Source: Pannonibacter phragmitetus DSM 14782
Lineage (GTDB): Bacteria > Pseudomonadota > Alphaproteobacteria > Rhizobiales > Stappiaceae
Assembly: GCF_000382365.1 (NCBI RefSeq)
Contig: NZ_KB908226.1
Span: 62,001-126,000 of the forward strand
Direction: 5' to 3'
Length of the DNA: 64,000 bases
Positions within the stretch are counted from its first letter, which is position 1. Each line of letters begins with the position of its first letter. The translations under genes and the position numbers were made by a program. Positions 1-64,000 of the stretch are shown here, piece after piece. The notes beneath the pieces were generated by a model. The model worked only from the letters and a program-made list of their open reading frames with translations. It searched no databases and was not told the origin of the DNA.

Positions 1-2
1 AG

Positions 3-860
3 AGGGCCGGCATTCCGGCGGGTGTCATCAACATCATCACCGGCCTGCCAACAGAAATCGGCGCGGAACTGACCTCGAACCCGGTGGTGCGCAAGCTCTC
101 CTTCACCGGCTCCACCCGCGTCGGCTCCCTGCTGATGGCACAGTGCGCCCCGACGGTGAAGCGGCTCAGCCTCGAGCTGGGCGGCAATGCACCCTTCCTC
201 GTCTTTGACGACGCAGATCTCGATGCAGCCGTGGAAGGCGCCATCGCCTCCAAGTTCCGCAACGGCGGCCAGACCTGCGTCTGCTCCAACCGCATCCTCG
301 TCCAGTCCGGCATCTACGATGCCTTTGCATCAAAGCTCGCCGAGAGGGTGGCTGCGATGAAGGTGGGTGCAGGCCTTGAGGCGGGCGTCGCCATCGGCCC
401 GATGATCAACCGCGCTGCAGTGGAGAAGATCGATCGGCACGTGGCCGACGCTGTCGCCAAGGGTGCAAACATCGCCGCGAAGGCCGCAACGCCGGAAGGC
501 AGCCAGTTCGCCGCCCCGGTGGTGCTGACTGGCTGCACCACGGACATGCAGCTGGCGAGCGAGGAAACCTTCGGCCCCGTCGCCCCGCTCTTCCGCTTCG
601 AGACGGAAGAAGAGGCGGTGCGGATCGCCAACGACACGCCCTTCGGCCTTGCTGCCTATTTCTACACCCGCGACATGGCCCGCGCCTGGCGGGTAGGCGA
701 AGCACTGGAATCGGGCATGGTCGGTCTCAACACCGGCGCCATTTCCATGGCCGTCTCGCCCTTCGGCGGCGTCAAGCAATCCGGCCTCGGCCGCGAAGGC
801 GCCCGCGCCGGCATTGAGGAATACCTCGAAACCAAATCCTTCCACATGTGCGGGCTTTGA
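3..860 (+). CDS. gabD: NAD(P)-dependent succinate-semialdehyde dehydrogenase, C-terminal part (5' end outside window)
   Basis: The reading frame is open from the window edge, so the first roughly 200 residues are missing. What remains is the C-terminal half of an aldehyde dehydrogenase. It has the FTGSTRVG segment, the general-base glutamate in LELGGNAP, and the catalytic cysteine in GGQTCVCSNR (codon near position 276). The QTCVC context and the EYLETK ending are those of the GabD/succinate-semialdehyde branch, which oxidises succinate semialdehyde to succinate in the cytoplasm as the last step of GABA and putrescine breakdown. That role fits the downstream aminotransferase and PuuB-like oxidoreductase, but gabD is separated from them by a repeat and two minus-strand genes, so a shared pathway is inference. 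Other ALDH substrates cannot be excluded. Confidence 0.87.
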   Translation, partial: RAGIPAGVINIITGLPTEIGAELTSNPVVRKLSFTGSTRVGSLLMAQCAPTVKRLSLELGGNAPFLVFDDADLDAAVEGAIASKFRNGGQTCVCSNRILVQSGIYDAFASKLAERVAAMKVGAGLEAGVAIGPMINRAAVEKIDRHVADAVAKGANIAAKAATPEGSQFAAPVVLTGCTTDMQLASEETFGPVAPLFRFETEEEAVRIANDTPFGLAAYFYTRDMARAWRVGEALESGMVGLNTGAISMAVSPFGGVKQSGLGREGARAGIEEYLETKSFHMCGL

Positions 861-867
861 CGAGACC

Positions 868-899
868 GGAGCGGGCCAAACGGCCCGCTCCTTGGGTTT
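868..899 (+). terminator. Rho-independent-like terminator of gabD
   Basis: A 10-bp perfect stem (868-877 pairing with 882-891) with a 4-base loop lies eight bases after the gabD stop. It is followed by a short, imperfect T-rich tract (TTGGGTTT). Confidence 0.65.
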
Positions 900-959
900 C
901 AGGGGTGGAAAGCAGCCCCCCTCTCCTCGTTCAGCATCCCCAAGATCCCCCTCCTCCTT

Positions 960-1102
960 CGTCATGCCATGACTTGATCATGGCATCCATTCCCTGACCT
1001 CTCAGACAGGGACAAACCAAAGAAAATACAGAGGGTTACGGGCCAACCACGCCGTCATGAAAGGCAACGGCGTGGATGCCATGGTCAAGCCATGGCATGA
1101 CG
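960..1102. repeat. REPIN-like inverted repeat doublet, copy 1
   Basis: An element of about 143 bp bounded by CGTCATGCCATG and CATGGCATGACG. Each end is itself a hairpin: ATGCCATGA + CTTGA + TCATGGCAT on the left and ATGCCATGG + TCAAG + CCATGGCAT on the right. The two ends are inverted relative to each other. The left hairpin carries a paired G-to-A / C-to-T change compared with the other copies, which keeps the stem intact. Three further copies lie at 1671, 20862 and 21067. The arrangement matches REP doublets (REPINs) mobilised in trans by RAYT transposases, but no such gene is in the window. Confidence 0.75.
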
Positions 1103-1143
1103 GAGAGGGATGGGAGGGCGCCTGAGCAGCACCGGAGTTGGTA

Positions 1144-1554
1144 TTAGCTGACCGTTCCGCTGCGATCCGGCCTGGCGAATTCGATCAGATCCCACCGGTT
1201 ACCCCAAGGATCGTTCCAGACGGCAACCCTGCCATAGGGTTCATCGCGCGGCCCGGCTTCAAACTGCACCCCTTCGGCCAGCATACGGGTGTAGTCGGCT
1301 TCAAAGTTCTCTGTTTCAAGGAACAGCCACACACGCCCGCCCCCTTGTTCTCCTATGGCAGCCGACTGCCTGTCACCCACGGCGCGGGCGAGCAGGATTT
1401 CCGTCTCGCCGCCGGAAGGAGCAATCCGGACCCAGCGTTTTCCATTACCCAGATCGGTATCTTCGCGGCATTCGAAGCCTATCCGGAGAAAGAAATTCAG
1501 GGCTTCGTCATAATCTGGAACGAGCAGGGAGAAGAGCGCAATACGTCTTGGCAT
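1144..1554 (-). CDS. VOC (glyoxalase/bleomycin-resistance fold) family protein
   Basis: A 136-residue single-domain protein. It begins with RIALFSLLVPDYDEALNFF, the first beta strand and helix of a VOC module, and ends with VAVWNDPWGNRWDLIEF, the usual last strand of VOC proteins. The length fits a subunit that dimerises to form the metal site. Family members include glyoxalases, extradiol dioxygenases and antibiotic-binding proteins, and nothing here picks out one. It stands alone between two REPIN-like repeats and runs opposite to gabD, so context gives no role. Confidence 0.8.
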   Translation of the reverse strand: MPRRIALFSLLVPDYDEALNFFLRIGFECREDTDLGNGKRWVRIAPSGGETEILLARAVGDRQSAAIGEQGGGRVWLFLETENFEADYTRMLAEGVQFEAGPRDEPYGRVAVWNDPWGNRWDLIEFARPDRSGTVS

Positions 1555-1670
1555 GAAGACAGCCCGTCATTGAGTGATCAAATCTGCCTGCCGATGATCG
1601 TCTGAGTCGGCGGCTGCCCAAAGACGTTTCTGACGCAGTCAGCACTTCCTCCACCGCCCTCCGCCGCATT

Positions 1671-1810
1671 CGTCTTGCCATGGCTCGACCATGGCATCCA
1701 TTCCCTGACTTTTCAGTCCGGGGTAAACGGAAGAAATACAGATATTACGGGCCTGTCCGCCGCAATGAAAGGCAACGGCGTGGATGCCATGGTCAAGCCA
1801 TGGCATGACG
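1671..1810. repeat. REPIN-like inverted repeat doublet, copy 2
   Basis: An element of about 140 bp with the same two terminal hairpins as copy 1 and a closely similar interior. In this copy the left hairpin is ATGCCATGG-type with loop CTCGA, and its outer base pairs start CGTCTTGCC, a one-base mismatch. It sits in the 350-bp space between the VOC gene and the FAD oxidoreductase, where no gene is visible. Confidence 0.75.
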
Positions 1811-1905
1811 GAGAGAGATGGAGAGCCGCGAGCGTGAACGCCGCTCACAACAAAAAAGGCAGGCCCATTCCCGCCTTTTTCACTGCCATGCTACCCGCCT
1901 GCCCC

Positions 1906-3183
1906 TCACCCGATCATGTCCTTGAACTTGTAGTAAGCCCCGACGAGCGGCAGGAACCAGGGCTGGCCGAGGTGGCCGGGGATGGCGGGCCAGGGGAGGC
2001 TGGCCCAGGGGTTGGCGCGGGTGCGGCCAAGGATCTGGTCGGCGACGATTTCGCCCATGTGGGTGGCGATCTGCGCGCCGTGGCCGGAGTAGCCCATGGC
2101 GAAGTGCACGCCATCAGCTTCGCCTGCACGGGGGAAGCGGTCCTTGGTCATGTCGACGAGGCCACCCCAGCAGTAATCCACCTCGATATCGCCGAGTTGC
2201 GGGAAGATGCCTTTGAGCGCGTCCTTGAGGATGCGGCCGCTCTTTTCGTCCGAGGTCTGGTTGGAGGTGGCGGAAAAGCGGGCGCGGCCGCCGAAGATCA
2301 GGCGGTTGTCCGGCGCCAGGCGGAAGTAGTTGCCCACATTCAGCGACGTGACACAGGTGCGGTTGCCCGGCATCACCGATTGCACTTCCGCGTCCGTCAG
2401 CGGGCGGGTGGCCAGCAGGAAACTGCCGACGGGCACGATGCGGCGGCGGAAGAAGCTGAAGGTCTTGGGCGTATAGGCACCGGTCGCCAGCACCACCTTG
2501 GCCGCCCGCACAGTGCCCTTCGGCGTTTCCAGCTCGTGGCCGGCAGCCGTCTGGCGGCGGCCGGTGACGGGCGTGTTCTCGTGGATCTCCGCTCCATGCC
2601 GGGCGGCAGCATGCGCAAGGCCAACGACAAATCGGCCCATGTGCATCATGGCACTCTTCTTCTGCAGCATGCCACCGTGGAAGATGTCCGAGCCTATTTC
2701 CCCCGCGAGCCCGGCTTTGCTCAGCATCGCCGTTTCGGGATCAACCGTGCGGTTGATCGCTTCAAAATTACGGGCAAGCACCTCATAATGCTGCGGTTTG
2801 GAAGCAAGCTTCAGCTTGCCGGCGCGGCGGAAATTGCAGTCGATGCCTTCTTCCCCAACGATGCGCTCGATGGTTTCGATGCCATCGTCAAAGGCCTTGT
2901 ACATGGCCTTGGCGGTTTCGACCCCATAGGTGGCAATGGCGCCGGTGAAGCTGTGGGCCACCCCGTTGTTGAGGTGGCCGCCATTGCGGCCCGAAGCTCC
3001 GAAGCCGACCGTTGCCGCCTCCAGCACGATGACCCGGCGGCCTTCCATGGCCAGACGCCGCGCCGCGCCAAGGCCGGTGAACCCGGCCCCGATCACCGCA
3101 ACATCATAAAGCCCGGAGGGGGCTGCCGTGGCGCCGCCGGTGAAGGCGGGCGCCGTATCCTGCCAGTAGGATGCAAATTTCAT
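1906..3183 (-). CDS. FAD-dependent amine/amino-acid oxidoreductase (DadA/PuuB-like)
   Basis: A 425-residue protein of the DAO family. The dinucleotide-binding motif VIGAGFTGLGAARRLA is at residues 30-44 and ends in the FAD-ribose-binding acid of VIVLEA. GASGRNGGHLNNG near residue 62 and the C-terminal GYSGHGAQIATHMGE are typical of gamma-glutamylputrescine oxidase (PuuB) and related amine oxidoreductases. It would oxidatively deaminate an amine or N-alkyl amino acid in the cytoplasm. The ATG follows a GGGAG site at 7-base spacing. It lies 39 bp downstream of the HAD-like gene on the same strand, so the two probably form one transcript. The substrate is not determined, but a nearby aminotransferase and gabD make putrescine or another diamine plausible. 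Confidence 0.82.
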   Translation of the reverse strand: MKFASYWQDTAPAFTGGATAAPSGLYDVAVIGAGFTGLGAARRLAMEGRRVIVLEAATVGFGASGRNGGHLNNGVAHSFTGAIATYGVETAKAMYKAFDDGIETIERIVGEEGIDCNFRRAGKLKLASKPQHYEVLARNFEAINRTVDPETAMLSKAGLAGEIGSDIFHGGMLQKKSAMMHMGRFVVGLAHAAARHGAEIHENTPVTGRRQTAAGHELETPKGTVRAAKVVLATGAYTPKTFSFFRRRIVPVGSFLLATRPLTDAEVQSVMPGNRTCVTSLNVGNYFRLAPDNRLIFGGRARFSATSNQTSDEKSGRILKDALKGIFPQLGDIEVDYCWGGLVDMTKDRFPRAGEADGVHFAMGYSGHGAQIATHMGEIVADQILGRTRANPWASLPWPAIPGHLGQPWFLPLVGAYYKFKDMIG

Positions 3184-3222
3184 GGGTCAGCTCCCGGAGC
3201 TTGCGCGGATCACAGCCGGATT

Positions 3223-3888
3223 TCAGAGACCGAACACGCCGGGCAGGCCGGAAATGTCCTTGATTTCGGTGTATTCGTAGAAGGGGTTGGCCGGCTCGTG
3301 CTTGCGGTTGACCCAGACCTTGGACTTGATGCCGAGATCATAGGCGGTCATCAGGTCATAGCGGAAGGAGGACGACACATGGGTGATGTCCTCCGGGCCA
3401 CAGCCGAGCACGTCGAACATGTACTCAAAGCCGTTCATCTGCGGCTTGTAGCTGCCGGCCTGTTCTGCCGTGATCACCTTGTGGAAGGGCGCGCCGAGCT
3501 TCTCCACGTTGGACATGATCTGGCTGTTCATGGCGTTGGAGAGGATGACGAGCGGGATTTCCTTCGCCAGTTTGGCAAGGCCTTCCGGCACATCCGGATG
3601 CGGCCCCCAGGTCGGCACTTCATTATAGATGCGCACTGCGTCTTCCTCGCGGAAGGTAACGCCATTGCGCTTGCAGGTGCGCTTGAGGGAGTTGTGCACC
3701 ACATCCGCATAGGGCTTCCAGGCGCCCAGCACCTCGTCCAGCCGGTAGGCCGAGAAATCACGGATGAAGACGTTCATCTTCGCTTCGTCGAGCATTTCGC
3801 CATAGATGCGGCGCGCAGCGCCTGCCATGTCGAAGTTGATCAATGTGCCGTAGCAGTCGAAGGTCACGAATTTCGGGCGGAAGGTCAT
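3223..3888 (-). CDS. HAD superfamily hydrolase, annotated as haloacid dehalogenase type II-like
   Basis: A 221-residue HAD-fold protein. The nucleophile motif FDCYGTL has its Asp at residue 11, a LSNA motif lies in the middle, and a Lys-Pro motif (SYKPQ) follows. Type II 2-haloacid dehalogenases share this layout. Here, however, the Tyr usually found six residues after the Lys appears to be Phe, and the SSN segment reads SSSF, so dehalogenation is doubtful. The start chosen is the ATG at 3888, preceded by GGGGAC; an in-frame upstream start would add 17 residues unlike the family. It is the first gene of a two-gene minus-strand unit with the FAD oxidoreductase. A paralogue lies at 7668, which suggests the two serve one catabolic system. 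Confidence 0.75.
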   Translation of the reverse strand: MTFRPKFVTFDCYGTLINFDMAGAARRIYGEMLDEAKMNVFIRDFSAYRLDEVLGAWKPYADVVHNSLKRTCKRNGVTFREEDAVRIYNEVPTWGPHPDVPEGLAKLAKEIPLVILSNAMNSQIMSNVEKLGAPFHKVITAEQAGSYKPQMNGFEYMFDVLGCGPEDITHVSSSFRYDLMTAYDLGIKSKVWVNRKHEPANPFYEYTEIKDISGLPGVFGL

Positions 3889-4238
3889 TTGGGTCCCCGT
3901 GCTGAAAGTGCCGGAAGGAAGAAGGCTGAGGCAGGTCATCGCTTGCCTGCTGATCTATCCTAGACAGCCGGCAAAAAAGCCCCCGCCGCTTTCGCGCCGT
4001 CCCAAAGCACATTCCGCCGTATCACAAGGGCTCCACGGCACCTTATTGCGCAAGCGCCGTCTGGCGTCCGCTCCCGCCCCAGGTCCGCTCCGGCCATCGC
4101 CACACGCCTGTGGCAGATCATGCTTAGAAAGCCCCGGCGAACAGCGGAAGATACCGCCAGCACAGAGGCCAAGGGCGGTAAGTTTGCCTGCGCGAGGCAT
4201 AGGCTCTCATCATCACACGTTTTCCAGCGCAGGTTCAC
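3889..4238. other. Divergent intergenic region without gene
   Basis: About 350 bp between the divergent HAD and GNAT genes. It must contain both promoters, but I see no convincing -35/-10 pair, palindrome or RNA structure. Open frames here are unconvincing antisense frames with arginine/proline-rich composition. Confidence 0.5.
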
Positions 4239-5096
4239 ATGCTGACAGATGAAACACTGACCATCCAGCCGATGGAACCGGAACACCTCGCCGGGGCGCT
4301 GCGCCTGTCGCAAGCTGAAAAGTGGCCCCACAGGGCTGAGGACTGGAGCCTCCTTCACAGCCTGTCGAAAGGTGCCGTCGCCATCGAGAATGGCGAGGCC
4401 GTCGCCACCGCGCTGACGACCCCCTTCGGTGACGTGGCGACCATCAACATGATCATCGTTGACGGGCGCATGCGCGGGCGCGGACTTGGCCGCAAGATGA
4501 TGACCAGCGTCATGAGCCTGATCCAGCCGCAGCAGTGGCGGCTGGTGGCAACGAAGGACGGCTTGCCGCTTTATGAAAAGCTGGGCTTCCGTGCGGTGGG
4601 CGGAATCTTCCAGCATCAGGGCATCGCCCGAGCACCGGAACAGGTACCAGCTCTTGCCGGAGAAGGTGCTGACGGGCTGCATCTGGCCGGTCCTGAGGAT
4701 GCACCCGTTCTGGCGCAGCTTGACAAGGCAGCCACCGGCATGGACCGGACCTCGCTGATCAGCGCGCTGTTCCGGACCGGCAAGTTCCTCACGATCCGCG
4801 AAAACGGCCGGATAACGGCCTTTGCTGCCCTGCGCCCCTTCGGACGCGGCGAAGTGGCTGGTCCCGTCATCGCCCACGATGCTGATCAGGCCCGGCAGCT
4901 GCTGTCCTGGTGCCTCAAGGAATGCGAAGGCCGCTTCCTGCGGGTGGATACGGGTGCGGAGACCGGCCTTGCCCCCTGGCTGGCAGAACATGGCCTTGGC
5001 CATGCGGGCGGCGGCATCCCCATGCGCCTTGGAGCCGCCAGCGATGCGTCTGGCCCGGTTCACACTTTTGCCCTCGCCGCACAGGCGCTCGGCTGA
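4239..5096 (+). CDS. GNAT family N-acetyltransferase, two-domain (YitH-like)
   Basis: A 285-residue protein. The N-terminal GNAT domain has the acetyl-CoA pyrophosphate loop RMRGRGLGRKMM (about residues 78-88) and the LPLYEKLGFRAVG strand-helix that ends motif B. A second domain of about 140 residues follows, as in YitH/HdeM-type proteins whose C-terminal half is a further acetyltransferase-like fold. It would transfer an acetyl group to an unknown amine. It shares the WPHR..DW segment and the ..QHQG segment with the minus-strand GNAT at 15875, so the two are paralogues at either end of the same catabolic region. It sits 48 bp upstream of the aminotransferase and is probably cotranscribed with it. 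Confidence 0.78.
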   Translation: MLTDETLTIQPMEPEHLAGALRLSQAEKWPHRAEDWSLLHSLSKGAVAIENGEAVATALTTPFGDVATINMIIVDGRMRGRGLGRKMMTSVMSLIQPQQWRLVATKDGLPLYEKLGFRAVGGIFQHQGIARAPEQVPALAGEGADGLHLAGPEDAPVLAQLDKAATGMDRTSLISALFRTGKFLTIRENGRITAFAALRPFGRGEVAGPVIAHDADQARQLLSWCLKECEGRFLRVDTGAETGLAPWLAEHGLGHAGGGIPMRLGAASDASGPVHTFALAAQALG

Positions 5097-5144
5097 ACGA
5101 ATGATCCGGCGGCCGCAGAGCCGGCCGGAGAGAAAGGACGTCCC

Positions 5145-6521
5145 ATGCTTGCCAACTCACTGGTCGAACTCGACCGTGCCCATCTCATCCATCCGGTTGC
5201 CAGCTGGCGCGGCCATGAGGCCGCCGGTGTCCGCGTGCTGAAATCCGCCAAGGGCGCCACGGTAACGGACGCCAGCGGCCGCACCCTGCTGGATGGCTTT
5301 GCCGGCCTGTGGTGCGTCAATGCCGGCTACGGGCATGAAAGCATCATCGAGGCCGCCACCAAGCAGCTGCGCGAGCTGCCCTATGCCACCGGCTATTTCG
5401 GCCTCGGCTCGGAACCGGCGATCCGCCTGGCTTCGCGTCTTGCCGAACATGCACCAGGCGATCTCAGCCATGTCTATTTCACGCTTGGCGGCTCGGATGC
5501 GGTGGACACCACGGTCCGCTTCGTACGCTACTACTGGCAGGCCAAGGGCCAGCCGGAGAAGGAACACTTCATCTCCGTCGAGCAGGGCTACCACGGCTCC
5601 ACCACCGTGGGCTCCGGCCTCACCGCCCTGCCCGCCTTCCATGCCGGTTTCGGCGTTCCCTACACCTGGCAGCACAAGATTCCCTCGCACTACAGCTACC
5701 GCAATCCGGCCGGGGATAGCCCGGAGGCAATCATTGCCGCCTCGCTGGCGGCCCTGAAGGCCAAGGTCGCGGAACTGGGCGGCGCAGAGAAGGTCGCGGC
5801 CTTCTATCTGGAGCCGATTCAGGGCTCGGGCGGCGTCATCGTGCCGCCGAAGGGCTGGGTCAAGGCCATGCGCGACGCCTGCAAGGATATGGGCATCCTG
5901 TTCATCGCCGACGAGGTGATCACCGGTTTCGGCCGCACCGGCCCGATCTTCGCCTGCCTTGAGGAAGGCATCGTGCCGGACATGATGACCACCGCCAAGG
6001 GCCTCACCTCCGGCTATGTACCGATGGGTGCGGTGTTCCTGTCGGACCACATGTATCAGGTGATGGCAGATGCGGCGGGCGCTGCCGCCATCGGCCACGG
6101 CTTCACCTATTCCGCCCATCCGGTCAGCGCGGCTGTCGGCCTTGCGGTGCTGGATCTTTACGAAAACGGCCTGTTCGACAACGGCGTGAAGATGGGCAAC
6201 CTGCTGCAACAGGGCCTTGCCTCTCTCGCAGACCACCCGCTGGTGGGTGAGGTGCGCGGGCGCGGCATGCTGGCGGCGGTGGAGCTTGTCACCGACAAGG
6301 CGAAGAAGACGCCCTTCCCCGCAGCCGCCAAACCTGCCACCCGCATCTTTGACCGGGCCTGGGAGAACGGCCTCGTCATTCGCGCCTTCGCACAGGGTGT
6401 GCTGGGCTATGCCCCGCCGCTGTGCTGCACGGAAGACGAGATCGCCCAGATCGTCGAGCGCACGAAGCTGACGCTGGACCAGACACTGGCGGACCCGGAC
6501 GTCCGCGCGGCAATGGCCTGA
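5145..6521 (+). CDS. Class III (omega-amino acid:pyruvate type) aminotransferase
   Basis: A 458-residue fold-type I PLP enzyme of full family length. ADEVITGFGRTG carries the PLP-pyridine Asp near residue 256, and TTAKGLTSGYVPMGA carries the Schiff-base Lys near residue 285. QGYHGSTTVG and EPIQGSGG are cofactor and phosphate contacts. The sequence resembles putrescine-, taurine- or beta-alanine-pyruvate aminotransferases (SpuC-like group) annotated as the 'aspartate aminotransferase family'. It would move an amino group from a primary amine to pyruvate and give an aldehyde that a GabD-type enzyme could oxidise. The ATG has AAGGA upstream. The GhrA gene follows after 4 bp, so they form one operon. 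Confidence 0.85.
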   Translation: MLANSLVELDRAHLIHPVASWRGHEAAGVRVLKSAKGATVTDASGRTLLDGFAGLWCVNAGYGHESIIEAATKQLRELPYATGYFGLGSEPAIRLASRLAEHAPGDLSHVYFTLGGSDAVDTTVRFVRYYWQAKGQPEKEHFISVEQGYHGSTTVGSGLTALPAFHAGFGVPYTWQHKIPSHYSYRNPAGDSPEAIIAASLAALKAKVAELGGAEKVAAFYLEPIQGSGGVIVPPKGWVKAMRDACKDMGILFIADEVITGFGRTGPIFACLEEGIVPDMMTTAKGLTSGYVPMGAVFLSDHMYQVMADAAGAAAIGHGFTYSAHPVSAAVGLAVLDLYENGLFDNGVKMGNLLQQGLASLADHPLVGEVRGRGMLAAVELVTDKAKKTPFPAAAKPATRIFDRAWENGLVIRAFAQGVLGYAPPLCCTEDEIAQIVERTKLTLDQTLADPDVRAAMA

Positions 6522-6525
6522 CCCG

Positions 6526-7440
6526 GTGGCAGTCCTCTACACCTCAGAGGCAAAGCGCGGCGAAGTGTTCGCCGCGCATTTTGCCGCCGAACTGCCCGCC
6601 CTGCCTTTCCACCGCAACGAAGCGCCCGACCCGGCAGCGGTGGAATATCTCGTCGCCTGGACGGCGCCGCAGGATGTTGGCACCCGTTACCCCAATCTCA
6701 AGCTGCTGTTCTCGGTGGGCGCAGGCGTCGATCAGCTGAACCTTGCCGCCCTGCCGCCGCAGGTGCGCGTGGTGCGCATGCTGGAGCCCGGCCTTGCCGA
6801 GCAGATGAAGGAATATGTGACGCTCGCCGTCCTTGGCCTGCACCGGGACCTGCCGCGCTACATCAGCCAGAAATCCGCCAGCCTCTGGCAATCGGGACGC
6901 AATGTTCCGGCGCGGGAACGGCGCGTGGGCGTCATGGGCCTTGGACAGCTCGGCAAGGCGGTGCTGGAAGCCCTTGCCCCCTTCGGCTTTCCGCTGGCCG
7001 GCTGGAGCCGCAGTCCGCAGGACATTCCGGGCACCGGGACCTTTACGGATCTTCCCGCCTTCCTCGCCCGAACGGACATTCTCATTTGCCTGCTGCCGCT
7101 GACGGCTGAAACCACCGGCCTTCTGAATGCAGAGCTTTTCGCGCAATTGCCGCGCGGCGCCGCGCTGGTTCATGCCGGGCGCGGGCGCCAGCTGGATCAC
7201 GATGCCCTGCTGCAGGCGCTGGAAAATGGCCAGCTCTCCAGCGCCTGGCTGGACGTGACGGACCCGGAGCCGCTGCCACCGGATAATCCCTTCTGGCAGC
7301 ATCAGCAGATTGTGCTGACACCGCATGTGGCCTGCCAGACGCGGGCAGATGACGGGGCAAGACATGTGATCGCCGGAATCCGCGCGCATCAGGCGGGATT
7401 GCCGGTGCCGGGGCTGATCGACCGCGCCAGAGGTTACTGA
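6526..7440 (+). CDS. D-isomer-specific 2-hydroxyacid dehydrogenase, GhrA (glyoxylate/hydroxypyruvate reductase A) type
   Basis: A 304-residue protein with the Rossmann motif GVMGLGQLGKAV (about 135-146). The catalytic Arg lies in VHAGRGRQLDHDAL, a Glu in the DPEPLP segment, and the catalytic His in LTPHVACQT. The short N-terminal half and the sequence FSVGAGVDQL are characteristic of GhrA rather than SerA-like enzymes. It would reduce a 2-oxoacid such as glyoxylate with NAD(P)H in the cytoplasm. The start is GTG at 6526, four bases after the aminotransferase stop, so translation is probably coupled. In this setting it may reduce the 2-oxo product of the transaminase reaction; that is inference. 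Confidence 0.83.
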   Translation: MAVLYTSEAKRGEVFAAHFAAELPALPFHRNEAPDPAAVEYLVAWTAPQDVGTRYPNLKLLFSVGAGVDQLNLAALPPQVRVVRMLEPGLAEQMKEYVTLAVLGLHRDLPRYISQKSASLWQSGRNVPARERRVGVMGLGQLGKAVLEALAPFGFPLAGWSRSPQDIPGTGTFTDLPAFLARTDILICLLPLTAETTGLLNAELFAQLPRGAALVHAGRGRQLDHDALLQALENGQLSSAWLDVTDPEPLPPDNPFWQHQQIVLTPHVACQTRADDGARHVIAGIRAHQAGLPVPGLIDRARGY

Positions 7441-7667
7441 GGCAGCGAACTCATAGGTGCACCCAAAACAGCAGATTGTGCCGAAGCGGGGTTGGATTCG
7501 GAGCATATGCCGCGCAAAAGACCCGCAAACTGACCTGCAGAAATCAAGGCAATGCATACAAAATGCAAGCCAAGCCCGGAAATCAGGCTGGGCCAACAAA
7601 ACTGGCAGAAAATGCCGGAAACCAACCAGAGAACGCCGCGGCTAATGCGGCAGATACGGGGCTCAGT

Positions 7668-8384
7668 ATGACGGCACAGCCTCTCGCTTCGTTCCGGTAT
7701 ATGACATTTGATGTCGTCGGAACGCTCATCGACTTTGAAGGCGGGTTAATATCCGCCCTGTCTCAGATCGCGGCAGATCAGGGCGTCAGCCTCGACGGAG
7801 AGGAAGCCCTCAGCCATTACCGCGCTGCCCGCTACATGCCGGAGGCGCTGCGCTTTCCCGATGACCTCGCCCGCGTTTACACGGTCATCGCTCCGAAGCT
7901 TGGCCTTGATCCGGATCCGGCGCATGGGGAAAGGCTGCGGGATGCAGTGGCGGACTGGCAGCCCTTTGCAGACAGCGTCGAGGCGCTGACGGAACTGAAG
8001 AAGACCTACCGCCTGATCGCCATGACCAATGCGCAGCGTTGGGCTTTCGAGCATTTCAACGAAAAGCTCGGCCATCCCTTCCACGCGGCCTTCACCACCG
8101 ATGACACAGGCACGGAAAAGCCGGACCCGGCCTTCTTCGAGCAGGTCTTCCGCTTTGTGGAACAGGAAGGCGCGGACAAGAACGCGATCCTGCATGTGGC
8201 ACAGAGCCAGTATCACGACATCGGCATCTCCCGCAGCCTTGGCATGACCAACTGCTGGATCGAGCGCAGGCACGCCCAGCCGGGCTACGGTGGCACCATC
8301 GAGCCCGCGCAGTTCACGAAGCCGGATTACCACTTCACCTCCATGGCCGGGCTCGCTGCGGCTGCGGAGGCCGGACCCTCCTGA
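7668..8384 (+). CDS. HAD superfamily hydrolase, haloacid dehalogenase type II-like (second copy)
   Basis: A 238-residue HAD protein paralogous to the one at 3223. The nucleophile motif is FDVVGTLIDF (Asp near residue 15), where the usual aromatic of FDxYGT is Val. The middle motif reads MTNA instead of LSNG. The Lys-Pro motif TEKPDPAFFEQ has Phe where haloacid dehalogenases have Tyr. These changes argue against dehalogenase activity and for a different hydrolase or phosphatase function. The start is the ATG at 7668; 64 upstream in-frame residues (from 7476) are low-complexity and unlike the family. It lies 227 bp after the GhrA gene and 68 bp before the ABC substrate-binding protein, so it may open the transporter operon. 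Confidence 0.74.
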   Translation: MTAQPLASFRYMTFDVVGTLIDFEGGLISALSQIAADQGVSLDGEEALSHYRAARYMPEALRFPDDLARVYTVIAPKLGLDPDPAHGERLRDAVADWQPFADSVEALTELKKTYRLIAMTNAQRWAFEHFNEKLGHPFHAAFTTDDTGTEKPDPAFFEQVFRFVEQEGADKNAILHVAQSQYHDIGISRSLGMTNCWIERRHAQPGYGGTIEPAQFTKPDYHFTSMAGLAAAAEAGPS

Positions 8385-8452
8385 CAGCCGGCAGGCAGGT
8401 TCGCGGCAATAAAAACAACAAGCCGGGCATATCTACGACAAGGGGAACACTG

Positions 8453-10066
8453 ATGAGCAAATTCGAAATCAACAACTGGACCCGCAACGATGATGCGATG
8501 GTCGAGGATGCAATCCGCCGCGGCGCCAGCCGCCGCGACATCATGCGCATGTTCCTTGCTGGCGGTATCGGCCTTGCGGCCGGTGGCTCCATCTTTGCCC
8601 GTGCCACATCGGCACTCGCTGCCACTCCGGTCAAGGGCGGCCACTTCAAGGCAGCAGGCTGGTCTTCGTCCACCTCGGACACGCTGGACCCGGCCAAGGC
8701 CTCGCTCTCGACTGATTATGTGCGCTGCTGCTCACTCTACAACCGCCTGACGTTCCTGTCGGACGGCGGCGTTCTGAACATGGAACTGGCCGACAGCATC
8801 GAAAGCTCGGACGCCAAGGTCTGGACCGTGAAGCTGAAGTCCGGCGTCACCTTCCATGACGGCAAGTCCCTCACCTCTGCCGATGTGGTGTTCTCGCTGA
8901 AGCGCCACCTCGACAAGGAAACCGGCTCAAAGGTCAACGCCATCGCCAAGCAGATGCAGGAGATCAAGGCCGTTGATCCGCTGACCGTGGAAATCACGCT
9001 GGAAGCCCCCAACGCCGACCTTCCGACTATCCTGGCCATGCACCACTTCATGATCGTGCAGGACGGCACCACCGACTTCTCCAAGGGCATCGGCACCGGC
9101 GCCTTCAAGCTGGAAAGCTTCGAGCCGGGCGTGCGCTCGCTGATGAGCCGCAACGAGAACTACTTCAAGCCGGGCGGCGCCCATGTCGACAGCTTCGAGT
9201 ATTTCGCCATCCCCGATGAAATGGCCCGCGTCAGCGCTGTCATCTCAGGCGACATCCACGTCGGCGCCTCAATCAAACCACAGTCCATGCGCCTGCTGGA
9301 AACCGCAAGCGGTGTTGATCTGGTGAAGTCCACCGCGGGCAACTACACCAACCTGAACTTCCGCATGGACATGGAGCCGGGCAGCAAGTTCGACCTCATC
9401 GAAGGTGTGAAGTACCTGTTCGACCGCGAACTGATCCAGATGGCAGTGATGCGCGGCCTCGCCGAAGTCGCCAACGACCAGCCGATTTCGCCGATGAATG
9501 CCTATCACAACGCGGACCTGAAGCCGCGTGCCTTTGACCCGGAGAAGGCCAAGCACCACTTCGAGAAGGCTGGCGTTCTGGGCCAGACGATCCCGGTCGT
9601 CGCCTCCGATGCCGCCACCGCCTCCGTCGAAATGGCCACCGTGCTGCAGCAGGCCGGCAGCAAGATCGGCATGAACTTCGACATCCAGCGCGTGCCGTCC
9701 GATGGCTACTGGTCCAACTACTGGCTCAAGGCCCCGGTCCACTTCGGCAACATCAACCCGCGCCCGACGCCGGACATCCTGTTCTCGCTGCTCTATGCCT
9801 CTAACGCACCGTGGAACGAGAGCCAGTACAAGTCCGAGAAGTTCGACAGCATGCTGGCCGAGGCCCGCGGCGAACTGGACAACGAAAAGCGCAAGACGAT
9901 CTACGGCGAAATGCAGGTGATGGTGGCCAACGAAGCAGGCACCGTCATCCCAGCATACCTCTCCAACGTGGACGCCAAGCAGACCAAGCTGAAGGGCCTG
10001 GAGCCGAATCCGCTGGGCGGCCAGATGGGCTATGCCATGGCAGAGTACATCTGGCTCGAAGCCTGA
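8453..10066 (+). CDS. ABC transporter substrate-binding protein, peptide/opine (SBP_bac_5) family, Tat-like signal
   Basis: A 537-residue periplasmic solute-binding protein. The N-terminus has a twin-arginine-like segment (GASRRDIMRMF, residues 25-34), a hydrophobic core to about residue 48 and an ALAA cleavage site near 54-57, so export by Tat is likely. The VWTVKLKSGVTFHDGKSLTSADVVFS segment (shown in part: VTFHDGKSLTSADVV) is the family hallmark, and ending at about 537 residues is normal. It delivers peptides, opines or other amino compounds to the two permeases just downstream. Position in a cluster of amine oxidoreductases and an aminotransferase suggests that its ligand is the cluster's nitrogenous substrate. 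Confidence 0.88.
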   Translation: MSKFEINNWTRNDDAMVEDAIRRGASRRDIMRMFLAGGIGLAAGGSIFARATSALAATPVKGGHFKAAGWSSSTSDTLDPAKASLSTDYVRCCSLYNRLTFLSDGGVLNMELADSIESSDAKVWTVKLKSGVTFHDGKSLTSADVVFSLKRHLDKETGSKVNAIAKQMQEIKAVDPLTVEITLEAPNADLPTILAMHHFMIVQDGTTDFSKGIGTGAFKLESFEPGVRSLMSRNENYFKPGGAHVDSFEYFAIPDEMARVSAVISGDIHVGASIKPQSMRLLETASGVDLVKSTAGNYTNLNFRMDMEPGSKFDLIEGVKYLFDRELIQMAVMRGLAEVANDQPISPMNAYHNADLKPRAFDPEKAKHHFEKAGVLGQTIPVVASDAATASVEMATVLQQAGSKIGMNFDIQRVPSDGYWSNYWLKAPVHFGNINPRPTPDILFSLLYASNAPWNESQYKSEKFDSMLAEARGELDNEKRKTIYGEMQVMVANEAGTVIPAYLSNVDAKQTKLKGLEPNPLGGQMGYAMAEYIWLEA

Positions 10067-10083
10067 CATATTGCCAGCATCGA

Positions 10084-10108
10084 ACCGGAGGCGCTTGCCG
10101 CCTCCGGT
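10084..10108 (+). other. Intercistronic hairpin after the substrate-binding protein gene
   Basis: A perfect 10-bp GC-rich stem (10084-10093 with 10099-10108) with a 5-base loop and no U-run. Its place just after the binding-protein gene and before the first permease fits an mRNA-stabilising or partial attenuating hairpin, which keeps binding protein in excess over permease. Confidence 0.6.
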
Positions 10109-10139
10109 CTCCTTCCTCCCATCTGCAGAGGCTGCCTGA

Positions 10140-11093
10140 ATGTCGGGGCAAATCGCTTTCCTGGTTCTTGGACGGCTCGGCGTGACATTGCTCACGCTGC
10201 TGATCGTGTCCTTCGTCGTCTTCGGCGCAACCCTCCTGCTGCCGGGCGATGTGGCGGAGATCCTGCTGGGTCAGGCTGCCACGCCCGAAGCCGTCGCAGG
10301 CCTGCGCGAAGCCATGCATCTCGATTCCCCCGCAATCGTCCGCTACGGCCAATGGCTTCTTGGCATGGTCCAGGGCGATTTTGGCATCTCCTATGCCAAC
10401 AACATGCCGATTGCGGACATGATCGGCGGCCGCCTTGCCAACACGCTGCGCCTTGCGGCGGTAACAACCGCCATCGCAGTTCCTCTGGCCCTGTTTCTCG
10501 GCATCACCATGGCCGTCTACAAGGGGTCCATCTATGACCGGGCCGTCACCACCACCGTGGTTTCGGTCATCTCCGTTCCCGAATTCATGATCGCCACCTT
10601 TGCGGTGCTGGTCTTTGCCGTCTGGCTGCGCTGGCTGCCTGCCCTGTCGCTGGCCAATGATGTCAGCAGCTTTGGACAGCTTCTGAAGGTCTTCGCCATG
10701 CCGGTGATCACGCTGACCTGCGTCATCTCGGCCCAGATGATCCGTATGACCCGCGCCGCCGTGATCGAATCGCTGAAAATGCCCTATGTGGAGATGGCGC
10801 TTCTCAAGGGAGCCTCGCGCAGCCGCATGGTGATGCGCCACGCCCTTCCCAATGCCATCGGCCCGATCGCCAATGCGGTCGCCCTGTCCCTGTCCTATCT
10901 GCTGGGCGGCGTCATCATCGTCGAGACGATCTTCAACTATCCCGGCATCGCCAAGCTGATGGTGGATGCGGTTGCCACCCGCGACCTGCCGCTCATCCAG
11001 AGCTGCGCCATGATCTTCTGCTTCGGCTTCCTGCTGCTGATCACAATCGCCGACATCGTCGCCATTCTCTCCAACCCGAGGCTGCGCAAATGA
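10140..11093 (+). CDS. ABC transporter permease (DppB/OppB-like)
   Basis: A 317-residue inner-membrane protein with about six hydrophobic segments. The EAA loop reads YVEMALLKGASRSRMVMRHALPNA, of which ALLKGASRSRMVMRHALPN is the ATPase-contact helix. A long periplasmic loop between TM1 and TM2 (GQAATPEAVAGLREAMHL...) is typical of the DppB half of peptide-type importers. It pairs with the DppC-like permease, whose ATG overlaps its TGA by 4 bp. Confidence 0.9.
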   Translation: MSGQIAFLVLGRLGVTLLTLLIVSFVVFGATLLLPGDVAEILLGQAATPEAVAGLREAMHLDSPAIVRYGQWLLGMVQGDFGISYANNMPIADMIGGRLANTLRLAAVTTAIAVPLALFLGITMAVYKGSIYDRAVTTTVVSVISVPEFMIATFAVLVFAVWLRWLPALSLANDVSSFGQLLKVFAMPVITLTCVISAQMIRMTRAAVIESLKMPYVEMALLKGASRSRMVMRHALPNAIGPIANAVALSLSYLLGGVIIVETIFNYPGIAKLMVDAVATRDLPLIQSCAMIFCFGFLLLITIADIVAILSNPRLRK

Positions 11094-11929
11094 GCCAGAC
11101 ACCCGTCTCTTCGCCCCGCTTCGGATTCCGGATCAACGCGACCGGCATCATCGCCGGGCTGATCGTCCTGTTCTGGGCGCTCGTGGCCATCGCCGGCCCC
11201 TCGGTTGCCCCTTACGCTCCCGGCGATATCGTCGATTTCGATTTCTACGGCCCCATCTCGGAAAGGCTGTGGCTGGGTTCGGACTATCTGGGACGGGATA
11301 TCTTCTCCCGCATCCTGCTGGGCACGCGCTACACCGTCGGAATGTCGTTTGCCGCCGTCTGCATCGCCTGCTTCTCCGGCGTAGTGCTGGGCATGACGGC
11401 GGCCGTCACCGGCGGCTGGTTCGACACTGTGCTGAGCCGCCTGCTGGATGCCCTGAACTCGATCCCGTCGAAGCTCTTCGGCCTCGTCATGGTCGCGGCC
11501 ATCGGCTCGTCCATTCCGGTGCTGATCATCCTGCTGGCCGTCATCTATACCCCCGGCTCCTACCGCTTTGCCCGGGCGCTGGCGGTCAATTGCAACACGA
11601 TGGATTACGTCACCGTGGCGCGGGCGCGCGGCGAGCGGACGCTGTATCTCATCTTCCAGGAGATCCTGCCCAACATCACCGGCCCGGTGCTGGCTGACCT
11701 TGGCCTGCGCTTCGTCTTCATCGTGCTGCTGCTGTCGGGCCTCTCGTTCCTTGGCCTTGGCGTGCAACCGCCCAATGCGGACTGGGGCTCTCTGGTGAAA
11801 GAGAATATCGGCGGCCTGCCCTTTGGCGCCCCGGCTGTAATTGCACCATGCCTCGCCATCGCCAGCCTGACGATCAGCGTCAACCTTCTGATCGACAACC
11901 TGCCAGTCAAGATCCGGGACCGCGCCTGA
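11090..11929 (+). CDS. ABC transporter permease (DppC/OppC-like)
   Basis: A 279-residue inner-membrane permease. The N-terminal region before the transport domain ends in LGSDYLGRDIFSRILLGTR, the signature of DppC-type subunits. The EAA loop is TVARARGERTLYLIFQEILPN, and about five further TM helices follow. It overlaps the preceding permease by 4 bp, and its stop overlaps the start of the ATPase gene (TGATG). This indicates stoichiometric, coupled translation of the membrane complex. Confidence 0.9.
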   Translation: MSQTPVSSPRFGFRINATGIIAGLIVLFWALVAIAGPSVAPYAPGDIVDFDFYGPISERLWLGSDYLGRDIFSRILLGTRYTVGMSFAAVCIACFSGVVLGMTAAVTGGWFDTVLSRLLDALNSIPSKLFGLVMVAAIGSSIPVLIILLAVIYTPGSYRFARALAVNCNTMDYVTVARARGERTLYLIFQEILPNITGPVLADLGLRFVFIVLLLSGLSFLGLGVQPPNADWGSLVKENIGGLPFGAPAVIAPCLAIASLTISVNLLIDNLPVKIRDRA

Positions 11930-13587
11930 TGACCAAACCTCTTGCCGAAATCCAGGATCTGCATGTCGAAGCCCGCACCGACTCGGGCCGCCGGGTGGAG
12001 ATCATCAGAGGCGTCAGCCTGACCATCAACCCGGGCGAGATCGTTGCGCTGATCGGCGAAAGCGGATCAGGCAAGACCACCATTGCCCTCACCCTGATGG
12101 GCTACACCCGCACCGGCTGCAAGATCAGCGGTGGCAAGGTCCTGCTCGGCGGGCAGGATCTGGTGACGATGAGCGAATCCTCGCGCCAGAAACTGCGCGG
12201 CACGGATGTCGCCTATGTGCCGCAAAGTGCAGCCGCTGCCTTCAACCCCTCGCACCGGCTGATCGATCAGGTCGTCGAGGTAGCCAGCATCCACAAGCTG
12301 ATGAGCCGGACGGAAGCCCGCGCCAAGGCCGTGGAACTGTTCCGTGCGCTCGCTCTGCCGGAGCCGGAAACCATCGGCGAGCGCTATCCGCATCAGGTTT
12401 CCGGCGGCCAGCTGCAACGCCTTGCCGCTGCCATGGCTCTCATCGGCGGTCCGCAGCTCGTCATCTTCGATGAGCCCACCACCGCGCTGGACGTGACCAC
12501 CCAGATCGAGGTTCTGCGCGCCTTCAAGTCCGTCATGCGCAAGGGCGGCATGGCCGGTGTCTATGTCTCCCATGACCTTGCCGTCGTCGCCCAGATCGCG
12601 GACCGGATCATCGTGCTCAAGGGCGGCGAGATCCAGGAAGAAGGCTCGACGGAGCAGATCCTGCACGCGGCCACTCACCCTTATACGAAAGAGCTTCTGG
12701 CCGCGTTCCAGCCGGTACCCTTCGCAGCTCCTGCTGACGCCGAGGTGGACATGCCCGTCAAGCGGCCCATCCTCGAGGTCAGCGGCGTTTACGCAGGCTA
12801 TGGCCCGCTCGAACCCACCGGCCTGCCCTTCAAGACCGTGCTGAAGAACGTCAGCTGCAGGCTGGAGCGCGGGCATAATCTCGGCGTCATCGGCGAAAGC
12901 GGCTCGGGCAAATCCACCCTCGCCCGCGTCATCGCCGGTCTGCTGCCGCCGGTGCGCGGCCATGTGCAGCTGGATGGCCGGGAGCTGGACCCGAAAGCCA
13001 GATCGCGCAGCAAGGAAGAGCTGCGGCGGATGCAGATCGTTTTCCAGCTCGCCGATACGGCGCTGAACCCCTCCCGCTCCGTCGCCGATATTCTTGGCCG
13101 CCCGCTTGCCTTCTACCATGGCCAGAAAGGCGCTGCGCAGGAGGCCCGCGTCAACGAGTTGCTGGACATGGTGCGGCTGCCGCGTGCCCTGCGCCATCGT
13201 ATGCCGGGCGAACTTTCCGGCGGCCAGAAGCAGCGCGTCAACTTCGCCAGAGCCCTTGCCGCCAAACCGGATATCATCCTGTGCGACGAAATCACCTCCG
13301 CCCTCGACACGGTGGTGGCGGCAGCAGTGATCGAACTGTTGAAGGAGCTGCAGCGGGAGCTGGGCCTCTCCTACGTCTTCATCAGCCACGACCTCTCCAC
13401 CGTCCAGTCGATCTGCGACCAGGTGATGGTGATGCAGCATGGCGAAATGGTGGAGCTCCTGGCAAACGATCAGCTCCCGGCCGGCGCCACGCACCCCTAT
13501 TCCAAACTGCTCTTCTCCTCCGTGCCGAAACTCGACACCGGCTGGCTCGACAGCCTGCCAGAGAACTTCGCCAGCACGGCAGCCTGA
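11929..13587 (+). CDS. ABC transporter ATP-binding protein with two fused nucleotide-binding domains (DppD-DppF type)
   Basis: A 552-residue cytoplasmic ATPase. The first domain has Walker A GESGSGKTT (near residue 43), signature VSGGQLQR and Walker B VIFDEPTTALD. The second has GESGSGKST, LSGGQKQR and IILCDEITSALD, where Ile replaces the usual Pro of the DEPT/DEPV motif. Both sites look catalytically competent. Each half ends in a HPYTKELLAAF or HPYSKLLFSS segment, as in oligopeptide-type ATPases, so one protein replaces the DppD/DppF pair. The start is the ATG at 11929, overlapping the permease stop; the upstream extension to 11848 is out of character. Confidence 0.9.
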   Translation: MTKPLAEIQDLHVEARTDSGRRVEIIRGVSLTINPGEIVALIGESGSGKTTIALTLMGYTRTGCKISGGKVLLGGQDLVTMSESSRQKLRGTDVAYVPQSAAAAFNPSHRLIDQVVEVASIHKLMSRTEARAKAVELFRALALPEPETIGERYPHQVSGGQLQRLAAAMALIGGPQLVIFDEPTTALDVTTQIEVLRAFKSVMRKGGMAGVYVSHDLAVVAQIADRIIVLKGGEIQEEGSTEQILHAATHPYTKELLAAFQPVPFAAPADAEVDMPVKRPILEVSGVYAGYGPLEPTGLPFKTVLKNVSCRLERGHNLGVIGESGSGKSTLARVIAGLLPPVRGHVQLDGRELDPKARSRSKEELRRMQIVFQLADTALNPSRSVADILGRPLAFYHGQKGAAQEARVNELLDMVRLPRALRHRMPGELSGGQKQRVNFARALAAKPDIILCDEITSALDTVVAAAVIELLKELQRELGLSYVFISHDLSTVQSICDQVMVMQHGEMVELLANDQLPAGATHPYSKLLFSSVPKLDTGWLDSLPENFASTAA

Positions 13588-13662
13588 GAGGCTGGGCTTT
13601 GGGAGCACAAGTTCTCGCCGGAACAGATCCGGCGGGGACCTTCGCAGGCTGATTCCCATCGT

Positions 13663-13795
13663 CACCCCGGACGCAGCGAGGCGGAGATCCGAGGCCGGTG
13701 GGTCGAAGCGTCCCGGCTTTAACTTATTGAATGAACATACCGCACGGCTCACCGGCCCCGGACCCGCGAGGCGCCTCCGGGATCACGGCGGAGGA
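13663..13795. repeat. Degenerate GC-rich palindromic intergenic element
   Basis: The 234-bp gap after the ABC operon carries a broken inverted repeat. An 8-bp pair (GGCCGGTG at 13693, CACCGGCC at 13750) lies inside, and outer arms CACCCCGGACGC and GCCTCCGGGATCAC pair imperfectly. It resembles the dispersed intergenic palindromes of alphaproteobacteria. Only one copy is in the window, so this is tentative. No gene is visible here. Confidence 0.4.
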
Positions 13796-13821
13796 GCACA
13801 ACCAGCGATCTGAGCGCCCCC

Positions 13822-14298
13822 TCACATCGGAAAAATCGTCTTCAGCGGCAGGTGGGATTTCACGAAAGGGGACTTCATCACCACGAAGCTGAAGTATTTG
13901 TCGATGCCGATGTCCATGTCGATCATGCGTTCCATGATCGCCTGATAATCGCCGATGCTGCCGGTGACGAATTTCAGCAGGTAGTCATAGCCACCCGAGA
14001 TCAGGTGGCACTCGATGATCTCCTCCACCTTTTCCGCCGCCTGCTGGAAGCGGTCGAAGTCCATCTTGCGGTGGTTCTTCAAGGTGATCTCGGTGAAGAC
14101 GGTCAGCGTCGGGCCTAGCCTGGCAAGGTCGATCTGGGCCGCATAACCGGTGATGTAACCCGCCTGCTGCAGCTTCTTCACCCGCATCAGGCAAGGGCTG
14201 GGCGACAGGTGAACCAGTTCAGCCAGCTCCACATTGGTGATGCGGCCATTTTTCTGCAGCTCGTGCAGAATACGGATATCGATCCGGTCCAGCTTCAT
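13822..14298 (-). CDS. Lrp/AsnC family transcriptional regulator
   Basis: A 158-residue protein of typical Lrp length. The N-terminal winged helix-turn-helix (about residues 4-50: LDRIDIRILHELQKNGRITN, then LAELVHLSPSPCLMRVKKL) is followed by a RAM ligand-binding domain with the GGYDYLLKF strand near residue 103. It is transcribed away from the FAD oxidoreductase gene at 14508, the standard layout for an amino-acid-responsive regulator of a DadA-like enzyme. I infer control of that gene and perhaps of the ABC operon. The effector is unknown. Confidence 0.9.
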   Translation of the reverse strand: MKLDRIDIRILHELQKNGRITNVELAELVHLSPSPCLMRVKKLQQAGYITGYAAQIDLARLGPTLTVFTEITLKNHRKMDFDRFQQAAEKVEEIIECHLISGGYDYLLKFVTGSIGDYQAIMERMIDMDIGIDKYFSFVVMKSPFVKSHLPLKTIFPM

Positions 14299-14507
14299 GA
14301 TGCCCTCTTATGACAAGATGAGAGTAAGCAGAAAATGCCGGATAGGCAATCAGCCAAATTCCACTGAATACAAAAAGATTTCCTGAAAGGGAGAATTCCC
14401 TGAGCCAGCGTCACCCCCAACTTCAGCATAAAATGCCGCATCACCGCACCTGTGCAGTAGCCACGCCTGACAGGCTGCCGCTAGGGTGCAAGGCAAAGGA
14501 GTTTTCC

Positions 14508-15824
14508 ATGCGCGCACCCCTGCTGACGATCGAGACTGCCGGTGACCTGCCAGCCGAGGCCGATGTTGTAATCATCGGCGCCGGCATTGTGGGCACTTGT
14601 GCGGCCTATTACCTCGCAAGACGCGGCGTGAAGGTGGTACTGGTGGAAAAAGGCCGCCCCGGCGCCGAGCAGTCCAGCCGCAACTGGGGCTGGTGCCGCC
14701 AGCAGAACCGCGACGCGCGCGAGCTTCCGATGGCAACACGCAGCCTTGCGCTCTGGGATGAGCTTGCCGCAGAAATTGGCCCCAGCCTCGGTTTCCGCCG
14801 CTCTGGCCTTTTGTATTTGTCCAACAATGAGGCCGAGATCGAGGGATGGGCGCGCTGGCGTGATTTTGCCCGTAAGCAGAATGTCATCACCCACATGCTC
14901 ACCGCCGAAGAGGCCGCCGAACGCGGGCGGGCCACAGGCAAGAGCTGGAAGGGCGGCGTCTTCTCCCCCACCGATGGCATCGCCGATCCGGCCAGCGCCG
15001 TGCCGCTGATTGCCAGGGCCGTTGAAACCCACGGCGGCCGCGTGCTGCAGAACTGCGCCGTGCGCGGGCTGGAGCTCTCCGGCGGACGGGTCAGTGGCGT
15101 TGTCACGGAACGGGGCACCATCGCCACGAAAATCGCCGTCATGGCGGGCGGCGCCTGGGCCTCCAGCTTCTGCCGCCAGCTCGGCATCCGCTTTCCGCAG
15201 GCCTCCGTCCGCGCCTCGATCCTTGCCGTCAGCGAGGCAGCAGGCATTCCGGATGCACTGCACACGGCACGCGTGTCGCTGACCGCACGCAAGGGCGGGC
15301 ACACGCTGGCCATTTCCGGCCGCGCCCGCGTGGACCCGACCGCGCAGATGCTGCGCTTCGGCACCACCTTCATTCCAATGTTTCTAAAGCGGCACAAGTC
15401 GCTCGCCGTAGGCGGACTTGAAGGCCTGCGCAGCGGCCACGAGAGCCTCTCACGCTGGCGGCTGGACCGGGAAACGCCGATGGAACGCATGCGCATCCTC
15501 GATCCGACGCCTGATCCGTCCCAGATCCGTGAAACCCTTGCCCGTGCCCGCGAACTGATTCCGGCTCTCAAGGAAAGCCAGGTCACCGCCGCCTGGGCCG
15601 GCTATATCGACAGCACGCCGGACGGCGTGCCAGCCGTTGGCGAAACCCAGATCCCCGGCTTCGTGCTTGCCGCCGGCTTCAGCGGCCATGGCTTCGGCAT
15701 TGGCACGGGTGCGGGCGAAATGATTGCCGATATCGTCATGGGCCAGGAGCCCGTGCTGGATGCAAAACCCTACCATCCTTCCCGCTTCAGCGAGAGTTCC
15801 TGGGGCAAGGTCGCCGATTTCTGA
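14508..15824 (+). CDS. FAD-dependent amino-acid/amine oxidoreductase (DadA/opine oxidase-like)
   Basis: A 438-residue DAO-family flavoprotein. ADVVIIGAGIVGTCAAYYLA (GxGxxG at about 24-29) binds FAD, and the C-terminal GFSGHGFGIGTGAGEMIADI closes the cofactor site. The family includes D-amino-acid dehydrogenases, sarcosine oxidases and opine oxidase subunits. The ATG at 14508 follows an AAGGAG site; in-frame starts from 14433 would add 25 unlikely residues. It is divergent from the Lrp-type regulator with a 209-bp promoter region, which suggests induction by an amino acid or derivative. It is a second enzyme of the same superfamily as the 1906-3183 gene, but the two are not close copies. Confidence 0.84.
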   Translation: MRAPLLTIETAGDLPAEADVVIIGAGIVGTCAAYYLARRGVKVVLVEKGRPGAEQSSRNWGWCRQQNRDARELPMATRSLALWDELAAEIGPSLGFRRSGLLYLSNNEAEIEGWARWRDFARKQNVITHMLTAEEAAERGRATGKSWKGGVFSPTDGIADPASAVPLIARAVETHGGRVLQNCAVRGLELSGGRVSGVVTERGTIATKIAVMAGGAWASSFCRQLGIRFPQASVRASILAVSEAAGIPDALHTARVSLTARKGGHTLAISGRARVDPTAQMLRFGTTFIPMFLKRHKSLAVGGLEGLRSGHESLSRWRLDRETPMERMRILDPTPDPSQIRETLARARELIPALKESQVTAAWAGYIDSTPDGVPAVGETQIPGFVLAAGFSGHGFGIGTGAGEMIADIVMGQEPVLDAKPYHPSRFSESSWGKVADF

Positions 15825-15874
15825 GATGGAAGGGGCGGTCACACCCGTGCTGCCGCCCCCATCAGCCACCCGGC

Positions 15875-16738
15875 TCACCCCAGGGCGTGATTGACGAGGC
15901 CGAAGGTGATGGCGGGGCCGCATTCAGGCACGCTGCCAAGGGTCATGGTCGTCACCGTATCGAAGACGCCAAGACCGGCGTCCTGCAGGAAACGGCGCAG
16001 CGGGCCATCTTCGGCCCACGTATCCATGCGCAGGAACACGCCTTGATGGGCGGCAACATGCGGGCGGATGAGGGCAATGGCGTCCTCTTCCGTATCCGCC
16101 ACCACCGGACCGATCACACGCCCGCGCCCGAATTCGCGGCAGAGGGCAAAGCCGGCCACCTTACCATCGCGCAGGATGATTGTGCCTTCGGAAAGCTCGA
16201 AGAGCCGCTCGAACACCTGACTGCGGTCTGCGCCATAGGCACTGGCATCAAGAGCCACGATCTCCGAAGCATGCTCGGGGAGCATCGGCACCGCGGTTTC
16301 AGGCCCATCAGGCAGTTTTACCGCCATGCCCTGATGCTGATAGACGGTCGCCCGGGGAATAAAGCCGAGCGACAGATAGAGCCGGTAGGCGGCCTTGGTG
16401 GCATTGAGCACCTTGCCCCGGTCTGCCGTATCAGCCAGCACGTGCTGCATCAGCCAGGCCCCTGCCCCGTGCTCCTGCATCCGGGGTGAGGTGATGACCA
16501 TGCCCACTGTTGCCAGCTTCGGTCCCATGGGAAACCACATGGCAGAGCCCAGCACACGGCCGATTTCGTCGCGGGCAACGTAGCCATGGCCGAGGCCGAT
16601 GGCGAGTTCCCAGTCCTTGGGACGGTGCGGCCAGTTGACGCCAATCGACAGCTCATGCAACCGGGGAATGTCATCCGGCAGCATGTCCGTGCGGGTCACC
16701 TCGTAGGTGTCGAGCGTCTTGGTCAGACCGGCCTCCAC
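15875..16738 (-). CDS. GNAT family N-acetyltransferase, two-domain (paralogue of 4239-5096)
   Basis: A 287-residue two-domain GNAT. The N-terminal domain has NWPHRPKDWELA near residue 34, the acetyl-CoA loop MQEHGAGAWLMQHV and the YRLYLSLGFIPRATVYQHQG block. The same WPHR..DW and QHQG blocks occur in the plus-strand protein at 4239. The second domain, after about residue 145, is again acetyltransferase-like. The start is GTG at 16738, with GAGGGAG ideally spaced upstream; an internal ATG 18 codons later is less likely. It converges on the FAD oxidoreductase with a 50-bp gap. The acceptor substrate is unknown. Confidence 0.78.
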   Translation of the reverse strand: MEAGLTKTLDTYEVTRTDMLPDDIPRLHELSIGVNWPHRPKDWELAIGLGHGYVARDEIGRVLGSAMWFPMGPKLATVGMVITSPRMQEHGAGAWLMQHVLADTADRGKVLNATKAAYRLYLSLGFIPRATVYQHQGMAVKLPDGPETAVPMLPEHASEIVALDASAYGADRSQVFERLFELSEGTIILRDGKVAGFALCREFGRGRVIGPVVADTEEDAIALIRPHVAAHQGVFLRMDTWAEDGPLRRFLQDAGLGVFDTVTTMTLGSVPECGPAITFGLVNHALG

Positions 16739-16811
16739 GCGCTTGCTCCCTCAAGTTGCGGTCAGGACGAGTCTAACAGCTGACGGCGGAATTTCGTGCC
16801 ATTTCCGGGTG

Positions 16812-17909
16812 TTACGAAGCAGAATCTGCCACAGCCCGCTGTTTGCCCCATTCCGGCAGCAAGGGGCGCGCCGTGTTACCCTCAACAATGCGCAATCCGA
16901 TCTCCTGTCCGGGCACGGCAGAATTCTTGCGGCAAAGCTGGAGCAGGCAGCAGGCCGCATCGCGCCCAAGCTGCAGACGCGGCAGGTCCAGCGTGGTCAG
17001 CCGCGTGCGGATGGAGAAGGCATCTGACGTGCCGTTGAAGCCGATGACAGACACCTGCCCCGGCACATCGATCCCCGCCTCGAAAAGATAACGCAAGCCG
17101 CCTGCCGCCATCGCATCATTGAGGAAGTGGATCCCTTCCACATCCGGCACGCTTCCCAGCAGCTGACGGACCAGCTGATTGCCGCTTTCCACCTGCCGCG
17201 GCAAAGTGCCGCCATCCAGAACGGTCAGGCGCGCACCGGCAGCCGAGACCTCTGCAGCAAATCCCTTGAAGCGCTCACGGGCGCACAGATCGGCCTCCAG
17301 CTGCGAGCCGACATAGGCCAGGCGCCGGAGGCCTGCATCCAGAAGACGGCGTGCCGCCATGCGTCCGGCCCCGGCGTGATCAACCCCCACCGCCGCATCG
17401 AGACCGGCATTGCGCTGATCCCACATCTGCACCGCCGGCACCTGCCGCCGCTCCAGCAGCACCCGCGCCTTTTCCGTGCGCAGGATCCCGCCGGACACCA
17501 GCAAACCCGCAGGCTTCAGCGACAGCATGGTCCGCAGCAGGCTCTCTTCCAGCCCGGGATCGAAGAAGGTTTCGCCAATGAAGGTCTGCATCCCCTCCGG
17601 CCGCAGCACGCCATGGATACCGCCCAGAACCTCCGCATAGACGTGGTCACTGATGGAGGGAATGAGAACGGCCACAAGCTTGCTGGTGCGCGAACTGAGC
17701 GCGCCCGCAAGCGAGTTGGGCACATAGCCCAGTTCATCGGCCAGCTGCTTGATCCGTGCCCGCGTCTCCGCACTCAGGCGCCCGGTATCCCGGAGCGCTT
17801 TCGATACGGTCATGGGACTGACGCCAGCCCGCGCCGCCAGATCGGCAATGGTCACGGGACGCTCTTCGGGAAGAGCTTGACGCTCAAATTTGTTATCGAT
17901 ATCATCCAT
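16812..17909 (-). CDS. LacI family transcriptional regulator of the adjacent TRAP operon
   Basis: A 365-residue repressor. After a short acidic leader the DNA-binding domain starts near residue 19 (TIADLAARAGVSPMTVSKAL) and ends in the hinge ADELGYVPNSLAGALSS. A periplasmic-binding-protein-like effector domain follows. It is transcribed divergently from the TRAP genes, and a 16-base near-palindrome lies between its start codon and the dctQ gene. I infer that it represses both itself and the transporter until the transported acid or sugar acid binds. The C-terminus ends normally. Confidence 0.9.
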   Translation of the reverse strand: MDDIDNKFERQALPEERPVTIADLAARAGVSPMTVSKALRDTGRLSAETRARIKQLADELGYVPNSLAGALSSRTSKLVAVLIPSISDHVYAEVLGGIHGVLRPEGMQTFIGETFFDPGLEESLLRTMLSLKPAGLLVSGGILRTEKARVLLERRQVPAVQMWDQRNAGLDAAVGVDHAGAGRMAARRLLDAGLRRLAYVGSQLEADLCARERFKGFAAEVSAAGARLTVLDGGTLPRQVESGNQLVRQLLGSVPDVEGIHFLNDAMAAGGLRYLFEAGIDVPGQVSVIGFNGTSDAFSIRTRLTTLDLPRLQLGRDAACCLLQLCRKNSAVPGQEIGLRIVEGNTARPLLPEWGKQRAVADSAS

Positions 17910-17912
17910 GGT

Positions 17913-17928
17913 GGGTTAACGATAACCC
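17913..17928. promoter_or_regulatory. LacI-type operator (GGGTTAACGATAACCC)
   Basis: Six-base arms GGGTTA and TAACCC are exact reverse complements around ACGA. The site lies three bases upstream of the LacI start codon and 53 bp upstream of the TRAP start, where binding would block both promoters. The half-site (GTTA..TAAC) is the class bound by LacI regulators with an xMTVSx recognition helix, as this regulator has. Confidence 0.65.
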
Positions 17929-17980
17929 AAACGCACAGCCCGTGCAATTTGAAGCATTCCAACTTCTGGGAGGAGGACGG

Positions 17981-18472
17981 ATGCACAGCATAATCCGCCT
18001 CATCTGGCGCTCGATCGATCTCATCATGGCGGCGCTTCTGACCGCGATGATCGCCATCGTCTTTGCCAATGTCGTCCTGCGCTACGGTTTCTCATCCGGC
18101 ATCCGCGTCTCGGTGGAATTGTCGCGCCTCTGGTTCGTCTGGGTGGTCATGCTCGGTGCTGCCGTCACCCTGCGCCGGGGCGAGCATCTGGCGCTGGCCG
18201 AATTCGCCGAAGGTGTCTTCCCGAAGTACATCGGCATCCTGCGCCGCGCCTGCTGGCTCGTCATCCTCGGCACCGTGCTGCTTCTGTTCTGGGGCTGCAT
18301 GAAGCAGACCATGATGAACATGGCCAACATCTCGCCGCTCACGGGCCTGCCCTCCGGGCTGTTCTATCTGTCCGGTGTTGTTTCCTCGGTGCTCATGGCC
18401 GCCATCGCAGTGGTCCGCATCATCAATCCTGACAGTGTGAAGCAAGTCCTTGCGGAGGATGGCGCGGAATGA
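17981..18472 (+). CDS. TRAP transporter small permease subunit (DctQ)
   Basis: A 163-residue inner-membrane protein with four predicted TM helices. It has the DctQ block ELSRLWFVWVVMLGAAVTLRRGEHLAL (in part, SRLWFVWVVMLGAAVTLRRG). It couples with DctM and the periplasmic DctP protein for Na+-driven uptake of organic acids. The ATG at 17981 follows a strong AGGAGG site; an ATG 13 codons earlier lacks one. DctM starts inside its stop codon (ATGA overlap). Confidence 0.92.
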   Translation: MHSIIRLIWRSIDLIMAALLTAMIAIVFANVVLRYGFSSGIRVSVELSRLWFVWVVMLGAAVTLRRGEHLALAEFAEGVFPKYIGILRRACWLVILGTVLLLFWGCMKQTMMNMANISPLTGLPSGLFYLSGVVSSVLMAAIAVVRIINPDSVKQVLAEDGAE

Positions 18473-19749
18473 CCCTCGTTCTCTTTCTGGCCGTCCTGAT
18501 TGGCTCGATCCTGCTTGGCCTGCCGGTCGCATTCGCACTGCTGCTCGCCTCCATGGCGCTGATGCTGCAGATGGATCTGCTCAGCACCGACATTCTGGCG
18601 CAGAACCTCATCAACGGCGTCGACAACTTCCCGCTGCTGGCCATTCCCTTCTTCCTGGTTGCCGGCGAAGTCATGTCGCGCGGCGGGTTGTCCACGCGCA
18701 TCGTGCGCCTCGCCTCCTCGCTCGTCGGCCACCGCAAGGGCGGGCTCGGCTATGTGGCGATCATGACTTCCATCGTGCTGGCCGGCCTGTCCGGTTCGGC
18801 CGTGGCCGATGCTGCCGCACTCGTCTCGATCCTTTATCCGATGATGCGCGACGGCAACTATCCGGAAGGCCGCAGCCTTGGCCTTCTGGCTGCAGGCGGC
18901 ATCATTGCGCCGATCATCCCCCCGTCGCTGCCGCTGATCCTCATCGGCGTCTCGGGCAACATCTCCATCGCCAAGCTGTTCCTGGCCGGCATCGCCCCGG
19001 GCCTGATGATGGGCCTGACGCTGGTGCTGGTGTGGAGCTTCATGATCCGCAAGGAAAACCTGGAAGTCCTGCCCAAAGCCTCTGGCGCGGAACGCTGGAA
19101 GGCCCTGAAGGATGGCGTCTGGGCACTGCTGCTGCCCGTGATCATCATCGGCGGCATCCGCACCGGCGCCTTCACGGCCACGGAAGCGGCTGTGGTCGCG
19201 GCAGTCTATGCGATCCTTGTTTCCACGCTTGTCTACCGCGAGCTGACATTCCGTGACTTCCTGCAGGTGCTGATCAGCGCTGGCCGCTCTACCGCCATGG
19301 TGATGTTCCTCGTCGGTGCAGCCATGGTCGCCGCCTGGCTCATCACGGTTGCCCAGCTGCCGCAGCAGCTTGCAGCCCTGCTCCAGCCGCTGATCGACAG
19401 CCCGCGCCTGCTGATGCTGGTCATCATGCTGATCGTGCTGGCTGTGGGTATGGTCATGGATCTTTCACCAACAGTGCTGATCCTTGTGCCGTTGTTCATG
19501 CCCGTTATCAAAATGGCAGGGATCGACCCTGTCTATTTCGGGCTCATGTTCATCATGAACTGCTCCATCGGCCTCATCACCCCGCCGGTCGGAACAGTTC
19601 TCAACGTCATCTGCGGCGTAGGCCGTGTTCCGATGAGCCGCGCCGTTCAGGGCGTCTGGCCTTTCGTGATCGCCTACGCCCTTCTGCTCGGCCTGTTCAT
19701 CCTGGTGCCCGAGCTGATCACCGTTCCAGCCCGTTTCATGGGCGGATAA
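18469..19749 (+). CDS. TRAP transporter large permease subunit (DctM)
   Basis: A 426-residue protein with about 12 hydrophobic segments. GLSGSAVADAAALVSILYPMM and GIIAPIIPPSLPLILIGV are the two hairpin/clamshell motifs of the DctM family. LLITPPVGT-like NCSIGLITPPVGTVLNVI near the C-terminus is the matching second repeat. It forms the Na+-coupled transport channel. It overlaps DctQ by 4 bp and precedes the binding protein by 42 bp. Confidence 0.93.
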   Translation: MTLVLFLAVLIGSILLGLPVAFALLLASMALMLQMDLLSTDILAQNLINGVDNFPLLAIPFFLVAGEVMSRGGLSTRIVRLASSLVGHRKGGLGYVAIMTSIVLAGLSGSAVADAAALVSILYPMMRDGNYPEGRSLGLLAAGGIIAPIIPPSLPLILIGVSGNISIAKLFLAGIAPGLMMGLTLVLVWSFMIRKENLEVLPKASGAERWKALKDGVWALLLPVIIIGGIRTGAFTATEAAVVAAVYAILVSTLVYRELTFRDFLQVLISAGRSTAMVMFLVGAAMVAAWLITVAQLPQQLAALLQPLIDSPRLLMLVIMLIVLAVGMVMDLSPTVLILVPLFMPVIKMAGIDPVYFGLMFIMNCSIGLITPPVGTVLNVICGVGRVPMSRAVQGVWPFVIAYALLLGLFILVPELITVPARFMGG

Positions 19750-19791
19750 CCGTACCCTGGCTCAACGCCATCATTCTGGGAGGAGTACAGC

Positions 19792-20769
19792 ATGAAGAAA
19801 GTCCTGAAAGCCCTTGGCCTCGCCACTGCCCTGACCCTTGCCGCTGTCAGCGCACAGGCGCAGACCACGCTGAAGTTCGCACATGCCGCACCGGAAACGG
19901 ATCTGCAGCAGAACCTTGCCGTTTTCTTCAAGGAGCAGGTCGAGGCCCGCACCAATGGTTCGGTAACGGTCAACATCTTCCCTCAGGGCCAGCTGGGCAA
20001 TGATGCGGCCATGATCGACGGCACCCGTTCGGGCATCATCGACATCGCCATGTCGGGCCTCAACAACTTCACCGGCCTCGTCAAGGACGCCGGCGTGGTC
20101 GAGCTGCCCTTCATGTTCCCGAACCGCGAAATCGCCTACAAGGTTCTGGATGGTGAAATCGGCCAGGGCATTGCCGCCAAGTTCGAGCCGCTGGGCATGA
20201 AGGTTCTGGGTTTCCCGGAAAACGGCTACCGCAACATGACCAACAGCCGCGGCCCGATCAAGACGCCGGCTGACCTTGCGGGCCTGCGCATGCGCGTCAA
20301 CAACTCCAAGGCCCTGAACGACATGTTCACCCTGCTGAGCGCAAACCCGCAGCAGCTGCCGGTGGCCGAGCTCTACACCGCGCTGGAAACCGGCGTTGTG
20401 GACGCGCAGGACCATCCGATCGGCATCGTTCTGTCCTTCAAGTTCTACGAAGTGCAGAAGTACCTGTCGCTCACCCAGCACGCCTACTCCAACCTTGCTC
20501 TCGTCATGAACAATGACAAGTTCAAGGGCCTCACCGCTGACGAGCAGAAGGTCATCACCGAAGTGGCTGCCGAAGCCGTCGCCATGCAGCGCAAGCTGGC
20601 CCAGGAAAAGGAAGCGACCATGATCGCCGAACTGACCTCTGCCGGCATGACCGTCAACAGCGACGTCGACGCCGCCGCCTTCCAGGAAGTCGTCCGCCCG
20701 GTGTGGGACAACTTCATTGCCGAGAACGGCGACACCCTCGTCAACGCCATCGTCGCCCTGCAGAAGTAA
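19792..20769 (+). CDS. TRAP transporter substrate-binding protein (DctP)
   Basis: A 325-residue periplasmic protein. The signal peptide MKKVLKALGLATALTLAAVS ends in AQAQ near residue 23. The DctP signatures are present: FPQGQLGNDAAMIDGTRSG, LPFMFPNREIAYKVLDGEIG and the carboxylate-binding Arg region GLRMRVNNS. VAELYTALETGVVDAQDHP is the ligand-loop helix. The ligand is unknown; the family mostly binds C4-dicarboxylates, sugar acids or lactate-like acids. No catabolic genes accompany this TRAP set, unlike the tetronate one at 49-57 kb. Confidence 0.92.
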   Translation: MKKVLKALGLATALTLAAVSAQAQTTLKFAHAAPETDLQQNLAVFFKEQVEARTNGSVTVNIFPQGQLGNDAAMIDGTRSGIIDIAMSGLNNFTGLVKDAGVVELPFMFPNREIAYKVLDGEIGQGIAAKFEPLGMKVLGFPENGYRNMTNSRGPIKTPADLAGLRMRVNNSKALNDMFTLLSANPQQLPVAELYTALETGVVDAQDHPIGIVLSFKFYEVQKYLSLTQHAYSNLALVMNNDKFKGLTADEQKVITEVAAEAVAMQRKLAQEKEATMIAELTSAGMTVNSDVDAAAFQEVVRPVWDNFIAENGDTLVNAIVALQK

Positions 20770-20791
20770 TCTGCAGCGCATGAGTGTTCAG

Positions 20792-20823
20792 AAGGGCGGT
20801 CCGGCAACGGGCCGCCCTTTTGT
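20792..20823 (+). terminator. Rho-independent terminator of the TRAP operon
   Basis: Stem AAGGGCGG (20792-20799) with CCGCCCTT (20812-20819), a 12-base loop and a following TTTTGT tract, 22 bases after the dctP stop. Confidence 0.8.
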
Positions 20824-20861
20824 ATTTGGTGAGGGGAGAGGCGGGAAAAATCAATAGCTTT

Positions 20862-21009
20862 CGTCATGCCATGGCTCGACCATGGCATCCACGCCGTTCC
20901 CCACCCGCACGGCACAGCCTCGCCCCCCCCCCGTCACGCACCCCCAATCACACGCCTACACCGCTGAGGCGGCAGGGAATGGATGCCATGATCAAGTCAT
21001 GGCAGGACG
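20862..21009. repeat. REPIN-like inverted repeat doublet, copy 3 (tandem with copy 4)
   Basis: An element of about 148 bp with terminal hairpins as in copies 1 and 2. The right hairpin is ATGCCATGA + TCAAG + TCATGGCA, so it carries a compensated stem change relative to copies 1 and 2. The interior differs from copies 1 and 2 and includes a C-homopolymer. Copy 4 begins 205 bp later with nearly the same sequence. Confidence 0.75.
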
Positions 21010-21066
21010 GAGGATGGAGCGGGCGCAACACGAGAGAACAGAAAACCCATTAAAATCAATAACTTT

Positions 21067-21216
21067 CGTCATGCCATGGCTCGACCATGGCATCCACGCC
21101 GTTCCCCACCCGCACGGCACAGCCTCGCCCCCCCGCACCGTCACGCACCCCCAATCACACGCCTACACCGCTGAGGCGACAGGGGATGGACGCCATGATC
21201 AAGTCATGGCAGGACG
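21067..21216. repeat. REPIN-like inverted repeat doublet, copy 4 (tandem with copy 3)
   Basis: A near-identical copy of the preceding element. The spacer between them and the bases after copy 4 (GGATGGAGCGGGCGCAACA then AAAACCCATTAAAATCA) are also repeated. The whole 205-bp unit therefore appears to have been duplicated in tandem. This and copy 3 fill most of the 552-bp gap between the TRAP terminator and the next LacI gene; no gene is visible there. Confidence 0.75.
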
Positions 21217-21321
21217 GAGGATGGAGCGGGCGCAACAGGAAAAATCAGAAAACCCATTAAAATCAGAAACATCACTATACCATCATCACCCCATGACGGA
21301 GGATGGGGGCAACCGAATGCC

Positions 21322-22338
21322 TTAAACGCTGCTGCCGCGGATCTGCAGGACGGGGGCGATGGCGATGGTCTGGCGGGAGATGGTCTTGCCACCAAGGGCC
21401 TCGATGATGATCCCGGCGGCCCGCTCGCCGATCTGGCGCGGATGCGGGTTGATCGTGGTCAGCGAGGGCACGGAAATGCCGGCAATTTCATAGTCACCGA
21501 AGCCAGCGATGGAAATGCGCTCCGGCACCGGCACGCCCCGGCGCTGGCATTCGGTGAGAGCGCCGAAGGCCGAAAGATCGGACACGCAGATGACGGCTTC
21601 CGTGTCCGGCATTTCTTCCAGAAGGCGGCCCATGGCATTGGCCCCTTCCCGCATGGAAATAGGCGGCACACCGGCCGCAATCAGCCGGCCTGTGTCCAGT
21701 CCGTAAGCCTTCATGGCCAAGATGAACCCGTTGCGGCGGTCGGTGCCGCGTGTGTCGCGGTCCGCATCCCCGCCGATGAAGGCGATCTTGCGCAGGCCCC
21801 GCGCCACGAAATGCTCCACCATCGCGCGCACGGCAGCCTCGTTGGAAAAGCCGACCACATGGCCGATGGGCGCGCGGGGCAGATCCCAAGTCTCGATGAC
21901 GGGAATCGCAGCGTTTTCCAGCAGCTTGCGGGCACGCGGCGTATGCCTGCCGCCGGTGACGACAATTGCCTCGGGCCTGCGCTGCAGCAGCTGCTCGATC
22001 AGCTGCTCTTCGGCGTGAATATCGTAATTGGTGTAGCCCAAAAGGATCTGGAGGCCATGTTTCTTCAGCGTGTCGGACAGGCCGCCGACCGTCTCGGCAA
22101 AGTTGGCGTTGTTCAGCGAGGGAATGCTGACGGCGACGAAGCCCGTGCGCTGCGAGCGCAGGTTGGAGGCCGTGCTGTCGAAAACATACCCCAGCTCCTC
22201 GGCCGCCTGATGGATCGCCGTGCGCGTTGCCTCGGAGACCGAACTGCCGTCCTTGAAGGCCCGGCTGACGGTCATGGGTGAGACGCCCGCGACGCGGGCG
22301 ACATCAGCCATGGTGGGCGGTTTGCGGGTCTGGCGCAT
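21322..22338 (-). CDS. LacI family regulator of the gluconate/idonate genes (GntR/IdnR-like)
   Basis: A 338-residue LacI protein. The DNA-binding domain is at residues 8-60 (TMADVARVAGVSPMTVSRAF, hinge AAEELGYVFDSTASNLRS), followed by a complete effector domain. It is the last gene of the minus-strand gluconate operon. Its xMTVSR recognition helix resembles that of enterobacterial GntR (KMTVSR), and a perfect GntR-like operator stands at 24937. I infer that it represses the operon and the divergent dehydrogenase genes until gluconate or idonate is present. Confidence 0.88.
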   Translation of the reverse strand: MRQTRKPPTMADVARVAGVSPMTVSRAFKDGSSVSEATRTAIHQAAEELGYVFDSTASNLRSQRTGFVAVSIPSLNNANFAETVGGLSDTLKKHGLQILLGYTNYDIHAEEQLIEQLLQRRPEAIVVTGGRHTPRARKLLENAAIPVIETWDLPRAPIGHVVGFSNEAAVRAMVEHFVARGLRKIAFIGGDADRDTRGTDRRNGFILAMKAYGLDTGRLIAAGVPPISMREGANAMGRLLEEMPDTEAVICVSDLSAFGALTECQRRGVPVPERISIAGFGDYEIAGISVPSLTTINPHPRQIGERAAGIIIEALGGKTISRQTIAIAPVLQIRGSSV

Positions 22339-22404
22339 CGGGGGCCGTGGAGCTGGAGTTAATGTGACCTTCCGGTATTACCGCAAGGCTCTCCGGCTGG
22401 AAAC

Positions 22405-22743
22405 TCAGCCAGCCAGAACGTGGTCGTGTGCCGTGGTGATGTGGTGATGGATCCGGCCCGTGAAGAAGCGCTCCAGCACGGACTCGGTCGCAGCACGCGC
22501 CTCGGCCCGGATCGGGCTGGCAAGAGCAGCTTCAACCGTGGCGAGGTCCGGATAGCTGATGGCGAGGATCATCGGATATTCCGGAGCGCCCTCGTCGCGG
22601 CTTTCCGCGAAGGTGACACGCACGGCCAGCGCACCGGGGAAACCCTTCCACTTCGGCAGGATTTCAGACAGAACGGCCTCACGGAAAGCTGCGTCCTGGC
22701 CTTCATGAACCTTGCCCTCGAACAGGGCGTAGCGGGTGATCAT
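22405..22743 (-). CDS. Small conserved protein of the gluconate operon, possibly a dimeric alpha/beta-barrel fold
   Basis: A 112-residue cytoplasmic protein beginning MITRYALFEGKVHEGQDAAF and ending in a His-rich segment (GRIHHHITTAHDHVLAG). The pattern of a beta strand, a charged helix ending in SEILPKW, then a strand with YPMILAISYPDLATVEAAL looks like ferredoxin-like/EthD or antibiotic-monooxygenase barrels. That is a fold guess only. The ATG at 22743 overlaps the stop of the upstream dehydrogenase by 4 bp, so it is a true operon member. Gluconate operons are not known to need such a protein; I do not assign a function. Confidence 0.65.
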   Translation of the reverse strand: MITRYALFEGKVHEGQDAAFREAVLSEILPKWKGFPGALAVRVTFAESRDEGAPEYPMILAISYPDLATVEAALASPIRAEARAATESVLERFFTGRIHHHITTAHDHVLAG

Positions 22744-23627
22744 TCGAAGTTCTCCTGGTTGGGCCCCTTGAAGAACTCCATCAAGGCGGCCTGATCTTCT
22801 CCGCCAAGGCCCGCTGCGGTCAGCATGCGGTGCACCTCGGCGCAAATGGCGGTCAGCGGCATGGCGGTGTGGGTCAGGCGGGCAAGATCCTGCGCGCCGT
22901 TGAGGTCCTTCACCATGTTGTCGATGCGCCCCGTGCGGCGGTAGTCGCGCGCGGCAAAGCGGGGCATGTATTCCTGCAGGATGGCGCTATCGGCGCGCCC
23001 GCCCTTGAGCGCCTGCGGAATGCGGGTCACTTCCACACCGGCGGCTTCCGCCAGCGCGGTGGCTTCGGCGACGGCCAGGAAGCCAAGGCCGCAGAGCACC
23101 TGGTTGATCAGCTTGGTGGTCTGGCCTGCGCCCGCCGGGCCCATGTGGGTCTGGTTGCTGGCAACGCCGGAAAGCACCTGCTGCGCTTCCTTCACGTCTG
23201 CCTCTGCCCCGCCCTGCATCAGGGTAAGCTGGCCGATGGCCGCCTTCGGAATGCCGCCGGACAGCGGGCTGTCCACCCAGCGCAGGCCCTTTTCAGCCGC
23301 ATCCGCAGCAAGCTGGCGCGTGGCTTCCGGATCGATCGACGACATGTCGATGATCAGCGTGCCCGATGCCGCCCCTTCTGCAACGCCGCCAGCGCCGAAA
23401 ACGGCGGCACGGACGATGCGAGGAGCATTGAGGCTGAGGATCACGGCCTTGGCGCCAGATGCAGCTTCCGCAGCACTGGCCGCAGCCACAGCGCCCTTGG
23501 CCACGAGCACATCCACCTTGGCGGTGTCCAGATCGAACACCTTCAGCGGCGTGCCGGTTTCAACGATACGGGCGCCAATTGCACCGCCCATGGCGCCTGC
23601 GCCAATCAGCGCAACATGTCCAGTCAT
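22740..23627 (-). CDS. NAD-dependent beta-hydroxyacid dehydrogenase (HIBADH/LtnD family)
   Basis: A 295-residue protein. N-terminal VALIGAGAMGGAIGARIVE is the Rossmann motif, DSPLSGGIPKAAIGQLTLM the substrate loop, and GPAGAGQTTKLINQVLCG carries the catalytic Lys. This is the 3-hydroxyisobutyrate, tartronate-semialdehyde and L-threonate dehydrogenase family. It overlaps the gluconokinase stop by 4 bp. Its substrate within a gluconate/idonate operon is uncertain; a C4-C6 sugar acid is reasonable. It is distantly related to the LtnD-type protein at 51950. Confidence 0.82.
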   Translation of the reverse strand: MTGHVALIGAGAMGGAIGARIVETGTPLKVFDLDTAKVDVLVAKGAVAAASAAEAASGAKAVILSLNAPRIVRAAVFGAGGVAEGAASGTLIIDMSSIDPEATRQLAADAAEKGLRWVDSPLSGGIPKAAIGQLTLMQGGAEADVKEAQQVLSGVASNQTHMGPAGAGQTTKLINQVLCGLGFLAVAEATALAEAAGVEVTRIPQALKGGRADSAILQEYMPRFAARDYRRTGRIDNMVKDLNGAQDLARLTHTAMPLTAICAEVHRMLTAAGLGGEDQAALMEFFKGPNQENFE

Positions 23628-24130
23628 GCCTTGATCTCCTCCAGATTCAGCCCCTTGACGATGCCATCCACCAGCACATCGAGCGGCTGGCTGATGTCGG
23701 CGGTCAGCGCGCCTTCATCCGGCTGCGGCACTTCCAGCGCCGCGAACTGGCTGTCGAGCAGCGACAGGGGCATGTAATGCCCCGTGCGCTGCGCCATGCG
23801 CCCGGCGATGAGATCGCGCGAGCCGGCCAGATGCACGAAGGTCACCGGCCCGCCGGCCAGCGCCCGGATGCGGTCGCGGTAGACCCGCTTCAGCGCCGAG
23901 CAGCCGATGATGAGCGGTGCCTTGTCCGCAAGTTCCCGGCCCACCTGATCGAGCCAGGGCCAGCGGTCCTCGTCGGTCAGGGGAATGCCTGCGCGCATCT
24001 TCTCGACATTGGCAGCCGGATGCAGGTCGTCACCGTCCCGGTAGGCAATGCCAGTGCGGGCGCTGATGGCCTCGCCCACGCTCGACTTCCCGCAACCGGC
24101 AACGCCCATGAGAATGATGCGGGTGCTCAT
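23624..24130 (-). CDS. gntK: Gluconokinase
   Basis: A 168-residue kinase with the P-loop MGVAGCGKSSVGEAI at residues 8-22. GIPLTDEDRWPWLDQVG and CSALKRVYRDRIRA are diagnostic of bacterial gluconokinase; the latter binds substrate. FVHLAGSRDLIAGRMAQRTG followed by HYMPLSLLDSQFAALE is the lid region. It phosphorylates D-gluconate to 6-phosphogluconate in the cytoplasm. The start is the ATG at 24130, overlapping the stop of the upstream dehydrogenase; a GTG one codon earlier is possible. Product use by the gnd gene on the other arm closes the pathway. Confidence 0.93.
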   Translation of the reverse strand: MSTRIILMGVAGCGKSSVGEAISARTGIAYRDGDDLHPAANVEKMRAGIPLTDEDRWPWLDQVGRELADKAPLIIGCSALKRVYRDRIRALAGGPVTFVHLAGSRDLIAGRMAQRTGHYMPLSLLDSQFAALEVPQPDEGALTADISQPLDVLVDGIVKGLNLEEIKA

Positions 24131-24885
24131 CACAGCGAGGCCGTGATGCCGCCGTCAACGAACAGCACGTGGCCGTTGACGAAGGAGGCTGCTTCCGAGG
24201 ACAGGAACACGCAGGCGCCAACCAGTTCCTCGACCTTGCCCCAGCGGCCCGCAGGCGTGCGCTTTTCCAGCCATGCGGAGAAGGCTGGATCGGCCACGAG
24301 CGCGGCGTTGAGCGGCGTGTCGAAATAGCCCGGCGCGATGGCGTTGCAGTTGATGCCATACTTGGCCCAGTCGGTGGCCATGCCCTTGGTCAGGTTGCCG
24401 ACAGCGCCCTTGGTGGCGGTGTAGGGGGCGATGGACGGGCGGGCGAGCGCGGTCTGCACGCTGGCGATGTTGATGATCTTGCCCTTGCCGCGCTTGATCA
24501 TGTGGCGGGCAACGGCCTGACCCACATGGAAGATGCTGGCAATGTTGGTCTGCAGCAGGCGCTCGAAGGCATCCGCCGGGAAGTCTTCCAGCGGGGCGCG
24601 GTGCTGCATGCCGGCGTTGTTCACAAGAATGTCGATGGCGCCATTCTTCGCCTCGAAGGCATCGACGGCAGCGCGGACACCTTCGTGATCCGTCACGTCA
24701 AATGCGAGGGTTTCCGCACCCGGAATCTGGGCCGCAGCTTCGGCCAGACGCGCCGCATCCCGGCCATTCAGGACCACCTGCGCACCGGCCGCAGCAAGCC
24801 CCTTGGCAAGCGCAAGACCGATACCCTGCGAGGAACCGGTTACCAGTGCACGGCGTCCGGTCAGGTCAAATAGCTGAAGGCTCAC
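24130..24885 (-). CDS. idnO: Gluconate 5-dehydrogenase (short-chain dehydrogenase)
   Basis: A 251-residue SDR. TGSSQGIG at residues 16-23, NNAG at 89-92 and the Ser142/Tyr155/Lys159 triad (ASVQ, PYTATK) are all present. LFDLTGRRALVTGSSQGIG and NAIAPGYFDTPLNAAL match the 5-keto-gluconate reductases (IdnO/Gno). It interconverts gluconate and 5-ketogluconate with NAD(P)H. The start is GTG at 24885, with AAGGGGA ideally placed; a TTG 11 codons earlier lacks a site. It is the first gene of the minus-strand operon. Confidence 0.87.
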   Translation of the reverse strand: MSLQLFDLTGRRALVTGSSQGIGLALAKGLAAAGAQVVLNGRDAARLAEAAAQIPGAETLAFDVTDHEGVRAAVDAFEAKNGAIDILVNNAGMQHRAPLEDFPADAFERLLQTNIASIFHVGQAVARHMIKRGKGKIINIASVQTALARPSIAPYTATKGAVGNLTKGMATDWAKYGINCNAIAPGYFDTPLNAALVADPAFSAWLEKRTPAGRWGKVEELVGACVFLSSEAASFVNGHVLFVDGGITASL

Positions 24886-24936
24886 TCTCTTCCCCTTTGT
24901 CAGAAAACCACTCGACAAGTTCGTGTGACCCTGTTT

Positions 24937-24952
24937 ATGTTATCGATAACAT
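24937..24952. promoter_or_regulatory. GntR/IdnR-like LacI operator (perfect 16-bp palindrome)
   Basis: ATGTTATCGATAACAT is fully self-complementary. It differs at only a few positions from the known E. coli GntR operator class (ATGTTA..TAACAT). It lies between the divergent idnO (start 24885) and 2-hydroxyacid dehydrogenase (start 24986) genes, 51 and 33 bp from the starts, so one bound repressor could close both arms. Confidence 0.8.
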
Positions 24953-24985
24953 TTGATGTCAAGCACGAAGCTTACGGAGACAAGA

Positions 24986-25933
24986 ATGAGCAAGCCCCAC
25001 CTCCTCCAGGTTGGACCGTACCCGGAGTGGGACCAGATTCCCCTTGATGAAGCCTTCACCGTGCACCGCTATTTCGAGGCGGCGGACAAGGCGGCTTTCC
25101 TTGCTGAAGTAGGCCCGCAAATCCGCGGCATCGCCACACGCGGCGAGCTGGGCGCCAATGCTGACATGATCGCAGCCTGCCCGAATCTCGAAGTCATCAG
25201 CGTCTATGGCGTCGGCTATGATGCGGTGGATCTGAACGCGGCCAAGGCCCGCGGCATCCGCGTGACCAACACGCCGGACGTGCTGACCAATGACGTTGCC
25301 GACCTTGGCGTTGCCATGATGCTGGTGCAGTCGCGCGGCATGATCGGCGCGGAAACCTGGGTGAAGGACGGCTCGTGGGCTGCCAAGGGGCTTTATCCGC
25401 TGAAGCGCCGCGTCTGGGGCCGCAAGGCTGGCGTGCTGGGCCTTGGCCGCATCGGCTATGAAGTGGCCAAGCGCCTCGCTGGTTTTGACATGGAGATTGC
25501 TTACTCGGACGTGTCCGCCAAGGATTACGCCTCGCAGTGGGAGTTCATTCAGGACCCGGTTGCACTGGCTGCCCGTTCCGATTTCCTGTTCGTCACCCTC
25601 GCCGCATCGGCTGCCACACGGCACATCGTTGGCCCGAAGGTGATCGAGGCTCTGGGGCCGGAAGGCATGCTGATCAACATCAGCCGCGCTTCCAACATTG
25701 ACGAAGAGGCGCTTCTGGATGCACTGGAGAGTGGCAAGCTCGGTTCGGCCGCGCTTGACGTGTTCGAAGGCGAGCCGAAGCTCAACCCGCGCTTCCTCAA
25801 GCTCGACAACGTGCTGCTGCAGCCGCACCATGCCTCGGGCACTATCGAGACCCGCAAGGCCATGGGCCAGCTGCTGCGCGACAACCTGACCGCCCATTTC
25901 GCCGGCAAGCCCCTGCCGGCGCCGGTTCTGTAA
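24986..25933 (+). CDS. D-isomer-specific 2-hydroxyacid dehydrogenase (GhrB/2-ketogluconate reductase-like)
   Basis: A 315-residue dehydrogenase. The VLGLGRIGYEVAKRLAGFDM Rossmann segment is near residue 150. Catalytic residues are Arg in NISRASNIDE, Glu in FEGEPKLNP and His in LQPHHASGT. The SRASN segment replaces the usual ARG-G, a modest departure. In this operon the likely reaction is NAD(P)H-dependent reduction of 2-ketogluconate to gluconate, or of glyoxylate/hydroxypyruvate; context favours the first. The ATG at 24986 follows ACGGAGA. It is the first gene of the plus-strand arm, 11 bp before the idonate-type dehydrogenase. Confidence 0.83.
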   Translation: MSKPHLLQVGPYPEWDQIPLDEAFTVHRYFEAADKAAFLAEVGPQIRGIATRGELGANADMIAACPNLEVISVYGVGYDAVDLNAAKARGIRVTNTPDVLTNDVADLGVAMMLVQSRGMIGAETWVKDGSWAAKGLYPLKRRVWGRKAGVLGLGRIGYEVAKRLAGFDMEIAYSDVSAKDYASQWEFIQDPVALAARSDFLFVTLAASAATRHIVGPKVIEALGPEGMLINISRASNIDEEALLDALESGKLGSAALDVFEGEPKLNPRFLKLDNVLLQPHHASGTIETRKAMGQLLRDNLTAHFAGKPLPAPVL

Positions 25934-25944
25934 GGATCACACCC

Positions 25945-26976
25945 ATGCGTGCCATCGTCATTCACGCCGCCAAGGATCTTCGCGTCGAAGAGCGCCCGGA
26001 GGAAACCCCGGGCGAAGGCCAGCTGCGCCTGCGCCTTGCCACCGGCGGCGTCTGCGGCTCGGACCTGCATTACTACAACCACGGCGGCTTCGGCACCGTG
26101 CGCCTGCGCGAGCCGATGATTCTCGGTCACGAAGTCTCCGCCTATGTGGAGAGCGTCGGTCCCGGCGTCACCGGTTACACCGAAGGCCAGCTTGTGGCCG
26201 TGTCCCCGTCCCGCCCCTGCCGCGCTTGCAAGTACTGCCTTGAGGGCCTGCCGAACCAGTGCCTCAACATGCGCTTCTACGGCTCGGCCATGCCCTTCCC
26301 GCACATTCAGGGCGCCTTCCGCGAAGTGCTGGTGGCTGACCAGTTCCAGTGCGTCGACGCAACCGGCCTGACGCCGGGCGAAGCTGCCATGGCTGAGCCG
26401 CTGGCCGTGACCCTGCACGCCACCCGCCGCGCGGGCGACATGCTGGGCAAGCGCGTGCTGGTGACCGGCTGCGGCCCCATCGGCATCCTGTCGATCCTCG
26501 CCGCCCGCCGCGCCGGCGCGCAGGAAATCGTGGCGACCGACCTGTCGGACTTCACGCTGGCGCTGGCACGCAAGGTAGGCGCAGACCGCACCATCAACAT
26601 GGCGAGCGAACCGGACGCGCTGGCTGCCTACAACGCTGACAAGGGCTATTTCGACGTGCTCTACGAGTGCTCGGGTGCGGCCCCGGCGCTGGCTGGCGGC
26701 ATCGCGGCCCTGCGCCCGCGCGGCATCATCCTGCAGCTTGGCCTTGGCGGCGACATGAGCGTGCCGATGATGGCCATCACGGCCAAGGAACTGGATCTGC
26801 GCGGCTCGTTCCGCTTCCATCCGGAATTCGCCGTGGGCGTCAGCCTGATGCAGAAGGGCCTCATCGACGTGAAGCCGCTGATCACCCACACGGTTGGCCT
26901 CGACAAGGCAGAGGAAGCCTTCCTGCTGGCCTCAGACCGCAGCCAGGCCATGAAGGCACAGATCGCCTTCTCCTGA
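25945..26976 (+). CDS. idnD: L-idonate 5-dehydrogenase (zinc-dependent MDR)
   Basis: A 343-residue medium-chain dehydrogenase. Catalytic zinc ligands are Cys37 (GGVCGSDLHYY) and His62-Glu63 (LGHEVSAYV). The structural zinc Cys set is C92, C95, C98 and C106 (CRACKYCLEGLPNQC). VTGCGPIGILSILAARRAGA is the Rossmann motif. CGSDLHYYNHGGFGTVRL is the hallmark of IdnD. It oxidises L-idonate to 5-ketogluconate, which idnO turns to gluconate and gntK phosphorylates. It follows the 2-hydroxyacid dehydrogenase closely in one transcript. Confidence 0.88.
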   Translation: MRAIVIHAAKDLRVEERPEETPGEGQLRLRLATGGVCGSDLHYYNHGGFGTVRLREPMILGHEVSAYVESVGPGVTGYTEGQLVAVSPSRPCRACKYCLEGLPNQCLNMRFYGSAMPFPHIQGAFREVLVADQFQCVDATGLTPGEAAMAEPLAVTLHATRRAGDMLGKRVLVTGCGPIGILSILAARRAGAQEIVATDLSDFTLALARKVGADRTINMASEPDALAAYNADKGYFDVLYECSGAAPALAGGIAALRPRGIILQLGLGGDMSVPMMAITAKELDLRGSFRFHPEFAVGVSLMQKGLIDVKPLITHTVGLDKAEEAFLLASDRSQAMKAQIAFS

Positions 26977-27098
26977 CGGGGTCCTCACCCAGCTGCCGCG
27001 CCCGGCACCCCACTGGCCCGCGAGGGCCGCCGGGCGCGGCCTTTCTCAAACTCAGACCGCCTCGTCGCGTAAACGCCTTTCTTGCCCACGCCTCAGGT

Positions 27099-27110
27099 GG
27101 TAACGCTACC
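27099..27110 (+). promoter_or_regulatory. Possible LacI-type operator upstream of the gluconolactonase gene
   Basis: GGTAACGCTACC is a 12-base palindrome with one mismatched pair, 45 bp upstream of the lactonase start. Its half-site GGTAAC is the same as in the CUT2 promoter palindrome at 30826. It lies in the 178-bp gap after idnD, which suggests that the lactonase-gnd pair has its own control. Confidence 0.45.
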
Positions 27111-27154
27111 TGCAATCAGGCCGGACCAGCGGCCCGCAGGGACAGGGAGGTTTC

Positions 27155-28045
27155 ATGTCGTTCTTCGAGGTCATTGACCCGGTTTTCCAGACCTACGTCC
27201 TCGGCAATGCGCCGGTGAAACGGATCGCCGCCGGCTTTGACTGGGTGGAAGGCCCGGTCTGGTTCGGCGATGCCGGGCACCTGCTTTTCTCCGACATCCC
27301 CAACAACCGCATCATGCGCTGGACGCCGGACGGGGTGACCACCTACCGCGCGCCCTCCAACTATGCCAACGGCCACACCCGTGACCGGCAGGGGCGGCTG
27401 ATCTCCTGCGAGCATGGCACGCGCCGCGTCACCCGCACAGAATGGGACGGCTCGATCACCGTGATCGCCGGCCAGTTCGAGGGCAAGCGGCTGAATTCCC
27501 CCAATGATGTCATCGTCTCGCGCGATGGCGCCATCTGGTTCTCCGATCCCCACTACGGGATCATGACCGATTACGAGGGCTTCAAGTCCGAACAGGAACT
27601 GCCCTGCGCGGTCTACCGGGTTGACCCCGACGGCACCATTGACAAAGTGATCGATGATATGGCCTGTCCCAACGGACTGGCATTAAGCCCGGATGAGAGC
27701 CTGCTCTATGTTGCCGATACCGGCCGCATGTTCGGCAGCGATCCCCAGCACATCCGGGTTTATGCCATGAAGAACGGCAGACCCAGCGAGGGGCGTGTGT
27801 TCCACACGATCCAGCCAGGCTGTGCCGATGGATTCCGGGTAGACGAGGACGGCAATCTGTGGTCCTCGGCTGCCGATGGCGTCCACTGCATCGCCCCGGA
27901 GGGCCACCTCATGGGCAAGATCCTTGTGCCGGAACTGGTGTCCAACCTCTGTTTCGGCGGCAGGGCGAAACATCAGCTCTTCATCACGGCGACGACCAGC
28001 GTCTACTCCGTGATCCTGAACCGGAAAGGACTACAATGGCCATGA
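27155..28045 (+). CDS. SMP-30/gluconolactonase family lactonase
   Basis: A 296-residue six-bladed propeller. The metal-binding features are EGPVWF (Glu near residue 32), RLNSPNDVIVSRDGAIWFSD (Asn-Asp in blade 3) and VADTG; CPNGLALSPDESLLYVADTG is the fourth-blade family motif. It would hydrolyse glucono-1,5-lactone or another aldonolactone to the free acid. No signal peptide is seen, so it acts in the cytoplasm. The gnd start overlaps its last codons, so the lactonase and 6-phosphogluconate dehydrogenase are coupled. Confidence 0.88.
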   Translation: MSFFEVIDPVFQTYVLGNAPVKRIAAGFDWVEGPVWFGDAGHLLFSDIPNNRIMRWTPDGVTTYRAPSNYANGHTRDRQGRLISCEHGTRRVTRTEWDGSITVIAGQFEGKRLNSPNDVIVSRDGAIWFSDPHYGIMTDYEGFKSEQELPCAVYRVDPDGTIDKVIDDMACPNGLALSPDESLLYVADTGRMFGSDPQHIRVYAMKNGRPSEGRVFHTIQPGCADGFRVDEDGNLWSSAADGVHCIAPEGHLMGKILVPELVSNLCFGGRAKHQLFITATTSVYSVILNRKGLQWP

Positions 28046-29448
28046 CTTCGGCAGAGATCGGGCTCATCGGACTTGGCACGATGGGTGCCGCACTGGCGCT
28101 GAACATCGCCGAAAAAGGCTTTCGCATTGCAGTGTGGAACCGCACCACGGACGTGACCCGCCGCTTCCATGCAGAAGCCGGCGGTCTGGCCGCGAACGTG
28201 GTTCCCACCGAGAGCCTGAAGGAGCTGGTGGCGGCCATCAAGCCGCCGCGTGCCATCATCCTCATGGTCCCGGCCGGCAAGGCCGTGGATGACCAGATCG
28301 AGGCCTTGGCTCCGCTGCTCGGCAAGGACGACCTGATCATCGACGCGGGCAACGCCAACTTCCACGACACCAACCGCCGCGCCGCCGCAGACCTTGGCGT
28401 CCGCTTCATGGGCATCGGCGTGTCCGGCGGCGAGGAAGGGGCCCGTCACGGCCCCTCGATCATGGCTGGCGGCAACCCGGCCGATTTCGAGCGGGTGAAG
28501 CCGGTTCTCACCGCCATTGCCGCCCGCCACGGTGACACGCCTTGCGCCACCTGGATGGGCGAAGCTGGCGCCGGCCACTTCGTCAAGGCCGTGCACAACG
28601 GCATCGAATATGCCGACATGCAGATGATCGCCGAAGTCTACGGCATCATGCGCGACGGCATGGGTCTTGGTGCAGCCGATGCAGCCGCCATCTTCCAGAA
28701 GTGGAACGAAGGCACCCTGCGCTCCTATCTGGTGGAAATCTCCGGCGCCGTCGCCGCCGCCACCGATCCGCTGACCGGCCAGCCGATGCTGGACGTGATT
28801 CTGGATGCTGCCGGGCAAAAGGGCACGGGCCGCTGGACCGTCATCGAAGCCCAGCATCTCGGCGCTCCGGTGCCGGTGATCGAGGCTGCCGTGATGGCGC
28901 GCAACGTTTCGTCCCGCGTGGACGAGCGCAAGGCCGGTGAAGCGCTCTATGGCGCAGCCCCGCAGAAGCTCGCCGATGCGCCTTCTGCTGACGAGCTGGA
29001 GCAGGCCCTCATCGCGGGCAAGATCCTGTGCTATGCGCAGGGCTTCACCATGATGACCGCAGCCTCGGCCACCTTCGGCTGGAATCTGCCGCTGCCGGAC
29101 ATCGCCCGCGTGTGGCGTGCTGGCTGCATCATCCGCTCGGACATGCTGAACGACATGGCCAGCGCCCTGACGGAAGATGCCACGCGCAACCTGATCATGG
29201 CGCCGGACTTTGCCCGCCGCATCGAGGCAGCGCTTCCGGCCCTGCGCAAGATCGTCGCCCTCGGCGCGCTCAACGGCCTGCCGGTTCCGGCTCTGGCCTC
29301 GGGCCTTGCCTGGTTCGACCTGATGCGCACGGCACGCGGCACCGCCAACATGATCCAGGCCCAGCGCGACTTCTTCGGCGCCCACGGCTTCGACCGCCTC
29401 GACGGCAAGGACGCCCACCACGGCCCCTGGGGCCTGTCGGCGTCCTGA
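28036..29448 (+). CDS. gnd: 6-phosphogluconate dehydrogenase, decarboxylating
   Basis: A 470-residue enzyme of the normal long form. IGLIGLGTMGAALALNIAEK is the NADP site. FMGIGVSGGEEGARHGPSIM is the substrate loop, and KAVHNGIEYADMQMIAE carries the catalytic Lys and the His-Asn pair. It converts 6-phosphogluconate to ribulose 5-phosphate, CO2 and NADPH, so products of gntK enter the pentose phosphate pathway. The ATG at 28036 lies 7 bases after AAGGA and overlaps the lactonase by 10 bp; a second ATG at 28042 is possible. Confidence 0.95.
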   Translation: MAMTSAEIGLIGLGTMGAALALNIAEKGFRIAVWNRTTDVTRRFHAEAGGLAANVVPTESLKELVAAIKPPRAIILMVPAGKAVDDQIEALAPLLGKDDLIIDAGNANFHDTNRRAAADLGVRFMGIGVSGGEEGARHGPSIMAGGNPADFERVKPVLTAIAARHGDTPCATWMGEAGAGHFVKAVHNGIEYADMQMIAEVYGIMRDGMGLGAADAAAIFQKWNEGTLRSYLVEISGAVAAATDPLTGQPMLDVILDAAGQKGTGRWTVIEAQHLGAPVPVIEAAVMARNVSSRVDERKAGEALYGAAPQKLADAPSADELEQALIAGKILCYAQGFTMMTAASATFGWNLPLPDIARVWRAGCIIRSDMLNDMASALTEDATRNLIMAPDFARRIEAALPALRKIVALGALNGLPVPALASGLAWFDLMRTARGTANMIQAQRDFFGAHGFDRLDGKDAHHGPWGLSAS

Positions 29449-29459
29449 CAACAAAACTG

Positions 29460-29495
29460 AACACTGCCCCTCCTCTAAGGGATGGGGCAGTGTTT
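29460..29495 (+). terminator. Terminator-like hairpin after gnd
   Basis: An 11-bp perfect stem (29460-29470 with 29484-29494) with a 13-base loop and a short T run (TGTTT), starting 12 bases after the gnd stop. Confidence 0.65.
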
Positions 29496-29528
29496 GAAGC
29501 GGACTGCGGGCGGAGCAGACCGCAGAGC

Positions 29529-29679
29529 CCCTCTCCCCCCTTGAGGGGGAGATGTCAGCGCAAGCTGACAGAGGGGGGTAGCAGCGCCTCAGTACGGCAG
29601 AATCTCTCTCGCAAGCAGACAGCCCCTTACCCCCCTCTGCCCCCTGCCGGGGGCATCTCCCCCTCAAGGGGGGAGAGGG
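29529..29679. repeat. Long nested inverted repeat (151 bp)
   Basis: The outer 26-bp arms (29529-29554 and 29654-29679) are perfect reverse complements, starting CCCTCTCCCC. An inner 12-bp pair (CAGAGGGGGGTA at 29569, its complement at 29628) is also perfect. Each outer arm has its own internal C-run/G-run palindrome. The element could form a cruciform or a very stable RNA hairpin between gnd and the convergent LacI gene. Similar G/C-run palindromes are dispersed in alphaproteobacterial intergenic DNA; only this copy is in the window. Confidence 0.8.
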
Positions 29680-29730
29680 ATCGGAGCCCAGCGGCTGTAG
29701 CCTTCACAAGGCTGAAGCCGACACTCCCTC

Positions 29731-30738
29731 CTACGCCGTCTCCCCCGGGACCAGCCGCGTCGGGACAACCGTGATATCCTGCCCCGGTTCGCCGCGCAGG
29801 CGGGCGACGAGGGCTTCGGCGGCGGATTTGCCGATGGCGGTGGCGGGAACAACCGTGGTCGTCAGGCGGCGCGGCAGGACGGAAGCCGCTTCCATGCCGC
29901 CCCAGCCGGCGATGCCCAGATCCTCCGGCACGCGGATGCCTCGCGCCTCGCAATAGGCAAGGCCGCCGATGGCCATTTCGTCGTTGTGGAAATAGACCGC
30001 ATCAAGATCCGGCTCGCGCGCGAGCAGGGTCTCCAGCCCGTAGAAGCCCCGGTAGAAGCCGGGGTTGTCGATGAGGATTTCCTTCGCCGCCAGCGGATGA
30101 CCGCCCGCCGAGAGCGCCGCCTCGAAGCCGTCCAGCCTGGCCGAGCTGATCACATCCGACAGGCCCAGCGCCCCGACATAACCAACCTTGCGCCGCCCGC
30201 GCCGCAGCAGGAACTGGCCCATTTCCATGCCGCAATCGAAATGGGAAAAGCCGACCGCCATGTCGACGGGGCTTGTCGTCAGCTCCCACACTTCCACCAC
30301 CGGCATGGCGGACTGGCGCAGCAGCTCGACTGTGGCCGGCGTGTGGAGACGCCCGGAGAGGATGACGCCGGCCGGCCGCCAGCTCACCACCTGCCGCACC
30401 CAATCCTCTTCCTGCTCCACCGCATGATTGCTGGCCCCGATCATCAGCTGATAGCCGAGCCGGGACAGGGCGCGGTCCACGCCGTCCAGCACCTGGCCGA
30501 AGAGGCTTGAACTCAGGCGCGGCACGCACATGCCCACCAGCGTCGAGGCCTGATCCGAACCGAAAGCAGCGGCCAGACGGTTGGGCACATAGCCAAGCGT
30601 CTCCGCCGCGGCGAGAACCTTCCCGCGCGTTTCCTCGGAGAATCCGCTGCCGCCGCGCAGAACGCGGCTCACCGTCATCTTCGACACCCCCGCCACGCGG
30701 GCGATGTCATCCATATTGGCCTTGTTCCGCCGGTCCAT
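29731..30738 (-). CDS. LacI family regulator of the adjacent CUT2 sugar transporter
   Basis: A 335-residue repressor. The DNA-binding domain NMDDIARVAGVSKMTVSRVL starts near residue 8, with hinge LGYVPNRLAAAFGSD, and a full effector domain follows. Its KMTVSR recognition helix is identical to that of enterobacterial GntR, and a GntR-like palindrome lies 31 bp upstream of its start. The chosen start is ATG 30738; the GTG one codon upstream is equally possible. It diverges from the ABC operon and very likely represses it. Confidence 0.88.
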   Translation of the reverse strand: MDRRNKANMDDIARVAGVSKMTVSRVLRGGSGFSEETRGKVLAAAETLGYVPNRLAAAFGSDQASTLVGMCVPRLSSSLFGQVLDGVDRALSRLGYQLMIGASNHAVEQEEDWVRQVVSWRPAGVILSGRLHTPATVELLRQSAMPVVEVWELTTSPVDMAVGFSHFDCGMEMGQFLLRRGRRKVGYVGALGLSDVISSARLDGFEAALSAGGHPLAAKEILIDNPGFYRGFYGLETLLAREPDLDAVYFHNDEMAIGGLAYCEARGIRVPEDLGIAGWGGMEAASVLPRRLTTTVVPATAIGKSAAEALVARLRGEPGQDITVVPTRLVPGETA

Positions 30739-30768
30739 CACGCTTTCAGCCTACCGCATACGCAGAAC

Positions 30769-30784
30769 ATGTTATCGATAACTT
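30769..30784. promoter_or_regulatory. GntR-like LacI operator in the CUT2/LacI divergent promoter
   Basis: ATGTTATCGATAACTT matches the 24937 operator at 15 of 16 positions, with only the second-last base changed. It lies just upstream of a TTGACA hexamer at 30790. Confidence 0.75.
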
Positions 30785-30789
30785 TGCCC

Positions 30790-30837
30790 TTGACAACCCA
30801 TCAGAGGCGATACAGGCTACATAACGTTACCGGTAAC
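30790..30837 (+). promoter_or_regulatory. Promoter -35 and downstream palindromic operator of the CUT2 operon
   Basis: A consensus -35 TTGACA is at 30790-30795; the -10 is not clear. A perfect 12-bp palindrome GTTACCGGTAAC at 30826-30837 follows, placed to block initiation or elongation. It shares the GTTA..TAAC half-site of the upstream operator, so two repressor sites flank the promoter. Confidence 0.55.
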
Positions 30838-30881
30838 TCAGCCGCAAGAGCAGAGACGGAGACATGGGAGGAGATACCGGT

Positions 30882-32375
30882 ATGCAACCGGCTAATGATG
30901 GTCTGTTTTTTGACCGTATCGTCAAGTCATTTGGCGGCACGCAGGCCCTGCGCGGGGTTTCACTGAAGGTTGAGCGGGGAGAAATCCTCGCACTTCTGGG
31001 CGAAAACGGCGCGGGCAAGTCAACCCTTATCAAGGTTCTGTCCGGCACCCACAAGGCCGACACCGGAACGGTGTCGATCGATGGCGTGCCCTATCATCAC
31101 GAAGCGGGCAAGGGCGGCCATCAGAAAGTCGCCTTCATCCACCAGGACCTCGGCCTCATCGAATGGATGAGCGTTGCCGAGAACATCGCCCTGGCGCTCG
31201 GCTATGTGCGCAAGCGCGGCCGGATCGACTGGAGCGCCACGGAGGCCATGGCCACCGAAGCGCTGAAGCTGGTGGATGCGGATTTCCCCGCCACCGCCCG
31301 CGTTGCCAATCTGACGCGCACGCAGAAGTCCCTCGTCGCCATCGCCCGCGCGCTGGCTGCCGATTGCGACTTTCTGGTTCTGGACGAGCCCACCGCCAGC
31401 CTTCCCGCCGACGAGGTGGAGCGCCTGTTCAACGCGCTGCGCCCGCTGAAATCCCGTGGCGTCGGCATGATCTATGTCAGCCACCGGCTGGACGAGATCT
31501 TCCGCATTGCCGACCGGGTGGCTGTGCTGCGCGACGGACAGATGGCAGGCCTGCGCGCCATCGGCCACACGACGCCGGAAGAACTGGTGAGCCTGATCGT
31601 TGGCCGCAAGACCCGTGAGATCAGCCGCCCCGAGGTGCAGGAAGGCACGGCCATACTCTCCGTCCGCTCCCTGCTCACCCGGCAGGTGGGGCCTGTCGAT
31701 TTCGAGCTCAGGCGCGGCGAACTGCTGGGCCTTGCGGGCCTGCGCGGTGCGGGTCATGAGGACATTGGCCGCGCGCTCTTCGGCGTCATGCCGCATTCCG
31801 GCACTGTGGTGCTGGACGGGCGCACGCCGGATCTGACGTCGCCGATCACCGCCATGGCTTCGGGCATCGGCCTTGTCGCCCGCGACAGGGTGGCGGAAAG
31901 CGTCGCCACAGGCCTGACCATCCGCGAGAACGCCTATGTCAATCCGGCGGCGACCGGACGGGGCATGCTGTCGCTGATGAGCCCGCGCAAGGAAGAGGAC
32001 ATGGCGGCGGAAATCGGCCGCCGGGTCGGTCTTTCGCCCAACGACCCCACCTTGCCGATCGAGGCGCTGTCGGGCGGCAACCAGCAGAAGGTCATCGTCG
32101 GCCGGTGGCTGGACAGCGGCCGGCGGCTGCTGATCACCGAAGATCCGACTGCCGGTGTCGATGTCGGCGCCAAGGCGGAGATCTATCACCTGCTTTACGA
32201 AGCTCTCGCCAGCGGCATGGGCGTGCTCGTGGTCTCCACCGACTTCGAGGAAATCGCCAACATCTGCCACCGCGCCATCGTCTTCTCCCGCGGCCAGGCG
32301 GTCGCGGAGCTGAGCGGCGTCGAACTGTCCACTGAATCCCTCATCCAGGCCGCATCGGCCGGTGAAGCTGCCTGA
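30882..32375 (+). CDS. Sugar ABC transporter ATP-binding protein, CUT2 (RbsA-like)
   Basis: A 497-residue tandem ATPase. The N-terminal domain has Walker A GENGAGKST (residues 40-48) and Walker B FLVLDEPTASLP; its signature reads LTRTQ, non-canonical as is usual in CUT2. The C-terminal domain lacks a Walker A (GLAGLRGAGHEDI) but has LSGGNQQK and LLITEDPTAGVDVGAK, where TED replaces the common LDE. ATP is probably hydrolysed mainly at one site. The start is ATG 30882, eight bases after GGGAGGAG; the ATG at 30864 overlaps that ribosome site and is unlikely. First gene of a three-gene importer. Confidence 0.88.
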   Translation: MQPANDGLFFDRIVKSFGGTQALRGVSLKVERGEILALLGENGAGKSTLIKVLSGTHKADTGTVSIDGVPYHHEAGKGGHQKVAFIHQDLGLIEWMSVAENIALALGYVRKRGRIDWSATEAMATEALKLVDADFPATARVANLTRTQKSLVAIARALAADCDFLVLDEPTASLPADEVERLFNALRPLKSRGVGMIYVSHRLDEIFRIADRVAVLRDGQMAGLRAIGHTTPEELVSLIVGRKTREISRPEVQEGTAILSVRSLLTRQVGPVDFELRRGELLGLAGLRGAGHEDIGRALFGVMPHSGTVVLDGRTPDLTSPITAMASGIGLVARDRVAESVATGLTIRENAYVNPAATGRGMLSLMSPRKEEDMAAEIGRRVGLSPNDPTLPIEALSGGNQQKVIVGRWLDSGRRLLITEDPTAGVDVGAKAEIYHLLYEALASGMGVLVVSTDFEEIANICHRAIVFSRGQAVAELSGVELSTESLIQAASAGEAA

Positions 32376-32383
32376 GGCCCCTC

Positions 32384-33406
32384 ATGCCCTCCATCGAATC
32401 CAACGCCATCGAACCGACCAAGGATGAACTGCAGGGCCTGTCCCTGATGGGCCGGGCCCTGCGCCTTGCGCCCACTTATGGCCTCGTCATCCTCATGTTC
32501 GGCCTCATCATCCTGTTCTCGATCCTGTTGCCGAACACCTTCCCGACCATGCTGAACCTCAGGTCGATCCTGTCGGACAAGGCGATCATCGCGCTGCTAT
32601 CGCTTGCGGCCATGATCCCCATGGTGGCGGGACGCATCGACCTGACGGTCGGCTACGGCATCGTGCTGTGGCATATCCTCGCCATCTCGCTGCAGACGGT
32701 CTACGGCCTGCCCTGGCCGGTGGCCATCGGCATCGTGCTGGTGCTCGGCATTGCCACAGGTATTCTCAACGGCATCCTCGTCGAGGTCGCCCGCATCGAC
32801 AGCTTCATCGCCACTCTCGGCACCGGCACCATCCTTTATGCGCTTGCCCTGTGGCACACCGGCGGGCGGCAGATGGTGGGCCAGCTGCCGGATGCCTTCT
32901 ATGCCATCAACGGCACCTTCATCTTCGGCTTGCCCATCACGGCCTTCTATGTGCTGGCGATCACGCTGGTGATGTGGGTGGTGCTCGAATACACGCCTGT
33001 CGGCCGTTACCTCTATGCCATCGGTGCCAACCAGCGCTCGGCAGAGCTGAACGGCATTCCGACGCGCAAGTTCGTGATCGGCGCCTTCCTCACCTCCGGC
33101 CTGTTGACGGCGCTGGCGGGCATCCTGCTCGCCTCCAAGCTGCGCATCGGCCAGGCCTCGGTGGGTCTTGAGTTCCTGCTGCCCGCCCTTGTCGGCGCCT
33201 TCCTCGGCTCCACAACGATCAAGCCGGGCCGCGTCAATGTCTGGGGCACCATTGTCGGCGTGATGATCCTCGCCGCAGGCATCTCCGGCATCCAGCAGTT
33301 TGGCGGAAGCTTCTGGGTCGAGCCGCTGTTCAACGGCACCACCCTGCTCATCGCCATCGGCATCGCGGGCTATGCCCAGCGCAAGAAAGGCGCAAAGTCC
33401 CGCTGA
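32384..33406 (+). CDS. Sugar ABC transporter permease, CUT2 (RbsC-like)
   Basis: A 340-residue inner-membrane protein with about ten hydrophobic segments. MIPMVAGRIDLTVGYGIVLW corresponds to the RbsC 'GGIDLSVG' block, with Arg for Gly. GRYLYAIGANQRSAELNGIP is the cytoplasmic loop that contacts the ATPase. It forms a homodimeric channel with the preceding ATPase (8-bp gap) and the following binding protein (36-bp gap). Confidence 0.9.
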   Translation: MPSIESNAIEPTKDELQGLSLMGRALRLAPTYGLVILMFGLIILFSILLPNTFPTMLNLRSILSDKAIIALLSLAAMIPMVAGRIDLTVGYGIVLWHILAISLQTVYGLPWPVAIGIVLVLGIATGILNGILVEVARIDSFIATLGTGTILYALALWHTGGRQMVGQLPDAFYAINGTFIFGLPITAFYVLAITLVMWVVLEYTPVGRYLYAIGANQRSAELNGIPTRKFVIGAFLTSGLLTALAGILLASKLRIGQASVGLEFLLPALVGAFLGSTTIKPGRVNVWGTIVGVMILAAGISGIQQFGGSFWVEPLFNGTTLLIAIGIAGYAQRKKGAKSR

Positions 33407-33442
33407 CCCTTGATGACACTCAGCAACCGGGAGGAAAACAAC

Positions 33443-34534
33443 ATGCTGAAACGTCTCTTGACTGTAACCATCCTGCTGGCCGGCACCACGCTGGCAGCCC
33501 ATGCAGATGCCGTCTCCGACGCCATGGCGGACGTGCAGAAATACGCCGGCCAGAAGACCACCTGGGACGGCCCCACTTCCGGTCCCACGGCCGTGGAAGG
33601 CAAGAACATCGTGGTTCTGGCCGCCGACATGAAGAACGGCGGCGTCCTCGGCGTCACCAACGGCATCCAGGAAGCGGCCTTCATGATCGGCTGGAACGTC
33701 AACGTCCTGGACGGTGCGGGTTCCATCCAGAGCCGTGCCGCCGCCTTCGGCCAGGCCCTTGCCCTCAAGCCGGACGGCATCATCATCAACGGCTTTGACG
33801 CGGTGGAGCAGAAGGCTGCCCTTGATCAGGCCAAGGCTGCGGGCATCCCCATGGTCAGCTGGCACGCCAGCCCGGTCATTGGCCCGGATCCGGAGAACGG
33901 CATCTTCGCCAATGTCTCCACCGATGCCATGGAAGTGTCGGCGGCTGCGGCCAAGTGGGCCTTTGCCGATGCTGGCGGCAAGCCGGGCGTGGTGATCTTC
34001 ACCGATTCCACCTATGCCATCGCCATCGCCAAGGCCGACAAGATCAAGGAAACGATCGAAGGCCTCGGCGGCACCGTGCTCGAATATGTCGACACCCCGA
34101 TTGCCGACACATCCACCCGCATGCCGACGCTGACCACCGCGCTTCTGCAGAAGTACGGCGCAAGCTGGACCCATGCGCTGGCAATCAACGACATCTACTT
34201 CGACTTCATGGGCCCGAGCCTTGCCGCAGCCGGCATCCCCGGCGATGGCGCCCCGAAGTCTGTTGCGGCCGGTGACGGATCGGAAAGCGCCTACCAGCGC
34301 ATCCGCTCCAGCCAGTATCAGGCCGTGACTGTGGCCGAGCCCCTGAACCTGCAGGGCTGGCAGCTGGTGGACGAACTGAACCGCGCCATGAACGGCACCG
34401 AATGGTCCGGCTACACCTCGCCGCTGCATGTGGTGACGAAGGACAACATCTCCTTCGATGGCGGTGACAAGAACATCTTCGATCCGGGCAACGGCTACCG
34501 CGAGCAGTACGGCAAGATCTGGGGCAAGAAGTAA
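33443..34534 (+). CDS. Sugar ABC transporter substrate-binding protein (periplasmic binding protein type 1)
   Basis: A 363-residue exported protein with signal peptide MLKRLLTVTILLAGTTLAAH (cleavage near AHA-DA). The type-1 fold is seen in IVVLAADMKNGGVLGVTNGI, LKPDGIIINGFDAVEQKAAL and AGIPMVSWHASP. The ATG at 33443 follows GGGAGG; an ATG 11 codons earlier does not. It binds a sugar or sugar acid. The shared operator with the gluconate genes makes an aldonate or a related sugar the leading candidate, by inference. Confidence 0.88.
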   Translation: MLKRLLTVTILLAGTTLAAHADAVSDAMADVQKYAGQKTTWDGPTSGPTAVEGKNIVVLAADMKNGGVLGVTNGIQEAAFMIGWNVNVLDGAGSIQSRAAAFGQALALKPDGIIINGFDAVEQKAALDQAKAAGIPMVSWHASPVIGPDPENGIFANVSTDAMEVSAAAAKWAFADAGGKPGVVIFTDSTYAIAIAKADKIKETIEGLGGTVLEYVDTPIADTSTRMPTLTTALLQKYGASWTHALAINDIYFDFMGPSLAAAGIPGDGAPKSVAAGDGSESAYQRIRSSQYQAVTVAEPLNLQGWQLVDELNRAMNGTEWSGYTSPLHVVTKDNISFDGGDKNIFDPGNGYREQYGKIWGKK

Positions 34535-34566
34535 GCCTCTGAAGCCAAGCCGCTTCTGACATGATT

Positions 34567-34605
34567 GGCGCCGGTGGGGTTTGCTCCACCGGCGCCGTTG
34601 TTTTT
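34567..34605 (+). terminator. Rho-independent terminator of the CUT2 operon
   Basis: An 11-bp stem (GGCGCCGGTGG with CCACCGGCGCC), an 8-base loop and TTGTTTTT. Confidence 0.85.
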
Positions 34606-34648
34606 GCTGCGCACAAATTTTCATGGCTGACGCCTTGCGCTCCAAAAC

Positions 34649-34668
34649 CGTTATGTTATGTCGTAACG
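34649..34668. promoter_or_regulatory. Fur/Zur-like palindrome upstream of the NikA-type ABC operon
   Basis: CGTTATGTTATGTCGTAACG has seven-base arms (CGTTATG / CGTAACG) with one mismatch. It resembles the GTTATGTTATAACATAAC class of alphaproteobacterial Fur-family (Zur-type) boxes. It ends 26 bp before the binding-protein start. The assignment is by resemblance recalled from that family, not by search. Confidence 0.45.
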
Positions 34669-34694
34669 CAATTCGAACCCAAGTGAGGTCTGCG

Positions 34695-36215
34695 ATGCGT
34701 TACCGTTCCAACCTGAAGGCCTTCGCGCTGGCGATAGCCCTTTCCAGCACGCTGCTTTCAAGCTCCGCCTTTGCTGCCGATGACAGCATCGACGTGGCTG
34801 GCCCCTTCGAGATCAAGGGCGCAGACCCCTCACTTTCCGGGAACATCTTCCTGGCCATGGATGTGGCCGAGACGCTGGTGAACACGGATCAGGACGGGCG
34901 CCTGACGCCGGGCCTTGCGGCCAGCTGGGCCGTGGAAAGCGATGGCCTCGTCTGGCGTTTCAAGATGCAGGACGGCGCCCAGTTCCATGACGGCACCCCG
35001 GCGGATGCGGCAGCGGCGGCCAATGCGCTCAACATCGCCCGCGGCAAGCCGGGCCTCTTGCAGCGCGCGCCCATCGAAGCCATCGAGGCGGATGGCGCGG
35101 ACCTTGTGGTGAAGCTGAAGGAGCCCTTCGCCGCCCTTCCCGCATTTCTGGCCGAATACCGTTCGCAGATCCTTGCCCCGGCCTCCTATGGCGCCGATGG
35201 CATGGCAACCTCCGTCATTGGCTCGGGCGCCTACAAGATCACCCTGCTGCAGGCGCCGGGCAAGATGGAAGCAGACCGCTTCGACCAGTATTGGGGCGGC
35301 CCGGCCAAGATCGGCAAGGCCACCTATAACTCCGTCAGCCGCGCCGAGACCCGCGCACTGATGGCCGAAAGCGGTGATGCCGACTATGTGCTGAACCTTG
35401 ATCCGGCCTCCGTCGCCCGGCTGAAGGACAAGGAGGGGCTGGACGTGCGCTCCGTGCCGATCCCACGCTCGCTGCTGGTCAAGGTCAACTCGGCCAACCC
35501 GAAGCTCAACACCGTGGAAGCCCGCAAGGCGCTGAGCCTTGCCATCGACCGGGAAGGCCTCGCCATCGCTGTGCTGCGCTATCAGGCCGGCGCCACCCAG
35601 CTGTTCCCGCCGTCCGTTGGCGACTGGCACAATGCGGCCCTTGCCCCGCTCTCCTATGACCCGGAGGCCGCTGCCGCACTGCTGGCAGAGCTGGGCTGGA
35701 AGGCCGGTTCCGATGGCATTCTCGAAAAGGACGGTGAGCGCTTCACGCTGGAACTGCTGACCTATCCGGACCGGCCGGAGCTGCCGCTGGTGGCTGCCGT
35801 GCTGCAGCAGCAGCTGCAGGAAGTGGGCATCGAGCTGACGATCAACTCCACCAACTCCTCCGAAATTCCCGCCCGTCACAATGACGGCTCGCTGGAACTG
35901 GCGCTGCTGGCCCGTAACTTCGCGCTCGTGCCAAACCCGATCGGCACCCTGCTGCAGGATTATGCCCCCAATGGCGACTGGGGCGCGATGAACTGGCAGA
36001 ACACCGAGATCGCGGATCTGCTGAAGTCCATCGGCCGCAACGGCGGCAGCGCAGAGCAGTTCGCCACCGCAACCGCCATCCTGCAGGAAGAGCTGCCGGT
36101 GCTGCCCATCGCCTGGTATCAGCAGAACGCCGCCATCTCCGGCAAGCTGCAGGGCGCAATCCTTGATCCTTACGAGCGCAAGCTCGGCCTGAAGGATGCG
36201 AGCTGGAAGAACTGA
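34695..36215 (+). CDS. ABC transporter substrate-binding protein, NikA/peptide (SBP_bac_5) family
   Basis: A 506-residue periplasmic protein. Signal peptide MRYRSNLKAFALAIALSSTL ends at SAFAAD near residue 28. GLAASWAVESDGLVWRFKMQ and AQFHDGTPADAAAAANAL are the family blocks, and GSGAYKITLLQAPGKMEADR matches the GTGPY segment. NikA (nickel) and peptide- or metallophore-binding members share this layout, and I cannot separate them by eye. The ATG at 34695 follows GTGAGG; longer in-frame starts from 34581 run into the preceding terminator. It heads a four-gene operon. A metal-regulator-like box upstream favours a metal or metal-chelate ligand. Confidence 0.82.
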   Translation: MRYRSNLKAFALAIALSSTLLSSSAFAADDSIDVAGPFEIKGADPSLSGNIFLAMDVAETLVNTDQDGRLTPGLAASWAVESDGLVWRFKMQDGAQFHDGTPADAAAAANALNIARGKPGLLQRAPIEAIEADGADLVVKLKEPFAALPAFLAEYRSQILAPASYGADGMATSVIGSGAYKITLLQAPGKMEADRFDQYWGGPAKIGKATYNSVSRAETRALMAESGDADYVLNLDPASVARLKDKEGLDVRSVPIPRSLLVKVNSANPKLNTVEARKALSLAIDREGLAIAVLRYQAGATQLFPPSVGDWHNAALAPLSYDPEAAAALLAELGWKAGSDGILEKDGERFTLELLTYPDRPELPLVAAVLQQQLQEVGIELTINSTNSSEIPARHNDGSLELALLARNFALVPNPIGTLLQDYAPNGDWGAMNWQNTEIADLLKSIGRNGGSAEQFATATAILQEELPVLPIAWYQQNAAISGKLQGAILDPYERKLGLKDASWKN

Positions 36216-37183
36216 TGTCTTCTCCTTCCCTTGCAACGCGTGCAGGCCGCCTCTCCGGCGGCCTTGCCATGCGGGCTGCACAGGCGGTGCTGGTCGCACT
36301 GCTTGTCGGCATTCTCACCTTCCTGATGATGCAGAGCCTTCCTGGCGACATGGCTTACCGGATCGCTGCCGGACGCTATGGCTATGACATGGTGAGCGCC
36401 GCCGCCGCCGAGGCCGTGAGGCAGGAGCTGGGGCTGGATCGTGGCCCCGTCACCGCCTTCCTCATCTGGATGCGGGATCTGGCAACCTTCGATCTCGGCA
36501 AGTCGCTGATCTCCGGCGAGCCGGTGTGGCACGAAATCCGCCACCAGCTGGGCGCCAGCGTGCAGCTGGCTGGCGCAGCCATCGTGCTGTCCCTGTTCAT
36601 GGGCCCGCCGCTTGGCATTCTCGCCGGGCTGAAGCCGGGCGGGATGCTGGACCGGGTGCTGCTGACGGTTTCGGCCGGCATCCGCGCCCTGCCGCAGTTC
36701 CTGCTGGCGCTGGTGCTGATCCTGCTCTTTGCCGTGCAGCTCGGCTGGCTGCCCGCCGCAGGGCATGGCAAGCCGGTGCATTTCATCCTGCCTGCGGTCA
36801 CTCTCGCCCTCGGCCTTGCCGCCTTTTCCGCCCGTGTGACGCGGGACGTGATGGCAGGCGTTGCCAAAGCCCCCTTCTACCAGTTCTCCAGAACCAAGGG
36901 CCTCAGCGATGGCCAGATTCTGCTGCGCCACGGCCTGCGCAACATCGGCGCGCCGGTGCTTGCCTTCCTCGGCATGCAGTTCGTCACGCTGGTGGAAGGC
37001 GTCGTCATCGTGGAAAGCATCTTCGGCTGGCCCGGCATCGGCCATGCGCTGGTCCATGCCATCTTCGGCCGCGACATCCCGATGGTGCAGGGCACCGCGC
37101 TGGTGCTGGGCCTCGGCTTCGTGCTGCTCAACACGCTGCTGGACCTCGTCATCCAGCGCATCGATCCCCGGAGGGCCGCCTGA
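36215..37183 (+). CDS. ABC transporter permease (NikB/DppB-like)
   Basis: A 322-residue inner-membrane protein with about six TM segments. The EAA loop reads FYQFSRTKGLSDGQILLRHG and is followed by the LRNIGAPVLAFLG helix. The MMQSLPGDMAYRIAAGRYG segment after TM1 matches the periplasmic start of NikB/DppB subunits. Its ATG overlaps the binding-protein stop by one base (TGATG). The next permease overlaps it in the same way. Confidence 0.88.
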   Translation: MSSPSLATRAGRLSGGLAMRAAQAVLVALLVGILTFLMMQSLPGDMAYRIAAGRYGYDMVSAAAAEAVRQELGLDRGPVTAFLIWMRDLATFDLGKSLISGEPVWHEIRHQLGASVQLAGAAIVLSLFMGPPLGILAGLKPGGMLDRVLLTVSAGIRALPQFLLALVLILLFAVQLGWLPAAGHGKPVHFILPAVTLALGLAAFSARVTRDVMAGVAKAPFYQFSRTKGLSDGQILLRHGLRNIGAPVLAFLGMQFVTLVEGVVIVESIFGWPGIGHALVHAIFGRDIPMVQGTALVLGLGFVLLNTLLDLVIQRIDPRRAA

Positions 37184-37998
37184 TGGATATCTCCGCAATG
37201 CCGCAGCAGGGGCGCGGCTTCCGCCCCCTGCCCTTCTGGGCCGGGATCGTGCTTGTGGGCCTGCCCGTGCTTCTGGCCATCATCGCGCCGATGATCTCGC
37301 CGATGAGCCCGGTGCGCCAGAGCCTGAGGCTGGCGCTTGCTGCCCCCGACCTTGCTGCCCCCTTCGGCTATGATCATCTGGGCCGCTCGCTGATGGCCCG
37401 CCTTGGCGAAGCCCTGCGCCTGTCGCTGACGGTTTCGGCTGCAAGCGCCCTGAGCGCAGCGGCAATCGGACTTGGGCTCGGCGTCACCGCCAGCCGCATG
37501 GGCGGCATGACCGACCGCATCCTGACCCTGCTGGCAGACTCCCTCATGGCCATTCCCGGCCTGCTGATCGTGCTGATGATCGGCGTGATCGTGCCGTGGA
37601 AGCCGCTGGCCTTCTGGCTCGGCCTGACGCTGGTGCTGTGGATCGAGTTCTTCCGCCTCGCCCGCGCGGCCTCAAGGCCCATCTTCGCTTCTCCGGCGGT
37701 TCAGGCGTCTGGCCTTCTCGGCTTCGGCAAGGCCTATGTCTTCCGCCGTCATGTCTGGCCGGAACTCGCTCCGGTGATGCTGACCTCCACCGCCTTCGGC
37801 ATGGCCACCTGCATCATGACCATTGCCGCTCTCGGCTTCGTCAGCGCCGGCGTGCGCCCGCCTACCCCGGAACTCGGCCAAATGATGGTGGAGCTGATGC
37901 CCTATTGGCGCGAAGCGCCCTGGGCGCTGCTGCAGCCGGTCGCCGCCATCTTCAGCCTCATCCTTGGCCTCAACCTGATCGCAGGCTCGCGCGCATGA
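37183..37998 (+). CDS. ABC transporter permease (NikC/DppC-like)
   Basis: A 271-residue inner-membrane protein. FGYDHLGRSLMARLGEALRL is the DppC/NikC signature before the transport domain, and VQASGLLGFGKAYVFRRHVW is the EAA loop. ATG 37183 sits in a TGATG overlap with the upstream permease; the stop overlaps the ATPase start (ATGA). Open frame upstream of 37183 is the out-of-frame shadow of the first permease. Confidence 0.88.
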   Translation: MDISAMPQQGRGFRPLPFWAGIVLVGLPVLLAIIAPMISPMSPVRQSLRLALAAPDLAAPFGYDHLGRSLMARLGEALRLSLTVSAASALSAAAIGLGLGVTASRMGGMTDRILTLLADSLMAIPGLLIVLMIGVIVPWKPLAFWLGLTLVLWIEFFRLARAASRPIFASPAVQASGLLGFGKAYVFRRHVWPELAPVMLTSTAFGMATCIMTIAALGFVSAGVRPPTPELGQMMVELMPYWREAPWALLQPVAAIFSLILGLNLIAGSRA

Positions 37999-39392
37999 CA
38001 CATTCCGTTTCCATCCGAAATATGAGTGTCCTGGCGGGCAAGGACGTGCTCGTGCAGCCCGTGTCGCTGGAGCTGCAACCCGGACGGCCGCTGACGATCC
38101 TTGGCGAAACCGGCTCGGGCAAGAGCCTGCTGCTGCAGGCCGTGCTCGGCACCCTGCCGGAGGGCCTCACCGCCACGGGCGAAGTCGTGTTCGAGGGCCA
38201 GCGCTTTGCCGCAGGCGATGCCGATGCCATCCGCCCCCTGTGGGGCCGGCTTCTCGCCATCCTGCCGCAGGAGCCGTGGCTTGCACTCGACCCGCTGATG
38301 CGCGGGGCTGAGCAGATCCGCGAGACCCATGCGCTGGTGGGCGGCGCTGCCGATGCCTCTGCGCTGACAGACAAGGATCTCACCAGCCTCGGTCTAGCCG
38401 GGTCCGGCGCAAAACGTCCCTATGAATTATCAGGCGGCATGGCACAGCGGCTGGCCTTTGCGGTCGCCCGTGCAGGCGGCGGACGGCTGATCTTTGCCGA
38501 TGAGCCGACCAAGGGGCTGGACGCCGCACGCCGCGATGACGTGGCCCGCATGCTGCTGGAAGGCCTTGGCACAGATGGCGCGCTGCTGACCATCACCCAT
38601 GATCTGGAACTGGCCCGCCAGCTGGGCGGCGACTTCATGATCATGAAGGAAGGCCAGATCACCGATCAGGGCAAGACGAAAGACCTGCTGTCTCCCGAAA
38701 GACCGGCCTATACGCGGACACTGGCCCAGAGCGACCCGCTGCACTGGCCCAAACGCGCCTCCACCCGCAAGGACGCAACGGCTGTCCTGACCGCCGAAGG
38801 CGTAGCCGCCTCGCGCGGCGGGCGGCGGCTGTTCTCGGGTGTCAGCCTGACGGTTCACCCCGGCGAAATCACCGGCATCACCGGCCCCTCCGGCTGCGGC
38901 AAGTCCACGCTGGGGGATATTCTCATCGGCCTGATGAGGCCGGATGAAGGCAGGATAGAGCGCAAGACAGCATCAGGACGCCCGCTCTACCAGAAGCTCT
39001 ACCAGGACCCGCCCGCCAGCTTCCCGCGCCATTCCACAATGCAGCAGCTGGTGGAGGACCTGACCCGCCTGCACAAGCTCGACCGCAGCCGCGTTGCCCC
39101 CCTCATGAAGCAGCTGGGCCTCGCAGACCGCCTGCTGACCCGGCGTGCTGACGAGATTTCCGGCGGCGAGTTGCAGCGCTTTTCCATGCTGCGGGCGCTG
39201 CTGCTGGACCCTGTCCTGCTCTTTGCCGACGAGCCCACCTCCCGCCTCGACCCCATCACCCAGAAGGATACCATCACCCTGCTGACGGACATCGTCGCCA
39301 AACAGGGCCTGGCGCTGATCCTGGTCAGCCATGACGAGAATCTGGTGAAGGCCATCGCGGACAGAACGGTGCAGCTGTCCGCCGCAGAGTGA
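37995..39392 (+). CDS. ABC transporter ATP-binding protein with two fused nucleotide-binding domains (NikD-NikE type)
   Basis: A 465-residue ATPase. First domain: GETGSGKS, LSGGMAQR and FADEPTKGLD. Second domain: GPSGCGKST, ISGGELQR and FADEPTSRLD. It is about 90 residues shorter than the fused ATPase at 11929, because the oligopeptide-type C-terminal extensions are nearly absent, as in compact NikD/NikE. One fused protein replaces the usual pair. It ends the operon, with a strong terminator 25 bp later. Confidence 0.87.
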   Translation: MTHSVSIRNMSVLAGKDVLVQPVSLELQPGRPLTILGETGSGKSLLLQAVLGTLPEGLTATGEVVFEGQRFAAGDADAIRPLWGRLLAILPQEPWLALDPLMRGAEQIRETHALVGGAADASALTDKDLTSLGLAGSGAKRPYELSGGMAQRLAFAVARAGGGRLIFADEPTKGLDAARRDDVARMLLEGLGTDGALLTITHDLELARQLGGDFMIMKEGQITDQGKTKDLLSPERPAYTRTLAQSDPLHWPKRASTRKDATAVLTAEGVAASRGGRRLFSGVSLTVHPGEITGITGPSGCGKSTLGDILIGLMRPDEGRIERKTASGRPLYQKLYQDPPASFPRHSTMQQLVEDLTRLHKLDRSRVAPLMKQLGLADRLLTRRADEISGGELQRFSMLRALLLDPVLLFADEPTSRLDPITQKDTITLLTDIVAKQGLALILVSHDENLVKAIADRTVQLSAAE

Positions 39393-39416
39393 AAGAAAAC
39401 CCAGACAAAAAACGAG

Positions 39417-39445
39417 AGGGACGCTCATCCGGGCGTCCCTTTTTT
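39417..39445 (+). terminator. Rho-independent terminator of the NikA-type operon
   Basis: Stem AGGGACGC (39417-39424) with GCGTCCCT (39433-39440) and a run of six T. Confidence 0.85.
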
Positions 39446-39483
39446 ACTGTCAAAAATGCGTAAGAAAGCATTGTTTGCTCCGC

Positions 39484-39495
39484 TTTGCGCGCAAA
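39484..39495. promoter_or_regulatory. Palindrome TTTGCGCGCAAA upstream of the AGCS symporter gene
   Basis: A perfect 12-bp palindrome 117 bp before the symporter start, followed by a further AGCGCAAAAC half-copy. It may be an operator for the symporter-aspartase unit; no regulator is assigned. Confidence 0.35.
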
Positions 39496-39611
39496 TAGCG
39501 CAAAACAGCGCCACTCCGCAGCGAAGTGCGGAATCCTTAAGCAGCAACACTCTCTCTAAAATAGTGGGGATGAATAGCGGCCAATTCAAGGCCGGTGGTT
39601 AGGAGGAAACC

Positions 39612-41042
39612 ATGGAGTACATTCAGTCGTTCTTCGGCTTGGTTGACAGTTTGACCTGGGGATGGGCGCTTATCCCGATCCTCGTCGTGTTCGGTGTTTT
39701 CATCACCATCATGTCGGGCTTCGTGCAGTTCGAGTTTTTCGGGCGCATGTTCCGCGTGCTCGGTTCCAATGCCAACAACTCCGATCCCAACACCATCTCC
39801 GCCCGTGAGGCGCTGCTTGTCTCCGTCGGCGGGCGCGTCGGCGGCGGCAACATTGCCGGTGTGGCCGTGGCCATCACCCTTGGCGGGCCGGGCGCCGTGT
39901 TCTGGATGTGGGCCATTGCGCTCTGCGGTATGGCGACCAGCCTGATCGAGTGCACCCTTGCCCAGCTCTACAAGAGCAAGGAGAGCGACGGCAGCTTCCG
40001 GGGCGGCCCGGCCGACTACATCCGCCGCGGCCTTGGCCAGCGCTACAACTGGCTTGCCATCGTTTATGGCATCTGCCTGCTGGCCTCCTTCGGTTTCGGC
40101 TTCAACGCCTTCCAGGGCAACACCATGGCCGGTGCCGTGCAGGACTCCCTCGGCATCGACCGCATGTATTCGGCCATTGCCATCGTGGCTGTCACCGCTT
40201 TGGTGATCTTTGGCGGCATCAAGCGCATTGCCAAGGCGGCTGATGTTGTGGTTCCGGTCATGGCGCTTGGCTACATCGCCTTGGCGCTGATCGTCATCGC
40301 CCTCAACATCACCGAAGTGCCGGACATGCTGATGCGCATCATCCGCTCGGCCTTTGGCTTTGAGGAAGTGGTTGCCGGCGGCATGGGTGCGGCGATCGCA
40401 CAGGGCCTGCGCCGCGGCCTGTTCTCCAACGAAGCCGGTCTCGGCTCGGCGCCCAACGTTGCAGCCACCGCGCTTGTCCGCCACCCGGTCAGCCAGGGCA
40501 TCACCCAGTCGCTGTCGGTGTTCATCGACACCATCCTGATCTGCACCTGCACGGCGCTGATCATCCTGCTGGGCGATGTCTACGTGCCGGGCGCACAGGG
40601 CATCGACGGTGTGGTTCTGACGCAGCAGTCGCTGGTCAGCCATGTGGGTGAATGGTCCAAGTATGCCCTCACTGCAGCCATCCTGCTCTTTGCCTTCTCG
40701 TCGATCATCTACAACTACTACCTCGGCGAGAACGCATTGGCCGTCGTCACCCGCTCCAAGCCGGCCGTCTTCGTGCTGCGCCTGCTGATCCTCGGTGTGG
40801 TGTTCCTCGGCGCCGTCGCTCCGCAGGCAACCTCGGTGTTCTTCTTCTCCGATCCGATGATGGGCCTGCTGGCGCTGGTCAACCTGATCGCCATCATCAT
40901 GCTGTTCCCGATCGCCATGCGGGTTGTCGATGACTACCGGACACAGCTGAAGGCAGGCGTTGCCCGCCCGATCCTCGATCCGGCCAAGTTCAACGACCTC
41001 GACCTTGACCGCAAGGCCTGGGACCCGGGCATCTGGAAGTAA
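39612..41042 (+). CDS. Alanine/glycine:cation symporter (AGCS family)
   Basis: A 476-residue inner-membrane carrier with about 11 TM helices. GRVGGGNIAGVAVAITLGGP is the sodium/substrate site of the AGCS family, and GLRRGLFSNEAGLGSAPNVA is its second signature. It imports alanine, glycine or a similar small amino acid with Na+ or H+. The ATG follows GGAGGAAACC. It precedes aspartase by 73 bp in the same direction, so the pair probably supplies and degrades small amino acids; whether it carries aspartate or asparagine is unknown. Confidence 0.92.
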   Translation: MEYIQSFFGLVDSLTWGWALIPILVVFGVFITIMSGFVQFEFFGRMFRVLGSNANNSDPNTISAREALLVSVGGRVGGGNIAGVAVAITLGGPGAVFWMWAIALCGMATSLIECTLAQLYKSKESDGSFRGGPADYIRRGLGQRYNWLAIVYGICLLASFGFGFNAFQGNTMAGAVQDSLGIDRMYSAIAIVAVTALVIFGGIKRIAKAADVVVPVMALGYIALALIVIALNITEVPDMLMRIIRSAFGFEEVVAGGMGAAIAQGLRRGLFSNEAGLGSAPNVAATALVRHPVSQGITQSLSVFIDTILICTCTALIILLGDVYVPGAQGIDGVVLTQQSLVSHVGEWSKYALTAAILLFAFSSIIYNYYLGENALAVVTRSKPAVFVLRLLILGVVFLGAVAPQATSVFFFSDPMMGLLALVNLIAIIMLFPIAMRVVDDYRTQLKAGVARPILDPAKFNDLDLDRKAWDPGIWK

Positions 41043-41115
41043 TCCGGACAGAAGCCTCATGGGCCGCCAACTGGCGGCCCATTTCACATCCCTGACATTG
41101 TTGTGAGAGAGAGCG

Positions 41116-42489
41116 ATGCAACAGCAGATGCGCATCGAAGAAGACAGTCTTGGCCGCATGTCCCTGCCGGCAGACTGTGTGTGGGGCATTCATACCGCCC
41201 GCGCCATCGAGAACTTCCCGATTTCCGGCATTCCGCTCAGTGCCTTCCCGGAGTTTGTCCGGGCGCTGGCCTGGGTGAAGAAGGCCGCCGCTGCCGCCAA
41301 CCTTGCCCTCGGCGTGCTGCCACAGGCAAAGCATGACGTGATCGCCTCCGTCTGCGACGAGATCATCGCAGGCCACCATCACGAGCATTTCCGGGTGGAC
41401 ATGATCCAGGGCGGGGCCGGCACCTCGACCAACATGAACACCAACGAGGTGATCGCCAATCTTGGCCTCATCCGTATGGGTTACCGGCCGGGCGACTATG
41501 CCCAGCTGCACCCCAATGACGACGTAAACAGGTCTCAGTCCACCAACGATGTCTACCCGACCGCCCTGCGCCTTGCCATCGTCAGCCAGTGCGACGCGTT
41601 CCGCGAGGCGCAGACCCGGCTTGCAGGCGCCTTTGCAGAGCGCGCCGGAGCCTTCGCCAATGTGCGCAAGATCGGACGCACCCAGCTTCAGGATGCGGTG
41701 CCGATGACACTCGGCATGGAGTTCGCCGGCTTTGCCGCGACCATCCGCGAGGACATCGACATCATCGGCCGCCTGTCGGAGCTGCTGCTGGAGGTGAACC
41801 TTGGCGGCACCGCCATCGGCACCCGCGTCAACACGCCGGACGGCTATGCCGAACGGGCGGTGGAGGAACTGTCAGCCGTCTGCGGCATGAAGGTGAAGCT
41901 CGCGACCGACCTCGTGGAAGCTTCCTCCGACGCCGGTGCCTATGTCACCTTCTCCGGCGTGCTGAAGCGCATTGCGGTGAAGCTGTCCAAGATCTGCAAC
42001 GACCTGCGGCTTCTGTCCTCCGGTCCGCGCTCCGGCTTCAACGAGATCCGCCTGCCGCCGATGCAGGCCGGCAGTTCGATCATGCCGGGCAAGATCAATC
42101 CGGTGATCCCGGAAGTGGTCAACCAGGTGGCCTTCCAGGTGATCGGCAACGACCTGACCGTCACCATGGCCGCCGAGGCCGGGCAGCTGCAGCTCAACGC
42201 CTTCGAGCCGGTGATCATTCTCAACGTGCTCCAGTCCATGCGCATCCTCATGCAGGCCATGGACACGCTGAACGAGCGCTGCGTCAGCGGCATCGAGGCC
42301 AACGTGGCCCAGTGCGAAGGCATGCTGGAAAACTCGCTGGTGCTGGCCACCATGCTGGTGCCGCATATCGGCTACGCCAAGGCCGCCAAGGTGGCCAAGA
42401 CCGCACTCTCCGAAAACGCCAGCGTCACCGAAACCGCCGTCAAGCTTGGCTTTGGCACGGCGGAGGAAATCACTGCCATGCTGCAGTGA
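41116..42489 (+). CDS. aspA: Aspartate ammonia-lyase (aspartase)
   Basis: A 457-residue member of the fumarase/aspartase superfamily. GAGTSTNMNTNEVIANLGL and HPNDDVNRSQSTNDVYPTA are substrate-binding blocks. GSSIMPGKINPVIPEVVNQV (from about residue 319) is the catalytic-serine loop; INPVIPE with VNQV distinguishes aspartase from fumarase. It splits L-aspartate to fumarate and ammonia. Asparaginase and an Asp/Glu racemase on the other side of the 42.6-46.7 kb island complete an Asn/Asp-using set. Confidence 0.9.
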   Translation: MQQQMRIEEDSLGRMSLPADCVWGIHTARAIENFPISGIPLSAFPEFVRALAWVKKAAAAANLALGVLPQAKHDVIASVCDEIIAGHHHEHFRVDMIQGGAGTSTNMNTNEVIANLGLIRMGYRPGDYAQLHPNDDVNRSQSTNDVYPTALRLAIVSQCDAFREAQTRLAGAFAERAGAFANVRKIGRTQLQDAVPMTLGMEFAGFAATIREDIDIIGRLSELLLEVNLGGTAIGTRVNTPDGYAERAVEELSAVCGMKVKLATDLVEASSDAGAYVTFSGVLKRIAVKLSKICNDLRLLSSGPRSGFNEIRLPPMQAGSSIMPGKINPVIPEVVNQVAFQVIGNDLTVTMAAEAGQLQLNAFEPVIILNVLQSMRILMQAMDTLNERCVSGIEANVAQCEGMLENSLVLATMLVPHIGYAKAAKVAKTALSENASVTETAVKLGFGTAEEITAMLQ

Positions 42490-42553
42490 TACGGCAAGGG
42501 GCGGTCCAAGCCCACCCAGCGCCGCCCCTTGCCACCTTCGGGAGACATACAAA

Positions 42554-42589
42554 ACCCGCCGCCCGATCTGGAGCGGCGGGTGTTTTTTT
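42554..42589 (+). terminator. Rho-independent terminator of aspA (may serve both strands)
   Basis: A 9-bp stem ACCCGCCGC / GCGGCGGGT with a TGTTTTTTT tail. On the minus strand its loop-stem is preceded by an A-run complement, so it could also stop transcription of the converging 42592 gene. Confidence 0.88.
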
Positions 42590-42591
42590 AA

Positions 42592-43668
42592 TCAGCGAAC
42601 GAGGCTCTGAGATCCGGGCGTCTCATCTTGCAAAGCAGATGAAGTCGCGGCATTCGCCATGGTGACGGATCGCCCTTCTGCCACAACGGCGTCACTCTCA
42701 GTTGCGGCGGTGTCTTGAGGCTGAGACGAAGCCGGAGCGTCAGCTTCAGCACCTTCCTCCAGGCCACGCAGCGACAACAGGGACGAAGCAGCAGTCCCCG
42801 AAAGCTGCCCAACACTCAAGACAACAGACAGAATGACAGCCAGAGCGAGAATGAGCGGGCTCGTCAACGCCCTGTCCATCCACGTTGGCGCCACCTGAAC
42901 CGGCTCCTGAGCCCCGAAAAATCCGAGTTGCAGCAGAACATCACCCGGCGAGGACACAACCCCGACAGCAAAGCCGGGTTTACCCGTGTCGAGCGGGGTT
43001 ATGTGACCGAAAACTTCCACACTCTCGGCGGCACCGTCTGCCAAAGAGACAATGGAAACGCTTTCTCCACGCCAGATCGAACCGCGCTTGAGGACTTCCG
43101 TGTTCTGTGACCAGAATGGTTGCTCCCGGATATCAAAACTGCCGTTCAGGATCATCTTGGTCTCGCCCGAGGCAAGCTGATCGCCGATTTGAACTATGCC
43201 GCTAAATGTCAGGGCACCGGCGGCCAGCCAGCTTTCGCGGTTCACGATCACACGCGTGCGGTCAAGCATGCGGGCCTGCCCGGTTATATCCAGCACAAGC
43301 ACACCTGGTGAGGGTGATGTAACTTGTGCAGATGACCCCGCACTCCAGTTGATACGGAAGTCGTCCTCATTGCTTTCTATGTAACGCCGGGCATCACATT
43401 GGCCGCTGCCCCGCTCCGCAGTGCGCTCAATCTTCGCACGCGGTACGCAGACCACCACATCACTGAATGCCCAGTCATTTGACTGTCCGGAAAACCTGAC
43501 CACCATACCGGTGGCCTGCGCTTCCAGCACGATTGACCGGACAGATCCGACGCCGGAGGAAATGGCCAATAGCAACAGGAGGGCAGAGAAGCCGAGCAAT
43601 CCAGCCGATGAAGAGATAAGCAGCAGAACTGCGGGCCGCCTCACCAATGAGGGTACGGCCTTGCTCAA
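42592..43668 (-). CDS. Unrecognised membrane protein with periplasmic domain (exported-protein island)
   Basis: A 358-residue protein that I do not recognise. An N-terminal TM helix (PAVLLLISSSAGLLGFSALL, about 12-36) is followed by about 220 residues likely in the periplasm, with two Cys near residues 73 and 90 (VVVCVPRAK, SGQCDARR) that could form a disulfide. A second TM helix near 268-290 (SPLILALAVILSVVLSVG) leads to a low-complexity, Ala/Ser/Glu-rich cytoplasmic tail. Its ATG overlaps the stop of the upstream secreted-protein gene by 4 bp, so they are cotranscribed. GC content is visibly lower than in the flanking metabolic genes. A membrane anchor or sensor for the neighbouring exported proteins is only a guess. 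Confidence 0.75.
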   Translation of the reverse strand: MSKAVPSLVRRPAVLLLISSSAGLLGFSALLLLLAISSGVGSVRSIVLEAQATGMVVRFSGQSNDWAFSDVVVCVPRAKIERTAERGSGQCDARRYIESNEDDFRINWSAGSSAQVTSPSPGVLVLDITGQARMLDRTRVIVNRESWLAAGALTFSGIVQIGDQLASGETKMILNGSFDIREQPFWSQNTEVLKRGSIWRGESVSIVSLADGAAESVEVFGHITPLDTGKPGFAVGVVSSPGDVLLQLGFFGAQEPVQVAPTWMDRALTSPLILALAVILSVVLSVGQLSGTAASSLLSLRGLEEGAEADAPASSQPQDTAATESDAVVAEGRSVTMANAATSSALQDETPGSQSLVR

Positions 43669-44360
43669 AGTTTACGCCCCGGCCGGAGAATGATGTGCTC
43701 TTCGCGCCCCATTTCTCCATTTCTGAATGAGAGAAACACAGCCTTCAAACTGTCTTTGCTGGCCAGGGCCTCAGGCAGGCTGCACATCACATCAAACGCT
43801 GTTCTTGAGGCAGTATCCACGGGCTCACAGACAACCTCTTGCTGATCCGGATAGTCAGAGAATGTCAAATAGGTCTCATCGGCCCGCGATGTATTCAGCA
43901 AGATCTTCAGTCCGCCATGAGGCCCCTCGCCCCAGAAGACCGGAGCCACCTCAGCCGCATCGGCGTCACAACTGCCCTTCAGCAGAACGCCCGAGATGAG
44001 GTTAGCTGGGATACTGAGCACGTCACCTGGAACTTTACTTGGGTAGGGAAGGACCACCTCGCCCCCCTCCCAATCTGGCGCAACGGTGTAAGAATTGTAG
44101 GATTCATACAGTCCGTCAGCGGAAACAACCTTGAGGCAAACCTCCTCATTCTTCCAGTCAGCAGGAATGTTTGCCGCAACACTCAACTTGTCACTTTTGG
44201 GACCGGCTGAAATCAACCCGACAAGCCGGGCTCCCGATATCTTTGCAGCCTCGCGCATAACTTCGTTAAAAGGATCCGAGGTCAAAAAAACTTTACTTCC
44301 CTCTCCTGCAAACGCAAAGTTCGGAATCAGCGCCAGCGCAATCGCAAAAGTACGGATCAT
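43665..44360 (-). CDS. Unrecognised exported protein with four cysteines (exported-protein island)
   Basis: A 231-residue protein with a clear signal peptide, MIRTFAIALALIPNFAFAG, cleaved after AFA. The mature part has four Cys (EEVCLKV, KGSCDAD, EVVCEPV, DVMCSLP), suitable for two disulfides, and looks beta-rich. No known family comes to mind. The ATG at 44360 has GGGGAG nine bases upstream; the ATG three codons earlier (44369) is immediately next to that site and less likely. It is followed, with a 4-bp overlap, by the membrane-protein gene. The divergent trypsin-like gene starts three bases away. Confidence 0.75.
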   Translation of the reverse strand: MIRTFAIALALIPNFAFAGEGSKVFLTSDPFNEVMREAAKISGARLVGLISAGPKSDKLSVAANIPADWKNEEVCLKVVSADGLYESYNSYTVAPDWEGGEVVLPYPSKVPGDVLSIPANLISGVLLKGSCDADAAEVAPVFWGEGPHGGLKILLNTSRADETYLTFSDYPDQQEVVCEPVDTASRTAFDVMCSLPEALASKDSLKAVFLSFRNGEMGREEHIILRPGRKL

Positions 44361-44363
44361 TTG

Positions 44364-45416
44364 ATGCATCTCCCCGCTGCTATCGCGTTTATATTAGCCT
44401 GTCTTAGTCTGAGCTGCACCTCTGCATTTGCACAGACGGTGGCAGTACATAGCGGCGAGAATCAAGGTCACGGCCTCATATTCCGGGAAGGAGCGACCTG
44501 CTACGTCATTCTGCCCCGGCATGTCTCAGCGGGAAGGCGGAATGTGACGCTGTTCTCTGCAGTTCCGGCTGTACACGCAAGCGCTCTGATCGAAACGCCT
44601 TTCTGGGAGGATATGGATCTCGCCATTGGCATTGTCCGGGGAGACCTCGAGAAACGCTGCAGCCTGCGGCTGACTGATCTCGATGCATCCGCACAGCCGG
44701 AAAAAGGCAGCCAACTTCAATTGCAGCGCCTGCGCCAGTCGGGAGAACTGGAGCGCATCGGCATGGTCATAACGAATAGCCGATACCGTGAGTTCGACGC
44801 CGGGATCGTCAATGGCACCAGTGAGGTCTTCAAAGGCACCAGTGGCGCCTTCCTGTTCTCCGGAGAGACGCCAGCCGGCATGATTATTGAAGCTCTCTCG
44901 CCTACGTCAGGACGCTTTATCCGGATCGAAGAGATTTTTCTGAACGTCAACCGGTGGGTGAAGCGCCGCTCCGGATTTGCGGCAACTGAAACACGCCCGG
45001 CAAATCAAAGCTCTCAGCCAGGCAAGGAGAGCCCATTTGAGCTTGCAAGCGCGTCTCTGCCTCCCATCGACCCCAAATATTCGGAATACAACCTGAGCGG
45101 ATCCGGAAATTATGTGTTTGAGCTTTCCGCTCCGAACCGCATCGCCTTCAAGGCGAAAGGGAACGCGGCAGTTACCTTGTCAAAGATTGAAATGCGCGCA
45201 ACACCAGAACCAGAGGTGAGCGTTCCCCGCAATGTCGTGATCGAACTCTCCAACACCGAAGATGGAATGAGGACCCGCGTCGGCGCAGCAGCGGAAATGG
45301 GCCCCGACGGTGTTCTCGACATCACGCTTAATCAGAAGACGCGCTGGGTCTTCATCACCATCAGGTCCGCATGGGACAGCACGACAGTGGGCCTCGACAC
45401 CATACGGTTCGAATAG
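44364..45416 (+). CDS. Exported trypsin-like serine protease-fold protein (exported-protein island)
   Basis: A 350-residue protein with signal peptide HLPAAIAFILACLSLSCTSA (cleaved near AFAQ). It has a plausible chymotrypsin-fold triad in correct order and spacing: His53 in CYVILPRHVS, Asp85 in EDMDLAIGIV and Ser160 in FKGTSGAFLF. The oxyanion motif reads GTSGA rather than GDSGG. A C-terminal domain of about 130 residues (from about 220) begins after a polar linker and looks beta-sandwich-like. It would act in the periplasm. It is the only plus-strand gene of the island; its start lies 3 bp from the divergent 44360 start, so its promoter must lie inside that gene. The substrate is unknown; neighbouring exported proteins are candidates. 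Confidence 0.72.
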   Translation: MHLPAAIAFILACLSLSCTSAFAQTVAVHSGENQGHGLIFREGATCYVILPRHVSAGRRNVTLFSAVPAVHASALIETPFWEDMDLAIGIVRGDLEKRCSLRLTDLDASAQPEKGSQLQLQRLRQSGELERIGMVITNSRYREFDAGIVNGTSEVFKGTSGAFLFSGETPAGMIIEALSPTSGRFIRIEEIFLNVNRWVKRRSGFAATETRPANQSSQPGKESPFELASASLPPIDPKYSEYNLSGSGNYVFELSAPNRIAFKAKGNAAVTLSKIEMRATPEPEVSVPRNVVIELSNTEDGMRTRVGAAAEMGPDGVLDITLNQKTRWVFITIRSAWDSTTVGLDTIRFE

Positions 45417-45421
45417 CAAAG

Positions 45422-46027
45422 CTATCTCAGCTGGATACGAACAGGAACCTGCTCAGCCCACCCCAGATCGACATTTCCAACCAGAGCCGCATCGTCGTTG
45501 AATGTGACCTGGTTCCAGTTGTTGTTAAACTTGACCTGAATGACTTCAGGACGAACCATAAGCCAGCATCTGCCGCCATTGCCCTTATCGATGTAGCAGT
45601 CCCCGGACGGATCGTACTCACCAACAGTCACGCTGACGGCGGCAACGCCGGACCCATTGGGCTGGACCTTGAACCTTTGCTCCATCGCCTCGCTGAAGTC
45701 CCCTTTCGAACCCTTTTCGGAAAAGAACATGTCGATACGGGGATTGGTCGCCAGAAAGCCCTTGAGCGCCTCAGCCCGCACAGCCGGATTTGAGCTATAC
45801 AGGCCATGGTCAGCAGCAAGCTTGATCAGTTCCGGATCTCCGGAAGCCAGCATGACCTTCAGCGCAGTCAGCGCCCGTTTTGGATCAGAATGATCGAGCA
45901 GCGCGATATACTCGCTGCCTTTCGCCATTTCCTGGTCAATCTGCTTCTGCAGATCCTCGACGGACAGTGATTGTGCCGGGCAAAGCGCCGGCCAAAGGCA
46001 AGCTGCAACGGCGATGAGAAGACGCAT
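45422..46027 (-). CDS. Unrecognised exported protein, tandem paralogue of 46036-46671
   Basis: A 201-residue protein. Signal peptide MRLLIAVAACLWPALCPAQS. A helical segment (about 20-95) with SDPKRALTALKVMLASGDPE and YSSNPAVRAEALKGFL resembles a pair of HEAT-like helices. A beta-rich C-terminal part follows, with a Cys pair DCYIDKGNGGRCW. The same helical repeat and C-Y-x8-C spacing are in the next protein, so the two arose by tandem duplication. Function is unknown. Its stop is 5 bp from the stop of the trypsin-like gene, so the two genes converge almost without spacer. Confidence 0.75.
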   Translation of the reverse strand: MRLLIAVAACLWPALCPAQSLSVEDLQKQIDQEMAKGSEYIALLDHSDPKRALTALKVMLASGDPELIKLAADHGLYSSNPAVRAEALKGFLATNPRIDMFFSEKGSKGDFSEAMEQRFKVQPNGSGVAAVSVTVGEYDPSGDCYIDKGNGGRCWLMVRPEVIQVKFNNNWNQVTFNDDAALVGNVDLGWAEQVPVRIQLR

Positions 46028-46035
46028 GGCTTACC

Positions 46036-46671
46036 TCAGTTGCTGATGGGGACACGGAGCGTCACAGGTTTCTCAACATCGGGAAGTTTGACTTCTCCGA
46101 CCAACTCCCCCTTGTCGTTCATTCTCAGCGCGGCCTTGCGGTCAAGAACCTCGATTGAAACTCCAAGATCTGATATAGTTAAAAAACAGGCCGTATTGCG
46201 AAGTTTACTCGGGTAGCATCTTGTTTCCGGATTGAATGCGCCGATTGGCGCCACAAAGTAACCTTGACCAGCTGCATCAACAGATCCATACAGATAGTCG
46301 TGAATTGATCTTTTATAGCGAGCATCCTTCGCCCCGCCCTCGACATTTGTATAGATGCTCATGTTGGGCGCACTGCTCAGAAAGCCCTCCAGTGCCAGCC
46401 GCTGCACCACGGGATTGGGGCTGTAGATCCCATAGTCCAGCGCCATACGGACTAGCTTCGGATCCCCGGATTCAAGCATGACCTCCATCGCGGCCATGGA
46501 GCGGTTTGGATCTGAATCGTTCAACAGCGCCTGATATTCAGACACCGTTGCTACCTTGGCGTCGATCTTACTCTTGATATCCGAGGGCTTGAGCGATTGA
46601 GCCCCAGCCTGACCGCTGATGAAAAGAGCCAATACAAGAACACCCAGACCAGAAACAGAACGCAACTTCAT
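46036..46671 (-). CDS. Unrecognised exported protein, tandem paralogue of 45422-46027
   Basis: A 211-residue protein. Signal peptide ends GQAGAQS near residue 25. The helical part has EYQALLNDSDPNRSMAAMEV, MLESGDPKLVRMALDYG and YSPNPVVQRLALEGFLSSAP, aligning closely with the downstream paralogue. The C-terminal part has the matching pair RCYPSKLRNTACF and ends in PVTLRVPISN (PVRIQLR in the paralogue). The start is ATG 46671 after GGGGGAG; a start five codons earlier is possible. First gene of a two-gene minus-strand unit and the upstream boundary of the island. Confidence 0.75.
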   Translation of the reverse strand: MKLRSVSGLGVLVLALFISGQAGAQSLKPSDIKSKIDAKVATVSEYQALLNDSDPNRSMAAMEVMLESGDPKLVRMALDYGIYSPNPVVQRLALEGFLSSAPNMSIYTNVEGGAKDARYKRSIHDYLYGSVDAAGQGYFVAPIGAFNPETRCYPSKLRNTACFLTISDLGVSIEVLDRKAALRMNDKGELVGEVKLPDVEKPVTLRVPISN

Positions 46672-46790
46672 ATCTCCCCCGCACAATATCTCCAGTTCAG
46701 GATTGTATGTGACGGAGCCTAAATCAAGCGATAATCCTGCCAGATCTGCATTCCGCCTCCGGCTTCAGGGGCTGCGGGGTATATTTCCAC

Positions 46791-47636
46791 TCAATTCAAC
46801 CACAGCCGCACCAGCGCGGCTTCCGGCGTTTCGAGGCCGCCGTTTTCGACGCCGCAGGACCACAGTCCGGCTCCCGCGGCATAGCTGCCGGGGATAAGGC
46901 CGCCCTGCTCGCACTGGCTGACGGCGCGGATACGCTTGCCCGCAGCCACTGCGTCACGCAGGGCGCCAAGCACGTCCTCGCAGGACATGGCCGTGCCGGA
47001 GCCGAAGACGCGCAGCACCGCGCCATCAAGCTCGGCAAGCGCAGCCCGCAGCATGGCCGCAGGCATGCCCGGAGACAGGGAAAGGACAGCGATACGCCGG
47101 TCATCAAAGCGGCGGCGGGCAGGCAAGCCCGGCTTCAGCTGCGGCGTGGCGCGGAAGGCATCGGCATCCTGGCTCTCGTGCTTCACCAGCCCTTCGGCAG
47201 GCATCAGCTTGCCGTCAAAGGCCAGCCACACGCCTTCGCCCGGCTGGAAGGCAGCGCGGATGGCAAGATCGAGATTGCCCTCCGCATCGCCGTGATGGTG
47301 CAGCGGCACCATGGAGCCGCACAGCACCACATGCCGGCCAAGCCCCGCCAGCGCCTGCGAAAGGGCCGCACCCGTGAAGGCCATCGTATCGGTGCCATGG
47401 GTGATGATCACCCGCGCGCCGGGATGGGCCTCGATGGCATCCAGCATCCCGTTCCAGTGAGACGGCCCGACGTTGGAACTGTCCAGCAGCGGATTGAAGA
47501 CATGGGCAAGCAGCACCGCGCCTTCCGGCAGCCGGGCTTCCAGCGCCTCTTCCACGATCCCAGCCATGGGTGCAAGACCGTGCTCCGTGTCACCCATGCC
47601 GATGGTGCCACCCGTATGTATCAGCAGAAGTTCCAT
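46791..47636 (-). CDS. Asparaginase
   Basis: A 281-residue enzyme. LLLIHTGGTIGMGDTEHG is the first catalytic block (nucleophilic Thr), and VIITHGTDTMAFTGAALSQA is the second, with the Thr-Asp pair; GSGTAMSC lies later. It is shorter than E. coli type I/II asparaginases (about 330) but keeps both catalytic blocks. No signal peptide, so cytoplasmic: Asn to Asp and ammonia. The ATG at 47636 overlaps the stop of the racemase gene by one base, so they are coupled; a GTG one codon earlier is possible. Its product feeds aspartase. Confidence 0.88.
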   Translation of the reverse strand: MELLLIHTGGTIGMGDTEHGLAPMAGIVEEALEARLPEGAVLLAHVFNPLLDSSNVGPSHWNGMLDAIEAHPGARVIITHGTDTMAFTGAALSQALAGLGRHVVLCGSMVPLHHHGDAEGNLDLAIRAAFQPGEGVWLAFDGKLMPAEGLVKHESQDADAFRATPQLKPGLPARRRFDDRRIAVLSLSPGMPAAMLRAALAELDGAVLRVFGSGTAMSCEDVLGALRDAVAAGKRIRAVSQCEQGGLIPGSYAAGAGLWSCGVENGGLETPEAALVRLWLN

Positions 47637-48364
47637 CACGCTGCTGCCCGGTGGTGCTCAAGCGCAAGGCCGGCCAGAGCGGCGGCCACGGCATCCGTCA
47701 CGTCAATCAGCGTCTTGCCCTGAACGGGACGGGCGATCAGCGGCAGCTCGGTGCAGGCGAGCAGCACCGTCTGCGCCTCCATGGACAGGATGATCTCTTC
47801 CAGCCGGGGCGCAAGCGAGGCATCCATGCTGCCAAGGCGCTTCACGTCGTGAATGAGGCCTTGCAATGCCTGCGGCTCGACCGGAGTCTCCAGATCGAAA
47901 ACCGGCGTCAGCGTCGCATAGGCGGAATATTCGTCCAGTGCGACAACAGGCGCTGCACCCAGAAGGCCGACGCGGCCGGAGCCGGAACGGCGGATTTCGG
48001 AAGCCACCACGGACTGGAACGACACCAGCCGCGCACTGACGCCCATCTTGGCCAGCAGCACCTCGATCTTCGGCGCAAACCAGTTCAGCGTGTTGCAGGC
48101 AATGGCGAAGGCATCCACCTGCGGCGCGATCTGCCGCACGGCACGCTCCATCGCGGCCCAGACGGCATCCTCGTTTTCACGCAGGTCCATCGACAGGCCG
48201 AGTTCCGGCTCGGATACCGCCACAAGACGCGGCGCATCAAGATCGCCGCGGAAACTGCAGCCCATCATGTCCTGGGTGTGGCGCAGGATCTTGGCCCACA
48301 TGTCCAGACCCGCTTCGGGGCCTGATCCGGTGATGATGCCAAGGGTGTAAGATCTCTGGTTCAT
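47636..48364 (-). CDS. Aspartate/glutamate racemase family protein
   Basis: A 242-residue member of the Asp/Glu racemase superfamily. Both catalytic cysteines are present, in FAIACNTLNWFAP and VLLACTELPLIA. GIITGSGPEAGLDMWAKIL is the N-terminal substrate loop. It would interconvert D- and L-aspartate (or another acidic amino acid) so that D-isomers can enter the asparaginase/aspartase route. The ATG at 48364 follows GGGGGAAC. It is the first gene of the operon with asparaginase and is divergent from the XRE regulator. Confidence 0.86.
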   Translation of the reverse strand: MNQRSYTLGIITGSGPEAGLDMWAKILRHTQDMMGCSFRGDLDAPRLVAVSEPELGLSMDLRENEDAVWAAMERAVRQIAPQVDAFAIACNTLNWFAPKIEVLLAKMGVSARLVSFQSVVASEIRRSGSGRVGLLGAAPVVALDEYSAYATLTPVFDLETPVEPQALQGLIHDVKRLGSMDASLAPRLEEIILSMEAQTVLLACTELPLIARPVQGKTLIDVTDAVAAALAGLALEHHRAAA

Positions 48365-48406
48365 GGTGTTCCCCCTTTTCCCAGATGGTGCAACCCCGCA
48401 GTTTCC

Positions 48407-48452
48407 TTGACAATTCGGCATTCATCCACTAAATGATGCACTCTTGTGCATT
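48407..48452 (+). promoter_or_regulatory. Promoter and 16-bp palindromic operator of the XRE regulator / racemase divergent region
   Basis: A consensus -35 TTGACA is at 48407-48412, with a weak TAAAT -10 candidate 18 bases on. ATGCAC + TCTT + GTGCAT (48437-48452) is a perfect inverted repeat directly after it, 22 bp before the regulator start. It is the natural autoregulatory site. Confidence 0.5.
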
Positions 48453-48473
48453 TTTAGCATCAAAGAGCGCAAA

Positions 48474-49280
48474 ATGGACGAAATCGCCGGGAATCTTCGC
48501 CTGCTTTGCTCCTACCGCCCCTCGATTTCCCATGTGGGGCGGGATCTCGGCATCAACCGCAGCCAGCTGAACCGCTATCTGGCAGGCACCTCGACGCCGC
48601 GCACGGCGCTCATGCGCAAGATCTGCGATTACTTCGGCGTCGAACCCTACGAGATGATGCTGCCGCACAAGGAATTTGCGGAGATCGTCCGCATTCGCGG
48701 CCTTGGCAATGACACGGTGACGCGGCGCCTGCGCCAGCATTTCGACCAGGTGATGACGCTGAGCGACGCCCGTGTGCAGAACCTCACCGGCATGTTCTAC
48801 GAGTATTACTACTCAATGTCGCAGAAGGGCAAGATCATCCGCGGCCTCATCGTTTTCACGATGGAAGACGGGCACATGTTCTACCGGCGGCTGGAGCGCA
48901 TGGGCCAGCATGACCGGCCGTGCCTGCGGCATTACCGCTATCAGGGCGCTGCACTTCTGACCGGCGACCGGGTGTTCATGTCCGACTATGAATACAGCGC
49001 CGGCATCGAGCTGACCCAGACCATCCTCTACCCGGATTACTCCCTGCGCTGGACGCGCCTGCACGGGGTGAAGCTCGGCGTCTCCGCCGACCAGATCCAC
49101 ATGCCGTGCTGCGTGCGGGTCTATCTGGAGCGCACCCCGGCCCGCCTGAACATCACCGGCGCCCTGCGCACCTGCGGCCTGTTTCTTCCCGAGGACCCGC
49201 AGATTCCCCGCCACGTGCTGGAGATGATCGACAACACCCAGTCCGGCCCCTTCACCTTCGACGCCTACAGCAGGCGGTGA
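48474..49280 (+). CDS. XRE-type helix-turn-helix regulator of the Asp/Asn genes
   Basis: A 268-residue protein. The N-terminal helix-turn-helix (about residues 13-42: SISHVGRDLGINRSQLNRYL) follows the Cro/C1 pattern. The remaining 210 residues form an effector-like domain not recognised as a named family; it contains YEYYYSMSQKGKIIRGLIVF and a Cys-containing MPCCVRVYLE strand. The start is ATG 48474; the longer start at 48444 would begin inside the palindrome. It is divergent from the racemase-asparaginase operon and is therefore its probable regulator. Confidence 0.8.
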   Translation: MDEIAGNLRLLCSYRPSISHVGRDLGINRSQLNRYLAGTSTPRTALMRKICDYFGVEPYEMMLPHKEFAEIVRIRGLGNDTVTRRLRQHFDQVMTLSDARVQNLTGMFYEYYYSMSQKGKIIRGLIVFTMEDGHMFYRRLERMGQHDRPCLRHYRYQGAALLTGDRVFMSDYEYSAGIELTQTILYPDYSLRWTRLHGVKLGVSADQIHMPCCVRVYLERTPARLNITGALRTCGLFLPEDPQIPRHVLEMIDNTQSGPFTFDAYSRR

Positions 49281-49288
49281 GGGAGGGT

Positions 49289-50053
49289 TCACCCCTCCCG
49301 CCAGCCAAGCCCCTCTTCCACGGAACCGCCGCGCGGGCGGTATTCGGCGCCGATGGGGGTGGACCAGCCGAGGGCATCGATGCGGGGGAGGAGCCAGCGG
49401 TAGTCGAGTTCGCCCCGGTCAGGCTCGCCCCGGTCGGGCACGGCGGCAATCTGGATGTGACCCACATGGGGGAGCGCTGCTTCAAGCCGGCGCAGCACAT
49501 CGCCCTGCTGGATCTGGATGTGATAGCAGTCGAACATCAGCTTGAGGTTCGGCGCGCCCACGGAAGAGATGATGGCCAATGCCTGATCGGCACTGCTGAG
49601 GAAGTAGCCGGGCGCATCGTGGCGGTTCAGCGGCTCGATAAGGATGGTGAGCCCGTGCGGTGCGGCGAGTTCTGCGGCATAGGCGAGGTTGGCGCGGAAG
49701 GTGGCTTCGGAGGCATCCGTCACCGGGGCCTTGCCCGCCATCACATGCACGGCGCCGCAGCCGATGGCGGCAGCATAGGTGATGGCCTCGCTGATGACAG
49801 CACGGGCCTCTGCCTCACGGCCCGGGATGGCGGCAAGGCCGCTGTCACCGGCGGCCACATCGCCCCGGCGGGTGTTGAGGCCCAGCATCGTCAGGCCGGT
49901 CTCGTGAAGCGCGGCCTTCACCTCGTCAGCGGGCGTATCATAGGGCCAGTGGCACTCCACCGCATCAAAACCGGCGGCCTTTGCGGCGCGGATCGCCTGC
50001 GGCAGCGGCAGGGCGGACCACAGGAAGCCGAGATTGGCGGAATAACGCGGCAT
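49289..50053 (-). CDS. otnI: 2-oxo-tetronate isomerase (hydroxypyruvate isomerase family)
   Basis: A 254-residue TIM-barrel protein. MPRYSANLGFLWSALPLPQA, FDAVECHWPYDTP, LIEPLNRHDAPGYFLSS (metal-binding Glu) and LMFDCYHIQIQQGD (Asp/His) are those of the Hyi/OtnI family. With otnK and otnC beside it, the predicted role is isomerisation of 2-oxo-tetronate to 3-oxo-tetronate. ATG 50053 overlaps the otnC stop by one base. Last gene of the operon, ending 8 bp from the convergent XRE gene. Confidence 0.88.
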   Translation of the reverse strand: MPRYSANLGFLWSALPLPQAIRAAKAAGFDAVECHWPYDTPADEVKAALHETGLTMLGLNTRRGDVAAGDSGLAAIPGREAEARAVISEAITYAAAIGCGAVHVMAGKAPVTDASEATFRANLAYAAELAAPHGLTILIEPLNRHDAPGYFLSSADQALAIISSVGAPNLKLMFDCYHIQIQQGDVLRRLEAALPHVGHIQIAAVPDRGEPDRGELDYRWLLPRIDALGWSTPIGAEYRPRGGSVEEGLGWREG

Positions 50054-50700
50054 CAGTCCCACTCCACATTGAATTTCGTCACCAGACCGCGGATCTGCGC
50101 GTCCGTGAGCAGCTTCGGATTGAGCCCGCGCGTCAGCAGCGCAAGCTTTGCCGTCTCTTCCAGCTCCTCGATGGCATAGACGGCGGATTCCAGATCCTTG
50201 CCCGCCACAACGGGGCCATGATGGGCCAGCATCACGGCGGAGCGCTTGCCTGCAAGGCCACGGATGGCATCGCCCATGGCCGGGTCACCGGGCATGAAAT
50301 ACGGCAGCATCACCACCTTGCCCAGCTTCATCACGCCATAGGCCGTCAGCGGCGGCAGCATGTTGTCCGGGTCCGTGTCCGGCAGCAGCGACAGGGCCAC
50401 CGAATGGCAGGAATGGAGATGCACCACCGCCCCCGCCGTGCTGCGGGTTTCGTAAAAGGCGGCATGCAGCGGCATTTCCTTGGTGGGCTCATCCCCGCCG
50501 ATGAGGCGCCCGCTGGCGTCAAACCGGCTGAGGCGGGCGGGATCAAGACTGCCCATGGAGCTGCCGGTGGGTGTCACCAGCAGGCCGCCATCTTCCGTGC
50601 GCACCGATATGTTGCCCGAAGAACCGCCGGTGAGGCCGCGCTCGAAAATGGAGCGGGCCATCGCGCAGATCTGTTCCCTCAGGCGCGCCTCGCTGCTCAT
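50053..50700 (-). CDS. otnC: 3-oxo-tetronate 4-phosphate decarboxylase (class II aldolase family)
   Basis: A 215-residue class II aldolase/adducin-fold protein. GLTGGSSGNISVR is the phosphate-binding loop, with general-acid Glu in EPTKEMPLHAAFYETR. Zinc ligands are in VVHLHSCHS and the later His of MLAHHGPVVAG. In the otn pathway it decarboxylates 3-oxo-tetronate 4-phosphate to dihydroxyacetone phosphate. The start overlaps the otnK stop by 4 bp. Confidence 0.88.
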   Translation of the reverse strand: MSSEARLREQICAMARSIFERGLTGGSSGNISVRTEDGGLLVTPTGSSMGSLDPARLSRFDASGRLIGGDEPTKEMPLHAAFYETRSTAGAVVHLHSCHSVALSLLPDTDPDNMLPPLTAYGVMKLGKVVMLPYFMPGDPAMGDAIRGLAGKRSAVMLAHHGPVVAGKDLESAVYAIEELEETAKLALLTRGLNPKLLTDAQIRGLVTKFNVEWD

Positions 50701-51953
50701 GCCTGCCCCTCCAGCCGCCTTGCGGCCTTGGCGAAAAAGTCTTCCGCACCGAAGTTGCCGGATTTAAGCGCAATGACAAGCCCAGGGCCCGCCCGCATGG
50801 CAGGAACACCCGGATCAATTTCCGGCCCGATCTCCAGCGTGCCGAGCTTCAGCCCCTCCACCACGGCGCCGGAGGTTTCCCCGCCTGCGCTGATCAGCCG
50901 GGTAACACCCCCCGCCACGAGGCAGCGCGCCAGTTCTGCGAAGAAGCCTTCGAGCGCGGCGGCTGCCTTTTCCTTGCCGTGCCGCTCCTGCACGGCGCGC
51001 ACACGGGCAGGATCAGCAGAGGAATAGGCAAGCGGCAGCCCCTCCTGCGCAAGGCACCAGTCCGCCACCGCCTGCGCGGTCAGTTCCCCGGCGATCACCT
51101 TGTCTGCATCAATCTCGAAGGCCGGGCTCGTCTGCCTGTGGGCAGCAACCTGCTTCTGCGTCATCACAGAGCAGGAACCGCAGACGGCTGCCGCCCTGCC
51201 TTCGCCCTGCCCCTGCCAGCCGGAAGAAGCCCCGCTGATAAGGCCCGCCTTGCGGAAGTTGGCCGGGAGCCCCATGGCAATGCCGGAGCCGCCGGTGACC
51301 AGCTTGCGGCTGGCTGCGGCCTCGCCGATGGTCATCAGATCCGCATCAGACAGCGCATCGGCCACGATCAGCCCGCGCCCTGCCCCGCTCTCGCGCTGAA
51401 GCGCAGCCTCGACAGCAGCCGCACCTTTGGCCACCTCTGCGTAGGACACGTGACCAACGCAGCCCTTCACCTGACGGGCGAGCACGCGGCGGATGTCCGG
51501 ATCGGTCATGGGGGTGAGCGGATGGTGCTGCATGCCGCTTTCGCTGAGCAGGCGGTCACCAACGAAGAGATGCCCATGCACCAGCGTGCGGCCCGTGGCC
51601 GGGAACACCGGGCAGAAGATCACTGCATCCTCCCCCAGCGCCGCTGCCAGCGCCTCGGCCACCGGGCCGATGTTGCCCTCATCCGTGCTGTCGAAGGTGG
51701 AGCAATATTTGAACAGGAACTGGCGGCAGCCCTGCGCCTTCAGCCAGTCCAGCGCCTTCAGCGACAGAGCCACGGCCTCGGCGGCAGGGATGGAGCGGGA
51801 CTTGAGCGCCACAACACCGGCTTCCACATCCGGCGCGGCGGGCGCATCCGGCACGCCGGTATATTGCACCGTGCGCATGCCTTGCTTGGCCAGCGTGTTG
51901 GCCAGATCGCTGGAGCCGGTGAAATCGTCGCCAATACAGCCCAGCAGCATCAT
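50697..51953 (-). CDS. otnK: 3-oxo-tetronate kinase (four-carbon acid sugar kinase, DUF1537)
   Basis: A 418-residue protein. The N-terminal substrate-binding domain begins LLGCIGDDFTGSSDLANTLA, the DUF1537 hallmark, and QFLFKYCSTFDSTDEGNIGP is its second motif. The C-terminal nucleotide-binding domain contains ISAGGETSGAVVEGL. It phosphorylates 3-oxo-tetronate using ATP. The ATG at 51953 or 51950 overlaps the dehydrogenase stop. Full family length. Confidence 0.92.
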   Translation of the reverse strand: MMLLGCIGDDFTGSSDLANTLAKQGMRTVQYTGVPDAPAAPDVEAGVVALKSRSIPAAEAVALSLKALDWLKAQGCRQFLFKYCSTFDSTDEGNIGPVAEALAAALGEDAVIFCPVFPATGRTLVHGHLFVGDRLLSESGMQHHPLTPMTDPDIRRVLARQVKGCVGHVSYAEVAKGAAAVEAALQRESGAGRGLIVADALSDADLMTIGEAAASRKLVTGGSGIAMGLPANFRKAGLISGASSGWQGQGEGRAAAVCGSCSVMTQKQVAAHRQTSPAFEIDADKVIAGELTAQAVADWCLAQEGLPLAYSSADPARVRAVQERHGKEKAAAALEGFFAELARCLVAGGVTRLISAGGETSGAVVEGLKLGTLEIGPEIDPGVPAMRAGPGLVIALKSGNFGAEDFFAKAARRLEGQA

Positions 51954-52846
51954 GCACCTCCCGGCAGGGTGAGCCCAGCATTGCGGGCATAGACCTTTGC
52001 CACCGCTGCATCATCCTCACCGCCAAGGCCGGAGCCAGCAGCGGCCATGAACTGTTGCAGGGCTGCTGCCGTCAACGGCGCGCCGAAACGCGCTTCTGCG
52101 GCAATGCCCAGCACGATGCCCAGATCCTTCGGCCAGATGTTGATGGCCGAGCGGGGCGTATAATCGCCATCGACCACATGCGGGGCACGGTTTTCGAACA
52201 TCCAGGAGGTGCCGGCGCATTTGGAGATGACCTCGACGATCCGGCCGGGCTCCAGCCCCTGCGTCATGCCAAAGGTGAGCGCCTCGCCCATGGCAGCAAT
52301 ATGCACCCCGGCAAGAAGCTGGTTCACCGCCTTCATGGCCGAGCCTGCCCCCGGCTCGCTGCCGAGCTCGAAGACGGTTTCGGCCATGGCATCAAGCGCA
52401 GGCCTTGCGCCCGCGAAAGCTTCCTGCGAGCCCGAGGCCATGATCGACAGCTTGCCCGCCGCCGCCTTGGCCGCACCGCCCGAAATCGGCGCATCGAGAT
52501 AATGCAGCCCGAGGCCCGCACAGCGCGCTGCCATATCCTTGGCAAAGGACGGGGCCACGGTGGCGCAGGAGATGATGCTGGCGCCCTTGCGCATGCGGGC
52601 CGCCCAGCCATCGGCACCAAAGAGCACCGTTTCCGTCTGCGCCGCATTCAGCACCACGACGACCAGCACATCGGCCAGCGGAGCCGTGTCAGCGGCGCTC
52701 GCCGCCTGCCCGCCTTCCGCCATCAAACGGGAGACGGCAGCGGCATTTACATCCGCACCATGTACCTTGTGACCGGCCCGCAGCAGCGACTGCGCCATGC
52801 CGTAGCCCATCGAGCCAAGCCCCACGACCGCAACATTCAGAACCAT
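51950..52846 (-). CDS. L-threonate/D-erythronate-type 2-dehydrogenase (LtnD-like, HIBADH family)
   Basis: A 298-residue NAD-dependent dehydrogenase. VAVVGLGSMGYGMAQSLLRA is the Rossmann motif, DAPISGGAAKAAAGKLSIMA the substrate loop, and GAGSAMKAVNQLLAGVHIAA carries the catalytic Lys. In otn clusters this family oxidises L-threonate (LtnD) or a related tetronate to the 2-oxo acid. The start is ATG 52846, 2 bp after the upstream TRAP gene; a much longer same-strand open frame is out of phase with that gene and is not real. It takes the transported acid into the otnI-otnK-otnC route. Confidence 0.87.
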   Translation of the reverse strand: MVLNVAVVGLGSMGYGMAQSLLRAGHKVHGADVNAAAVSRLMAEGGQAASAADTAPLADVLVVVVLNAAQTETVLFGADGWAARMRKGASIISCATVAPSFAKDMAARCAGLGLHYLDAPISGGAAKAAAGKLSIMASGSQEAFAGARPALDAMAETVFELGSEPGAGSAMKAVNQLLAGVHIAAMGEALTFGMTQGLEPGRIVEVISKCAGTSWMFENRAPHVVDGDYTPRSAINIWPKDLGIVLGIAAEARFGAPLTAAALQQFMAAAGSGLGGEDDAAVAKVYARNAGLTLPGGA

Positions 52847-52848
52847 GA

Positions 52849-54129
52849 TCAGGACCCCATGAAGATTTCGACCGGCCACAGCGTGATCGCCGGAATGTAG
52901 GTGATCAGCATCAGGCAGCAGAACACCACCAGCACGAACCAGATGAGCTGCGGAATGATCTTTTCCAGCGGGATCTTCGCCACAGCGCAGGCCGCAAAAA
53001 GATTGACCCCGAGCGGCGGCGTGATCATGCCGAGCGCCAGATTGACGACGACCACCAGGCCGAAATGCACCGGATTGATGCCGAAGCTGACCGCCACCGG
53101 CGTCAGGATCGGCGCCAGCACCAGAATGGCGGCGGACGTCTCGATGAACATGCCGACAATCAGCAGCAGCACGTTGACCGCCAGCAGGAAGGACCAGGGC
53201 TCGGAGAACACGGTCTTGATCCAGTCCGCCACTTCGCCCGGCAGACCCGAGCGGGCGATGAGGAAGGAGAATAGCGCCGCTGCCGAGATGATCAGCATGA
53301 TGGTGGTGGTGGAGATCACCGTCTGGCGCAGAATGCCCGGCAGCACCTTCAGCGGCAGTTCCCGGTAAAAGATCATGCCGACGACAAGTGCACAGGCCAC
53401 GGCGGCAACGGAGGCTTCCGTCGGCGTGAACACGCCCGCATAGATGCCGCCGATGATGACGAAGGGCACCAGCAGCGCCGGCACCGCATTGACAAAGGCG
53501 GGCCACAGCTCCTGCCGGTCGTCACCATCATGGGTGCCGATGCCGCGCAGGCGGCAGATGACCAGCACCGTCACCATCAGCGCGGCAGCCACCAGCAGGC
53601 CGGGGCCGAAACCGGCGATGAAGAGCTGACCCACCGAGGTTTCCGTGGACACGCCATAGAGGATGAGCGGGATCGACGGCGGGATCAGAACGCCGAGTTC
53701 GGCAGAGCTGGCCTGAATGGAGGCGGCCAGCGGCTTGCCATAGCCATGCTTCACCATCGCCGGGATGAGGATCGACCCGATGGCAAAGGTGGTGGCAACG
53801 GAAGAGCCGGAGACGGAGGCGAACATCATGCAGGTGAGCACGCAGGAGCAGGCGAGGCCACCCTGAATGCCGCCGACCAGCGCCTTGGCCAATTCCACCA
53901 GCCGCCGCGAAATGCCGCCTGCGGACATGAGATTGCCCGCGAGGATGAAGAGCGGGATGGCCATCAGCGGGAAGCTGTCCAGCCCGACGAACATGCGCTG
54001 CGCCACCAGCAGCAGCGGCAGATTGCTGCCGAACTGAATGCCGGCGATGGAGGCAAGGCCGATGGCAATGGCAATCGGCACGCCCATGAAAAAGAAGATC
54101 AGCAGCGAGACGGCAATGACGGCGTTCAT
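52849..54129 (-). CDS. TRAP transporter large permease subunit (DctM), tetronate cluster
   Basis: A 426-residue protein with about 12 hydrophobic segments. ASVSGSSVATTFAIGSILIP and AELGVLIPPSIPLILYGVST are the first-repeat motifs, with LALGMITPPLGVNLFAACAV as the second. It overlaps DctQ by 4 bp and precedes the dehydrogenase by 2 bp, so transport and catabolism are translated together. Confidence 0.93.
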   Translation of the reverse strand: MNAVIAVSLLIFFFMGVPIAIAIGLASIAGIQFGSNLPLLLVAQRMFVGLDSFPLMAIPLFILAGNLMSAGGISRRLVELAKALVGGIQGGLACSCVLTCMMFASVSGSSVATTFAIGSILIPAMVKHGYGKPLAASIQASSAELGVLIPPSIPLILYGVSTETSVGQLFIAGFGPGLLVAAALMVTVLVICRLRGIGTHDGDDRQELWPAFVNAVPALLVPFVIIGGIYAGVFTPTEASVAAVACALVVGMIFYRELPLKVLPGILRQTVISTTTIMLIISAAALFSFLIARSGLPGEVADWIKTVFSEPWSFLLAVNVLLLIVGMFIETSAAILVLAPILTPVAVSFGINPVHFGLVVVVNLALGMITPPLGVNLFAACAVAKIPLEKIIPQLIWFVLVVFCCLMLITYIPAITLWPVEIFMGS

Positions 54130-54635
54130 CCCTGCGCTCCTTCCACAGGCGCTTCACCTGGCAGGCCATCGCGTGCGGCGCGCAGCATGGCGCCGAGGAT
54201 GGCAATGCACGCAAACACGGCCCCGACCGGCAGGGCCGCATAGACCCAGGCGATGGAAATCTCGAGGGCCGCGAGCGTCTGGCGCATCACGCGCCCGGTC
54301 ATGTTCCAGCCCTGCCAGAACAGGATGACGAAGAAGACGAAGGAGAGCAGCATCGCCAGTTGATAGAGCGCAAGGCCAAGGCGGCGCGGCAGCGACCGCT
54401 GGACAATCTCCATCGAAATCATCGAGCCGCTGCGGATGGCCCCGGCCGCACCCAGGAAGACGCACCAGATGATCGCGGAACGGGCGGCAACTTCCGACCA
54501 GGTGGAGGGCGTGCCGAAGACGAAGCGGGTCGTCACCTGATACAGCGCCATGACCGTGGCGATGACCAGAAACGCCATCGCCAGCCGCAAGGCCGTTTCC
54601 GACAGGATTTCATCGATTTTGAGAAGGAAGGACAT
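54126..54635 (-). CDS. TRAP transporter small permease subunit (DctQ), tetronate cluster
   Basis: A 169-residue inner-membrane protein with four TM helices. TRFVFGTPSTWSEVAARSAI is the DctQ block, with FLGAAGAIRSGSMISMEIV after it. The C-terminal tail after TM4 is polar. It overlaps DctM by 4 bp. The binding-protein gene lies 110 bp upstream, separated by a strong hairpin. Confidence 0.9.
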   Translation of the reverse strand: MSFLLKIDEILSETALRLAMAFLVIATVMALYQVTTRFVFGTPSTWSEVAARSAIIWCVFLGAAGAIRSGSMISMEIVQRSLPRRLGLALYQLAMLLSFVFFVILFWQGWNMTGRVMRQTLAALEISIAWVYAALPVGAVFACIAILGAMLRAARDGLPGEAPVEGAQG

Positions 54636-54664
54636 GATGACGCCTCACCCGAACGGAAGGGAAC

Positions 54665-54694
54665 GGGCTGCCGGCGCATAACGGCCGGCAGCCC
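54665..54694 (-). other. Intercistronic hairpin between the binding protein and DctQ genes
   Basis: An 11-bp perfect stem (GGGCTGCCGGC with GCCGGCAGCCC), an 8-base loop and no U-run. It probably stabilises the upstream dctP message and lowers read-through into the permease genes. Confidence 0.65.
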
Positions 54695-54745
54695 GCCGGG
54701 GTGTCTTGAGAGCGGCCCGGGCACACCCGGACCGCTGGGAAAACC

Positions 54746-55720
54746 TTACTGCACGGCGCGGATACGCTCGATCATCTCCGGGCCATATTGGCTGGTGTAG
54801 ATCTCGTAGGAGGGTTCGGCGATCTTGGCGAAGGCTTCCTTGTCGACGGTCATGGTCACTTCCATGCCGTTGTCCTTCATCAGTTGCACGCCCTCCCGCT
54901 CCTGCTTGTCCACTTCGGCACGGGTGGCCGCGACAGAGGCCTTGGCAGCTTCCATGAACCAGCCGCGCTCTTCCTCGCTCAGGGCATCCATGCGGATGGG
55001 CGAGGCCAGCACGATGGCCGGGGAATAGACGTGGCCGGTGAGCGAGATGTGCTTCTGCACCTCCCAGAACTTGGAGGCGGTGATCACCGGGATCGGGTTT
55101 TCCTGCCCGTCCACCACACCCTGCTGCAGGGCGGCGAAGACTTCCGGGAAGGCCATCGGCGTCGGCGCGGCACCCATGTCGGTGAAGGCCTTCATGTGCA
55201 CCTTGTTTTCCATGGTGCGCACCTTCAGGCCCTTCAGGTCATCGGGACCGGCGATGGCATTCTTGGAATTGGTGATGTGGCGGAAGCCGTTTTCCGACCA
55301 GGCGAGGCCAACGAGATTGTTCTCGCCGATCTTGGCCAGCAGCTCCTGCCCGACTTCGCCGTCCAGCGTCTTGCGGGCATGCTCGTAGTCGCGGAAGAGG
55401 AACGGCAGGTCGAGGGCATAGACCTGCGGCACGAAGTTGCCGAGCGGGCCGCTGGAGGTGATCACCACGTCGATGGAGCCGATCTGCAGGCCCTCGATCA
55501 TGTCACGCTCGCCGCCGAGCGTGCCGGCCGGCGCTTCCTTGCCGGTGTATTTGCCGCCGGACAGTTCTTCCAGCTTGGCGATGAAGGCACGCGCGCCAGC
55601 GCCGTAATGCGACTGGGCGGAAATGGCATGGGCGACGGTGATGACTTCCTGAGCCTGGGCAGCACCTGCGGTGAGCGCCAGCGCGCTGGCAGCGATCATC
55701 AGATTTCTGAAATGAAACAC
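54746..55720 (-). CDS. TRAP transporter substrate-binding protein (DctP), tetronate cluster
   Basis: A 324-residue periplasmic protein. Signal peptide FHFRNLMIAASALALTAGAA is cleaved near AQAQ. LGGERDMIEGLQIGSIDVVI, LDLPFLFRDYEHARKTLDGE and KGLKVRTMENKVHMKAFTDM carry the carboxylate-binding Arg. The start is GTG 55720 with GGGAGGAAA upstream; a start 64 codons earlier would add a proline/glycine-rich stretch overlapping the operators. By cluster content the ligand is a tetronate such as L-threonate or D-erythronate. Confidence 0.9.
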   Translation of the reverse strand: MFHFRNLMIAASALALTAGAAQAQEVITVAHAISAQSHYGAGARAFIAKLEELSGGKYTGKEAPAGTLGGERDMIEGLQIGSIDVVITSSGPLGNFVPQVYALDLPFLFRDYEHARKTLDGEVGQELLAKIGENNLVGLAWSENGFRHITNSKNAIAGPDDLKGLKVRTMENKVHMKAFTDMGAAPTPMAFPEVFAALQQGVVDGQENPIPVITASKFWEVQKHISLTGHVYSPAIVLASPIRMDALSEEERGWFMEAAKASVAATRAEVDKQEREGVQLMKDNGMEVTMTVDKEAFAKIAEPSYEIYTSQYGPEMIERIRAVQ

Positions 55721-55873
55721 GGCGGTTTTCCTCCCTGATTGCCTGCCCGGACCACCGGACAGGCGCGCCCCGCCTTTCCGGCCGGGCAGACCTGATCTGG
55801 CAAGCCCGGATGACATCACGGGCCTGCGCGCCGGACCTCCCAGACCGGCATGGGTAAAACGGTAGTTCAGGAA

Positions 55874-55887
55874 TGACAGCGCTGTCA
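55874..55887. promoter_or_regulatory. LacI-type operator 1 (TGACAGCGCTGTCA)
   Basis: A perfect 14-bp palindrome upstream of the TRAP binding-protein gene, in the region between it and the divergent LacI gene. Confidence 0.78.
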
Positions 55888-55957
55888 ATCCATCAAATCC
55901 GATCAAATGCACACCATGCTTTCAGCGGATAACCGCCAGTTTCCGCAAATTCTGCAA

Positions 55958-55974
55958 ATGACAGCGCTGATCAT
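55958..55974. promoter_or_regulatory. LacI-type operator 2 (ATGACAGCGCTGATCAT)
   Basis: It repeats TGACAGCGCTG of operator 1, with a one-base insertion in the right arm. It lies 48 bp before the LacI start and 85 bp from operator 1 (about eight helical turns), so looping between the two is possible. Confidence 0.68.
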
Positions 55975-56021
55975 TTCTGCCACTCTCCGCCCATCAGCCA
56001 ATCCAGCGCGGATGATGCAGC

Positions 56022-57020
56022 ATGAAGCGTGTGAAGCTCAGTCAGGTGGCCGAACTGGCCGGTGTCAGCGAGATCACCGCCTCGCGGGCGCTGCGCAATG
56101 GCGCCAATGTCGCCCCGCAGACGCAGAAGAAGGTGGCGGAAGCGGCCCAGCAGCTCGGCTATCTGCCCAACAGGATCGCCGGATCGCTGGCGGGAGCTGC
56201 CTCCAACCAGATCGGCGTCATCGTCCCCTCCCTCACCAACAACGTGTTTCCGCAGGTTCTGCAGGGCCTCGAAAGCCGCCTGACCGCTGCCGGATACCAT
56301 ACGATTCTCGGCGTCTCCGACTATCTGCCGGAGCGCGAGGAGGTGATGATCCGCACTATCCTCGCCTGGCGCCCGGCTGCGCTCGTCATCGGCACGGCGG
56401 GCCTGACGGACACCAGCCGCAAGATGCTGGAGCAGGCGGATGTGCCCATTGTCGAGATCATGGATTGCGACATCGAGCCCATCGACATGGCCGCCGGAAT
56501 CTCGCAGGTGCAGGCAGGCAAGGCGCTCGGCTACTATCTGACAGGCCGGGGCTATGAACGCCTCGCCTATATCGGCCACGACCTTGAGGCCGACCGGCGC
56601 GCCGGAAAGCGGCGCGAGGGCTTTCTCGCCGCCGCAAGAGAGACGGGCGCCACCATCACCGCGGAACTCACCGCCCCCGCCCCCTCCTCCGTGGCTCTTG
56701 GCCGGGAACTCACCGCCCGGCTGCTGGCAGAGGCCCCGGAACGGCCGCAGGCCATAAGCTATTCCAACGACGACATGGCCGTCGGCGGCATCTTCCACTG
56801 CATGGCGGCAGGGCTCGATGTGCCGGGAGACCTTGCCATCTGCGGCTTCAACGGCCTCGACATCGGCCAGCAGCTGCCCTGCCCGCTCACCACCATCGAA
56901 TCCGGCCGCACCGGCATCGGCGAACACGCCGCCGCCATGATCCTCTCCCGCTTCCACGGCACCCCCACCCCCACCCGCCTCGACACAGGCTTCCGGTTAT
57001 TGCGGGGGGCTTCGGCGTGA
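56022..57020 (+). CDS. LacI family regulator of the tetronate TRAP/otn operon
   Basis: A 332-residue repressor. DNA-binding domain KLSQVAELAGVSEITASRAL at residues 5-24, with hinge LGYLPNRIAGSLAGA. The recognition helix (SEITASR) differs from the xMTVSR type of the three other LacI proteins in the window, and so do its operators (TGACAGCGCTGTCA). It is divergent from the whole otn operon and should be inactivated by a tetronate or pathway intermediate. Confidence 0.9.
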   Translation: MKRVKLSQVAELAGVSEITASRALRNGANVAPQTQKKVAEAAQQLGYLPNRIAGSLAGAASNQIGVIVPSLTNNVFPQVLQGLESRLTAAGYHTILGVSDYLPEREEVMIRTILAWRPAALVIGTAGLTDTSRKMLEQADVPIVEIMDCDIEPIDMAAGISQVQAGKALGYYLTGRGYERLAYIGHDLEADRRAGKRREGFLAAARETGATITAELTAPAPSSVALGRELTARLLAEAPERPQAISYSNDDMAVGGIFHCMAAGLDVPGDLAICGFNGLDIGQQLPCPLTTIESGRTGIGEHAAAMILSRFHGTPTPTRLDTGFRLLRGASA

Positions 57021-57067
57021 GGGGGATGGGTTTGCTGTGACGCACCGTCTGCCAACCCGCTCAAGCG

Positions 57068-57106
57068 GTCGCCCCGGGCGAAGCGAAGCGCAGACCCGGG
57101 GACGAC
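57068..57106. other. GC-rich hairpin after the LacI gene
   Basis: GTCG + CCCCGGG (57068-57078) pairs with CCCGGGG + A + CGAC around 57095-57106; the loop is GCGAAGCGAAGCGCAG-like. No U-run follows. It may be a dispersed intergenic palindrome or a stabilising 3' end. The rest of the 252-bp gap is AT-richer DNA with no gene. Confidence 0.45.
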
Positions 57107-57272
57107 TCGCTTGCAGAGAGAGGCACTATATTTCCTCGCGTCCATAAACAACAGTGCATCAGTTTGATACTGACTAAAATTCTATCCTATGAACGAAAAG
57201 ACATGTTGTTGCGCCTTCTGAATTTGCAGAGCTACATTAGCATAGGAACATCTACGTCGAATGGAGCCTGCA

Positions 57273-58106
57273 ATGGGCAAACTCAGCGACAGCGACTTTG
57301 AAGGCTTTGAAGTTGATTGGGACGAGCACCTCTGCGACCGCGATTACATCTACTCGCTTATCGACAACGTCGAATGGGAGTCCCAACTTCGAGCAATCAG
57401 CCTTCTTTTACAGCGTAACCGGGCCGCGCGGAAAGAAGCCTCTGAAGAAATTAAGCAAAATGAGTCGGAGTTGAGATCCTACAACGGCCCTCATCACGAT
57501 CATTACGTTGATCAGCACGTCTTTCTACTCCATGAGACGGTCTATCAAGACGCAGCGGAGAGTATGGCTGCAATAGGAATGATTGCGCCAATGGTGGAAA
57601 GTATCCTCTGCCAAAGCCTAGCCGCACTCGGCCGTATGCATCGAGAAAAAAATAAAGAACTACCAGCACAAAAGCGTTGGATGCGAGCCAACAAAATCGA
57701 ATGCAAATGGGAAGATCTATGGAACTGCCAGAAGTATTTTAATCGCGAAAATGAGATAGTGTCAAATTTCATAGACGGATTTCCTCAGCTAGCAGATGCC
57801 TGTGGCTTAGAAAAATATCTACCAGCCGATTTCATGGTCTGGTTCCGAGCAATGTTCACTTATCGAAATTTCATGTTCCACGGCGGCTTCGAGTGGTCTA
57901 TTGGTAACCGGAGAAAATTCACACGCGAGATCAAAGAGAAAGGCTGGCAGAGCTTTTTCACATGCGCGACATCAGATGACGAACCGTGGATTTACTACTT
58001 GAAGACTGAAACCATAGAAGAGATGCCAATCTGGGTTGAAAAAATGCTCGACAGTTTGGGAGCGTTCGCGAAAGACTTACCTTCTGAGCTCACCTCCGAT
58101 CAATGA
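57273..58106 (+). CDS. Low-GC orphan protein with HEPN-like RN-x3-H motif
   Basis: A 277-residue protein, mostly alpha-helical, acidic near the start. The segment FRAMFTYRNFMFHGGFEW contains R198-N199-x3-H203 followed by GG, the pattern of HEPN-domain ribonucleases (R-x4-6-H within two helices). A charged helix with MAAIGMIAPMVESILCQSL precedes it, as in HEPN folds. Its base composition (about 46% GC by eye) is far below its neighbours, which suggests transfer. The start chosen is ATG 57273, with GGAG six bases upstream; ATG 57261 would add four residues. It stands alone between the otn regulator and pntB, with no partner toxin or antitoxin. A defence or RNA-cutting role is inference from the motif only. 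Confidence 0.7.
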   Translation: MGKLSDSDFEGFEVDWDEHLCDRDYIYSLIDNVEWESQLRAISLLLQRNRAARKEASEEIKQNESELRSYNGPHHDHYVDQHVFLLHETVYQDAAESMAAIGMIAPMVESILCQSLAALGRMHREKNKELPAQKRWMRANKIECKWEDLWNCQKYFNRENEIVSNFIDGFPQLADACGLEKYLPADFMVWFRAMFTYRNFMFHGGFEWSIGNRRKFTREIKEKGWQSFFTCATSDDEPWIYYLKTETIEEMPIWVEKMLDSLGAFAKDLPSELTSDQ

Positions 58107-58212
58107 CACCGTTTTTTTGATCTTAAAAACTTCTCCCTCAGCAATCGGCGCGGTGCCTTGAACTGGAGCGGCGGTAAGACGCAGGCTGGTCAGATCGCAC
58201 CCACTCTCCCCC

Positions 58213-58251
58213 AACAAAAACAAAGGGCGGAGAGGTTGCCCGCTCCGCCCT
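58213..58251 (-). terminator. Rho-independent terminator of the pntAB operon
   Basis: On the minus strand a 9-bp stem (AGGGCGGAG with CTCCGCCCT) is followed by TTTGTTTTTGTT, 22 bases after the pntB stop. Confidence 0.85.
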
Positions 58252-58272
58252 GGGTGATCCGGTTGAGGGATC

Positions 58273-59706
58273 TTACTTGATCATCGGCAGCAGTTCGCTG
58301 ACGGACTTCTTGGCGTCGCCGTAGAACATGCGCGTGTTCTCCTTGTAGAACAGCGGGTTCTCGATGCCGGAGTAGCCCGTGCCCTGGCCGCGCTTGGAGA
58401 CGAAGACCTGCTTGGCCTTCCATACTTCCAGAACGGGCATGCCGGCGATGGGCGAGTTCGGGTCTTCCTGGGCAGCCGGGTTGACGATGTCATTGGAGCC
58501 AATGACGATCACCACGTCGGTGTTCGGGAAGTCATCGTTGATCTCGTCCATTTCCAGCACGATGTCGTAGGGCACCTTGGCTTCGGCGAGGAGCACGTTC
58601 ATGTGGCCCGGCAGACGGCCTGCCACCGGGTGGATGGCGAAGCGCACTTCCTTGCCTGCGGCCCGCAGCTTGCGGGTCAGTTCCGACACGGCCTGCTGCG
58701 CCTGCGCCACGGCCATGCCGTAGCCCGGAACGATGATGACGCTGTCCGCATCGTTGAGGGCCGAGGCAACGCCTTCCGCATCGATGGCGATCTGCTCGCC
58801 CGCGATTTCCATGGCCGGGCCCGTGGTGCCGCCGAAGCCGCCCAGGATGACCGACACGAAGGAGCGGTTCATGGCCTTGCACATGATGTAGGACAGGATG
58901 GCGCCCGAAGAGCCCACCAGCGCTCCGACGACGATCAGCAGATCGTTCGACAGCGAGAAGCCGATGGCAGCCGCCGCCCAGCCCGAGTAGCTGTTCAGCA
59001 TCGACACGACCACCGGCATGTCGGCGCCGCCGATGCCCATGATCAGGTGGTAGCCGATGAAGAAGGCCAGCAGCGTCATCAGGATCAGCGTCCAGATGCC
59101 CGCGCCGTTCACATACATGAACAGCAGGATCAGCGAGAGGGCCGCAGCACTGGCGTTCAGCGCATGGCCGCCCGGCAGCTTCGTTGCCTTGCTGTCCACC
59201 TTGCCTGCCAGCTTGCCGAAGGCAATGACAGAACCGGTGAAGGTGACCGCGCCGATGAAGACGCCGAGGAAGACCTCGACCCGCAGGATGACCTGCTCGA
59301 CACCGTCCTTGTGGGCCAGCACGGCGGCAAAGCCTTCAAGCGAGGCACGGGCGGCCTCGTCCATGGCCAGCACGCGCACCAGCTCGATGTGGGCGTTGTA
59401 GCCGATGAAGACCGCAGCAAGGCCGACCAGCGAGTGCATGGCGGCCACGAGCTGCGGCATCTCGGTCATCTGGACGCGCTGTGCGACCACCCAGCCGATG
59501 GCACCGCCTGCCGCGATCAGCAGCACGGACAGGAGCCACAGGCCCGAGCCCGGACCGATGAGCGTTGCGGCAACCGCAAGACCCATGCCGGCAATGCCGT
59601 ACCAGACGGCGCGCTTGGCGCTTTCCTGCCCCGAGAGGCCGCCCAGCGAGAGAATGAAAAGTACTGCCGCAACAACGTAAGCGGCTGTGGTGAAACCATA
59701 TTCCAT
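58273..59706 (-). CDS. pntB: NAD(P) transhydrogenase subunit beta
   Basis: A 477-residue inner-membrane protein with about nine TM helices in the first 260 residues. [20 protein letters not shown] is the proton-channel motif. A C-terminal NADP(H)-binding domain (about 300-477) has [33 protein letters not shown] and [13 protein letters not shown]. It drives hydride transfer from NADH to NADP+ using the proton gradient. It follows pntA by 18 bp. NADPH supply would suit the many reductases in this window. Confidence 0.96.
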
Positions 59707-59724
59707 CGTGTCTCTCCCGCCCTC

Positions 59725-61299
59725 TTACGACTTCTGGAACATGGCAAGCATGCGCCGGGTCACCATGAACCCGCCGAAGATGTTGATACCGGCCATGAAC
59801 ACCGACAACGCACCCAGCAGGATCACGAGGAAGCTGCCGGAGCCGACCTGCATCAGGGCGCCCAGAATGATGATCGAGGAGATGGCGTTGGTGATGGCCA
59901 TCAGCGGCGTGTGCAGCGAGTGCGAGACATTCCAGATGACCTGGAAGCCGACGAAGCAGGACAGCACGAAGACGATGAAGTGGCTCATGAAGCTTGCCGG
60001 AGCGAAAAGACCGGCCAGCAGGATGAGCGCACCGCTGCCAGCCAGCAGCGCCACCTGGTTGCGCGTCTGCGCCTTGAAGGCAGCCACTTCCTGCGCCCGC
60101 TTTTCTTCCGGCGTCAGTTCCTTGGCCTTTTCCTTCGGCTTCTGTGCGGCGATGGCCTGCACTTTCGGCGGCGGAGGCGGGAAGGTGATGTCGCCCTTGA
60201 AGGTGACGGTCGCACCGCGGATCACGTCATCTTCCATGTTGTGCACGACCAGCCCGTCCTTGGCGGGGGTCAGGTCGGTCATCATGTGACGGATATTGGT
60301 GGCATAAAGCGTCGAGGACTGGGCGGCCATGCGGCTCGGGAAGTCCGTGTAGCCGATGACGATGACGCCATTGTCGGAGACGACGCGCTGGTCGGCGACG
60401 GTCAGGTCGCAGTTGCCGCCGCGCTCGGCCGCAAGGTCGATGATGACCGAGCCCGGCTTCATGGCCGCAACCATGTCGGCAAGCCACAGCTTGGGCGCAT
60501 CGCGGCCCGGGATGAGCGCCGTCGTGATGACGATGTCCATGTCCGGCGCCAGCTCGCGGAACTTCTCCAGCTGCTTCTCGCGGAATTCCGGCGAAGAGGG
60601 AGCTGCATAGCCACCGGTGGCCGCGCCGTCCTGCACCTGATCGGCAAAGTCGAGATAGACGAACTCGGCGCCCATGGATTCGATCTGCTCGGCCACTTCA
60701 GGGCGAACGTCGAAGGCGTAGGTGACCGCACCCAGCGAGGTGGCGGTACCGATGGCGGCAAGACCGGCAACGCCGGCACCGATGATCAGAACCTTGGCGG
60801 GCGGGATCTTGCCTGCAGCCGTCACCTGGCCGGTGAAGAAGCGGCCGAAGTTGTTGCCGGCCTCGATCACGGCACGGTAGCCGGCGATGTTGGCCATGGA
60901 GGACAGGGCGTCCATCTTCTGGGCACGCGAGATGCGCGGCACCATGTCCATGGCGATTACATTCGCGCCGGTGGCCTTCGCCTTTTCCAGCAGCTCCTTG
61001 TTCTGCGCCGGATAGAAGAAGGAAATCAGCGTTTTGCCTTCGCCGAGCAGCGCCACTTCGCTGTCCAGCGGCGGGCGCACCTTGGCGATGATGTCCGCAG
61101 CGGCGAAAAGGTCTGCAGCCGAAGCTGCAACTTCCACACCGGCCTTGCGGTAGGCCTCGTCAGAAAAACCGGCGGCTTTGCCCGCCCCGCTTTCGATGAC
61201 ACAGCTGTAGCCGAGCTTCTGCAGTTGCGCGGCACTGTCCGGGGTCATCGCGACGCGCGCTTCCCCGTCAATGATCTCGCGCGGTGATCCAATCTTCAT
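59725..61299 (-). CDS. pntA: NAD(P) transhydrogenase subunit alpha (single polypeptide)
   Basis: A 524-residue protein. The NAD(H)-binding domain I has [40 protein letters not shown] and the mobile loop [21 protein letters not shown] polar linker rich in Pro/Lys/Glu (about 375-410) leads to domain II with four TM helices. Domain I and domain II are one chain, as in E. coli, whereas some alphaproteobacteria split them into PntAA and PntAB. The start is ATG 61299 after GAGG; an upstream start at 61380 adds an unlike 27 residues. Cotranscribed with pntB. Confidence 0.95.
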
Positions 61300-61850
61300 C
61301 CCGTACCTCGATATAGAAAATGGCTTTTCCGTCCCCCAGCCCCGAGGCTTCGTCACCCTTCCGCCGAGGACGGATTCCATGAACCACAGGGAGCTTGATG
61401 AAACACACTAGCGCACTGCGCAAGAAAATACGCGCCCTGTTTATCAAGATTTTTTCTCAACAATGAACTCTGCGCAACAATCTTGCGCAACCTTCTCCAG
61501 ACAGCCCGGGAAGGCTGGAAAGCTTGGCGATTTTCGCGGCAATGCAGGGCATCAGGAAACGCAAACGGGTGGCACTCCGGCAACGAAATTACTTTGGAAG
61601 CTAAATTAAATTGCAGGAAACTCAACAATAGGCCCGGACAGTACGGCTGCGGGGCGCCATCAGGCCGCCGGATGCCCGAATCTCATATGCTAGTATGCCG
61701 GATTTCTTCCGCAGTGCGGTGGTGTGGTCACGGGAACGGAGGAGACAGCCCCGGCAGCAAGGCCGGTATCGCGTCAAACCCGTGAGGTATTGGACAGCGC
61801 CCCACCGGGGATTGATGCTCTGGCCCATGCACAACGACCACAGGCCCATC
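61300..61850. other. Divergent intergenic region of pntA and catB
   Basis: About 550 bp with no convincing gene. Three copies of TGCGCAA lie near the pntA side (61417, 61472, 61485), two of them forming a spaced repeat. An in-frame upstream extension of catB to 61695 exists but has no catB-like sequence. Confidence 0.55.
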
Positions 61851-63026
61851 ATGACCGCAGCAGCCCTTTCCCATCCCGCCCGGATCGAGATGATCGAGAC
61901 CATCATCATCGACGTGCCGACAATCCGGGGGCATGTGCTGTCCATGACGACCATGCAGTCGCAGTCCGTGGTACTGGTGCGCATCCGCTTTTCCGATGGC
62001 TCGGAAGGCCTTGGCGAAGGTGCCTCAATCGGCGGGCTGTCCTACGGGCCGGAGAGTGTGGAAAGCATCAAGCTGGCCATCGACAGCTACATCACCCCTG
62101 CCCTCACCGGCGAAGATGGCAACCGCATCACGGCGCTGCGGGCGCTGATGGACAAGACCGTGCGCGGCAATCCGATTGCCCGGGCTGGCGTCGAGACTGC
62201 GCTCTGGGATGGCCTTGCCCGGCGGCTGGGCGTGCCGGTCTCTGCCCTGTTTGGCGGTGCCATTCATGAGCGCTTGCCCGTCGCCTGGACGCTCGCCTCC
62301 GGCAACAGCGCCACGGACATTGCCGAGGCGGAGCGGATGCTGGACGAGCGGCGGCACCGGGATTTCAAGCTGAAGATCGGCAAGCGCGCGGTGCGCGATG
62401 ACATTGCTCATGTGGCAGCGATTGCCAAGGCAATCGGCGGACGCGGCACGGTGCGGGTCGATGTCAATCAGGCCTGGAGCCTGCAGGATGCCCGCTGGGG
62501 CCTGAAGGGGCTGCAGGACGCCGGCTGCATTCTGGTGGAACAGCCGGTGGGCCGGGATGAGCTTTCCGCCCTGCGCAAGCTGACGGATGGCTATGAGATC
62601 GCCGTCATGGCCGATGAGGCGCTGCAAGGCCCTGGCGATGCCATGCGGGTCGCCATGGCCGGTCCGGCGGCGGATGTTTATGCGGTGAAGGTGTGCCAGT
62701 CCGGCGGGCTGGCCCCGGCACGGGATGTCATTTCCATTGCCAATGCTGCCGGGATCGAACTCTACGGCGGCACCATGCTGGAAAGCGGGCTCGGCACGGC
62801 TGCAGCCCTGCAGCTTTTCGCCACCGTTCCCGTGCTGCAGTGGGGCACCGAGTTCTTCGGGCCGCTGCTGCTGACCGAAGATATTCTGGCCGAGCCGCTG
62901 CACTATCAGGATTTCACCGTTGCCATTCCGCAAGGTCCCGGCATCGGCGTTGCGCTGGACGCGGACAAGGTGGCCTTCTACCGCCGTGACCGCACACGGC
63001 ATCAGACAGCCATCGCGGGCCAGTGA
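61851..63026 (+). CDS. catB: Muconate cycloisomerase
   Basis: A 391-residue enolase-superfamily enzyme close to CatB in length. IIDVPTIRGHVLSMTTMQSQ is the N-terminal capping signature. The catalytic Lys pair is in FKLKIG; metal ligands are Asp in VRVDVNQAW, Glu in ILVEQPV and Asp in VMADEALQ; the second base Lys is in YAVKVCQSGG. YGGTMLESGLGTAAA and WGTEFFGPLLLTEDILAEPL match CatB almost exactly. It converts cis,cis-muconate to muconolactone in the catechol branch of the beta-ketoadipate pathway. Start ATG 61851 gives 13 extra residues over the ATG 13 codons later; either is possible. No catA or catC is in view. Confidence 0.93.
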   Translation: MTAAALSHPARIEMIETIIIDVPTIRGHVLSMTTMQSQSVVLVRIRFSDGSEGLGEGASIGGLSYGPESVESIKLAIDSYITPALTGEDGNRITALRALMDKTVRGNPIARAGVETALWDGLARRLGVPVSALFGGAIHERLPVAWTLASGNSATDIAEAERMLDERRHRDFKLKIGKRAVRDDIAHVAAIAKAIGGRGTVRVDVNQAWSLQDARWGLKGLQDAGCILVEQPVGRDELSALRKLTDGYEIAVMADEALQGPGDAMRVAMAGPAADVYAVKVCQSGGLAPARDVISIANAAGIELYGGTMLESGLGTAAALQLFATVPVLQWGTEFFGPLLLTEDILAEPLHYQDFTVAIPQGPGIGVALDADKVAFYRRDRTRHQTAIAGQ

Positions 63027-63132
63027 CACTCATACCAAGGCTCTCGATACTGACGCATCACGCCTTGAAATTGCTCAGGCGCCGCCCGGGCTTAACCAAC
63101 GCTTGTCAAGTCAGGCTCATCGAGCATTGATA

Positions 63133-64000
63133 TCAGATCAGCTTGCGCGCCACCTTCTGGGCGGTGACGACGAAATTGTGCACGTGGATGCCCTGTTCAT
63201 CCAGCCGGTGATTGACGGAGATGGGCGTGCGGGCCGCAAAGCCTTCAAGCGCGTGAAAGCGGATGCCGTTGCGCTGCACCGCGCCGACGGATTTCGGCAC
63301 GATGGTCACCCCCTCCCCCACGGAGACAAGCGCCAGCGCGGTCTGCAGATCCATGGTGAAGACGCGGCGCGTCACCTCCGTTCCCGCATCGCGGCAGGCT
63401 TTCAAAACAAAGTCAGCAAAGGAAGGGCGCGGGGTTTCCGGATAGAGGATGAAGGTCTCCTCCTGCAATTGCGGCAGGCGGATGGGCCGGGGGGCAAGAT
63501 CCAGCGCTTCGGGCACGGCCGCCACCAGTTCCTCATCCACCAGCTTGCGGCTGATGACCTCCGCATCCTCGATGGCCGGGCGGGCGATGGCAATGTCGAT
63601 CTCCCGGCGCACGAGAGCGCGGTGCAGGTCGCCGTTGTTCATCGGGTAGAGGCTGAGGCTGACCTGCGGGCAGGCTACACGGAAGCTCTTGAGAACCGCA
63701 GGCAACAGGCCGTAAGTGGCTGAGCCGACAAAGCCGATGCGCAGCCGCCCTTCCGCCCCCTGGCCAATGCGGCGGATCTCCAGCTTGATGTCGGCAAACT
63801 CGGACAGGAGCGCCGTGCCGCGCGCATAAAGCCGCTCGCCGGCCTGCGTCAGCGTGATGGCGTTGCGCCCGCGGTTGAACAGCAGCGCGCCAAGGTCTTC
63901 CTCGATCTGCTTGATCTGGCGGGACAGCGGCGGCTGCGCCATGCCGAGCCGCTCCGCCGCCCGGCCGAAATGCAGCTCCTCTGCCAGCGCGATGAAATAC
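63133..64000 (-). CDS. LysR family transcriptional regulator (CatR/BenM-like), N-terminus outside window
   Basis: 289 residues remain; the frame stays open to the window edge, so the first few residues are missing. YFIALAEELHFGRAAERLGM then AQPPLSRQIKQIEEDLGALL is the winged helix-turn-helix of the LysR subgroup that includes CatR, BenM and CbbR. A type-2 periplasmic-binding-fold effector domain follows (RLRIGFVGSATYGLLPAVLK). It is convergent with catB (106-bp gap), so its divergently controlled target lies beyond 64 kb. Regulation of catB is plausible but not shown by position. Confidence 0.87.
   Translation of the reverse strand, partial: YFIALAEELHFGRAAERLGMAQPPLSRQIKQIEEDLGALLFNRGRNAITLTQAGERLYARGTALLSEFADIKLEIRRIGQGAEGRLRIGFVGSATYGLLPAVLKSFRVACPQVSLSLYPMNNGDLHRALVRREIDIAIARPAIEDAEVISRKLVDEELVAAVPEALDLAPRPIRLPQLQEETFILYPETPRPSFADFVLKACRDAGTEVTRRVFTMDLQTALALVSVGEGVTIVPKSVGAVQRNGIRFHALEGFAARTPISVNHRLDEQGIHVHNFVVTAQKVARKLI

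Follow-up and report, generated by a model that had tools for sequence, protein, structure and literature searches.

A recurring four-family cassette of envelope proteins with a predicted HtrA-like protease in Pannonibacter phragmitetus

Is a compact island of genes for exported and membrane proteins a system in its own right, and what would such a system do? The question is raised by a locus in a 64,000-nucleotide stretch of the Pannonibacter phragmitetus DSM 14782 genome (the whole stretch analysed, hereafter the window), where a preliminary description, made from the sequence alone, had proposed that five genes between aspA and an asparaginase gene are an inserted, self-contained envelope system. 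All five open reading frames (ORFs) are present where they had been placed, at 42592, 43665, 44364, 45422 and 46036, and all encode exported or membrane products. The proposal held as to the unit and not as to the count, for the five ORFs make up four families, here called g1 to g4, with one gene (g4) duplicated:

42554..42581, minus strand: terminator-like hairpin that separates aspA from the island, with a similar one at this site in the same-genus genome G008
42586..46789, no strand: inserted stretch of 4204 bp, with 25 bp instead in G008 (genome alignment)
42592..43668, minus strand: g1, membrane protein with two transmembrane (TM) segments, TTG start (ORF, hydropathy, model)
43665..44369, minus strand: g2, exported protein in which four Cys are invariant (ORF, alignment, genome search)
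44364..45416, plus strand: g3, predicted exported serine protease of two domains (ORF, model, alignment)
45422..46027, minus strand: g4b, exported HEAT-like protein, the copy adjoining the protease (ORF, profile comparison)
46036..46671, minus strand: g4a, exported HEAT-like paralogue of g4b (ORF, profile comparison)

Each product carries a signal peptide or TM segments, as had been described, and thus faces the periplasm or sits in the membrane. The reported tight packing, with overlaps or gaps under 10 bp, was likewise recovered: g1 and g2 share 4 bp, 5 bp separate g3 from g4b, and 8 bp separate g4b from g4a. The g3 gene runs opposite to the other four and diverges from g2; as annotated, these two ORFs share 6 bp, but a g2 start at the second Met (44360) would leave 3 bp between them. 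Because the two starts are only a few bases apart, any promoter of either gene would fall inside the other; one promoter-like site was found, not above the number given by shuffled sequences. g4a and g4b are paralogues, 31–32% identical, and correspond to the two related exported proteins of the preliminary description.

The setting of the island is that of an insertion. Its GC content is 0.557, against 0.638 in the rest of the window, in keeping with the earlier claim of lower GC than the flanks, and the lowest-GC 4080-bp stretch in the window begins at 42721. aspA lies on the plus strand, and the asparaginase gene and a gene for an Asp/Glu racemase-family protein lie on the minus strand. aspA and asparaginase therefore converge, and the Asp/Asn operon region that had been proposed around the island is not one. 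The island sits just beyond the hairpin, between the two convergent genes. In G008, whose sequence is 92.9% and 94.4% identical in the two flanks, the flanks are joined by 25 bp in place of the 4204 bp, an empty site of the kind that the preliminary description had suggested looking for. The left junction falls directly past the hairpin, which must be older than the insertion since G008 has a similar one. Within the 4.2-kb insert we noticed neither a transposase nor an integrase, and no target duplication was clear. Given the low GC and the rarity of the cassette, gain in the lineage of the window is likelier than loss in G008.

The four families keep company elsewhere. They were found together at 20 examined loci, selected for being complete, in three gene orders: the divergent layout of the window (14 of 20), g2-g1-g3 in the same direction with g4 convergent (5 of 20), and g3-g4-g2-g1 on a single strand (one locus, L052). 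There is one g4 copy at 15 loci, two at four and three at one; an in-frame stop interrupts the g4 of L020 close to the start. The hosts are Alphaproteobacteria, a Pseudoalteromonas plasmid and one further non-alphaproteobacterium. Left out of the 20 were L034, a generic trypsin without partners; L047, a 4.4-kb contig that starts within the protease and holds only the protease end and g4; and L035, L038, L039, L041, L042 and L043, which repeat an organism or region. In L039 (Cereibacter sphaeroides DSM 158), g1, g2 and g3 are broken across several frames. Across loci, pairwise identity in one family tracks that in the others (r 0.75–0.88 over 19 loci, L033 being dropped as near-identical to L032), and none of 2000 permutations gave values as high. 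Flanking contexts are mostly unshared among the loci. When 175 flank ORFs (flanks up to 6 kb) were compared across loci, nine pairs passed E 1e-12, two of them orthologous L032/L033 pairs and seven resembling common paralogues (by inferred names, aminotransferases, ABC transporters and kinases). Between the two same-genus copies, L032 and L033, dN/dS is 0.06–0.20, indicating that the cassette proteins are under constraint; in the Tistrella pair g4 has a dS of 1.7, near saturation.

At L030 to L033, located by the protease profile only, models built from other loci placed g1, g2 and g4 beside the protease in four of four cases, and two loci without the cassette gave zero matches to any of the four models. 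The partner genes of L022 had been chosen by eye and then included in the models. Models built without L022 recovered its g2, g3 and g4 (E 2e-20 to 2e-12) and did not recover its g1 (E 0.27), whose link rests on BLASTP to g1 of L071 (E 1e-36) and L053 (E 2e-13). The same reduced g1 model matched L040, L052 and L053 well; L071 and L072 were also its top hits, but only at E 0.033 and E 0.016.

How widely is the cassette spread? Counting the genome of the window itself, protease matches occurred in 1 of 87 genomes of its family, 5 of 397 of its order, 6 of 385 of its class and 3 of 398 of its phylum. All four families were present at every counted locus save L034, a match of the wide protease profile in the class genome G698. 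These searches under-count: G055, of the window's own family, was negative in the protease search yet carries a diverged cassette, which raises the family count to at least 2 of 87. The protease search of order genomes passed over G291, and G505, in the window's class, was found only with a wider profile. A g2 profile matched 7 of 327 order genomes, each with the whole cassette, and two of these seven had escaped the protease query; of the four families, g2 follows the cassette most strictly. g4 behaves differently. Among 318 class genomes it matched nine, five with the cassette and four with g4 alone in 19 kb; in two of the four the g4-like part lies at the end of a larger exported protein, and one of the four, in G650, is probably a coiled-coil chance match. 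Homologues scattered singly had been named beforehand as evidence against a system; such scatter was found for g4 alone (4 of 9). Carriers include Methylobrevis albus, Roseitalea sp., Roseivivax halodurans, Roseovarius tolerans and an uncultured Roseovarius, and the cassette is plasmid-borne in Cereibacter sphaeroides 2.4.1 (pC), Paracoccus aminovorans (plasmid IV), Tistrella mobilis (pTM2) and Pseudoalteromonas shioyasakiensis (p1). The C. sphaeroides 2.4.1 proteins are WP_011331351, WP_227590681, WP_017140480 and WP_011331348.

We next turned to the protease. The g3 residues His53, Asp85 and Ser160, put forward earlier as a trypsin-like triad, are invariant in all 20 aligned homologues, as are C46 and C99. 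An AlphaFold2 model from 7 sequences (mean pLDDT 81.8) depicts g3 as a chymotrypsin-fold protease close to DegS/HtrA: residues ~20–202 lie nearest 2rce_H (Z 19.0, 166 residues, rmsd 2.5), and the closest solved folds are DegS, DegP and DegQ. The product first called trypsin-like is thus closest in fold to DegS/HtrA, and trypsin models miss it. Neither the window copy nor 9 homologues matched the curated Pfam Trypsin or Trypsin_2 models, in a scan that does detect Trypsin_2 in the unrelated L034 protein (2.5e-29); its only matches on the 9 homologues, two in number, were to unrelated families, fell below the cut-off and occurred in one homologue each. An ordinary trypsin family was set aside, since sequence searches of Pfam, NCBIfam and the PDB gave nothing significant. 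No PDZ domain was matched by Pfam in g3 at E up to 1, nor across the 9 homologues at 0.1. In its place, Foldseek rows of ~130 columns align the model with the chitosan-binding module 4zxe (target TM 0.71) and IFT25 2yc4 (target TM 0.76). By inference these rows belong to the C-terminal 129 residues (about 222–350), a fold that we take to be discoidin-like. At L052 the g3 C-terminus is instead SH3_3-like (E 6.5e-5; 23.5 bits, below the Pfam cut-off of 27). That g3 is an active enzyme is highly probable.

The partners are less familiar. g1, proposed earlier as the anchored partner, has two TM segments in all 20 homologues by hydropathy, with a TM–beta ectodomain–TM topology; in the window copy the segments fall at about 12–48 and 264–294, with a beta-rich periplasmic domain modelled between them. 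Its model (mean pLDDT 76.0; ectodomain blocks 66–96, mostly >80) matched neither the PDB nor viral folds at E <=0.001, which by itself does not make the fold new. Its best VIA-align row, 8h8d, a two-TM channel with a large ectodomain, covers 65 residues at rmsd 4.2 with a Z of 4.5, noise level according to the tool. g2, the Cys-rich exported protein of the preliminary description, keeps Cys 78, 134, 181 and 196 in 20 of 20 homologues, giving two potential disulfides. g4 matches artificial HEAT-like alphaRep proteins at profile positions 40–94 (E 1.5e-5). No homology was found between g1 and g2 or between g2 and g4. Profile searches of each product, which the preliminary description had called for, returned no significant match for g1–g4 in Pfam, NCBIfam, PADLOC or PHROGs. 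With co-occurrence at 20 loci and an empty site, this bears out the idea that the island is an envelope system complete in itself, placed by insertion between aspA and asparaginase, and we regard it as nearly certain that g1–g4 are one unit located in the envelope.

Does the cassette resemble a known system? Like HtrA/DegS proteases (S1C), g3 is exported and combines a His-Asp-Ser triad with a chymotrypsin fold (about 166 residues aligned at a Z of about 19); unlike them, it lacks a visible PDZ domain, ends in a discoidin-like or SH3-like domain, is tied to three partner families and is missed by Pfam trypsin models. In bacterial gasdermin–protease pairs the protease gene adjoins a membrane-protein gene, as in the cassette, whereas g1 gave no gasdermin match and is an integral membrane protein whose two TM segments enclose a periplasmic domain. 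Trypsin-like effectors also occur in conflict systems, namely VMAP/MoxR-vWA, GAP1-N and NucA-trypsin, whose core, in those described, consists of NTPases, GTPases or a NucA nuclease (PMC7159879). The systems described there share with the cassette a trypsin-like peptidase, a multi-gene accessory set and sporadic spread, and differ from it in that g1–g4 include no NTPase, GTPase or nuclease and are all exported or membrane-bound.

Links to defence and to phages were also sought. None of nine cassette proteins gave a PADLOC 2.0.0 match at E up to 0.1, and a known anti-phage system was rejected on this count. Phage cargo was rejected too: tblastn with the Methylobrevis protease found no match in 50,697 phage records, and 33 viral stretches that fit a pattern included no relative. 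The flanks of cassette loci are mostly metabolic or transport genes. PADLOC on 102 flank ORFs, chosen from 133 at 17 loci, gave 68 families, not assigned to members, and ten flank proteins scanned singly gave three defence-model matches, two at L040 and one at L052. The scanned flanks are mostly not defence genes; as the scan had no control gene set, we claim neither enrichment nor its absence. A narrow literature search, which would not show absence from print, did not meet the cassette, and it is apparently new as a gene system.

Several readings of these data were weighed. That the genes are chance or hitch-hiking neighbours, forming no system, might be argued from the g4-like domains that occur without the cassette and from the partnerless L034. 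Against this stand 20 loci with all four families in three orders, correlated divergence and mostly unshared flanks, the four of four profile-only loci that had the other three genes, and the seven of seven g2 matches with the cassette; we consider chance neighbours ruled out and the absence of any system scarcely credible. A more serious rival is accessory envelope quality control, in which a PDZ-less DegS/HtrA-like g3, with g4 as client adaptor and g1–g2 as receptor, would clear damaged periplasmic proteins. In its favour, the nearest solved folds are DegS, DegP and DegQ, but the protease is rare and sporadic at every rank searched, the cassette is missing from the equivalent site in G008, and housekeeping HtrA normally has a PDZ domain. 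Because of its rarity, its plasmid carriage and its insertion without companions, a conditional, probably protective trait fits better than housekeeping, and quality control is rather doubtful.

Variable g4 copy number and the potential disulfides of g2 would suit a protease with a cognate inhibitor or immunity protein, g3 serving as weapon or processor in inter-bacterial competition or self-protection and g2/g4 restraining it. The cassette has neither export machinery nor a toxin domain, however, and some larger exported proteins contain g4-like domains with no protease alongside, which makes this arrangement distinctly unlikely. By loose analogy with protease–gasdermin pairs, g3 might instead cut the two-TM g1, which would then permeabilise the membrane; the conserved g1 topology and the resemblance to the channel 8h8d point that way, but by the tool's own guidance that resemblance does not rise above noise, and we find such an effector quite improbable.

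The reading that we prefer, with a probability of roughly 45%, is that the cassette is a horizontally spread, self-contained proteolysis module acting wholly outside the cytoplasm. In its favour count the 20-locus co-occurrence, correlated divergence, empty site, low GC, plasmid carriage, DegS-like fold, invariant triad, purifying selection and SH3_3-like swap in L052; against it count g4 outside the cassette, the phage records without a protease relative, the PADLOC result and the mostly metabolic or transport flanks. In such a module, binding by the C-terminal domain of g3 (discoidin-like, or SH3-like in one locus) would keep the protease close to the envelope; the closely coupled g2–g1 pair may be a membrane-anchored receptor or scaffold; g4 could bind the client or the protease, as an adaptor or a regulator; and the complex would cut a foreign or damaged envelope protein. 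Protection is the likeliest purpose given the sporadic, partly plasmid-borne and insertable distribution, a guess that we hold tentatively; its targets would be macromolecules arriving from outside, such as phage entry proteins, bacteriocins or contact toxins, and housekeeping is the less likely role. It is unlikely, though conceivable, that the cassette is a new extracytoplasmic immune module with no cytoplasmic part, in which an HtrA-like protease tethered by an interchangeable binding domain, and triggered through g2/g4 by an attack from outside, would cut the attacker or a channel-like effector, g1.

Taken together, these data define an HtrA-like protease family in which discoidin-like or SH3-like domains replace PDZ, and a mobile envelope protease unit of four co-inherited families without significant match in the curated libraries searched. 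The presence of the cassette on plasmid pC of C. sphaeroides 2.4.1, a strain used as a laboratory model, makes its function directly testable. To our knowledge, few defence systems work wholly outside the cytoplasm; if the cassette is protective, it would be one of them.

Direct repeats flank the cassette at locus L052: two 443-bp copies, 92% identical, lie on either side of it (6859–7301 and 11851–12293), each corresponding to the 3′ portion of a helicase gene. Judging by these repeats, the cassette looks as if its integration had duplicated the target. Reading by eye placed putative recombination genes near two cassettes:

L045 5805–6821, IS110-type transposase
L046 1330–1848, tyrosine-recombinase fragment

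In the window, aspA is 99% identical to its copy in G008, a same-genus genome with an empty site, but its top match reaches at most 43% identity in the 10 other genomes compared. The Asp/Asn cluster (39612–49280) therefore itself looks accessory.

Some copies may be damaged. In L020, g4, the exported HEAT-like gene, contains an in-frame stop at about position 8730, reflecting either a sequencing error or a copy in decay. At L039, on plasmid pC of Cereibacter sphaeroides DSM 158, several frames are needed to cover g1 (two-TM protein), g2 (exported, four Cys) and g3 (exported protease); because that plasmid record has few annotated features, errors in the reads are possible.

Other genes adjoin or overlap cassette genes, and g4-like domains occur outside the cassette, either standalone or as part of larger exported proteins:

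L036 1485–3930 (C. sphaeroides plasmid), caspase-domain gene and two small genes, adjoining g1 and co-directional with it
L044 5248–9639 (Roseitalea), 1463-aa gene overlapping the start of g4
L073 9394–10764, g4-like
L074 8990–10540, g4-like
L075 8884–9480, g4-like

The L036 protein matches caspase domain PF00656 (E = 4.4e-26) and has a hydrophobic stretch at its N-terminus, and the L044 product carries PG_binding_1 and LprI domains, the remainder of its length being unassigned. Pfam returned zero matches for the g4-like proteins of L073–L075. These domains indicate that the HEAT-like family is broader than cassette g4.
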